The position numbers and the translations under genes were made by a program. The notes beneath the pieces are model-generated. The model worked only from the letters and a program-made list of their open reading frames with translations. It searched no databases and had not been told where the DNA came from. Below, piece after piece: positions 1 to 35,781 of a DNA stretch of 35,781 nt; position 1 is the first letter of the stretch; each line of letters starts with the position of its first letter. This stretch comes from Actinomycetota bacterium (GTDB lineage Bacteria; Actinomycetota; Actinomycetes; JACCUZ01), in assembly GCA_030841035.1 (NCBI GenBank), contig JAVEDI010000085.1, positions 1-35,781 on the forward strand. The letters run 5' to 3'.

Positions 1-29
1 CGACCCGGGGAGCTAGCCTGGCCCGCGAC

Positions 30-860
30 ATGGGCACTGCAGCGGGGGCGGACGCGCCGATCGGGATCTTCGACTCCGGCGTCGGCGGCCTGACGGTGGC
101 CCGGGCAGTCCTCGACCAGCTCCCGCACGAGGCGATCCGCTACGTCGGCGACACCGCCCACGGCCCGTACGGCCCTTTGCCCATCGCCGAGGTCCGCCGG
201 CACTCCCTCGCGGTGATGGACGAGATGGTCGAGGCCGGCGTGAAGATGCTGGTCGTCGCCTGCAACTCCGCCAGCGCCGCGTGCCTGCGCGATGCCCGGG
301 AACGCTACGACGTCCCGGTCGTGGAGGTGGTGCTGCCGGCGGTCCGCCGGGCCACCGCCGCCACCCGCAACGGGCGGGTCGGCGTCATCGGCACCCAGGC
401 GACCATCACCAGCGGTGCCTACGAAGACGCCTTCGCGGCAGCACCGCAGATCAGCGTGACCAGCGCCGCCTGCCCGAGCTTCGTGGACTTCGTCGAGCGT
501 GGCGTGACCAGCGGCCGGCAGCTGCTGGGGCTGGCCCAGTCCTACCTGGACCCGCTGCTGGCTGCCGACGTCGACACCGTGGTCCTCGGCTGCACCCACT
601 ACCCGCTGCTCACCGGCGTCGTGTCCTACGTGATGGGCGACAGCGTGACCCTCGTGTCCAGCGCCGAGGAGACCGCCAAGGACGTCTACCGCACCCTGGC
701 CGCGGGTGGCATCGAGCGTTCGCGCGACCTGCCCGAGCCGGCCCACCGGTTCCTGACCACCGGCGACCCGAGCGAGTTCCGGCGGCTGTCCCACCGCTTC
801 CTCGGGCCGGAGGCGGGCGGCGTCGAGGCCGTCGCCGCCGCCGCAGGCGTGGGCGCGTGA
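30..860 (+). CDS. murI: Glutamate racemase
   Basis: Interconverts L- and D-glutamate to supply D-Glu for peptidoglycan precursors; cytoplasmic, cofactor-independent. The 276 residues match the family's usual length. Hallmarks are visible in order: [12 protein letters not shown] near residue 12, the first catalytic cysteine in VACNSASA near residue 77, and the second in GCTHYPLL near residue 188. The ATG start directly precedes the conserved N-terminal motif. A TAGCCT hexamer (14-19) lies 10 nt before the ATG, so the mRNA may be nearly leaderless. The stop overlaps the GTG start of the MBL gene (GTGA), implying translational coupling. The order murI-MBL-rph-rdgB is the conserved actinobacterial cluster (Rv1338-Rv1341 in M. 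tuberculosis). Confidence 0.97.
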
Positions 861-1606
861 AGCTGACCGTCGTCGGGTGCTCCGGGTCGTTCCCCGGGCC
901 GACCGGTCCCGCGTCGTGCTACCTCGTCGAGGCCGACGGCCACCGGGTGCTCCTCGACCTCGGCAACGGCGCCCTCGGTGCCCTGTCCACTCACATGGAC
1001 ATCTACGACGTCGACGACGTGCTGCTCAGCCATCTGCACCCCGACCACTGCTTCGACCTGGCGAGCTACTACGTCGCGCGCCGCTACCACCCGGACGGCG
1101 TCCGGCCTCGCATCCCGGTCTACGGGCCGGCCGGTGTGGCCGCGCGGATGGCCGATGCCTACGGCAGCGACCGGTCGCAGGGCATGACCGCGGAGTTCGA
1201 CTTCCGCGAGTGGAGCAACGGCGCGACGTATGACATCGGCCCCCTGCGGGTCACCGTGGCGCGGGTCGCGCACCCGGTGCCGTGCTTCGCGATGCGGGTC
1301 GAGCACGGCGGCCGGGTCCTCGCATACTCCGGCGACACCGGCCGCTGTGACGCCCTGGTCGAGGTGTCGCGCGACGCCGACCTGCTGCTGTGCGAGGCGT
1401 CCAACCAGGAGGGCGTCGCCAACCCGCCGGGCCTGCACCTGACCGGCCGGCAGGCAGGGGAGGCGGCCGCAGCCGCCGGCGTACGGCGGCTGGTGCTGAC
1501 CCACGTGCCGCCGTGGTACTCCGGTGAGGTCGCCCTCGGTGAGGCGCGTGAGGTCTTCGGCGGGCAGCTGGAGCTGGCCCGGCCCGGGGCGAGCTACGAG
1601 GTCTGA
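857..1606 (+). CDS. Metallo-beta-lactamase-fold hydrolase (Rv1339-like)
   Basis: A 249-residue MBL-fold protein. The GTG start at 857 overlaps the murI stop; the open frame extends upstream but only as a shadow of murI. It opens with a beta-strand and CSGSFPGP turn, then the metal motif [11 protein letters not shown] (HxHxDH form), a late Asp in AYSGDTG, and a C-terminal LTHVPPWY histidine. These are the metal ligands of RNase Z/PhnP-type phosphodiesterases. The M. tuberculosis protein in the same genomic place, Rv1339, has been described as an atypical cyclic-nucleotide phosphodiesterase; applying that activity here is inference from synteny and motifs. Cytoplasmic, no signal peptide. Confidence 0.9.
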
Positions 1607-1607
1607 A

Positions 1608-1613
1608 TAGGGT
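1608..1613 (+). promoter_or_regulatory. -10 hexamer for a leaderless rph transcript
   Basis: TAGGGT fits the actinobacterial -10 consensus TANNNT and ends exactly 6 nt before the rph ATG at 1620. No Shine-Dalgarno sequence sits in between, and no clear -35 is seen. The same geometry recurs before four other starts or near-starts in this window. Confidence 0.5.
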
Positions 1614-1619
1614 CGAGTC

Positions 1620-2339
1620 ATGCTACGCATCGACGGCAGGGCACCTGAGGAGCTACGGCCGGTCCGCATCACGCGCGGCTGGCTCGACCACGCCGAGGGG
1701 TCCGTGCTGGTGGAGTTCGGCAAGACGCGGGTGCTGTGCGCTGCCTCGGTCACGCAGGGCGTGCCACGGTGGCGCAGGGGCAGCGGGCTCGGCTGGGTGA
1801 CGGCGGAGTACGCCATGTTGCCGCGCTCGACCAACACCCGCTCCGACCGTGAGTCGGTCAAGGGCCGCATCGGCGGGCGGACCCACGAGATCTCCCGACT
1901 GATCGGGAGGTCGCTGCGCTCGGTCGTCGACTACAAGGCCCTCGGCGAGAACACCGTGGTGCTCGACTGCGACGTGCTGCAGGCCGACGGGGGCACCCGT
2001 ACCGCGGCCGTCACCGGCGCCTACGTCGCGCTGGCCGACGCGGTGTCGTGGCTGCGCGCGAAGGGGGCGCTCGTCGCCGAGCCGCTGCATGGCTCGGTCG
2101 CCGCCGTCTCGGTGGGCATCGTCAATGCCGAGCCGATGCTCGACCTCTGCTACGAGGAGGACGTGACGGCCGAGACCGACATGAACGTCGTCATGACCGG
2201 CGCCGGCGCCTACGTCGAGGTGCAGGGCACCGCCGAGGGGCGCCCGTTCGACCGAGGGCAGCTCGACGCGCTGCTCGCCCTCGCCGCATCGGGCTGTGAC
2301 CGGCTGACGGCGGCGCAGCGGGCCGCGCTCGAGCGCTGA
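1620..2339 (+). CDS. rph: Ribonuclease PH
   Basis: A 3'-5' phosphorolytic exoribonuclease that trims tRNA 3' ends, using phosphate and releasing nucleoside diphosphates. The 239 residues are the normal length. The N-terminus ([20 protein letters not shown]) is characteristic, followed by [12 protein letters not shown], the [19 protein letters not shown] loop, the Arg-rich [18 protein letters not shown] stretch, and the catalytic Asp region of [13 protein letters not shown]. The ATG is 14 nt after the MBL stop and appears leaderless, so rph may have its own promoter as well as read-through from murI. rdgB begins 2 nt after its stop. Confidence 0.97.
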
Positions 2340-2341
2340 CG

Positions 2342-2962
2342 GTGGGCGCCCGGCTGGTGCTCGCCACGCGCAACGCGCACAAGGTGGGTGAGCTGCAGGC
2401 CATCCTGACCGACGCGGGCGTCGAGGTGACCCTGGTCGGCATGGACGCGTTCCCCGACGTGCCAGAGGTGGTCGAGGACGGCCTGACGTTCGAGGCGAAC
2501 GCGCTGAAGAAGGCCCTGGAGACGGCGAGGGCCACCGGCCTGCCGGCGGTGGCCGACGACTCCGGGTTGTGCGTCGACGCGCTGAACGGCATGCCGGGCG
2601 TGTTCTCCGCGCGGTGGTCGGGCCGGCACGGCGATGACGTGGCCAACCTCGACCTGGTGCTCGCGCAGGTCTCGCAGGTCGGCGACGAGAGCCGCGGGGC
2701 CCGCTTCGAGTGCGCGGCCGCGCTCGCCCTGCCCTCCGGCGAGGCCCACGTCGTGTCGGGACGGGTCGACGGGGTGCTGATCCGCGCCCCTCGCGGCACC
2801 GGCGGCTTCGGCTACGACCCGGTGTTCGTGCCGCACGGGCACGAGCGCACGACGGCCGAGATGTCGCCCGAGGAGAAGAACGCGATCTCGCACCGCGGGC
2901 GGGCGTTCCGCGCGCTGGCGCCGGCAATCGCACACCTGGTGGTCGACGGCCGGGCGCTCTGA
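2342..2962 (+). CDS. rdgB: XTP/dITP pyrophosphatase (HAM1/RdgB family)
   Basis: Hydrolyses non-canonical purine triphosphates (ITP, dITP, XTP) to monophosphates, keeping them out of nucleic acids. 206 residues, family-typical. Motifs: LVLATRNAHKVGEL at the N-terminus (SxNxxK-like), VADDSGLCVDALNGMPG with catalytic and metal acidic residues, GTGGFGYDPVF, and the C-terminal SHRGRAFRAL. GTG start 2 nt after the rph stop, so it is very likely co-translated. The gene ends 10 nt before a hairpin and converges on the SRPBCC gene. Confidence 0.96.
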   Translation: MGARLVLATRNAHKVGELQAILTDAGVEVTLVGMDAFPDVPEVVEDGLTFEANALKKALETARATGLPAVADDSGLCVDALNGMPGVFSARWSGRHGDDVANLDLVLAQVSQVGDESRGARFECAAALALPSGEAHVVSGRVDGVLIRAPRGTGGFGYDPVFVPHGHERTTAEMSPEEKNAISHRGRAFRALAPAIAHLVVDGRAL

Positions 2963-2971
2963 GCGAGGCGA

Positions 2972-2991
2972 CCCGGCGTCACGTCGCCGGG
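2972..2991. terminator. Hairpin between convergent rdgB and SRPBCC genes
   Basis: CCCGGCG and CGCCGGG form a perfect 7-bp stem around a 6-nt loop, 10 nt after the rdgB stop. No T-run follows, which is common for terminators in high-G+C actinobacteria. The convergent layout (rdgB ends at 2962, the opposing gene at 3032) supports a bidirectional terminator. Confidence 0.5.
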
Positions 2992-3031
2992 GCCTGGCCG
3001 CCACGGTGCCCTCGGTCGAGCGGCGCCCTGC

Positions 3032-3811
3032 TCAGCCCGGCGGGAACAGGTCGGCGAGCCATCCTTGCCAGCCTTCGAGCACCGCGGGTGCCCGGCCGGC
3101 CGCCTCGGCCCCGTACAGCCAGAACCAGACGCTGACGACAGCCTGGCCGTCCGCGCCCTCCACCGCCACCAGCGCCGTACCCGGCCCCGGCTCGTCGATG
3201 CGCAGGGTCAGCATCCGCGGCGCGGCCCGCTCGAGCGTGCCGGTCAGTGCCGTCGGTGCGGTTGGACCCGCCGCCACGCGATCGCCGTCGGAGGCTGTGC
3301 CCGCGATGCCCAGCGCGCCGGTGAGGATGTCCCACGCCTCGTCGAGCCCGACGGCGGCCATGCTCATGGGCTGCACCGCGACGCCCACCTGCCCGGGGAA
3401 GTAGCGGCGATGCAGCTGCAGGTTGTGCAGGAACATCCGCCAGCCCGCGTCCAGGCCGTCAATCTGGTCGTTGTGCTCCTCGCCGGCCCCGAAGCCGCTG
3501 TTCACCAGGCGCACCACACAGGTGTCGCCGTCGCGGGCCTCGATCAGCCACTCGAAGGCCATGCCGTCCCCGGTGTCTCCGCCGTCGAACACGACCCGCT
3601 GCGGCGGGTCCCAGACCCGCACGCGGCCCCGGACCGACATCGAGTCGCCGGGCCCGAACTGCTGTACCACCTCGCCGCCCTCGCGCTGCTCGACGGTGCT
3701 GGGCACGAACCAGCTGCCGATGCCGGGGCCGGTTGCCACGGCGGCCCAGATCTCCTCGGGCGTTCCCGGAACCTGCACCTCGAGTGCGATCGACGGGCTG
3801 TCCTCGGTCAT
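3032..3811 (-). CDS. SRPBCC / AHSA1-like domain protein
   Basis: 259 residues beginning with the START/AHSA1 (SRPBCC superfamily) pattern: a first beta-strand (IALEVQVPGTPEEIWAAVATG), then GIGSWFVPSTVE, then VVFDGG and FEWLIEARDGDTCVVRLVNSGF. The fold is a helix-grip cavity that binds hydrophobic ligands. The C-terminal half (from about residue 150) looks like a second, more divergent SRPBCC-type segment, so the protein may be a tandem. The ATG follows a clear GGAGG 4-5 nt upstream. No signal peptide or membrane segment. The ligand is unknown and neighbours give no clue. Confidence 0.8.
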   Translation of the reverse strand: MTEDSPSIALEVQVPGTPEEIWAAVATGPGIGSWFVPSTVEQREGGEVVQQFGPGDSMSVRGRVRVWDPPQRVVFDGGDTGDGMAFEWLIEARDGDTCVVRLVNSGFGAGEEHNDQIDGLDAGWRMFLHNLQLHRRYFPGQVGVAVQPMSMAAVGLDEAWDILTGALGIAGTASDGDRVAAGPTAPTALTGTLERAAPRMLTLRIDEPGPGTALVAVEGADGQAVVSVWFWLYGAEAAGRAPAVLEGWQGWLADLFPPG

Positions 3812-3894
3812 GTCGCCTCCAGCTCAGCTGGTGTCGTCCTACCGGACTCGTCCCTCGGCGACCTCGTGCCTGCGCCCTGGCGAGTCACATCGCG

Positions 3895-3977
3895 TGCGGG
3901 AGGGGGGATTCGAACCCCCACGCCCGAAGGCACCAGAACCTAAATCTGGCGCGGCTGCCTGGTTACGCCACTCCCGC
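3895..3977 (-). tRNA. tRNA-Leu (anticodon UAG)
   Basis: The minus strand folds as a class II tRNA of 83 nt. The acceptor stem GCGGGAG pairs with CTCCCGC and is followed by discriminator A. The anticodon stem CCAGA/TCTGG encloses loop TTTAGGT, giving anticodon TAG (reads CUA and CUN by wobble). A long variable arm (TGCC-TTC-GGGC type) and a GGGGG-TTCGAAT-CCCCC T-arm are present. The 3' CCA is not encoded. It lies 39 nt downstream of the bcp stop on the same strand. Confidence 0.96.
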
Positions 3978-4016
3978 TCGACTGCTCATCGTAGGGGCTG
4001 GTGTCCCCCGCAGCGG

Positions 4017-4484
4017 TCAGTCGAGGCCGAGCTCCCTGCGCAGCCTGGCGACGTGGCCGGTCGCCTTGACGTTGTACTGGGCCGCCTCGATCGCGCCGTC
4101 CTCGTCGATCACGAAGGTCGAGCGGATCACGCCGGTCACCGTCTTGCCGTAGAGCTGCTTCTCGCCGTAGGCGCCGTACGCCTCCAGAACGGTCCGGTCC
4201 GGATCGCAGAGCAACGGGAACGTCACGTGCTCCTCGTCGCGAAAGGTCGCCTGCTTGGCCGGCTTGTCGGGCGAGATGCCGAGCACCTCGTAGCCCGAGG
4301 ACCGCAGCGAGGCGAGGCTGTCGCGGAAGTCGCATGCCTGCGTGGTGCAGCCCGGCGTCGACGCGGCGGGGTAGAAGTAGACGATCACCTTGCGGCCACG
4401 CAGTGACGAGAGCGTCACCTCGGTGCCGTCGGGGTCGGGCAGCGTGAAGTCGGGTGCGCGGTCGCCGCGGGAGAGTGTGGGCAT
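4017..4484 (-). CDS. bcp: Thioredoxin-dependent thiol peroxidase (Bcp/PrxQ)
   Basis: A 155-residue peroxiredoxin of the Bcp/PrxQ group that reduces H2O2 and organic hydroperoxides. APDFTLPDPDG opens the thioredoxin fold. The peroxidatic cysteine is Cys46 in STPGCTTQACDFRD, and Cys51, five residues later, is the resolving cysteine of the atypical 2-Cys PrxQ type. Later the STFVIDEDG strand and an NVKATGH segment are typical. Cytoplasmic. The ATG lies 6 nt after a TAGGTT -10 hexamer, so the mRNA is probably leaderless. tRNA-Leu follows downstream on the same strand. Confidence 0.96.
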   Translation of the reverse strand: MPTLSRGDRAPDFTLPDPDGTEVTLSSLRGRKVIVYFYPAASTPGCTTQACDFRDSLASLRSSGYEVLGISPDKPAKQATFRDEEHVTFPLLCDPDRTVLEAYGAYGEKQLYGKTVTGVIRSTFVIDEDGAIEAAQYNVKATGHVARLRRELGLD

Positions 4485-4490
4485 CCGACC

Positions 4491-4496
4491 AACCTA
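4491..4496 (-). promoter_or_regulatory. -10 hexamer for a leaderless bcp transcript
   Basis: On the minus strand TAGGTT ends 6 nt before the bcp ATG with no Shine-Dalgarno sequence between. No convincing -35 is seen. Confidence 0.5.
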
Positions 4497-4640
4497 CCGA
4501 CCCGGGCGGTGCGTCCCACCGACGGGCGAGCGCATAGCCTGGGTCGGCCCGGGCATGGATCACCGGACGGGTCGGCGCGCTGAGCCGGCCGGCCACCAGA
4601 CCAGCGCGAAAGCCCCACAGACCCCCCATGGAGGTCCGCC

Positions 4641-4940
4641 ATGACGACCGACTCGCACAACCCTCCCGCCGGGCTGGAGGCGCGACCGCCGGCATCGGCA
4701 TCGCCGCGGACGGCTGCCCAGATCGAGGCCGACATCGAACGCACCCGGTCCCAGCTCGCCGGCACGGTCGACGCCATCGCGCAGCGGGTGAAGCCGGCGA
4801 ACGTCGCCAGGCGCACCGCAGAGTCGACGAAGGCCCGGTTCGTCGAACCCGACGGAAGCCTGCGTACGACGCGGGTCGCCGCGGTCGCCGGTGTCGTGCT
4901 GGTTGTGGTCGCCCTGATGCTGCGGCGCCGCAGCCACTGA
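4641..4940 (+). CDS. DUF3618 family membrane protein
   Basis: 99 residues. The domain starts with RTAAQIEADIERTRSQLAGTVDAIAQRVKPANVARR (about residues 23-58), the recognisable DUF3618 pattern: an amphipathic helix with IExTR and LxxTVDAI. It is followed by one transmembrane helix (VAAVAGVVLVVVALML, about 78-93) and a basic C-terminal tail (RRRSH), so the N-terminal part should face the cytoplasm. Function unknown; such proteins often sit near phage-holin-superfamily membrane proteins, absent here. The ATG follows a good GGAGG 6-7 nt upstream. A possible -10 (TAGCCT, 4535-4540) lies about 100 nt upstream. Confidence 0.88.
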   Translation: MTTDSHNPPAGLEARPPASASPRTAAQIEADIERTRSQLAGTVDAIAQRVKPANVARRTAESTKARFVEPDGSLRTTRVAAVAGVVLVVVALMLRRRSH

Positions 4941-4988
4941 CCCGGTCCGCCTGCTGCATCCCGGCCGCCGTCCGGCCGCTTCTCCGTC

Positions 4989-4994
4989 TACCCT
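4989..4994 (+). promoter_or_regulatory. -10 hexamer upstream of the sulfatase
   Basis: TACCCT ends 6 nt before a GTG at 5001, the spacing seen at rph, bcp and the GroES-like gene. That GTG opens a 17-codon ORF rather than the sulfatase itself. Confidence 0.4.
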
Positions 4995-5000
4995 GCTGGC

Positions 5001-5054
5001 GTGGATCTGATGAGCGGGTACGTCGACGCCGAGCCCGCGCTGCGGGGCCGGTGA
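5001..5054 (+). CDS. Putative 17-residue leaderless upstream ORF
   Basis: Reads MDLMSGYVDAEPALRGR then TGA. Its GTG is placed like a leaderless start, 6 nt after TACCCT, and its TGA overlaps the sulfatase GTG as GTGA, the same overlap used for translational coupling at murI/MBL, crcB1/crcB2 and the two MEDS genes. The peptide has no recognised homology, no hydrophobic segment, and no run of one amino acid that would suggest attenuation. It may exist mainly to deliver ribosomes to the sulfatase start, which lacks a good Shine-Dalgarno. It could also be chance. Confidence 0.35.
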   Translation: MDLMSGYVDAEPALRGR

Positions 5055-6544
5055 CCGCCGTCGCGCCCCGAGCAGCTCTGAGCTCCTCAGCGGCCCGGGC
5101 GCTGGCTCGCCTCCCTCAGAGAGGGTCGGCGTGGCTGCCGAGAACCCGAATCGCCGCCGTGGCGCTGTTGGCTCTCGCCCTGCTCCTGCCGCTCGCGTTG
5201 AGCGGCTCGGACGCGTCGGAGGTCCTCGAGCCCGGACGGGTCCACGTCGGACCCGGTCGGCACCGGCCGAACGTCGTGATCATCCTGACCGATGACCAGC
5301 GCGCGGACGCCCTGTTGCAGATGCCGACGGTGCGCCGCCTCCTGGTCGACCAGGGCACGCGGTTCACCGAGGCGAAGCTGCCCACCTCGATCTGCTGCCC
5401 GTCGCGTGCGGCGATCCTGACCGGGCTCTACAGCCACGACAGCGGCGTGTGGAGCAACGGAGGGCCGCACGGCGGCTGGCGGACGTTCCACCGGGAGGGC
5501 AACGAGCGACACACGATCGCGACGACCCTGCAACGCAGGGGCTACCGCACGGGCCTGATCGGCAAGTACCTCAACGGCCTCGGGCACTGGGCCCCACCCG
5601 GTTACCGGCCGCCGGGCTGGGACCGCTTCGAGGGTTTCCGGCTGCCACGGACGTCGGGGGCCTACTACGACTACCAGCTCGGCAACTCCCCGGCGTACGG
5701 GGAAGCCGCGCGCGACTACTCGACCGACGTGCTCGCCACGCGCGCGGTCGACTTCATCTGGTCCACCCCCGCGCGGCGGCCGCTCTTCCTCTACTTCGCG
5801 CCCTTCGCGCCGCATTTCCCGTACGACCCGGCCCCGCGTGACGTGGGTGCACTCAAGGGTGTGCTGCCCGCCTACCGACCACCGTCGGCGACGGCCTCCG
5901 TGGCCGACAAGCCGGCCTGGGTGCGTCGTCTGCCGCCCGTCTCGCAGCAGCGCATCGACTACGTCCGCGAGCGGCAAGGCGAGTCGCTGATGGCTGTCGA
6001 CGACGCCGTGGGTGCGGTGGTCGCTGCCCTGGACCACAGCGAACGGCTGCGCGACACCCTCATCATCTTCATGTCGGACAACGGCCTGCAGATCGGCGAG
6101 CACCACATCGTCGGCAAGAACGTGCCCTACGACGCGGCGAGCTCGATCCCCCTGGTGCTGCGCTGGGACGGCCACGTCGCAGCGGGCCGCACCGACAGTC
6201 GCCTGGCGCTCAACCTCGACATCCCCGCTACCGTCGCTGACGCCACGGGGTCGCACATGAGGACCGACGGCCTCTCGTTGCTCGGTCCCCACCGCCGGCA
6301 GGGCTTCGTGATGGAGTCGCCGTACGGCCCGCGTTACGCGCGTCCGGCTTACTGCGGGTGGCGCAGCAGGGACTGGCTGTTCGTCCACTACACCACCGGC
6401 GAGGAGGAGCTCTACTCCTACCGCGACGACCCGTACGAGCTGCACAACCGTGCGGCCGACCCGGCTTACGGCACGCAGCTGAGGCAGTTGAGGGCGCAGG
6501 CGAAGAACGCGTGCAGCCCGGTCCCGCCGGGGTTCCGCTGGTGA
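5051..6544 (+). CDS. Secreted or membrane-anchored type I sulfatase
   Basis: 497 residues from the chosen GTG at 5051; the open frame continues upstream only as a shadow of the DUF3618 gene. An N-terminal hydrophobic helix (residues 34-51) is a signal anchor or signal peptide, so the enzyme acts outside the cytoplasm. The metal site starts with VIILTDDQ (residues 76-83). The formylglycine motif C-x-P-S-R is intact as Cys115-Cys116-Pro-Ser-Arg119; Cys115 would be oxidised by a formylglycine-generating enzyme. SDNGLQIGEHH later supplies metal ligands. Such enzymes hydrolyse sulfate esters, commonly on glycans; the substrate cannot be read here. The GroES-like gene follows after 19 nt. Confidence 0.9.
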   Translation: MTAVAPRAALSSSAARALARLPQRGSAWLPRTRIAAVALLALALLLPLALSGSDASEVLEPGRVHVGPGRHRPNVVIILTDDQRADALLQMPTVRRLLVDQGTRFTEAKLPTSICCPSRAAILTGLYSHDSGVWSNGGPHGGWRTFHREGNERHTIATTLQRRGYRTGLIGKYLNGLGHWAPPGYRPPGWDRFEGFRLPRTSGAYYDYQLGNSPAYGEAARDYSTDVLATRAVDFIWSTPARRPLFLYFAPFAPHFPYDPAPRDVGALKGVLPAYRPPSATASVADKPAWVRRLPPVSQQRIDYVRERQGESLMAVDDAVGAVVAALDHSERLRDTLIIFMSDNGLQIGEHHIVGKNVPYDAASSIPLVLRWDGHVAAGRTDSRLALNLDIPATVADATGSHMRTDGLSLLGPHRRQGFVMESPYGPRYARPAYCGWRSRDWLFVHYTTGEEELYSYRDDPYELHNRAADPAYGTQLRQLRAQAKNACSPVPPGFRW

Positions 6545-6551
6545 GTCCGGG

Positions 6552-6557
6552 TACGGT
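6552..6557 (+). promoter_or_regulatory. -10 hexamer for a leaderless GroES-like transcript
   Basis: TACGGT ends 6 nt before the GTG at 6564, with no Shine-Dalgarno sequence between, so the GroES-like gene is probably transcribed separately from the sulfatase. Confidence 0.45.
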
Positions 6558-6563
6558 CCAGCT

Positions 6564-6929
6564 GTGAGCAATCGCGCCATCTCCTCAGCCGTCGGTGGGT
6601 CCCCTGGTGTCCACGACCAGCTGCCGATCCGCATGTTGCACGACCGGGTCCTGGTCTCGACCGAGGGCGAGTCGGGTGAGCGCCGGTCGACCTCGGGCAT
6701 CGTCATCCCTGCCACCGCGCAGCTGGAGAAGCGGCTCTCGTGGGCCAAGGTCGTTGCCGTCGGGCCGAACGTGCGCACCGTCGAGGTAGGCGACCGGGTC
6801 ATGTTCGACGGGGACGACCGCAGCGAGGTGGAGGTGCGGGGCCGCGACTACGTCCTGCTGCGGGAGCGGGACATCCACGCCGTCGCCGCCGAGCGGTTGC
6901 AGGACGGGCAGACCGGCCTCTACCTCTGA
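6564..6929 (+). CDS. Divergent GroES (Cpn10)-like protein
   Basis: 121 residues with the Cpn10 pattern: IRMLHDRVLV, a mobile-loop-like segment ERRSTSGIVIPATAQ, WAKVVAVGPN, VEVGDRVMFDGDD, and YVLLRERDIHAV. Classical GroES is about 95-100 residues; this copy has about 20 extra N-terminal residues and a short C-terminal extension (AERLQDGQTGLYL). No groEL is adjacent, so it is likely a paralogue of the housekeeping co-chaperonin. The SGIVIP core of the mobile loop is kept, so GroEL contact is plausible but unproven. Cytoplasmic. Confidence 0.88.
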   Translation: MSNRAISSAVGGSPGVHDQLPIRMLHDRVLVSTEGESGERRSTSGIVIPATAQLEKRLSWAKVVAVGPNVRTVEVGDRVMFDGDDRSEVEVRGRDYVLLRERDIHAVAAERLQDGQTGLYL

Positions 6930-6934
6930 CCTGC

Positions 6935-7015
6935 GGTTGTCCACCCGCCAGGTTCGAACCGGGCGGACCGCCGTCCGGACAACCTGGGCCCGTCGCGGGT
7001 GAGCGCGACGGGCCC
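6935..7015. terminator. Double hairpin, bidirectional terminator
   Basis: Two consecutive inverted repeats fill the gap between the convergent GroES-like and peroxidase genes. The first has 8-bp outer arms GGTTGTCC (6935-6942) and GGACAACC (6977-6984) enclosing a nested CCGCC / GGCGG stem and a central palindrome GGTTCGAACC. The second is a perfect 12-bp stem, GGGCCCGTCGCG (6986-6997) and CGCGACGGGCCC (7004-7015), with a 6-nt loop. No T-run follows. It would stop transcription from either side. Confidence 0.7.
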
Positions 7016-7023
7016 CGGATCGT

Positions 7024-10000
7024 TCAGTAGCGCAGCTTCGAGACCACCGTTGCGCTGAGATCGACCAGGCGGACCGTGTCGTGCGGCGCCCACACGTCCG
7101 CGCTGAGGCCCAGGTAGAGCCGCCCTGCCCCGCTCGCTCCGCTGCCGGTGTAGACCCGCACCAGCTCGCCCGGCGCCAGGACGCGCCGCGGCAGCCGCAC
7201 GGCGATCCCCGCCCGGTCGCGCAGCGTCCACCCCGCCAGGTCGACCGTCACCTTGCCGGTGTTGCGCACGGTCACGAACTCCGGCTCCGCCGGCGACACG
7301 CGCGTGACCTTGGTCCGGTACACCGCGAACCTACGGACCTTGCTGGTGGTCGTCTGCAGGCCCGGGCCGGAAGCCTTGACCCGGTAGATCGCCGTCCCGC
7401 TTCGCCCTGTCGGGACGGGCAAGGTGAACCGTCCGTGGGTCGCGGTCACGGGGATCGTCCTGGTGGCCACCGTGATCCAGCCCGAGGTGCCGGTCCGCCG
7501 CTGGAGGGTCAGGGTGACACCCTTGAACGGGCTCACCGTGCCGCTGATCGTCGCGCGTCCACCGGCTGCGACGGCCACGCTGCTCAGGGAGCTGACGACA
7601 GCGAGGGCCGCGTTGCTGGCGCCGCGCGCTGGTGCCGGCGGCTGCTGCGCTGCCGGACCTCCGGCTGCCGGGCCTGCCGGTGCCGACCCCGCGGGGGCGG
7701 CCCCCTCCGGTGCCGGACCCTGGGCCGGGGGGTCCTGGGCCGGCGGCCCGGGTACCGCCGAGACCGTGGCCGGGGCCGACGTACGCCGCTCGACGGTTCC
7801 GTGGGCGTCGGTGAAGCTGACGACCACGCGGATGTCCCGGCCGACCTGGGCGAGCGCCGGGGTGAAGCCCTTGTTCGTCGCGCCGTCGATGTCGGTGAAC
7901 GGAGCGCCCCCGTCGCGCTGTTGCCACTGGTAGCCGAACGCCACACCCGCGAGGCCGTCGGGATCCTGGATGGCTGCCACCAGTGCGGTCACGGGACTGC
8001 CCTGCTCGGGTGTCGTGTCGCTCAGCGTCGGGTCACCGGTGGCCGGTTGGTTGACGTTGACCACCGCGTTGGTCGCCGCAGAGGTCACCTTCTCGAGGAC
8101 ACCGGCGCCGTCGGTGAAGGTCGCGACTGCCCGCAACCGGGCCCCCACCTCGTTGTTCGTCGGCGTGAACGTCGTGCCCTCGCCGACCAGCGACCACGAC
8201 GCGGTGCCGCCGGAGTTGGTCTCGACCTCCCAGCTGAACGCGATGCTGGCGGTCTGGACGCCGTCGGCGTCCGAGAACGCCCGCGAGGCAGTGAGCTGCA
8301 TGCCCTCCGTCGCCGTTGCGGGCGCCACGTCGACCGTGCCGGTGGCCGGCGCGTTGGTCGACGAGCCGAGCACCATCGTCTGGTCGGTGAAGATCAGCCG
8401 CTCGACGTTGACCAGCGTGTCGGTGCCATCGGCGCCCGTCCCCCCGAGATGGGCCACGGTGGTCCTCCCGTCGACCGTGGTGACCTCGTAGTCGTCCAGC
8501 GGTCCCGAGAAGACCGCACTGTCCGTGCCGGCAGAGCCGGTGAGGATCTCCCGGACGGCCACGATGTTGCCCGGGTTGACGTTGCCCGCGAAGACCGCCT
8601 CCTGCAGCGTCGGTCCGGTCAGTGCGCCGGTGCTGTCGCGCAGGTACTGGCTGGTCATCGCACTCTGCCCGGGCTGCTCGACCCCTGCGCTGCCGATCTC
8701 GGTCGCCGGGTCGTCGGGGTCCGTGCGAACACTGAGCCGGACGCTGAGGTACTTGTCGCCGTCGATGATGTCGTCCGCGCCGCGCCCCTCGAGCACGTCG
8801 CTCCCGCCGCCGCCGAGCAGGATGTTGCCGGCCCCCCACGTCTTGGCCGGTACGGCGTCGGTAGTCGCCGTCGCGGGTACCGCGGCCGCTGTGGCGCCTG
8901 CTGGGAGCAGGTCGGCCAGACCGGCGATGCGGTCGACCCCGGCCTGGGTCAGGACGTCGTTGCCGATGAAGCCGCCGCCGCCCACATCGGCCGGTACGAC
9001 GCTGTCACCGCGCAGGACGTCGTTGTGGTCCCAACCGGAGAGCGCCTCGACCTCGTTGAACTTGTCCCTGACGTCGACCGTCAGGACGTCGAGCCCGACG
9101 AGCGGCAGGGCGAGGTCCTGGCTCTGCGGCTGGGGGTCGCCCAGGCCGATCTCCCAGTCGAAGCCCGAGGCCCCGGCGACCTTCTCGACGCCGGGTCCGC
9201 CGACGCCGATGTCGTCGCCCCCCTCCATGTCGTAGTCGTCGTCGCCACCCTGACCGATCAGGATGTCGTGGCCGTTGCGCTGCGAGTCGTCCAGGAAGAA
9301 GAGGTTTCCGCTGTCGCCCTGCATCAGGTCCGGCTGGTCACCGCCCTCTTCCCAGTCGTCGCCGCTGTCGCCGAAGGCCGCGTCCAGGCTCTGACCGAGC
9401 ATCATGAAGTCGTCCCCGTCACCGCCGAAGGTCTCGTTGGCGTTGGCTCCGCCGTTGGTGAAGTCCTTGCCCTCGCCGCCCATGAGGATGTCGAGACCCG
9501 GTCCGGCATCGATGGCGTCGTTGCCCGGGCCGCCCTTGGGGACGTCGTCGCCGGCCAGGTCGGTGATGATGTCGTCGCCCTCTCCCCCCAGGGCGACGTC
9601 AGCTCCGTCGCCGCCCTCGATCACGTCATTGCCGAGGCCGCCCCAGAAGGTGTCGCTGTCGTTGCCGCCGGAGATCCGGTCGACCCCGTCGGTGCCGTTG
9701 TAGACGCTCTGACCGTTGATCCCCGGGGGGTCGACAGGGTTGCGGTTGCGGTACTTGATCGTGCCGTCGGGCATCCTGATGAGCAGCGACGACTCGTCGC
9801 ACTCGCTGTTCGGGTCGTCCGCGACGGTGTTGCCACCGCCGGGAGCCGCGTAGCCCTCCGGCGTCCCGGCCAGGTTCTTCAGCTCGAACTTGCAGTCGGC
9901 CGTTGCGAAGGCGTCGGCCTTCAGCGTCTTGACGTTGGTGTTGCGCATCATCAGCTCGGCGAACGAGTTGCCCTCGAGCTGTGTCCTGAGGTTCATGCCC

Positions 10001-12621
10001 GGCGTGCGCGCCAGGTAGTACAGCCGGTCCCCGTTCTGCAGGTCGGTCAGCTGGTTCTCGAAGACATAGTTGAACGTCGTGCCCAGCAGTCCGCCGAACA
10101 CGTTCGTGACCTCGGCCAGGCCACCGACCCAGAGGTCGACGTCGTCGAGCCCGGTCACCGATCGGGTGCCGTCGTTCCCCCAACGGGCACCCGTGCTGTT
10201 CATGAACTGTGCGGCGTCATCCGGAGCGACGTCCCCGGCGGCGGCCTCCGGGCTGACGATCGCCCGCGCCGCGTCCCGCTTGGCCGTCAGAGTCGTGGCC
10301 CCGACGATGCTGGGGTGCTTGCCGTACGCCGCGACGAAGTTGATCAGCGACTCGGGGTGCTTGAGGTGCTCCCCGAAGTCGACCCAGCTGAGGTAGGGCT
10401 TCAGCTGGCCGTCGTTGGTGGAGTTGAACAGCTCACGACGAAAGACGTTCAGCGACGGGATGCCCTCGGAGCGCGCCCGCGTCAGGTTGATCGCCGCCAG
10501 GTCCAGGGGCAGACCGAGGAGGTTGTTCCGCAGCGTGTCGGTGACGAACTCGTCGAGCTCGTTGCCGACCTGGTCCGACATGCCCATGATGACGCTGCCG
10601 GCGGCCTCCTCTGAGGTGAGCGGGCCGGCCGGGCCGCCGTCCGTGTACGCAGGCGGGTTGAGGAACCCGTCGAGCAGTGAGATGTCGTTGTGCGAGCCGT
10701 TCTCGTTCGTGCGGGAGATCGTCTCGGTCAGCATGGAGTGACCGAAGCGGTAGACCGCGTGAGCGAACTCGGCCTTGATGGCGGGATCGATATCGGTCTG
10801 GGCGAAGGCGAACGGCTCGAAGGGGTTGATCGCCGGCTGGACCTTGCGGGCGAACTCCTCGAACACCAAGTGCTGGTACTCCATCTCGGTCACGAAGCGC
10901 GCGGCCTGGAAGAGCCGCTCCCCGTTCCAGCCGGCGGCACCGCCGGCCAGCTTCCACTCGGCCAGCGCGGCGACGCCGGAGTCCGACGTGTCGTGGGTGA
11001 GGACGCCCTTGATGTAGCCGATCAACCGGTTGTGCTCGGAGTGAAAGATCTGGTGGATCGTGGTGAGCCCGATGTTCTCGTTCACGCGGCCGTCCCCGGC
11101 GATGAAGTGCGCGTCCAGCATCTCGTCGTCGTACGTGCCGGGCACCTGGCTCGCGAAGTCCGCTGACGCGACGTGATCGGCGTCGGGGTCGGGGGTCACC
11201 GGCGGCGTCCGCGGGTTGTGATCGGTGTCCTGCGGCGAGGGGTCGGCGTTGTGCGCGATGTCGGTCAGGAACGGTGTCTCGAAGGTGCGCACGTTCGTGG
11301 GGACCGGCACCGGGTTGGCCAGGTCGCCCTCCACCAGTCCGGTCGCAGTGACGTACTGCGGTAGGCCGTTCGCGCCGGGGATGAACGTGCCGTACGGGTC
11401 GGTCGCGATCATCGGGACGTCCAGCACGTCCTTGTCGCTCAGCAGCAGACCGAGCTTGGCCGCAGCCTGCTCCTTGACCGTCGTCCAGGTCGCCATGCCG
11501 CCGGCCGTGGGTCCGGCCGGACCGCCGAGCAGCCTGCCCGTCGACACCGGCTTGTCGTCCACCATGGCGTACTCACGCAAGAAGACCTGGTGCGAGGGGT
11601 GCGACGTGTACGTCTGGCTCTGGTCCACCCAGGAGGAGTCGGTGTTGGTGGCATCCTGTACGTCGTCGGGGGTGCCGAGGATCTTGTCCGGGCCGGGCTG
11701 GTTCTTGCCTCGCGTGAGCACCATGAAGCGCAGGTTCGGGTCGAGGTCGTCACCCTCGACGGCGCGGGTGCTCGGGTCGTCCTCGAAGATGTGGTTCGGG
11801 CCGGCGATCAGCGGGTCGTCGGCCTTGAGGGGCACGAACACGGTGCCGCCGCCCTTGACGGTCTGGTCGATCCCGTGGTCGAAGAACTGACCGAACAGAG
11901 TGAACAGCGAGTTGTACGGCGGTGACAGGCCGACGTCCGTGGTGACGTTGGGGATGAACAGCGTCTGGTGCTCCGGCACGCACCCCGCGGGGTCGCTCGG
12001 CCCGGTGCACGGCTGCACCCCATCGTTGCCCTGGGTGCGGACCGGGAAGCCGGCTGCCGTCACGGCCGCCGGGTTGGTCGAGGTCTGGTCCACGATCAGG
12101 TTGCTGATGACCCGCGGCTGCGAGTCGAAGACGTTGCCCTTCAGCTGCGTGTAGGACGTCGACCCGGGAGGACCGAAGCCCGCGGGTACCGGCTCCGCTC
12201 CCCGGAACGACTTCGAGCTCAGCCGAGGGAACGGGTGGTCCGCGGCGCCGAAGGTCTCCTGCCCCGGCTGCAGGTTGTTGCAGGAACCGTCGACCGTGCG
12301 CAGGCCCTTGGAGATGAGCGGGCTCGGGATCTGGTCGGGTCCGTTGCCGACCAGCGTCCCGCACGGGTTGGTCGGGGTAAGAGTGGCCGCGTGGTGCTCG
12401 GCGATCTTGATCTGCGCGAGGATGAACTTCAGGTCACTGGGCGTCACGGTGAAGCCCTGCCCGACCGGCGCCTGCGCTGCGCGGGCGCTGTGCGTCATCA
12501 GGGCCGCGGGCAGCATGCCGACGCACAGCAGCAGCGACGAGACGGCGGCCAGACTGCGCCGGCCCCGACCGGGCCTCTCGGTGGCGTGGCGCCCGAGCAG
12601 TGGCGTGCGGTGGGAACGCAT
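7024..12621 (-). CDS. Secreted animal-type heme peroxidase with RTX repeats and lamin-tail-like C-terminus
   Basis: 1865 residues. The ATG at 12621 is preceded by GTAAGGA and followed by a signal peptide (hydrophobic core about 24-41, ending SARAAQA). Residues about 150-860 are an animal heme peroxidase domain with the key residues present: Asp248-His249 (GQFFDHGID, distal His and heme-ester Asp), Arg512 and Glu515 (GDGRVNE, catalytic Arg and heme-ester Glu) and proximal His628 (YRFGHS). Residues about 975-1290 hold RTX-type glycine-rich repeats (GGxGxD) that bind calcium on export. Two Ig/cadherin-like modules follow (about 1425-1520 and 1530-1622), then a Pro/Ala-rich linker (1623-1665), a beta-sandwich segment, and a lamin-tail-like domain (about 1775-1865). 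Family knowledge suggests it oxidises halides or organic substrates outside the cell. The open frame runs 110 codons further upstream, judged non-coding. Confidence 0.93.
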   Translation of the reverse strand: MRSHRTPLLGRHATERPGRGRRSLAAVSSLLLCVGMLPAALMTHSARAAQAPVGQGFTVTPSDLKFILAQIKIAEHHAATLTPTNPCGTLVGNGPDQIPSPLISKGLRTVDGSCNNLQPGQETFGAADHPFPRLSSKSFRGAEPVPAGFGPPGSTSYTQLKGNVFDSQPRVISNLIVDQTSTNPAAVTAAGFPVRTQGNDGVQPCTGPSDPAGCVPEHQTLFIPNVTTDVGLSPPYNSLFTLFGQFFDHGIDQTVKGGGTVFVPLKADDPLIAGPNHIFEDDPSTRAVEGDDLDPNLRFMVLTRGKNQPGPDKILGTPDDVQDATNTDSSWVDQSQTYTSHPSHQVFLREYAMVDDKPVSTGRLLGGPAGPTAGGMATWTTVKEQAAAKLGLLLSDKDVLDVPMIATDPYGTFIPGANGLPQYVTATGLVEGDLANPVPVPTNVRTFETPFLTDIAHNADPSPQDTDHNPRTPPVTPDPDADHVASADFASQVPGTYDDEMLDAHFIAGDGRVNENIGLTTIHQIFHSEHNRLIGYIKGVLTHDTSDSGVAALAEWKLAGGAAGWNGERLFQAARFVTEMEYQHLVFEEFARKVQPAINPFEPFAFAQTDIDPAIKAEFAHAVYRFGHSMLTETISRTNENGSHNDISLLDGFLNPPAYTDGGPAGPLTSEEAAGSVIMGMSDQVGNELDEFVTDTLRNNLLGLPLDLAAINLTRARSEGIPSLNVFRRELFNSTNDGQLKPYLSWVDFGEHLKHPESLINFVAAYGKHPSIVGATTLTAKRDAARAIVSPEAAAGDVAPDDAAQFMNSTGARWGNDGTRSVTGLDDVDLWVGGLAEVTNVFGGLLGTTFNYVFENQLTDLQNGDRLYYLARTPGMNLRTQLEGNSFAELMMRNTNVKTLKADAFATADCKFELKNLAGTPEGYAAPGGGNTVADDPNSECDESSLLIRMPDGTIKYRNRNPVDPPGINGQSVYNGTDGVDRISGGNDSDTFWGGLGNDVIEGGDGADVALGGEGDDIITDLAGDDVPKGGPGNDAIDAGPGLDILMGGEGKDFTNGGANANETFGGDGDDFMMLGQSLDAAFGDSGDDWEEGGDQPDLMQGDSGNLFFLDDSQRNGHDILIGQGGDDDYDMEGGDDIGVGGPGVEKVAGASGFDWEIGLGDPQPQSQDLALPLVGLDVLTVDVRDKFNEVEALSGWDHNDVLRGDSVVPADVGGGGFIGNDVLTQAGVDRIAGLADLLPAGATAAAVPATATTDAVPAKTWGAGNILLGGGGSDVLEGRGADDIIDGDKYLSVRLSVRTDPDDPATEIGSAGVEQPGQSAMTSQYLRDSTGALTGPTLQEAVFAGNVNPGNIVAVREILTGSAGTDSAVFSGPLDDYEVTTVDGRTTVAHLGGTGADGTDTLVNVERLIFTDQTMVLGSSTNAPATGTVDVAPATATEGMQLTASRAFSDADGVQTASIAFSWEVETNSGGTASWSLVGEGTTFTPTNNEVGARLRAVATFTDGAGVLEKVTSAATNAVVNVNQPATGDPTLSDTTPEQGSPVTALVAAIQDPDGLAGVAFGYQWQQRDGGAPFTDIDGATNKGFTPALAQVGRDIRVVVSFTDAHGTVERRTSAPATVSAVPGPPAQDPPAQGPAPEGAAPAGSAPAGPAAGGPAAQQPPAPARGASNAALAVVSSLSSVAVAAGGRATISGTVSPFKGVTLTLQRRTGTSGWITVATRTIPVTATHGRFTLPVPTGRSGTAIYRVKASGPGLQTTTSKVRRFAVYRTKVTRVSPAEPEFVTVRNTGKVTVDLAGWTLRDRAGIAVRLPRRVLAPGELVRVYTGSGASGAGRLYLGLSADVWAPHDTVRLVDLSATVVSKLRY

Positions 12622-13209
12622 GGCGAAGGTCCTTACTTGTCGTCGCGCGAGCGGGTCGGCGTTGTCACGGACTCGGGCCCCAAGGCCCGCCAAAGGGGAC
12701 GTGCTCCCGGCACCACGCACGGTGCGGGCGGTCGACAAGGCGGCGCGCCATGGAGCGCGCCGTGCAGGTACCGGTGACGTCGCCATCAGGGCCCCCCCAA
12801 GTCGGCGTTGGCGCAACCTTGGGAAAACGTCCTCATGCAAATCTCTGCGTTTCCCGGGCGCATCCGGGTCGCTGAGCGGTTGCGGACCGGACCTGTTTGG
12901 GGGCCCACGTCCTGGTTTGAGCGACGGTCCCTGCCGACCTCTCGGTCTCACAGACTTCTGACCTCTTGGCGGGGCTCACTCGGGGCCAGACGGGTGACAA
13001 CCGTGGCAGGAAGACCAGAAAGCAGGGCCGGGCACGACAGAACTTTCTAAGAATGCCTAGCCCCCGCTGCCCCCCAGTCCCACACTGGCGTCAGCGGGCG
13101 GTGGCCGTTTCCCCCATATGGCGCACCGCCCGTCACGGAGGGTTCTCTACAGGTTCCGTGCTGATGATGGGTAGGACAGGCCGCGAGGCAGCCAGCGGGA
13201 GGAGTCCGG
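12622..13209. other. 588-nt divergent intergenic region with inverted repeats
   Basis: Lies between the peroxidase (minus) and the winged-helix gene (plus). No convincing gene. A structured patch at 12796-12860 has CCCAAG/CTTGGG arms around GTTG-gcg-CAAC, then GGGAAAACG/CGTTTCCC, then CCCGG/CCGGG; adjacent stems share bases, so they would be alternatives. A second inverted repeat, CGGGCGGTG (13095-13103) and CACCGCCCG (13124-13132), lies about 80 nt before the winged-helix start. A weak GGTT-N13-GGGTAG (13152-13174) resembles a stress-sigma (SigB/SigF) promoter, but its spacing is one short of the usual range. Confidence 0.5.
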
Positions 13210-13881
13210 ATGGACAACACGGAGCATTCAGACGTCGAGACGTTGGCACGTACCTTGCGCCTGCTCCAGCGCTACCTCGACGAGCCCTCGGCGACGCCGG
13301 CTGCGGTGCCGGCGCAGGTGCCGGCCGAGCGACCGGTGCAGCGTGCGCGAGGCCCGCGGCAGGAGGCGATCCTCGCGCTCCCCGAGATGGCCGACGCCGA
13401 GGGCGTCAAGCCTGCGGTCATCGCAGCAGCGATCGACTACTCGGTCTCCAACACCTACAACCTGCTCCAGTCGCTCAGCCGGGCCGGACTGGCCGAGATC
13501 GTGCCGGGCAGCCAGCCGCAGCGCTGGCGGCTGACCACGTCGCACCGCCACAGCGCGTCGGTGTTCCGGCAGCTGGCCGCCACCGTGCGGGCGGGCGAGT
13601 GGACGACCTGCGCCGACCTGTCGATCGCGAGCCGCGGTGACACCTCGGCCGCCTGGATGGTGTGCTGGGCCGCCACCAAGCTGCCCGATTTCCCCGCCGC
13701 TCACCGGGTCCTGCTCGAGGGTGGGGTCGCGCACCCCTACGGCCACGAGCACCAGCGCGCCCGTCCGGAGCAGATCCGGTCCGCGTTGATCGCCGAAGGT
13801 GTCCGCTTCACCGCTGAAGGGCGGGCGGATGCCGCGTCGCGGGTGGCCTGGGACCAGCTGCGCGAGCGCGGCCGCCGATGA
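13210..13881 (+). CDS. Winged-helix protein fused to an alkyltransferase-like (ATL) domain
   Basis: 223 residues. The N-terminal helix (1-25) and an Ala/Pro linker lead to a winged helix (about 48-112: EAILALPEMADAEGVKPAVI, YSVSNTYNLLQSLSRAGLAE, then a wing). The rest (about 115-218) resembles the DNA-binding domain of O6-alkylguanine alkyltransferases and ATL proteins: TTCADLSIASRG, FPAAHRVL, then ALIAEGVRF and AEGRADAASRVAWDQ, the typical ATL ending. The active-site PCHR cysteine is absent (PAAHR, 162-166), as in ATL proteins, and the helix that normally holds the arginine finger reads TSAAWMVCWAA without it. Repair chemistry is therefore excluded; a DNA-binding regulatory role is inference. 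A strong GGGAGGAG precedes the ATG. It overlaps the phosphatase gene by ATGA. Confidence 0.72.
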   Translation: MDNTEHSDVETLARTLRLLQRYLDEPSATPAAVPAQVPAERPVQRARGPRQEAILALPEMADAEGVKPAVIAAAIDYSVSNTYNLLQSLSRAGLAEIVPGSQPQRWRLTTSHRHSASVFRQLAATVRAGEWTTCADLSIASRGDTSAAWMVCWAATKLPDFPAAHRVLLEGGVAHPYGHEHQRARPEQIRSALIAEGVRFTAEGRADAASRVAWDQLRERGRR

Positions 13882-15668
13882 GACGAGTGCGGGTCGGGCT
13901 CCGTGCCCGGCTGCTCGGGATCGGGCTGCTCAGCGTCCTTCTCGCGCTCGTCATCGCCCAGTCGGCGCTCGCCGGGCTCGGGCAGGTACACCGCTCCTAC
14001 CACGCGGTCAGCTTGATCAGCCAGGCACAGCGGGCCCACCAGGACGCCGACATGATGCACGACGCGTTGCGTGCCGACGTCTACAACGCGGTGCTCGTCA
14101 GCCGTGGCGTCCGGACCGAGCGCAGAGACGACCTGCGGCGAGACATCAAGCGCCACGTCGCCACGATGCACGCCGACCTGCGGGCGATCGCCCGGCTGCC
14201 GCTGAGCGGACGCGCCGCCCGGTCGCTCGACCGGGTACGTGCGGCGCTGGAGGCCTACACGGGCGGCGCGGCCGATCTGGTCGACCTCGCCCTGTCCGAC
14301 GTCGCGAGCGCCGAGCGGGCGCTGGCCGGTTTCGACCAGGACTTCGACCGTCTCGCGCGTCAGCAGGCGGCCGTGACCGCCCAGCTGGCCTCGCAGGCCG
14401 AGCGCACGAAGACCGACGCGGAGCAGGCCGACGCGTCGGCGGCACGGCGCATCCTGCTCGCCTCGATCCTCGCCATGATCGGGCTGCTCGCGCTCACCGG
14501 CATGCTCTACCGGATGGGCCAGAACCTGGCGCGGTTGATGGCCCAGCAGCGCGGCGTGGCCGAGACGCTGCAGCACAGCCTGCTGCCGGACCGGCTGCCC
14601 GACCGGCCGGGGCTGCACTTCGCCGCCCGCTACCTGCCGGGCGCGAGCGGCGTCGAGGTGGGCGGTGACTGGTACGACGTCATCGAGCTGCCCACCGGCG
14701 AGATCGGCCTGGTGATGGGTGACGTGGTGGGCCACGACATCCGCGCGGCATCCGTGATGGGACACATCCGTAACGCGTTGCGCGCCTACGCTCTCGAGGG
14801 CCTCTCCCCGGCCGATGCGATGGGACGACTCAACCGCTTCGTCCGCCAGATCGACCGTGACGAGATGGCCACGTGTGTGTTCGCCGTGTTCCATCCGGAG
14901 GCCTCGACCCTGCTGCTGGCGAACGCCGGGCACTACCCGCCGGTGCTGGTGGGACCCGACCGGGAGGCGGTCTTCCTCGAGCACACGACCTCGCCGCCGG
15001 TCGGTGCGGTCGAGGACGCCGTCTACACCGAGCGGCTGTACCACCTGCAGCCCGGCACGACGGTGCTGCTCTACACCGACGGCCTGATCGAACGGCGCGG
15101 AGAGCCGATCGGAGTGGGCCTCGAGCGCCTGCGAAGGGCGGTCACCGACGCTCCCGAGCCGGTCGAGGAGATGTGCGAGAGCGTCCTCGCGTCGCTGTTC
15201 GCCGGGACCTCCTCCACCGACGACGTCGCGCTGCTGGCCCTCGGCGCGCAGGCCGTGCTGGGCGAGCACCTGCGCATGACACTGCCGGCCCAGCTCGGGC
15301 AGCTGGCGCCGATGCGTCGCACGATCGATCGTTGGCTCACCGAGGCCCAGGCCAGCCCCGAGGAGATCTTCGAGCTGACCGTGGCGACCTGCGAGGCAGC
15401 CACCAATGCGATCGAGCACGCCTACGGACCCGACGAGGCGACGTTCGAGGTCACCGCGACCCTGCACGAGCGGGTGGTCGAGATCCTGGTCGTGGACCAG
15501 GGGAAGTGGCGTCCGCGCCGTGGCGCGGACCGCGGACGTGGCCTGGACGTCATCAGGGCCTTCACCCACACCGTGAGCGTCGAGAGCGCCGGGGACGGCA
15601 CCACCGTGCGCATGACCCGGCGGCTGTCCGAGGTGCCGTCGTTCGAGGTCTGGCGCGGGATGGCGTGA
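13878..15668 (+). CDS. Membrane sensor SpoIIE/RsbU-type PP2C phosphatase with fused RsbW-like ATPase domain
   Basis: 596 residues. Two transmembrane helices (about 11-33 and 191-212) flank a helical extracytoplasmic sensor of about 155 residues. The SpoIIE phosphatase domain (about 228-455) keeps its metal acids: GGDWYD (Asp264, Asp267), GDVVGHD (Asp282), YTDG (Asp400) and STDDVALL (Asp448-449). A HATPase_c domain of the anti-sigma kinase type follows (about 465-585) with N-box EAATNAIEHA (Glu506, Asn510) and G-box-like DRGRGLDV. Family knowledge: such enzymes dephosphorylate a STAS antagonist, which then binds the anti-sigma kinase and frees a sigma factor. The STAS partner is encoded directly downstream. 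Start and stop both overlap neighbouring genes, indicating tight co-translation. Confidence 0.93.
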   Translation: MRRVRVGLRARLLGIGLLSVLLALVIAQSALAGLGQVHRSYHAVSLISQAQRAHQDADMMHDALRADVYNAVLVSRGVRTERRDDLRRDIKRHVATMHADLRAIARLPLSGRAARSLDRVRAALEAYTGGAADLVDLALSDVASAERALAGFDQDFDRLARQQAAVTAQLASQAERTKTDAEQADASAARRILLASILAMIGLLALTGMLYRMGQNLARLMAQQRGVAETLQHSLLPDRLPDRPGLHFAARYLPGASGVEVGGDWYDVIELPTGEIGLVMGDVVGHDIRAASVMGHIRNALRAYALEGLSPADAMGRLNRFVRQIDRDEMATCVFAVFHPEASTLLLANAGHYPPVLVGPDREAVFLEHTTSPPVGAVEDAVYTERLYHLQPGTTVLLYTDGLIERRGEPIGVGLERLRRAVTDAPEPVEEMCESVLASLFAGTSSTDDVALLALGAQAVLGEHLRMTLPAQLGQLAPMRRTIDRWLTEAQASPEEIFELTVATCEAATNAIEHAYGPDEATFEVTATLHERVVEILVVDQGKWRPRRGADRGRGLDVIRAFTHTVSVESAGDGTTVRMTRRLSEVPSFEVWRGMA

Positions 15669-16009
15669 TGGCGCTCGCGAACCTGCGCACCGAGAACCAC
15701 GGGACGTCGTTGCTCGCCTGCCTCGATGGGGAGCTCGACCTGTCGAACGTGCCCACCATCACGCGCGAGCTGGCCGCCTCGGTGCCCAACACCGCGCTGC
15801 GGCTGGTGCTCGACCTCTCGGAGGTCGCCTACATGGACTCCGCCGGTCTCGGGATGCTCTACACCCTGGGCCGACAGCTGCGAGACCGCCAGCAGGCGCT
15901 CACCCTCGTCGTGCCCCGCGAGGCGATGATCCGCCGGGTGCTCGAGGTGGCCAGTGTCGGCAGCATCGCTACGATCTATGACGACCAGGAGGCCGCGCTC
16001 GCCGTCTAG
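15668..16009 (+). CDS. STAS-domain anti-sigma factor antagonist (RsbV/SpoIIAA-like)
   Basis: 113 residues, the usual length. Pattern: LLACLDGELDLSNVP, then LVLDLSEVAYMDSAGLGML with the phosphorylatable Ser58 in the intact D-S-A-G loop. The ATG shares one base with the phosphatase stop; a GTG three bases earlier is also possible. The expected role is a phospho-switch: dephosphorylated by the upstream phosphatase, rephosphorylated by an RsbW-type kinase, and sequestering that kinase when unphosphorylated. It ends one base from the stop of the convergent HPF-like gene. Confidence 0.94.
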   Translation: MALANLRTENHGTSLLACLDGELDLSNVPTITRELAASVPNTALRLVLDLSEVAYMDSAGLGMLYTLGRQLRDRQQALTLVVPREAMIRRVLEVASVGSIATIYDDQEAALAV

Positions 16010-16010
16010 G

Positions 16011-16388
16011 CTAGGGCGTCTTCTTGCGCAGCAGCCGGCTGTCCTTGGGCCGACGCCTGCCCTTCTCGTCCTCGATCTGCCGTAACAGCTCGCGCTTGGC
16101 CGCCGCGATCGCCCGCTCCAGCTCCCGATCCTCGGCCTTGGCCACGAGCGGCGGGAACCCCGGCAGGCTGGCGCGCAAGGTCAGCTGCTGCTCCTTGCCG
16201 GCGCGGTGCTTGACCGAGATCTCCACATCCACTGCCGCTGGATCCCACTGTGCCAGGTGCTGTGTCAGTGGTGCGAGGGCGTGCAGCACCTGCGGCCGGT
16301 CGCTCTCGCCGAATCCCGCGCCCAGCCGCAGGACCTCGGCCAACGCGTCGCTGGGCACGTTCCCGGTCTCGCTCACCCTGGGCCCCAT
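16011..16388 (-). CDS. HPF/RaiA-like (S30AE) ribosome-associated protein
   Basis: 125 residues. After about 20 variable residues, an S30AE-like core can be read: beta-strands VDVEISVKHRAGKEQQLTLRASLPG, then AKAEDRELERAIAAAKRELLRQI (the long helix), and a very basic tail (GRRRPKDSRLLRKK). That matches short hibernation factors, which bind the 30S decoding region; the C-terminal dimerisation domain of long HPF is missing. The assignment rests on pattern, not strong motifs, so confidence is moderate. Its place beside a stress phosphatase/STAS operon fits a stationary-phase role, but it is convergent, not co-transcribed. Confidence 0.6.
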   Translation of the reverse strand: MGPRVSETGNVPSDALAEVLRLGAGFGESDRPQVLHALAPLTQHLAQWDPAAVDVEISVKHRAGKEQQLTLRASLPGFPPLVAKAEDRELERAIAAAKRELLRQIEDEKGRRRPKDSRLLRKKTP

Positions 16389-16452
16389 CCTTCGCCGGTG
16401 TACCTCGACGGTAGGCCGCGCCGGGGTCGCCTTTCGTCCCCTCTGCTGTGGA

Positions 16453-19083
16453 TCAGGCCGCGGAGCTCAGCGTGGCCGTGGGGCTCCTCGTCCACTCGGC
16501 GGCACGGTCGGCGGCCGCGCGCGAGGTGGCCCGACGGCGGAGCCGGGCGACAGCGGCAAGAGCGCGCGAGGAGACCAGCCAGTAGGTGACGCCGACGGCC
16601 AGCGACGACAGGACCGCCAGCAACGGGTAGTGGTCCTCGAGATGCGGATAGACCTGCCAGTGGGTCAGGTAGACGTACAGCGAGCTGCTGGCCAGCACCC
16701 CGATGACGCGGCCCAGCACCCGGGGCACGCGCACCGTGGTGGTCCACGTCAGCAACGCGATACCCGCGATGATCACCAGCTCGCGTGTGGGCTCCCCGAA
16801 GAAGCCGGGTACGGCGGCGAGCGTGATCGCGGTGAGCAGCCACCGCGAACGGGTGCTGCTCGCCCTGGCGATGGCCCAGCCCAGCGCGAAGAACCAGAAG
16901 ATGACCGACGGCGTGTAGCGCTCGGTCGGGCCGGCCGCGATGCCCACCAGCAGGTAGCGCACGGCCAGTCCCGCCGCGAGCAGTGTCAGGGCGAACCCGA
17001 ACGGCGCCCGCCGCTCCGCCCGGTCGACGGCGGGCACGGCCAGCACCGCGACCGCCGCGACCAGGGTCCACACCAGCGCCTCGAGGAACCAGAACTGCCA
17101 CCGTGGCGTCCAGACGCTCGGGCCGAACACGCCGTTGAGGAAGAACACGTTGGCCAGGTCGTAGGTGCCCACGATGAGGCTGACCCCGCTGATCCACACC
17201 ATGCTGGGTACGGCGACCCGCGCCAGGCTGGCGAGCACGTGCCGGCGCCGGGCCGCTCGGGTCGGCCAGCTGAGCTGGAAGCGGGCGAAGTTGAAGCCGG
17301 CCACGGCCAGCAGCACGTGCGCGCCGCCCTGCACGCTCAGCAGGTTCGCGTGCGTGCCGAGGATGAGCAGGATGGCCGTCGCACGGAGCAGCACGCTGGT
17401 GTCCACGGCCCGGCCGCGCCGCCTCCTGGGCGCGGCTGTCAGCTCGCGGATCGGGGTGGTGTGCCACTGCGGGGGCAGGTGGCCGAGCAGCTCTTCCATC
17501 CGCACCGACATCTCGACGTAGGAGAGGGAGTCCCCGCCGAGGGTGACGAACGTGCTGGCGTCGGTGACCTCCTCGCGGGAGAGCACGTCGGCGTACAGCG
17601 CCCGCAGCGCTGCGGACGAGGCCCGCGACGCGGCAGGGATGGCCCGTTCGGGAGCCGCGGGCAGTTGTTCCAACGCCGCGTAGTCGGTCTTGCCGTTGGG
17701 CAGCCTCGGCACCTCGGGCAGCCGAACGGCGTGGATGGCCCGGGACGGCAGCCCGCACGCGCGGGCGGCCAACCGCTGGGCGCGGGCCACCGCGTCGTCC
17801 TCGGCGACGGCGACCACCAGGCGGTCACATGCCGCGGCGCACGTCGCGCGTACGCCGCTGTCGCACAGCAGCCGCTCGACGCGGTCGAGGTCGATGCGCA
17901 GCCCGAACACCTTGGCCTGCCGGTTGACCCGCCCGACCACCTCGTAGAGGCCGGGCCCGGTGCGGCGGGCCAGGTCACCGGTGGGCAGCTCGGCGAGGGT
18001 CCGGCCGAGCGCGAGGTCGGCGGGTGTCTCCGCGTAGCCGAGCATCACGTTGGGGCCGGAGTAGACCAGCTCGCCGACCCCCTCGGGACACTCGGGGTGC
18101 TGCGGGTCCGAGTGCGGTCCCTGGGTGGACCGCAGCCGGAACGACCCGCCGGGGAGCGGCACGCCGATCGCGTGGGGGTGGCTGTGGGCGAGGTGGGGAG
18201 GCAGGTAGGCCATCCGCGCGGTGGCCTCGGTCTGGCCGTACATCACGAAGAGGTCCCAGCCGCGGCGCTGCCCGAGCGCGGCGAAGCGCCGGACGCGCTC
18301 GGGAGCCAGGCGCCCGCCTGCCTGCGTCACCTGTCGCAGGTGGGGCAGCGTCATGTCCTCGAACCCGATGCGGTCGAGCAGCTCGAACGTGTACGGCACG
18401 CCGGCGAACGACGTGGCGCGCGAGGCCCGGAAGAAGTCCCAGAAGCACCGGTCGACCACCGAGAGGTCGGTGAGAGCGATGGCCGCGCCGCGCAGCAGGT
18501 GGCTGTTCACCACCGACAGGCCGTAGCAGTAGTGCAGCGGCAGCGTGGTCGCCGCGCAGTCGCTGTCGCGGATGGCGAGGTAGTCGGCGATCGCGGCGGC
18601 GTTGGACTGCAGGTTGTCGTGCGAGAGCCGCACGAGCTTGGGGGAGCCGGTCGAGCCGGACGTGCTCAGCAGCAGCGCCAGGTCGGGATGCAGCTCGTGG
18701 GCCGTGCGGGGCCGGCGGCTGTCCACGATCTGCTTGCCGCCGGCGCTGTGCACGACGACGTCCGGGTCGTACGTCGCCTGCAGCGCGCGCAGGTGCTCGG
18801 CGTTCGTGCCGGGCACCAGGATCACCGGGTGCCCGGCGGACAGTGCCGCGAGGTAGGCGAGCACCGTGTCGACGTCGTTGCCACCGCTGAGCAGCACCAG
18901 GCGACGGTGCGGCCCCAGCCGGCCGGCCAGCGACTCGACCCGGCTCGCCAGGTCGCGGTAGGTGAGCCGGCCGCCCGCCGTGACCAGCGCCACCCGATCG
19001 CCGTACCGCGCCAGGTCGGGGAAGGCGAGGCCGGGGCGGACGTCGCCCGGCGGGGGGGACGGCGGGGCGGGAGCGACGGTCAC
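16453..19083 (-). CDS. Fused adenylation - carrier - membrane acyltransferase protein
   Basis: 876 residues in three parts. (1) ANL adenylation domain, about 15-475: TSGSTGSPK (141-149), YGQTE (282-286), TGD (368-370), GRVNRQAKVFGLRIDLDRVE, and catalytic Lys465 in LPNGKTD. (2) Carrier domain, about 480-550, with phosphopantetheine Ser519 in LGGDSL. (3) Acyltransferase-3 (OafA/WecH-like) integral membrane domain, about 560-845, with around ten hydrophobic helices and a conserved His578 in its first helix. The logic resembles DltA-DltC-DltB in one chain: activate a carboxylate, load it on the carrier, transfer it to an acceptor at or across the membrane. Substrate unknown. GTG start at 19083. 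An IdeR-like iron box overlaps its promoter and the neighbour is an Fe(III) importer, so a siderophore or iron-stress envelope role is inferred. Confidence 0.88.
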   Translation of the reverse strand: MTVAPAPPSPPPGDVRPGLAFPDLARYGDRVALVTAGGRLTYRDLASRVESLAGRLGPHRRLVLLSGGNDVDTVLAYLAALSAGHPVILVPGTNAEHLRALQATYDPDVVVHSAGGKQIVDSRRPRTAHELHPDLALLLSTSGSTGSPKLVRLSHDNLQSNAAAIADYLAIRDSDCAATTLPLHYCYGLSVVNSHLLRGAAIALTDLSVVDRCFWDFFRASRATSFAGVPYTFELLDRIGFEDMTLPHLRQVTQAGGRLAPERVRRFAALGQRRGWDLFVMYGQTEATARMAYLPPHLAHSHPHAIGVPLPGGSFRLRSTQGPHSDPQHPECPEGVGELVYSGPNVMLGYAETPADLALGRTLAELPTGDLARRTGPGLYEVVGRVNRQAKVFGLRIDLDRVERLLCDSGVRATCAAACDRLVVAVAEDDAVARAQRLAARACGLPSRAIHAVRLPEVPRLPNGKTDYAALEQLPAAPERAIPAASRASSAALRALYADVLSREEVTDASTFVTLGGDSLSYVEMSVRMEELLGHLPPQWHTTPIRELTAAPRRRRGRAVDTSVLLRATAILLILGTHANLLSVQGGAHVLLAVAGFNFARFQLSWPTRAARRRHVLASLARVAVPSMVWISGVSLIVGTYDLANVFFLNGVFGPSVWTPRWQFWFLEALVWTLVAAVAVLAVPAVDRAERRAPFGFALTLLAAGLAVRYLLVGIAAGPTERYTPSVIFWFFALGWAIARASSTRSRWLLTAITLAAVPGFFGEPTRELVIIAGIALLTWTTTVRVPRVLGRVIGVLASSSLYVYLTHWQVYPHLEDHYPLLAVLSSLAVGVTYWLVSSRALAAVARLRRRATSRAAADRAAEWTRSPTATLSSAA

Positions 19084-19092
19084 CGCGGCAGC

Positions 19093-19098
19093 ATATTA
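19093..19098 (-). promoter_or_regulatory. -10 hexamer of the adenylation-acyltransferase gene
   Basis: TAATAT on the minus strand, an excellent -10, ends 9 nt before the GTG start at 19083; the transcript is likely leaderless or nearly so. It overlaps the edge of the iron box. Confidence 0.55.
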
Positions 19099-19114
19099 GG
19101 TAAGGCTAACCAAA
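19096..19114 (-). promoter_or_regulatory. DtxR/IdeR-type iron box
   Basis: TTAGGTAAGGCTAACCAAA (plus-strand reading) matches the IdeR/DtxR consensus TTAGGTTAGGCTAACCTAA at 17 of 19 positions. It overlaps the -10 of the adenylation-acyltransferase gene, so Fe(II)-loaded repressor would block transcription when iron is plentiful. Confidence 0.8.
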
Positions 19115-19167
19115 CTCCAGGGGTTCTCTGAGTTTGTCGGCCCGCGTCGCCGGGACACTCGGTGCGC

Positions 19168-20214
19168 TCAGGCGGGAGAGGTCGCGTAGACGGTGGCCCG
19201 CCCCCGGGCCATGACCGACACGAGCGTCGCGGGCGGCGGCGCATCCATGCCGACGATCCGGGCGACGACCCGCGGCCCGTGCGGCAGCAGGTCCAGGTGC
19301 ACGGCGGCATCGTGGCCGTAGAAGCTCACCTCGGCCACCCGGGCGGGCACCCCGCCGGTCGCGCCCTCGGGCAGGATCTCCAGCTGCTCGGGCCGCACCA
19401 GCACCTGGCCGAGGCCTTCGGCGGAGCCCTCGGCCACGGCCACGTCGCCCAGTGCGCAGCGGGCCGTCAGACCGCGGACCGTGGCGGGCAGCAGGATGGC
19501 GCCCCCCACGAAGGTCGCCACCCCCACGTCTACCGGGGAGCGGTAGAGCGCGAGCGGGCGGTCGGTCTGGGCGAGCCGCCCCTGGCGCATCACCGCCACC
19601 TGGTCGCTGAGGGACAGCGCCTCGCTCTGGTCATGGGTCACCAGCAGCGCCGTCGCTCCGGTCGCGCGCAGGGCGTGCACGACGGCGCGACCGGTGCCCT
19701 CGCGCAGGCCCGCGTCCAGGGAGGAGAACGGCTCGTCGAGCAGGACGACGGCCGGGCTCGGCGCGAGGGCGCGCGCGAGGGCGACACGCTGCTGCTGCCC
19801 TCCCGAGAGCTCGTGGGGGAACCTCGCGCCCATCGCGGCGTCCAGACCGACGAGCGAGAGCAGCTCGTGGATGCGCTCCGCCCTCCGGCTCCGGCTGCGC
19901 GACAGGCCGAAGGAGATGTTGGCGGCGACGTCGAGATGCGGGAAGAGCGCCCCTTCCTGCGGGACGTAGCCGACCCGCCGCCGCTGCGGCGGCACCGACC
20001 GGCCCGCGCCGTACACGGTCTGGTCGCCGAACTTCACCACCCCGCCGTCGGGGTCGGTGAAGCCGGCGATGATGCGCAGCAGCGTCGTCTTCCCGCAGCC
20101 GGACGGGCCGAGGATCGCGGTGATGCTCTTCGCGGGCACCTCGAGGTCGACCCCGCGCAGGACGGGCGTCGCGCCGTAGGCCTTGGCCACGCCACGGATG
20201 GACAACGATGTCAT
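19168..20214 (-). CDS. Fe(III) ABC importer ATPase (FbpC-like)
   Basis: 348 residues. The nucleotide-binding domain has Walker A GPSGCGKTT (36-44), Q-loop VPQE, signature LSGGQQQR, Walker B VVLLDEP and the switch His in LLVTHDQSEAL. The C-terminal 100 residues are a TOBE-like regulatory domain, as in FbpC/PotA/MalK-type ATPases. The ATG overlaps the permease stop by 4 nt (ATGA). Together with the permease and lipoprotein it forms a complete single-operon importer; ferric iron as substrate is inferred from the lipoprotein and its iron box. Confidence 0.92.
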   Translation of the reverse strand: MTSLSIRGVAKAYGATPVLRGVDLEVPAKSITAILGPSGCGKTTLLRIIAGFTDPDGGVVKFGDQTVYGAGRSVPPQRRRVGYVPQEGALFPHLDVAANISFGLSRSRSRRAERIHELLSLVGLDAAMGARFPHELSGGQQQRVALARALAPSPAVVLLDEPFSSLDAGLREGTGRAVVHALRATGATALLVTHDQSEALSLSDQVAVMRQGRLAQTDRPLALYRSPVDVGVATFVGGAILLPATVRGLTARCALGDVAVAEGSAEGLGQVLVRPEQLEILPEGATGGVPARVAEVSFYGHDAAVHLDLLPHGPRVVARIVGMDAPPPATLVSVMARGRATVYATSPA

Positions 20215-21800
20215 GACGTCACCGACCTCCGCGCCTCCGTGCTGAGCAGATAGGTGGCCGGCGCCGAGATGAGCACCATGAGCGCGCCATAGGGCGCCGC
20301 GGCACCGTAGGCCGCGCTGGCGGTGTTGGACCAGAACTGCGTCGCCAGCGTTGCCGTCCCGATGGGGGCCAGGAGCAGGGTAGCCGTGAGCTCGGTGACG
20401 ACGGCAAGGAACACCAAGGCCGCTCCCGCGCCGAGGCCCGGCGCGATGAGTGGCAGCGTCACCCGGCGCAGGGTGGCGAGCGGGCCGTGGCCCAAGGAGT
20501 GGGAGACGTCCTCGAGCAGCGGAGGCGCCTGCGCGAGGGCGGTGCGAACGCTCACCACGGCTCGGGGGAGGAACATGATGGCGTACGCCGTCAGGAGCAG
20601 CAGCGACGTCTGGTACACCGGCCGCACGAACCGGATCGAGACCGTGACGAGCGCAAGGGCCACGACGATGCCGGGCAGTGCGTTCGCGAAGTAGGTGCTG
20701 CGCTCGAGGATCGTGCTGACCGTGCCGCGGTGGCGGACGGCCAGCCACGCCACGGGCATCGCCAACGCCGTCGTCAGGACGGCGGCGCCCAGACCCAGTC
20801 CGAGCGAGGTCGCCGCGGTCGAGGCGAGGGAGCCGATCGGGAAGGCCGTCGAGGAGCCCACGACGAGCCAGTGGACCAGGCTGCCGATGGGCACGCCCAG
20901 CGAGAGCAACACGAGCCCGGTCATCGCCAACGTCGCGGGCAGCGTCAGCCGACCCAGCGTTCGGCGCGGCGCGGGCCGCGCGCTGCCGCGCCCGAGACGC
21001 GCGTACCGCTGGTGGCCACGCAACCGCAGCTCACCCATGAGCAGGACCAGGCAGCACAGCACCAGCACGCTGGCGATCATGTTGGCCGCCGGCCCGTTGA
21101 ACGAGGAGCGGTACTGGTCATAGATGGCGGTCGTGAAGGTCGGGAACCGCAACATCTGCAGCGCGCCGAACTCCGCGAGCAGGTGGATCCCGACCAGCAA
21201 CCCACCACCGAGCATGGCAGGGCGCAGCTGCGGGACGACGACGCGCACGAACGTCCTCCACGGCCCCAGGCCCAAGGCGTACGCCGTCTCCTCCAGAGCC
21301 GGGTCGAGACCGCGCAGCATGGCGGCGACGGGCAGGTAGACCAACGGGAAGTAGGAGAGCGTCACGATCAGCAGCGCGCCGGCGTAGCCCTCCACCTTGG
21401 GCGTCAGCGACACCCAGCCGAAGCTGTTGACGAAGGCGGGGACCGCGAGCGGAGCGGCGAGCAGCACGTGCCAGAGTCGGCGGGCGGGCAGGTCGCTGCG
21501 CTCGACCAGCCAGGCGGCCGCCGTACCGAGTGCGGTGCTGAGCACCATGCAGCCGAGCACGAGGCGCGTGGTGTTGACCAGCAGCTCACCGATGCGCGGC
21601 CGGACGAGCAGCGCCCACGCCTCGTGGGGACCGATGACGACGGTGTAGACGACGACGAAGAGCAACGGGATCAGCGCCAGCAGCGCGACAGCGGTGCCCG
21701 CGACCAGCACCAGGGCCGACGCTGCCTCGCGCGGCCGTCCCGTCGGGCCCGCCGGGCCCCTCGGCCCCGTCGGTCCGCCGGTGCGTGACCTGCGACGCAT
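20211..21800 (-). CDS. Fe(III) ABC importer permease (FbpB-like, double-length)
   Basis: 529 residues with about twelve predicted transmembrane helices in two homologous halves. Each half has an EAA-type cytoplasmic loop (around EETAYALGLGPWRTF and EDVSHSLGHGPLATL), the contact for the ATPase. This fused two-permease layout is typical of FbpB/ThiP-type importers. The cytoplasmic N-terminus carries an unusual collagen-like GPxG run (about residues 8-22). The ATG lies 2 nt after the lipoprotein stop. The longer upstream reading in this frame is a shadow of the lipoprotein gene. Confidence 0.92.
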   Translation of the reverse strand: MRRRSRTGGPTGPRGPAGPTGRPREAASALVLVAGTAVALLALIPLLFVVVYTVVIGPHEAWALLVRPRIGELLVNTTRLVLGCMVLSTALGTAAAWLVERSDLPARRLWHVLLAAPLAVPAFVNSFGWVSLTPKVEGYAGALLIVTLSYFPLVYLPVAAMLRGLDPALEETAYALGLGPWRTFVRVVVPQLRPAMLGGGLLVGIHLLAEFGALQMLRFPTFTTAIYDQYRSSFNGPAANMIASVLVLCCLVLLMGELRLRGHQRYARLGRGSARPAPRRTLGRLTLPATLAMTGLVLLSLGVPIGSLVHWLVVGSSTAFPIGSLASTAATSLGLGLGAAVLTTALAMPVAWLAVRHRGTVSTILERSTYFANALPGIVVALALVTVSIRFVRPVYQTSLLLLTAYAIMFLPRAVVSVRTALAQAPPLLEDVSHSLGHGPLATLRRVTLPLIAPGLGAGAALVFLAVVTELTATLLLAPIGTATLATQFWSNTASAAYGAAAPYGALMVLISAPATYLLSTEARRSVTS

Positions 21801-21802
21801 GG

Positions 21803-22837
21803 TCAGAGCAGACCCGCCTGCTGCATGAGGTCGATGACCTTCGGGCCGTTGAGCGTGGAGATCTCGATCAGGGGCGGGTCGAGCTCGGTGAGCGGCTTGA
21901 TCGCGCGGTTCGCGGGGACGGCGGGGTTCAGCGGGTACTCCAACGCGTAGCTCGCGGCCAAGGCCCTCTGCCCGGCCACCCCGCTGAGGTACTTGACGAA
22001 CTCTTGCGCCTCGGCCTGGTGCTTGCTGGACTTCAGCACACCGGCACCCGAGACGCTGAGGAACGCACCTGCGTCCTTGTCGGCGAAGTAGTGCAGCTGC
22101 GTGTTGTCGCTGTTGGCGCCCGACTCGGCCTGGTCGCGGTACCAGTAGTAGTGGTAGATGATCCCCGCATCGACCTCGCCGTCGTTGACGGCCTTCAGCA
22201 CGACGTTGTTGCCCTGGTAGACCTTGCCATTGGTCTTGAGGCCCTCGAGCCACGTCTTCGCCGCGGCGGTCCCCTTGACGTCGACGACGGCGCTGACGAT
22301 CGCCTGGAAGTCCGCACCCGAGGGAGAGAACGCGATCCGGCCCTTCCAGCGCGGTCCGGACAAGTCCATGATCGAAGCCGGCAGGTCTGCCTCGCTGACC
22401 TTGCTCTTGTTGTAGACCAGCACGGTGGAGCGCGCCGCGAAGCCGGTCCAGTCGCCGTCGGCGGGCGAGAACTGCTTCGGGACCTGTGCGAGGGTCGCCG
22501 TGTCGACCTTGGCGAACAGACCCTTGCTGTCGACCAGCGACATCGCCGGCGAGTTCTCGGTCAGGAAGACGTCGGCGGGGGAGGCGGAGCCCTCCTGCAC
22601 GAGCTGGTTGGCCAGCTCGAAGTCGTCACCGTTGCGCATCCGGACCTTGATGCCGGTCTGCTTGGTGAAGCCGGGGGTGATCTGCTTGAGCAGCTCTTCG
22701 TGCTGGGCGTTGTAGAGCGTCAGGGTCGGCTTGCCGGACGAGCCCGAGCCGCCCCCCGTGCTACCCGAAGCACCGCACCCCGCTGCCGCCACCACCAGGA
22801 CGGCGCTCGCCGCGACCGCCATGACTCGTGCCCTCAT
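21803..22837 (-). CDS. Fe(III)-binding lipoprotein of the ABC importer (FbpA-like)
   Basis: 344 residues. The signal peptide ends in a lipobox with acylated Cys21 (VAAAGC), then a Gly/Ser linker. The family 1 binding-protein fold has LTLYNAQHEELL at its start and the adjacent tyrosines Tyr230-Tyr231 in IIYHYYW, which align with the paired tyrosines that hold Fe(III) in FbpA. It is anchored outside the membrane and delivers iron to the permease. The ATG at 22837 was chosen over an upstream TTG because the signal peptide begins there and AGGAGG (22850-22855) precedes it, although 12 nt away. An iron box lies just upstream. Confidence 0.92.
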   Translation of the reverse strand: MRARVMAVAASAVLVVAAAGCGASGSTGGGSGSSGKPTLTLYNAQHEELLKQITPGFTKQTGIKVRMRNGDDFELANQLVQEGSASPADVFLTENSPAMSLVDSKGLFAKVDTATLAQVPKQFSPADGDWTGFAARSTVLVYNKSKVSEADLPASIMDLSGPRWKGRIAFSPSGADFQAIVSAVVDVKGTAAAKTWLEGLKTNGKVYQGNNVVLKAVNDGEVDAGIIYHYYWYRDQAESGANSDNTQLHYFADKDAGAFLSVSGAGVLKSSKHQAEAQEFVKYLSGVAGQRALAASYALEYPLNPAVPANRAIKPLTELDPPLIEISTLNGPKVIDLMQQAGLL

Positions 22838-22856
22838 CGTGTCGTCGCCCCTCCTG

Positions 22857-22875
22857 TTAGGCAAGCCTCACCTTA
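22857..22875 (-). promoter_or_regulatory. DtxR/IdeR-type iron box of the Fe(III) importer operon
   Basis: TTAGGCAAGCCTCACCTTA (plus-strand reading) matches the IdeR/DtxR 19-mer at about 14-15 positions. It overlaps a possible minus-strand -10, TAAGGT (22870-22875), and is directly followed by the Shine-Dalgarno of the lipoprotein gene, so it is well placed for iron-dependent repression of the whole operon. Confidence 0.75.
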
Positions 22876-22921
22876 CAGCGACGGAGCACCGAACCGCACG
22901 CGGACCGACGTACGACGGGGG

Positions 22922-23461
22922 TCAGGCGCAGGCGGAGCGCGCCGGGCCGGAGCCGGCGAGGTGCAGCGGGCCTCGCGCGCGCAGGTCGTCGAACGCGCGC
23001 TGCGACCAGTCGGCCACGACCTGCGCAGGGCGCCGACCGACCCGCAGCGCGGCGGCGACCACCTGGAGGCGGTGGAAGGGCGAGCGCACGATCTCGTCGC
23101 CGGCCCACTGCAGGGTCGCCCAGTCGCCCAGGTCACCGGGTGCGAGGAAGAGCCGACCGGGCCCGCGCAGCGGCCGCGCCAGCAGCCGCCGGCCCTCCTC
23201 TTCGTCCTGCGGCAGCTCGAGCACGATCAGGTGCGGGCGAGGGCCGCGCTCGTGCGCGGTGATGTCCAGCACGGCGAAACCGGCGTCCTCGAGCAGCGGC
23301 GCCACCACGCGCAGCACCGGGGCGGGCAGCCGCAGCGCGGCCACCGGCAGGTCCGCCTCCCGGTAGCTCCCGACGTCGCCGTGCTGCTCGCCCGGGGCAC
23401 GCTCGAGGGCCGGCGCCCGGCGGGCGGGTGGGAAGCTCGCGTGGAGAGAGGTGACAGTCAC
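22922..23461 (-). CDS. Hypothetical protein
   Basis: 179 residues from a GTG with GAGGAG 5 nt upstream; the open frame could extend 40 codons further but has no signal there. I do not recognise the family. Visible features are a strand-rich middle (APVLRVVAPLLEDAGFAVLDITAHERG, then PHLIVLELPQDEEEG) and a C-terminal segment with GDLGDWATLQWAGDEIVRSPFHRLQVVAAALRVG. No signal peptide or membrane helix. It lies upstream of the iron operon on the same strand, but the iron box between them argues for separate transcription. Composition is like its neighbours. Confidence 0.6.
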   Translation of the reverse strand: MTVTSLHASFPPARRAPALERAPGEQHGDVGSYREADLPVAALRLPAPVLRVVAPLLEDAGFAVLDITAHERGPRPHLIVLELPQDEEEGRRLLARPLRGPGRLFLAPGDLGDWATLQWAGDEIVRSPFHRLQVVAAALRVGRRPAQVVADWSQRAFDDLRARGPLHLAGSGPARSACA

Positions 23462-23772
23462 GGCACTCCTCGGGGTCAGGGACCCGAACGCTGTGTCGAG
23501 TCCGCGCTTGCCGCAGCGGTTGCGTGCGGCCCGGTCTTCACCCGGAGCACCCCACCGCGGAGGAGGGTTGCCGGCCAGCAAGCCGGGGCTATGCGCTGGC
23601 GCTCATGACCTGGGCAGCAGGATACCCGACCGCCGCGCGGTCCGTCCGGGTGGTGCCCGAGTCGCCGGCGGGTCGCGACCGACTCGTCACCACTTGCGGG
23701 GATGCGCACCGTCTGCGCCGTCGCCGACCGTGGGGCGGTCGGCTGTGACGCCGGTTGCCGCGGAGAGGCGAG

Positions 23773-25179
23773 GTGAGGGCCCTGTCGACCGACCTGGGTC
23801 AGCAACGTGCCAACACGGTGTACGGCGGCTCGCCCCGCCGTGGCGTCGAGTTCCTGGTGCCTGCCCTGGTGGTGCTGCTCGTCGTCGCTCTGGTCATCCT
23901 GGCGCTGTCGGTTCGGCACGGGCGGGCCTCCAACGTGACGACGTTGAGCGACCGGAGGGGAGACCTCTCGACTGCCGAACGGGTCACCGTCGACAGCGTC
24001 ACGCAGTACTGGCTGCAGGCCATGCCGGCGACGTACGGCCGGCCCTTCCGCGAGCTGAGCGGTGGCTACCAGCCCAGGACGCCCAGCAGCCCCCCGTGGA
24101 CGTGCAACGGGCAACGGGTCACCTACAACGGCATCAAGGGCAACGCGTTCTACTGCGGGGGAACGCACGACGACTACGTCGCCTACGACGCGTCGTTCCT
24201 CTTCCCGCAGCTCAACCGGATCTTCGGCTCGGTCTCTCCAGCCGTCGTGCTCGCGCACGAGACGGGTCACGCCGTGCAGCACCGCGCCGGTGTGCAGGCA
24301 CCCTCGATAGTCATCGAGATGCAGGCCGACTGCTTCGCGGGAGCATGGACCCGCTTCGCGCAGCGCTCGAGCGACGACCCGGTCGCTCTCACCGCTGGCG
24401 CGCTCGACAGCTCGGTCGCGGTCATGCTCACCCTGCGCGACCAGGTCGGGACGCCTGCGACCAACCCGCAGGCGCACGGGCTCGGGTTCGACCGGGTCAA
24501 CGCCTACCAGACCGGCTACGACCACGGGGCCGCGTCATGTGCCCGCTTCCCTCGACAGCCACCGCCGACCACCGAGCTGCCCTTCCACACCCTCGCCGAG
24601 GCGCTCACGGGCGGCAACCTTCCCTACGAGCAGGCGGTGCCGCTCTTCGATCGCAGCCTCAACGACTTCTGGAAGGGGGCCTTCCCCGCGGTGCGACCCG
24701 GAGCGACCTTCCGCACGCCCCGGGCGGTGCCGATCCCCGTCGCGCCGCTGCCGGCCTGCGGCGGCGCGGCGGCCCCTGACCGGGACGTAGCCCTGCACTA
24801 CTGCCCTGAGGACAACAGCATCCAGTGGGTCGACCCGCTGCTTCGTCGTCTGCATGTCCAGCTCGGCGACACCGCGACCGGCACGATCCTGAGCGACGGA
24901 TGGGGGCGCGCCGCCCAGACGCAGGCCGGCCGGCCGACCAGCGGACGTCGCGCGGGGCTGCAGCGCGACTGCTACACGGGCGCCTGGTTGTCGACCATCG
25001 CGAACGGCAAGGAGCCGTTGCTCCAGCTCTCGCCCGGTGACCTCGACGAGGCGCTCACCACCATCGTGGCGAGCAGCTTCCGGCCCGGCGCGGAGGAGCA
25101 GAGCTCACGCGGCGGCGCGTTCGAGCGCACCGACGCGCTGCGCTCCGGCGTGCTCGGCGGCATCAGCGCCTGCCACTGA
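23773..25179 (+). CDS. Membrane-anchored neutral zinc metallopeptidase (YpfJ-like)
   Basis: 468 residues. A short N-terminus, one transmembrane helix (about 28-47), then an extracytoplasmic catalytic region with zinc motif HETGH (162-166: His162, Glu163, His166) and the downstream EMQADCFAGAW (Glu182, Asp186), the signature of the putative neutral zinc metallopeptidase family. A Cys pair at TCNGQ and YCGG near 110-128 may form a disulfide. The long C-terminal part has further cysteines and a second DCYTGAW-like segment resembling the catalytic helix, possibly a degenerate repeat. GTG start at 23773 with GGAGAGG just upstream; a TTG at 23755 is an alternative. A strong hairpin follows the stop. 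Confidence 0.85.
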   Translation: MRALSTDLGQQRANTVYGGSPRRGVEFLVPALVVLLVVALVILALSVRHGRASNVTTLSDRRGDLSTAERVTVDSVTQYWLQAMPATYGRPFRELSGGYQPRTPSSPPWTCNGQRVTYNGIKGNAFYCGGTHDDYVAYDASFLFPQLNRIFGSVSPAVVLAHETGHAVQHRAGVQAPSIVIEMQADCFAGAWTRFAQRSSDDPVALTAGALDSSVAVMLTLRDQVGTPATNPQAHGLGFDRVNAYQTGYDHGAASCARFPRQPPPTTELPFHTLAEALTGGNLPYEQAVPLFDRSLNDFWKGAFPAVRPGATFRTPRAVPIPVAPLPACGGAAAPDRDVALHYCPEDNSIQWVDPLLRRLHVQLGDTATGTILSDGWGRAAQTQAGRPTSGRRAGLQRDCYTGAWLSTIANGKEPLLQLSPGDLDEALTTIVASSFRPGAEEQSSRGGAFERTDALRSGVLGGISACH

Positions 25180-25212
25180 CCACGCAACACCCGCCGGCCC
25201 GCCGCCCCTGCT

Positions 25213-25267
25213 GGTGATCGTGAGGGGGATCGGCACCGAATGGGTGCCGGATCTCCTCACGATCACC
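25213..25267. terminator. 55-nt long-stem hairpin
   Basis: Perfect outer arms GGTGATCGTGAGG (25213-25225) and CCTCACGATCACC (25255-25267), a mostly wobble-paired middle, and inner arms GGCACC and GGTGCC around a GAATG loop. It lies 33 nt after the metallopeptidase stop and about 160 nt before crcB1. It is probably a terminator, but the long conserved stem also suits a mobile palindromic repeat. Confidence 0.55.
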
Positions 25268-25425
25268 GAGGAACGCCGCCCGCCTGCCTCCGGGTCCCCG
25301 CCGCCCTCCGCCCGCCCGCCCCTAGCGGTCGCGCGTGCACGACGGCCCTGGGCAGCCCGCGGAGCCGCTACGCTTGCGCCGTTGAGCTCATCGACCCGGA
25401 CGTCGGCGCCACGCGGTGGCAGCGG

Positions 25426-25875
25426 GTGACCAGACGCCGCGCAGCGCGCCCGCCCGCCCGCGAACTGCTTGCTGCCCGCTCGGACATCCTGCTCGTCGCC
25501 GCCGGTGGCGCCCTGGGCAGCCTGGGCCGCTGGGCGCTCGGGCAGGCGCTGGCCGGGGACCGCGGCAGCTTCCCGCGGGCAACCTTCATCGAGAACCTGA
25601 GCGGCGCCTTCGCCCTCGGCGTCTTGATGGTCCTCGTCCTCGATCTGTGGCCGACCTCGCGGTACATCCGGCCGTTTCTCGGCGTCGGCGTGCTGGGTGG
25701 CTACACGACGTTCTCTACCTATCTGCTGGATGCCCGCACGCTGTTCGCGGCCGATCGGCCGCTGCTCAGTGCGGTGTACCTCGTCGGGACTCTCGCGGGC
25801 GGCCTGGTGGCCACCTGGGCGGGGATGTTCCTGACCGGACGTGTCACGCGCCGCGGCGGCGGGCGGCGCCGGTGA
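25426..25875 (+). CDS. crcB: Fluoride ion transporter CrcB (Fluc), first subunit
   Basis: 149 residues with four hydrophobic helices. Family motifs: AAGGALGSLGRW near the N-terminus, FIENLSGAFALG (the N-x-x-G region), and GVLGGYTTFSTYLLD, the TTFSTF-like segment lining the fluoride path. CrcB proteins export fluoride as dual-topology dimers; genomes with two adjacent genes usually form an antiparallel heterodimer. A charged N-terminal extension (RRRAARPPAREL) precedes the first helix. The GTG at 25426 is the best in-frame start; the frame is open upstream, and a TACGCT -10 at 25369-25374 fits transcription from about 25381. No fluoride riboswitch was recognised. It overlaps crcB2 by GTGA. Confidence 0.9.
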   Translation: MTRRRAARPPARELLAARSDILLVAAGGALGSLGRWALGQALAGDRGSFPRATFIENLSGAFALGVLMVLVLDLWPTSRYIRPFLGVGVLGGYTTFSTYLLDARTLFAADRPLLSAVYLVGTLAGGLVATWAGMFLTGRVTRRGGGRRR

Positions 25876-26246
25876 CCGCGCTGCTGGTCCTGGTCGGCGG
25901 CGCCTTCGGTGCCGTGGCGCGTTACCTGGTCGGCGTGTGGCTGCAGTCCCCCCGCGACAGCGCCTTCCCCTGGGGCACCTTCGCCGTGAACGTCGCCGGT
26001 TCGTTCATCCTGGGTGCCACCGCCGGCGCGGTCGGCGCGGCTGGTGGGCCGGCCTGGGTGCTGGTGCTCGTCGGGACCGGTTTCTGTGGCTCTCTGACCA
26101 CGTTTTCGACGTTCGCCTTCGAGACCGTGCGGCTCGCGGAGGCCGGCGCACTGCGCGCCGCTGCCCTCAACGTGACCGCGAGCCTGCTCGTCGGGACCGC
26201 CGCATGTCTCGGCGGATGGGCGCTGGCGACGGTGGCGCTCGGCTGA
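25872..26246 (+). CDS. crcB: Fluoride ion transporter CrcB (Fluc), second subunit
   Basis: 124 residues, the canonical CrcB length, with four transmembrane helices. LVGGAFGAVARYLVG opens the protein, then WGTFAVNVAGSFILG with the conserved Asn, and GFCGSLTTFSTFAFE with the fluoride-path phenylalanines. The GTG overlaps the stop of the first crcB. The two copies share little beyond the motifs, in keeping with an inverted-topology heterodimer. The gene converges on the DUF2267 gene. Confidence 0.94.
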   Translation: MTALLVLVGGAFGAVARYLVGVWLQSPRDSAFPWGTFAVNVAGSFILGATAGAVGAAGGPAWVLVLVGTGFCGSLTTFSTFAFETVRLAEAGALRAAALNVTASLLVGTAACLGGWALATVALG

Positions 26247-26288
26247 CCGCCGGCCGCCCCGCCCGGTCGCCGCAGCAACCGCTACTCG

Positions 26289-26317
26289 CCCACGTGCCGC
26301 GGCGCGACACGGGTGGG
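26289..26317. terminator. Weak hairpin between convergent crcB and DUF2267 genes
   Basis: CCCACGTG and CACGGGTGGG can pair as 8 bp with a 2-nt bulge. It is the best candidate terminator in the 167-nt gap, but there is no T-run and the structure is modest. Confidence 0.3.
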
Positions 26318-26413
26318 TCGTGACCGGCCCTCGAGTACGTCGGCGCCGGCACTCCCAGCCCGTTCCGGCTCAGGCCCCGACCGGGTGCCTCGGCGGCTGC
26401 GCGGGAGGAGGAG

Positions 26414-26794
26414 CTAGCGGGGAGGTACCTGCACCACCTCGGCGAACTCCCTCGGCAGCTGGGCGAGCACGTCGTCGAACTCGCCCTCCGTCACTGCGTC
26501 GCGCAGCGTGTTGAACACCGCGGAGAGCCCCTGGCGCGCCCGCTGCTCATCGACCTGCGCCCGGTCGGCGACTCGCTGCACGAAGTCCTGCACACTCAGC
26601 TTCTGCGCCTCCGGCGTGGGCGGGATGAGCCACCGCTGCATGTCCGCCGGCAGCTGGGCCGCGAGGTCCTTCGCCTCGCCCGCCGTGAGACGTTCCGCCA
26701 GGGTCTCCAGCGTCGCGCGGGAGATTGCGGTCGCTTCGTCGGTCGTCACGCCTGCCCGGTCGGCCACGGTGCTGATGAACTGCTCGTACTTCAT
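26414..26794 (-). CDS. DUF2267 family protein
   Basis: 126 residues, all alpha. Two related halves are visible: YEQFISTVADRAGVTTDEATAISRATLETLAERLT-type, ending LPADMQRWL, and VQDFVQRVADRAQVDEQRARQGLSAVFNTLRDAVT-type, ending LPREFAEV. That duplicated pattern is DUF2267. Function unknown; members often occur among stress-related genes of actinobacteria. No signal peptide. A GGGAGG lies 9 nt before the ATG. The 267-nt upstream gap is shared divergently with the MEDS-STAS gene. Confidence 0.9.
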   Translation of the reverse strand: MKYEQFISTVADRAGVTTDEATAISRATLETLAERLTAGEAKDLAAQLPADMQRWLIPPTPEAQKLSVQDFVQRVADRAQVDEQRARQGLSAVFNTLRDAVTEGEFDDVLAQLPREFAEVVQVPPR

Positions 26795-27061
26795 CTCGGG
26801 TGCCTCCCTGCTGGACCTTGCCGTCTCCTCCTGGCCACTGGACCTCAGTGGTCAGGTCCGCGCATCGCACAACCTGCGCATGTCGCGACGTACGGCGCCG
26901 GCACCGGCCCCGAACCTGCTCGGACGTCACATGTTCAAGCGATGTGCCGGACAGCGGCCCGCGAGAGGCTGCGACCGATCGCGGGGTCCGCCCCGGCGAC
27001 GTACGTCGTGCATCGCGACGAAGGCGAGTCGGTCTGAGGCGTGCAGTGAGGCAGGTGCGTC

Positions 27062-27901
27062 GTGGCACTGGTCACGGCGGAGCCGTCGTGGCCCGTGCAC
27101 TTCCTGCATCTGTACGCCACCGACACGGAACGGCTCTCCACGTCGAGCGCCTGGCTCCGCCGAGGGCTGCAGCTTGGCGAGCGAGTCGTGTGGTCGGAGC
27201 CCTCGGACCTGCCGGGGGGTCGGTCGGTGGCGTCGGTGCTGGAAGAGGGCGGCGTCGACGTCGTGGCGGCCCGAGCGGCCGGGCGCCTGGTGCAACTCCC
27301 GCCGGCCGAGTTCTACCCACCGGGGAGCCAGGTCACCATCGTCGACCAGGCCCTGGCCGACGGATTCCCTGCCGTCCGGATCGCCGCAGACGGCGACACC
27401 GCGTCGAGAACGCTCTCCCCAGCGGCCTTCGTGGAGTCGGAGCGCATGGTCGAGGTCCTCTGCCGGACCCGACCGATGTCGTACATGTGTCAGTACGAGC
27501 GGTCGCTGACCGTCGGTTCGCGCCTGGACCAGATCAGCGAGATCCACCCGCAGGGGTTGCGGGAACGCCGCGGTCAGGTCTATGCCTCGGGCGACGTGGT
27601 GGAGCTCGCGGGAGAGTTCGACATGAGTAACGAGGACGTGCTCGGCGCCGCGCTGCGGGCGGCCTCCGGCGCGGCGTCCGGCGCGTCCGGCAACCGTTCC
27701 GTGGCTCTGGAGATAGGTCTGAGCCGTGTGACGTTCCTCAGTCGTGGTGCCTGCCGGGTGCTGGTGCTGGCCACCGAGCCGTTGCGGATGGCCGGCGGCG
27801 TGGTGCGGCTCGCAGGGCCCCAGCCGCACGTCGAGGCAGCCCTTCGGGTCCTCGAGCTGGGCAACGTGCCCCACATGCAGCTGGTGGTGAAGGAGCCGTG
27901 A
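27062..27901 (+). CDS. MEDS-domain sensor fused to a STAS domain
   Basis: 279 residues. Residues about 10-170 resemble the MEDS domain (DcmR-like sensory fold): HFLHLYATDTERLSTSSAWLRRGLQLGERVVW, later SYMCQYERS. Residues about 180-279 are a STAS domain: VYASGDVVELAGEFDMSN, then VALEIGLSRVTFLSRGACRVLVLA. In the switch loop the usual D-S-S/G is L-S-R: the Ser is kept but the preceding Asp is lost, so phosphorylation may be altered. GTG start at 27062 with only a weak purine-rich upstream sequence. The stop overlaps the next gene by GTGA, pairing it with a MEDS-ATPase: an antagonist/kinase couple with the same sensor type. Confidence 0.85.
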   Translation: MALVTAEPSWPVHFLHLYATDTERLSTSSAWLRRGLQLGERVVWSEPSDLPGGRSVASVLEEGGVDVVAARAAGRLVQLPPAEFYPPGSQVTIVDQALADGFPAVRIAADGDTASRTLSPAAFVESERMVEVLCRTRPMSYMCQYERSLTVGSRLDQISEIHPQGLRERRGQVYASGDVVELAGEFDMSNEDVLGAALRAASGAASGASGNRSVALEIGLSRVTFLSRGACRVLVLATEPLRMAGGVVRLAGPQPHVEAALRVLELGNVPHMQLVVKEP

Positions 27902-28860
27902 ACGGCCCGTCTGCCAGGGAGTTCCGCCACGACGGGCTGTTCTACCGGTCCGACGACGAGTTGGTTGCCGCGGCCGCTCCGTTCCTGCGCGATGGTCTTG
28001 CCGCCAGCGAGACCGTGGTCGTGGTCTGTGCCGAGCCACGTGCCTCCGCGCTGGTCGACGCGCTGCCCGGCGACGGTGGGGATCTGCTGGTGCTGCGGCC
28101 CACGGAGCTCTACCGCCGTACGGCCACCACCATCGCGGCACTGCAGAAGCTCGCCGAGCGGGAGCTGGCCAATGGTCGGCCGGGCGTGCGCGTCATGGGC
28201 GAGATCGACTTCGGTGACGACCCGGAGGGCAAGGCCGAGTGGAGCGCCTACGAAGCCGTGATCAACGCCGCTTTCGCCCATGTCCCGATGCTCTGGACGG
28301 TCTGCGCCTTCAACACCCGCGACCTGCCGGAGGAGGTCATCAGCGCGGCGACGCAGACCCATCCACACCTGCTCACGGCCACGACCCGCACCCCGAACCC
28401 GAGCTACCTCGAGCCTGCGCAGTTCCTGCGCCGGTCCGCCGCGGGGGGCCCCGGCTGGTTGCCGCCGACTCCGCCGGACATCGACATCCCGAGCCTTGCC
28501 GACGTCGGGCAGCTGCGCGGCGGCATCCTTGGCGCGCTCGAGCACACCGGTCTGGACATCGAGACCCGCCACCACCTCGTCTTCGCCGCGAACGAGGTGG
28601 CCACCAACGCGTTCGACCACGGGCGTCCGCCGGTCCGCGTGCGCCTGTGGTGCACCCCGTCCCGGGTGATCTGCACCGTCACCGACTCGGGTGACGGGTT
28701 CGATGACCGGCTCGCCGGCTACACGCGCATCGGGGAGGCCCGCGCCACAGCCGCGGCCGGCCTGTGGACGGCCCGGCAGCTGGTCGACCATCTGGACGCT
28801 GCCAGGACCGGGCAGGGCTTCACCGTCCGGATGATCCTGCGCAGCTCTGGATCCACCTGA
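27898..28860 (+). CDS. MEDS-domain anti-sigma regulatory ATPase (RsbW-like)
   Basis: 320 residues. N-terminal MEDS domain (about 8-165: HDGLFYRSDDELVAAAAPFLRDGL, then VVVVCAEP, later GEIDFG and LWTVCAFNTRDLPEEV). C-terminal HATPase_c domain (about 200-315) with N-box ANEVATNAFDHG, G1-like DSGDGFDD, and AGLWTARQLVD. This architecture is common in actinobacterial anti-sigma regulators of the sensor-histidine-kinase-like ATPase type. Its start overlaps the stop of the MEDS-STAS gene, so the two should be made in equal amounts and may act as kinase and target. Cytoplasmic. Confidence 0.9.
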   Translation: MNGPSAREFRHDGLFYRSDDELVAAAAPFLRDGLAASETVVVVCAEPRASALVDALPGDGGDLLVLRPTELYRRTATTIAALQKLAERELANGRPGVRVMGEIDFGDDPEGKAEWSAYEAVINAAFAHVPMLWTVCAFNTRDLPEEVISAATQTHPHLLTATTRTPNPSYLEPAQFLRRSAAGGPGWLPPTPPDIDIPSLADVGQLRGGILGALEHTGLDIETRHHLVFAANEVATNAFDHGRPPVRVRLWCTPSRVICTVTDSGDGFDDRLAGYTRIGEARATAAAGLWTARQLVDHLDAARTGQGFTVRMILRSSGST

Positions 28861-28961
28861 CCGGGCGCGCAGGGCGCAGCCAGCCCGGCACAGCCCCGTG
28901 GGCCGAGCCGATATTTCCCACAAGTGCTTGAGTGACCGCCTCTGGCGGCCGAAGAGTTGGT

Positions 28962-31319
28962 ATGCCCTATTTTCGCGGGGCGCGCCGTAGCGTGCGGTGG
29001 CTGCGGGGGGCCGCTCGCAACCTGGCCACGGTCGTCCTGGGGGCGCTCGTGGTCTTCGCCGTGGCGGCCGGGGCGACGTTGCACCTCAAGCACGTGGGTG
29101 AGCAGGGGATCCGGGCCGAGCGCGACCTGCAGGCGATCGCCTCACAGTTCCATGCCCAGGACGCGCTCGAGTGGCGGGTGATCAGCGGAAGGGTGACGCC
29201 GGAGCAGGTGGTCCCGGCGCTCGCCGCGTCCCGCGCGAGGAGCCGGTCTCTGCTCACGCGGGCCTCCGGGGAAGGGCTCTCGGCTCGGGAGCGGCGCGAG
29301 GTCCTACAGCTTCACGAGACCTACGTCGACGCCGTGGACGAGGAGCTGCGCCTGCTCGCGGCCGGGGAGCACCTGCGGGCCGAGGCTTTGGACGAGGAGA
29401 GGGTCGACCCGGCGTTCGAGGCCGCCTTGGATGGCCTCGCGCACGCGGCCACGCACGTCTCGGCGGACGCCACTCGGGCTCGCCGGCTCAGTGACCTGGG
29501 CATCCTGTTGACGATGGGCCTCGCGTTGCTCGTGACCGCCCTGCTGCACAACCGCCGCCGGCTGGCCGACGTACGTCGCCAGCAGGAACGCCGCAGCGAG
29601 GCGCGCTACCGCGCCCTGGTCGACCAGTCCGCGGACGTCGTCGTGGTCATCGACCGGGGCGGGTCGGTGCGCTACCTGAGCCCCTCGGCCGAACGGGTCC
29701 TGGCGCGGCGGCTCGATGACGCCTCTGCGTCTCTCGATCTGCTCTCACTGGTCCACCCCGACGACCGGGAGCTGGTGGGCGGCCGGCTGCAGGCGGTGAG
29801 CGCCGGGCGTCCTCGGGCAGACGTCGAACTGCGCCTTGCGGTCGGTACCGGTCAGCACCGGTGGCGCACGTTCGAGGTCTCCATCCAGGATCTGTGCCAG
29901 GATCCCGCCGTCGAGGGCATCGTGCTCACGGGCCACGACATCACCGAGCGACAGGTCCTGCAGCAGGAGCTGGAGCACCGGGCGCTGCACGACACCCTCA
30001 CCGGACTGCCGAACCGCGCGTTGCTCGCCGACCGCTTCGCGCAGGCGCTGCGCGACACGCAGCGGGCAGGTACCGCCGCTGGACTATTGCTGATCGACCT
30101 GGACCGGTTCAAGGAGATCAACGACGCGCTGGGTCACCACTACGGCGACCAGCTGCTGGTGCAGGTGGGGCCCCGACTGGCGGGTGTGCTGCGCGAGTCC
30201 GACACCGTCGCCCGGCTAGGCGGCGACGAGTTCGCGGTGCTTCTCTCCTGCGTGGACGGTGCGGACGGCGCCGTCCGGATCGCCGAGAAGCTGCAGTCCG
30301 CGCTGGGGCGCTCGTTCCTCGTCGAGGGCGTCGCACTGGACATCGAGGCAAGCATCGGAGTCGTGGTCTCGGGGCTGCACGGCACCGACGCCAGCACTCT
30401 CATGCAGCGCGCGGACATTGCGATGTACGTCGCCAAGCAGCGCAACCTGGGCGTGTTCACCTACGACCCGGACATCGACATCCACACACCGGAACGCCTG
30501 GCGCTGCTGGGTGACCTGCGCCGCGCCCTGCACACCGGCGAGCTGTTCCTGCACTACCAGCCCAAGGTCAGCCTTAGTACCGGCGAGGTCTGCGGGGCGG
30601 AGGCGCTGTTGCGCTGGCAGCATCCCGTGCGCGGGCTCATCCCGCCGGACGCCTTCATCCCGCTGGCCGAGAACACCGGGCTGATCGGCCCGCTCACCTG
30701 CTACGTCCTCGGCCTCGCCCTGGCTCAGGCGCGCGACTGGTGCGACCAGGGCATGCCGCTGCAGGTTTCGGTCAACCTCTCCGCCCGCAACCTGCTCGAC
30801 CCGCAGCTCGATCGGATGGTCGCCGGGCTGCTGGCCAGGCACGGGGTGCCCGCGGAGCTCCTGCAGCTGGAGATAACCGAGAGCGCCATCATGACCGAGC
30901 CGGCTCGGGCCAGGGACGTGCTGCAGCGCCTCGCCCTGCAGGGCATCGCCGTCTCCATCGACGACTTCGGTGCCGGGTACACCAGTCTGGGCCAGCTGAG
31001 GAACCTGCCGATCAGCGAGCTGAAGGTCGACCGGTCATTCGTGATGACCATGGAGACCGACCAGGGCAGCGGCGTCATCGTGCGTAGCGTCGTCGATCTC
31101 GGCCACAACCTGGGCTTCCGGGTCGTCGCCGAAGGCGTCGAGAGCGCCGCCATCATCGACCGTCTCTCGACCTTCGCCTGCGACATCGCCCAGGGCTACC
31201 ACATCTCTCGACCGCTCAGTGCCGAGGCGTTCCAGCAGTTCCGCGCCGCCTGGCCCGGCCTTGCGGGACTGCCCGTGCAAGCAGCCGAGCTGTCCGAGCG
31301 GAAAGCCGTCCGGCACTAG
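28962..31319 (+). CDS. Membrane PAS-GGDEF-EAL c-di-GMP signalling protein
   Basis: 785 residues. Transmembrane helices at about 21-41 and 179-196 flank a helical extracytoplasmic sensor. A PAS domain follows (about 210-330), then GGDEF (about 335-500) with intact GGDEF (420-424) and an inhibitory site RESD (411-414), and EAL (about 510-770) with GAEALLRW (Glu547), NLSARN, ITESAIM, DDFGAGY (667-673) and AEGVES. Both synthesis and hydrolysis motifs look competent, so the output probably depends on the sensor. The ATG at 28962 follows AAGAG; an in-frame GTG at 28932 is an alternative, with a CCGCC-TCT-GGCGG hairpin (28937-28949) between the two. It follows the MEDS pair by 101 nt. Confidence 0.92.
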   Translation: MPYFRGARRSVRWLRGAARNLATVVLGALVVFAVAAGATLHLKHVGEQGIRAERDLQAIASQFHAQDALEWRVISGRVTPEQVVPALAASRARSRSLLTRASGEGLSARERREVLQLHETYVDAVDEELRLLAAGEHLRAEALDEERVDPAFEAALDGLAHAATHVSADATRARRLSDLGILLTMGLALLVTALLHNRRRLADVRRQQERRSEARYRALVDQSADVVVVIDRGGSVRYLSPSAERVLARRLDDASASLDLLSLVHPDDRELVGGRLQAVSAGRPRADVELRLAVGTGQHRWRTFEVSIQDLCQDPAVEGIVLTGHDITERQVLQQELEHRALHDTLTGLPNRALLADRFAQALRDTQRAGTAAGLLLIDLDRFKEINDALGHHYGDQLLVQVGPRLAGVLRESDTVARLGGDEFAVLLSCVDGADGAVRIAEKLQSALGRSFLVEGVALDIEASIGVVVSGLHGTDASTLMQRADIAMYVAKQRNLGVFTYDPDIDIHTPERLALLGDLRRALHTGELFLHYQPKVSLSTGEVCGAEALLRWQHPVRGLIPPDAFIPLAENTGLIGPLTCYVLGLALAQARDWCDQGMPLQVSVNLSARNLLDPQLDRMVAGLLARHGVPAELLQLEITESAIMTEPARARDVLQRLALQGIAVSIDDFGAGYTSLGQLRNLPISELKVDRSFVMTMETDQGSGVIVRSVVDLGHNLGFRVVAEGVESAAIIDRLSTFACDIAQGYHISRPLSAEAFQQFRAAWPGLAGLPVQAAELSERKAVRH

Positions 31320-31374
31320 GTCTCCCTGGCCGAGCGAGGCCACGTATCCCCGCGGCCGTGCTCCGCATGCGAGC

Positions 31375-31920
31375 TCAGGCGGCGCAGGTGCGATCGGCCT
31401 GGGCCCGAGTGTCCTCAGGGCCGGCGCCGAGCTCGGCCAGCAGTGCGGCAATGTCCTCGTCGGGCCTGGACTGCTCCGCCGGGTCAGCGCCGGCAGCGAG
31501 CAGGCTCGTGAGGCCCGCACCCTCGTCGCGCTCGCCGGTGCCCGGGCCTTGGGCCAGGCGCAGCTCGCACCACACCGTCTTCCCCGCGGCTGTCAGCTCG
31601 ACCCCGTCCTCGGCCGCGAGATTCTTCACCAGGCTCAAGCCGCGACCGGTGGTGGCGTTGACGCCGTAGTCTCGCTGTATCGGCAGGCTCAGCGACTGGT
31701 CGCTGACGGCGAGCCGCAGCCGTTCATCGGTCAGGCGCAGGGCGACGGTGAATCCGGTCCCGGCGTGCAGCACCGCGTTCGTGGTCAGTTCGCTGACGAG
31801 AGTGACTGCCGACCAGGCGAACGGGTCCGCGGCCCAGCTGTCGAGGGTCTCGTTCACGAATCGACGGGCCTCGGAGACGCTGCGGGTGTCTGCAGAGAAC
31901 GTCGCCTCGGCGGCTGGCAT
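31375..31920 (-). CDS. Anti-sigma regulatory ATPase (RsbW/SpoIIAB-like)
   Basis: 181 residues from the ATG at 31920. A single HATPase_c domain (about 5-115): FSADTRSVSEARRFVNETL at the start, N-box VSELTTNAVLHAG, the DQSL segment, and TGRGLSLVKNLA in place of the G2 box. A 65-residue acidic, Ala-rich tail follows (GERDEGAGLTSL to QADRTCAA) that the family does not need. Expected role: serine kinase and anti-sigma factor, or a related protein-binding ATPase. The upstream region on its strand is the hairpin repeat array. A 13-nt palindrome GGACAT-C-ATGTCC (31923-31935) lies 2 nt before the start and could be an operator or simply the leader. Confidence 0.88.
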   Translation of the reverse strand: MPAAEATFSADTRSVSEARRFVNETLDSWAADPFAWSAVTLVSELTTNAVLHAGTGFTVALRLTDERLRLAVSDQSLSLPIQRDYGVNATTGRGLSLVKNLAAEDGVELTAAGKTVWCELRLAQGPGTGERDEGAGLTSLLAAGADPAEQSRPDEDIAALLAELGAGPEDTRAQADRTCAA

Positions 31921-31969
31921 CCGGACATCATGTCCACGCTCGCTGTCCGGAAAACCTCTCGGCGGCGCC

Positions 31970-32540
31970 GAGCTTCCCGTCCCGCTGGCCGGCCAGCTGC
32001 CGTTCACCCCCGCCACCCCGTCCGATAGGCCTGTGGTCGCGGCCCGCCACCGTCCGATAGGCCTGTGGTCGCGGCGGGGGGCCGTCGGCGACCCTGGGCC
32101 TATCGAACGTCGTCAGGCGCACAGCACGGCCGGGGACCTGCGGCGGGGTGGCCGCGCGGGCGGCGACGAGCTTCCCGTCCCGCTTGCCGGCCAGCTGCCG
32201 TTGACACCCCCCGCCACCCGTCCGATAGGCTTGGTCCGCCACCGTCCGATAGGCCCGTGGTCGCGGCGCGCCACCACCGTTCGATAGGCCTGTGGTCGCG
32301 GCGGGGGGGCCGTCGGCGACCCTGGGCCTATCGAATTTCGTCTCAGCCACAGCGCCCGGGCCCACCGCCGGCAAGCTGCCCCACCACCCCCTCCGACAGG
32401 CCCGTGGTCGCGGCCCGCCACCCCCCATCGATAGGCCTGTGGTCGCGGCGGGCGGTCGTGGGCGACCCTGGGCCTATCGAACGTCGTCTCGCGCCCAGCA
32501 CGACCGGGGACCTGCGGCCGGCTGTGTGGCCAGGCGGGTG
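31970..32540. repeat. Degenerate tandem repeat array with three long hairpins
   Basis: About three non-coding units of 180-200 bp. The unit anchor GCCGGCCAGCTGCC occurs at 31988, 32186 and (one change) 32367. Each unit ends in a hairpin whose outer arms are TCGATAGGCC and GGCCTATCGA (CGATAGGCC/GGCCTATCG in the first) with a second stem GTCGC/GCGAC inside: 32055-32105, 32281-32334, 32428-32480. Four further copies of the left arm alone (TCCGATAGGCCTGTGGTCGC or variants) lie at about 32021, 32221, 32245 and 32392, usually before GCCCGCCAC. Reading frames through it code only low-complexity peptides. It lies upstream of the RsbW-like gene on the minus strand. Confidence 0.85.
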
Positions 32541-33300
32541 CCATCGCCGCGTGGCAGACGGATCAGGCGCTGGAGCTGCCCCTGGCGGCCGGTAGGCCGC
32601 GCGGACCCCACGGGCTCAGGACGCGGGTGCGGGGGCGGGAGGAAGCCGAAGGATGAAGATTCCGTGCGTGGCAGGTGACACCGCCTGCCGGTCACCGCGA
32701 TGGTGGTGGAGCCGCCGGAGGTCTGTCCCGCACCGGTCGCGGCGCGCCCGAGCCCAGACACAACTCAGCGCTTCCGCCTGTGAGGCGAAAGCGCTGGTCA
32801 GTTGCGCGGCGATAGGGACGAGGCCAAGGACTAGGGAGTGCCGGCCGAGTCGGTGGCCGCCGAGTGGCAGCGCCGGGCCGACGCGCTCGGGTCCGACGCC
32901 GAAGCCCGGGACCGGCGGGCGCCAACACCCACTGGACGACGTTGAGAGGCGGACGCGGTATGAGGACCTTGCGGATCGCCCTGATCGTCGCCATATGCTT
33001 CCGATGGCCTACTCTCGTCGCGGCATATGCGGCCGATTGGGACTTCTGTGGCTCCTCCCCGTCAGACGTCCGGGGCGGCTCTTGGTCCGGATGGAAGCGA
33101 AAAGCAACGGCGTCCCAAGGCACAACGGCCCAAGGGGCAGTTGCACGGTTACCTAAACGATTCTCTCGACATCGACTCGCATGGGTTACCACTGCTACAT
33201 CTTCAACGGGCTCGGCGACACATGGACGTACATGCGCTGCGCGGCGTGTTGGCTTGGGTCTACGACGGCTACCTAACCAACGAGGGTGCCGACGGAGTCC
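32541..33300. other. Largely non-coding transition region with a 44-nt palindrome
   Basis: From about 32640 base composition becomes visibly less G+C-rich than the left of the window. A long imperfect palindrome lies at 32761-32804: CAACT, CAGCGCTT, CGCCT, then AGGCG, AAGCGCTG, AGTTG with small bulges. Open frames here are weak. One (32960-33310) begins with a signal-peptide-like stretch (RTLRIALIVAICFRWPTLVAAYA), but its C-terminal half is Arg-rich and looks like an off-frame reading. Another at 33181-33276 encodes 31 residues with a CAAC pair. I see no gene that I can defend. Confidence 0.4.
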
Positions 33301-33402
33301 ATGTCCTTGAGCACGTCTTCCAGCGACCGCATCGCCCTTGAGCGCCGCACTCGTTCACGCCGGGACAGAACCAAACCAGGCTCAATCGCGTTCTTAACTG
33401 GC

Positions 33403-33918
33403 GTGGGGAAGGACGCGAGGCGTCGAAGAGACGAGGACTTCATCCGCTTTGTGATCGGCAGTTCGCGTCGCCTGCAACGACTCGCGGCCGGGATGTGCGC
33501 AGGGGACCGGGACCGAGCGCAAGACTTGGTGCAGGAGGCTCTGGCGGCTACGTACAGCAAGTGGCCGAGGGTCAGCGAGGGCGACCCGTGGGCGTATGCC
33601 CGCAAGTGCCTCGTCAATGCCAACACGAGCTATTGGCGACGCAAGCCATGGCGAGAGACGACGGTGGCACAGGTACACGAGATGCCTGAGGCGAAGTCAG
33701 TCACCGATGACATCGATGGGCGCCAACTCCTTCGCAGTCTCATGAACATTCTCACAGCAAGAGAAAGAACTGTCGTTGTCCTCAGGTACTTGGAGGAACT
33801 CACAGAACGAGAAACGGCCGAGACGATGGGGATAGCTGTTGGGACGGTCAAGAGCACATGTGCGCGGGCGCTGACAAAACTGAGCACCGCGCTCGCTCTT
33901 GCGGATGAACAAGTCTAG
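33403..33918 (+). CDS. SigE-family (ECF-like) RNA polymerase sigma factor
   Basis: 171 residues from the GTG at 33403. Region 2: DEDFIRFVIGSSRRLQRLAAGMC, then AGDRDRAQDLVQEALAATYSKWPRV, the typical 2.4-like segment. Region 4: MNILTARERTVVVLRYLEELTERETAETMGIAVGTVKSTCARALTKL. This is the SigE family of actinobacterial ECF-like factors. The frame also has a GTG at 33286 and an ATG at 33301; 33403 was chosen because family members start shortly before the DEDF-type helix, and this gives the usual length. Codon use is less G+C-biased than in the left half of the window. The gene for its probable membrane partner starts 9 nt after the stop. Confidence 0.9.
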   Translation: MGKDARRRRDEDFIRFVIGSSRRLQRLAAGMCAGDRDRAQDLVQEALAATYSKWPRVSEGDPWAYARKCLVNANTSYWRRKPWRETTVAQVHEMPEAKSVTDDIDGRQLLRSLMNILTARERTVVVLRYLEELTERETAETMGIAVGTVKSTCARALTKLSTALALADEQV

Positions 33919-33927
33919 GGAGACGCT

Positions 33928-34611
33928 ATGGCTTTGGAGGAACGGCTGCGGGACATGTTGTCGCAGGACGACACGGAGGCTTGGACGATCGACCCGCGGC
34001 AAGTCATGCGACGCGCGCGGAGACAGCGTCGCGCCCGCGTGCTTCTGGGTGCGACCGCCGTTGCACTGAGTTTGGCCGCAGCGAGCTTCGTGGGCTTGAA
34101 TGGCTGGACGGATGGAGCTCACACGTCGTCGGCGCTCACCGCGCCTTCTGCAACCGCTGAATCACCTTCGGCGGACAGCACCGCAGCGGTGGTCGTGGAA
34201 TACGAGAAGGATCTCGGCAAGTGGGTAGCTTGCCTTCAGGCCCGGGGTATTGAACTAACCACTCCCGTCGAGCAGACCGACGCTCTCATTGCAGAGCTTG
34301 GCAGATATAAGGATGACCCGGCCTATGCCACCGCGACACGTGGGTGCTCCACCCTCCTCCCGGAGGTGACACCGGCGCTTGAACGAGCATGGGGCCAGGA
34401 TCCGACCACGCTGCTGTCTGTCGAGCAACTGCAGGCGGAAAGGGACTACGCGGATTGCATGCATCGCAACGGCGCGGCGGCTTTCCCGGAGCCAGGGTCC
34501 AATGGTTTCACCGAACAGCAGTGGCTCTCTTGGAATATTGCGGTCGAGGCGAGTCCGTCGCAAGCGGCCCTTAAGGTCTGCGGTCCACTGAGCCTGCCGG
34601 CGCCACGCTGA
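33928..34611 (+). CDS. Membrane protein, probable partner of the adjacent sigma factor
   Basis: 227 residues. The N-terminal cytoplasmic 36 residues (LEERLRDMLSQDDTEAW, then RQVMRRARRQRRARV) are followed by one transmembrane helix (about 38-58) and an outside region with a Ser/Thr/Ala-rich linker. The outer domain carries KWVACLQARGIEL and, later, YADCMHRNGAAAFPEP, a repeated ACM-x-x-x-G type motif common in secreted actinobacterial proteins, with further cysteines (RGCSTLL, VCGPL) that could form disulfides. Being co-transcribed with a SigE-family factor and having anti-sigma-like topology suggests it controls that factor, but no zinc anti-sigma motif is seen. A good AGGGAG precedes the ATG. 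Confidence 0.75.
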   Translation: MALEERLRDMLSQDDTEAWTIDPRQVMRRARRQRRARVLLGATAVALSLAAASFVGLNGWTDGAHTSSALTAPSATAESPSADSTAAVVVEYEKDLGKWVACLQARGIELTTPVEQTDALIAELGRYKDDPAYATATRGCSTLLPEVTPALERAWGQDPTTLLSVEQLQAERDYADCMHRNGAAAFPEPGSNGFTEQQWLSWNIAVEASPSQAALKVCGPLSLPAPR

Positions 34612-34649
34612 CGGCGAAGCGTTTCCGTTGGTCATCAAGGCAAGGAGCA

Positions 34650-34985
34650 GTTGACCGGTGCGCGCAGGTGCCAGCCGGGTTGTCCGTTCATGCCAGCCAT
34701 CTGGTCGCCCAGGAAGGATCGGTCGTTGTGCTCATCCTCGGCGGGTCCAGTTCGGCGTCGTCTGTCCATGCCGAGTCGTGCACGTCGTGGACGAGCCCCG
34801 GCGACGTGGCTTCGCCTACGGCACCTTGCCAGGTCACCCCGAGCAAGGAGAGGAGTCCTTCACGGTCACGCACGAGGCAGACGACTCCGTCGTGTTCCGC
34901 GTCGCAGCCTTTTCACGGCCGGCAACGCTCTCGGCCGGACAGGCGGGGGTAGCCCGACGGATGCAGGACTGGATGACCGACCGTT
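34650..34985 (+). pseudogene. DUF1990 (UPF0548) gene remnant, frameshifted
   Basis: The DUF1990 signature is split over two frames. One frame reads QVPAGLSVHASHLVAQEG then SVVVLILGG (to about 34746). The next reads VQFGVVCPCRVVHVVDEPRR, then GFAYGTLPGHPEQGEESFTV, FRVAAFSRPA and ARRMQDWMTDR (about 34750-34985), the highly recognisable C-terminal half of the family. A one-base insertion or deletion near 34741-34765 explains the break. The N-terminal part before about 34650 and the final residues after DWMTDR are missing or unrecognisable, so the gene is very likely dead. Confidence 0.65.
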
Positions 34986-35478
34986 CGCCGTCGCCGCGCA
35001 CCTCGAACGCTCAACCCTGTCGTGGTACATATGCGAGGTCACCGAAGGATATGTGCTGACAGTCGGTGGGCAGGTCTTCGGCCGCGACGAGCCCCGCTGT
35101 CAGCTCATGAAATATGCGCGACCACGGCCGCAGGAACGAACTTGTCTGTCTGAACGATGATCCACGCCAGCGTGGCCACGCCTTCGGTCGGTGCTCGCCG
35201 GTCCTGGAGAGCTCACCAGGGCTGTGCACTTGAGCGGGTACTGCCGATCGAAGTGGCGGCAGACCGTCCGCTCGTCGAGGAGTGGCTCTTGTGCGGTGCC
35301 GCGCCTTTGCTCGCTGTGGGATGCCATCTGGTTGAGCCGTCGTTTGGCGCAGGGTTGAACCGTCGGCTGGGGTGAAGGTTGGGGCGACGATCCGATACCT
35401 TCCGGGATCGCCGGAACTGGGCGTGTCCGGTGTGGAGGTTGTGTGACGGTCGTCGGCGCGAGCGTGGAGCCCCGAGGC
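34986..35478. other. Intergenic, no defensible gene
   Basis: The short open frames on both strands here lack ribosome binding sites and domain patterns. The stretch WYICEVTEGYVLTVGGQVF, readable on the plus strand around 35020-35080, is protein-like and might be another gene remnant, but I cannot name it. Confidence 0.4.
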
Positions 35479-35781
35479 TCAAATGTAGAAGTCGGTGAGG
35501 TGCGCCGGAAGGGTCTTCATGGGCCACGGCTTCGTCCATAACCGGTGTTCAGGACTCCAGGTGTAGAGGCCGGTGTCCATGCAGTTCACCCACATCTCCA
35601 CGATGTTGGTGAAGGTGCGCTCTGGAATCGGTGCGATGGTGCCTTCCTTGTCCGGGAGACCGACCGCCGCTGTGTCCCCCTCGGCCGTGTCGGTGTCGAT
35701 CACGATGATCGAGGCGTCGATGATCCCAGGCATCAGCGGAAACCAGGTGTCCTCCCAGAGGCCCGTGACTCCGGCCGGCGC
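35479..35781 (-). CDS. C-terminal part of a possible SMI1/KNR4 (SUKH) family protein, cut by the window edge
   Basis: The frame is open from the right edge, so the gene starts outside the window; an internal ATG at 35733 is not needed. 100 residues are visible: GLWEDTWFPLMPG, then IIVIDTDTAEGDTAAVG, then RTFTNIVEMWVNCMDTGLYTWSP and a terminal LPAHLTDFYI. The order W-x-W-x-P, a strand with an acidic D-x-D, a VG strand, then a helix F-x-x-x-V-x-x-W-V and G-x-Y resembles the second half of SUKH proteins. Many bacterial SUKH proteins are immunity proteins for polymorphic toxins, but others are not; function here is open. Composition is less G+C-rich than in the left part of the window. Confidence 0.5.
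   Translation of the reverse strand, partial: APAGVTGLWEDTWFPLMPGIIDASIIVIDTDTAEGDTAAVGLPDKEGTIAPIPERTFTNIVEMWVNCMDTGLYTWSPEHRLWTKPWPMKTLPAHLTDFYI

Follow-up and report, generated by a model that had tools for sequence, protein, structure and literature searches.

A tandem hairpin array in an actinobacterial genome belongs to a dispersed palindrome family associated with AbiEi/DUF559-like genes

A tandem palindrome array beside an RsbW-like gene

A contig of an Actinomycetota bacterium (GCA_030841035.1, JAVEDI010000085.1; "the window" hereafter, i.e., the whole stretch of 35,781 nucleotides analyzed) carries an array of long hairpins just 5′ of a gene for an RsbW-like ATPase, which raises the question of whether these hairpins serve that gene or have another origin. 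An earlier note, made from the sequence alone, had described the array and left several readings open, including a regulatory element of the neighboring gene and a palindromic element that had spread. The identity of the neighbor was confirmed by a match to Pfam HATPase_c_2 (PF13581, E = 4.9e-9; 31375..31920, minus strand).

The whole array (31961..32540, no strand assigned, as for the palindromes) consists of about three tandemly duplicated units of ~190 bp with palindromes and half-sites (repeat families D1–D4). By direct reading, it holds three palindromes of 61–62 bp and four left half-sites, as the note had counted them. The palindromes lie at 32050..32110 (22-bp arms, 15-nt loop), 32277..32338 (62 bp), and 32424..32484, and score 74.7, 59.9, and 69.3 bits, respectively, with the covariance model introduced below. 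The solitary left half-sites, all on the plus strand, lie at 32023..32042 and 32247..32266 (0 mismatches each), at 32394..32413 (1 mismatch), and at ~32225..32240, the last being a degenerate copy, CGATAGGCTTGG, read directly and aligned in repeat family D1. Right arms are confined to the three palindromes, so that the right arm indeed never occurs without the left. Two other parts of that description need amending: the left arm attributed to all hairpins, TCGATAGGCC, is exact in palindromes 2 and 3 only, palindrome 1 having CCGATAGGCC and the palindrome stem being broken by a central mismatch (TGT vs CTG), and the units, while close to the proposed 180–200 bp, are tandemly duplicated together with flanking sequence (31961–32017 recurs at 32159–32215, 89%).

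A chance origin of the arm matches is excluded: left-arm-type sequences match 8 times in the array and right arms 3 times, whereas 100 dinucleotide shuffles average 0.05 and 0.00 matches, respectively, and none of them (0/100) reproduced the array. The palindromes fold well as DNA on either strand (z = −2.9 to −5.7). The nearest full palindrome lies ~130 bp outside the start of the RsbW-like gene, and neither a terminator-like match (T-tract or T-run) nor a sigma-70-like promoter match was found in the array.

A dispersed family with conserved arms and random loops

Searching the same genome with a 65-base query returned 28 places, while relatives gave weak partial matches only. With 16 copies as input, a covariance model then delimited 23 full palindromes at ~12 intergenic places, on contigs C8, C13, C26, C50, C58, C62, C63, C75, C84, C91, C97, and C120 (the window). 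Full copies score at least 43.9 bits and are cleanly separated, the next-best places reaching ~22 bits, which is the level of chance hits in other genomes. Many copies elsewhere were what the earlier note had named as evidence for a palindrome that spread, and that reading is supported here. Since contig C84 ends and contig C58 begins inside such an array, these two contigs are probably neighbors.

The family is strikingly uniform in length, with 21 of the 23 full copies measuring exactly 61 bp, i.e., 22-bp arms around a 15-nt loop. Across 13 loci, identity is 95% in the arm cores and 85% in the inner GGTCGC blocks, and falls in the 15-nt loops to 45%, vs 43% for shuffled loops; clear relatedness between loops was seen only within clusters or among a few neighbors. 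Orienting the copies by their asymmetric center shows that the right arm always has CCAC, which faces CA in the left arm of 10 of 13 copies. Base-pair changes within this genome are no more frequent than in shuffles, hence these copies speak for a conservation of sequence and spacing and not for pairing as RNA, and a reading of each arm as a mini-hairpin (REPIN-like) found no supporting covariation either. The only Rfam 15 match was a single hit elsewhere, at the level of chance. At the two loci compared with the same-genus genome G001, the palindrome is missing from the orthologous regions, but the flanks in this nearest relative are too diverged to align, so that an exact empty site could not be recognized; the neighborhoods of the C26 and C62 copies are not conserved in relatives.

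We next consider the genes around the copies, with gene calls that come from a codon-usage script and are approximate. All 23 copies are intergenic or overlap only a predicted gene end, in a genome whose DNA is ~85% coding. The 12 informative places comprise four convergent, five co-directional, and three divergent gene pairs, where one co-directional assignment rests on a methyltransferase-like gene recognized by eye and one convergent assignment on the joining of C84 to C58. The adjacent genes share no common theme. The palindrome arm provides a TAG as the predicted stop codon at two convergent loci, an arrangement described for GTAG REPs (PMC3733652). Among individual neighbors, a gene resembling by eye an rRNA adenine methyltransferase lies beside a solitary palindrome on C26 (L123:8534–9333), and an integrase-core (rve) transposase gene lies at the end of C75 (L128:4605–5399), ~550 bp from a palindrome and with no sign of common arms.

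The arms themselves appear private to this genome. An exact-arm scan of 84,980 species gave 7 matches with unrelated inner sequence against a chance estimate of ~11, i.e., no other species was found to have these arms, and no copies of the palindrome turned up on plasmids or phages. The covariance model, however, matched genomes of two other families, where the elements measure 56 to 62 bp and mostly 61. These other-family palindromes and the G001 copies keep the inner GTGGTCGC/GCGACCAC or a close variant of it, with a GGTCG-to-CGACC spacing of 17 nt in nearly all copies, while their outer arms are entirely different yet complementary (TTTCGGCCCTC/GAGGGCCGAAA, CGTCGGGGTCGCT/AGCGACCCCGACG, CGTTCAGTCAC/GTGACTGAACG, and CACCGGTC/GACCGGTG). 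The earlier suggestion of selection on the structure is right only in part: between genera, outer arms are replaced and complementarity is kept, but within this genome, arms are kept as sequence. In genome G101, two palindromes of that genome's family (L170:8149–8209 and ~10685–10745) lie 2.5 kb apart around sulfatase-like and TetR-like genes, and not around a DUF559 gene. A viral scan for the inner core returned two contigs, apparently of the same phage, with matching outer arms, the others having no clear outer stem. The phage element, GTGGTCGC-N15-GCGACCAC between outer arms of its own (GTCTGGTTGG/CCAACCAGAC), lies just past a capsid-region gene (L191:4004–4034 and L193:5063–5093) and is possibly a terminator or a captured copy.

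Palindrome-bracketed AbiEi/DUF559-like genes across actinobacteria

One locus of the genome pairs the palindrome with a particular gene. On contig C97, palindromes at 36253–36313 and 37638–37698 enclose a gene (~36466–37551) for an AbiEi-like protein of 361 aa, the sole AbiEi/Vsr-type (DUF559-like) gene of this genome, with a FAD oxidase and an arginine deiminase gene as neighbors. Genome G117 has a homologous gene of 298 aa (29% identical over 250 aa in a pairwise alignment, E = 4e-5) that likewise sits between two palindromes, all within 1.2 kb, and no copy beyond this gene-flanking pair occurred in the 800 kb sampled (permuted core words gave ~0.2 hits). Homologues in Arthrobacter, Tsukamurella (two genes), and Collinsella are likewise bracketed, by arms that match each other and differ from those of every other locus. 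In Collinsella aerofaciens, which belongs to a different class of Actinomycetota, the flanking elements are arrays of the TGTTACAGATCGAGACA palindrome (L260:1750–2050 and 3152–3297).

We quantified this association by calling a locus bracketed when arms matched at ≥10 of 11 positions on both sides. By this near-match test, 13 of 25 homologue loci were bracketed and 12 were not, vs 53 of 4000 random intervals (p = 8e-18) and, in two other actinobacterial genomes, 8 of 543 ordinary genes (p = 1e-14). Demanding equal hairpin length left 10 of the 25 loci, vs 4 of the 4000 intervals and 2 of the 543 genes. An earlier exact-word test (5/26) was too strict, and a second test at ≥11 of 12 positions gave 9/25 against 1/1500 in the control; the thresholds of these tests were set after some loci had been seen. 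Because the control genomes are unmatched to the targets, the homologues are mutually related, and the C97 and G117 loci prompted the test, the p-values overstate the strength of the association. Nevertheless, the contrast between homologues and controls is very large. The link between gene and palindrome is statistical, and a mobilization of the palindrome by the protein would be a further step.

Tsukamurella tyrosinosolvens NCTC13231 offers an independent replication within a single strain: each of its two DUF559 genes has a palindrome of its own, which is also present as solitary copies. The palindrome of the first gene was found at 20 places on 8 records and that of the second at 12 places on 9 records, these being BLAST places that include the gene-flanking copies and may count one palindrome once per strand. 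Aligned copies of the first family are 92–94% identical in the arms and 40% in the loop region, a pattern much like that of the genome studied here. Ten of 12 solitary copies inspected lie between convergent genes, an arrangement that 49 kb of this strain's sequence shows in 8 of 57 adjacent gene pairs.

As to the protein, PADLOC AbiEi models match up to six of eight members, while Pfam DUF559 and the Vsr-type MTES_1575 model match five of eight, with E-values up to 0.01 and some of these matches falling short of the curated cut-offs. When the eight members were combined into a profile, it matched PDB 3hrl, an "Endonuclease-Like Protein" (7e-5). All eight have common conserved E, D, and D-G residues, seemingly of the kind seen in PD-(D/E)XK proteins. 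From these similarities, we predict a partner protein composed of an AbiEi-type winged helix (wHTH) and a Vsr/DUF559-type PD-(D/E)XK region, i.e., a putative nuclease.

Candidate origin of the palindromes

Given the dispersed family, the contrast between conserved arms and random loops, and the recurrent gene–palindrome association across actinobacteria, we consider the hairpins of the window to be, with fair probability, locally amplified, non-autonomous copies of a genome-dispersed palindrome, within a REP/REPtron-like system that includes a bracketed AbiEi/DUF559-type gene. The palindromes appear to be small mobile repeats of an undescribed family. Most likely, the protein acts on the arms and thereby copies or homogenizes them: it would recognize the palindrome arms and nick or cleave them, upon which palindromes could be copied, or their arms homogenized, at intergenic sites. 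Copies would then persist where a hairpin is harmless, e.g., between convergent gene ends, and the array beside the RsbW-like gene would have arisen through tandem duplication of one resident copy, with no evident role for that gene. The least explained feature is the constant length of the unrelated loops, which fits a homogenization of the arms only, or loops made of target DNA, but not simple copying. A broader proposition, to which we give slightly less than even credence, is that these are palindromic mobile elements unrelated to HUH/RAYT systems, in which every AbiEi-wHTH/Vsr-type nuclease gene would have a palindrome of its own. The gene product would recognize this palindrome by its arms and spread or homogenize it, keeping the arms identical, while the loop of constant length drifts freely or consists of target DNA.

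The classic bacterial palindromes with a domesticated transposase as "owner" are the REP elements. They form REPtrons with RAYT (Y1 tyrosine) transposases (PMC2817692, PMC3733652), and the palindromes described here resemble them in being short, intergenic, lineage-specific, and clustered or solitary, in their position beside gene ends with a TAG stop sometimes supplied by the palindrome, and in the bracketing of a protein gene by the same palindrome, with more than one gene–palindrome pair per genome. They differ in dimensions and number (22-bp arms, a 15-nt loop, and 23 copies, vs the 5–13-bp stems and hundreds of copies of REPs) and in their partner, here a wHTH plus PD-(D/E)XK-type protein. 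We do not claim REP/RAYT membership, because the defining transposase and head motif were both looked for and not found: the 99.8% complete draft had 0 matches to Y1_Tnp (PF01797), for which control genomes were positive, and a flank alignment showed no GTAG head beside the stem. CGTC-tagged REPs and untagged REP-like stem-loop families are likewise dispersed palindromes with no bracketed Y1 partner. The CGTC families have 8–9-bp stems, 4–5-nt loops, and no associated gene found (PMC3733652, PMC2267715); the stem and loop sizes here are unlike theirs, and CGTC-like letters follow the arm in some copies only. On the protein side, the N-terminal domain recalls the AbiEi antitoxin of AbiE type IV toxin–antitoxin systems, but here it is fused to a nuclease-type C-terminal region in a single gene, with no AbiEii toxin gene beside the annotated homologues. 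That C-terminal region belongs with the Vsr-type REase MTES_1575/DUF559 family, whose namesake is a large HEPN-transglutaminase-Vsr-wHTH protein (PMC3710099), unlike the small palindrome-bracketed gene product here. We found no literature joining AbiEi/DUF559-type proteins to palindromes, in a search that covered few subscription papers, so that novelty is provisional.

If correct, dispersed palindromes would have become paired with a protein a second time and independently, here with an unrelated nuclease-type one. This would provide a function for genes annotated merely as "AbiEi antitoxin" or "DUF559", explain intergenic hairpin families in actinobacteria, and allow the spread of palindromes to be tested with another enzyme. 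With one gene to one private palindrome, as in the two pairs of a single Tsukamurella strain, specificity becomes directly testable.

Among other explanations, the most serious is that the palindromes are host-maintained bidirectional terminators or mRNA 3′-end hairpins, which would also insulate the bracketed nuclease gene. The excess of convergent sites among solitary Tsukamurella copies speaks for it, as do the 4 of 12 convergent places in the genome studied here, yet the array has no T-tract terminator match, and the three divergent places are sites where no gene ends. Nor does it account for one common arm sequence around random loops of exactly 15 nt, or for a private arm per nuclease gene. 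We thus regard it as unlikely as a full explanation, whereas a terminator role of individual copies is possible and compatible with a nuclease-associated mobile palindrome. Less probable still is that the palindromes are decayed MITE-like repeats of an unrelated, lost transposon, with the AbiEi/DUF559 link incidental. The dispersal and local duplication of copies and the absence of a remaining Y1 transposase would suit such repeats, but neutral decay should hit arms and loops alike, as opposed to the conserved arm cores and random-level loops observed, and distant genera, whose arms differ, show the association with the gene as well. Finally, that the array regulates the RsbW-like gene as an attenuator or multi-site operator, an option raised in the earlier note and favored by the 5′ position and local amplification, is very improbable, since the 20 other full copies adjoin unrelated genes in every orientation (convergent, co-directional, and divergent), and the array has no terminator, promoter, or Rfam match.

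The composition boundary at which the earlier note placed the array lies farther along the contig: GC content is 75% in the array and drops to ~61% only past 33 kb. There, a SigE-family ECF sigma factor gene and then an unannotated 227-aa gene (33286–34611 of the window) have a GC content below that of the rest of the contig end.
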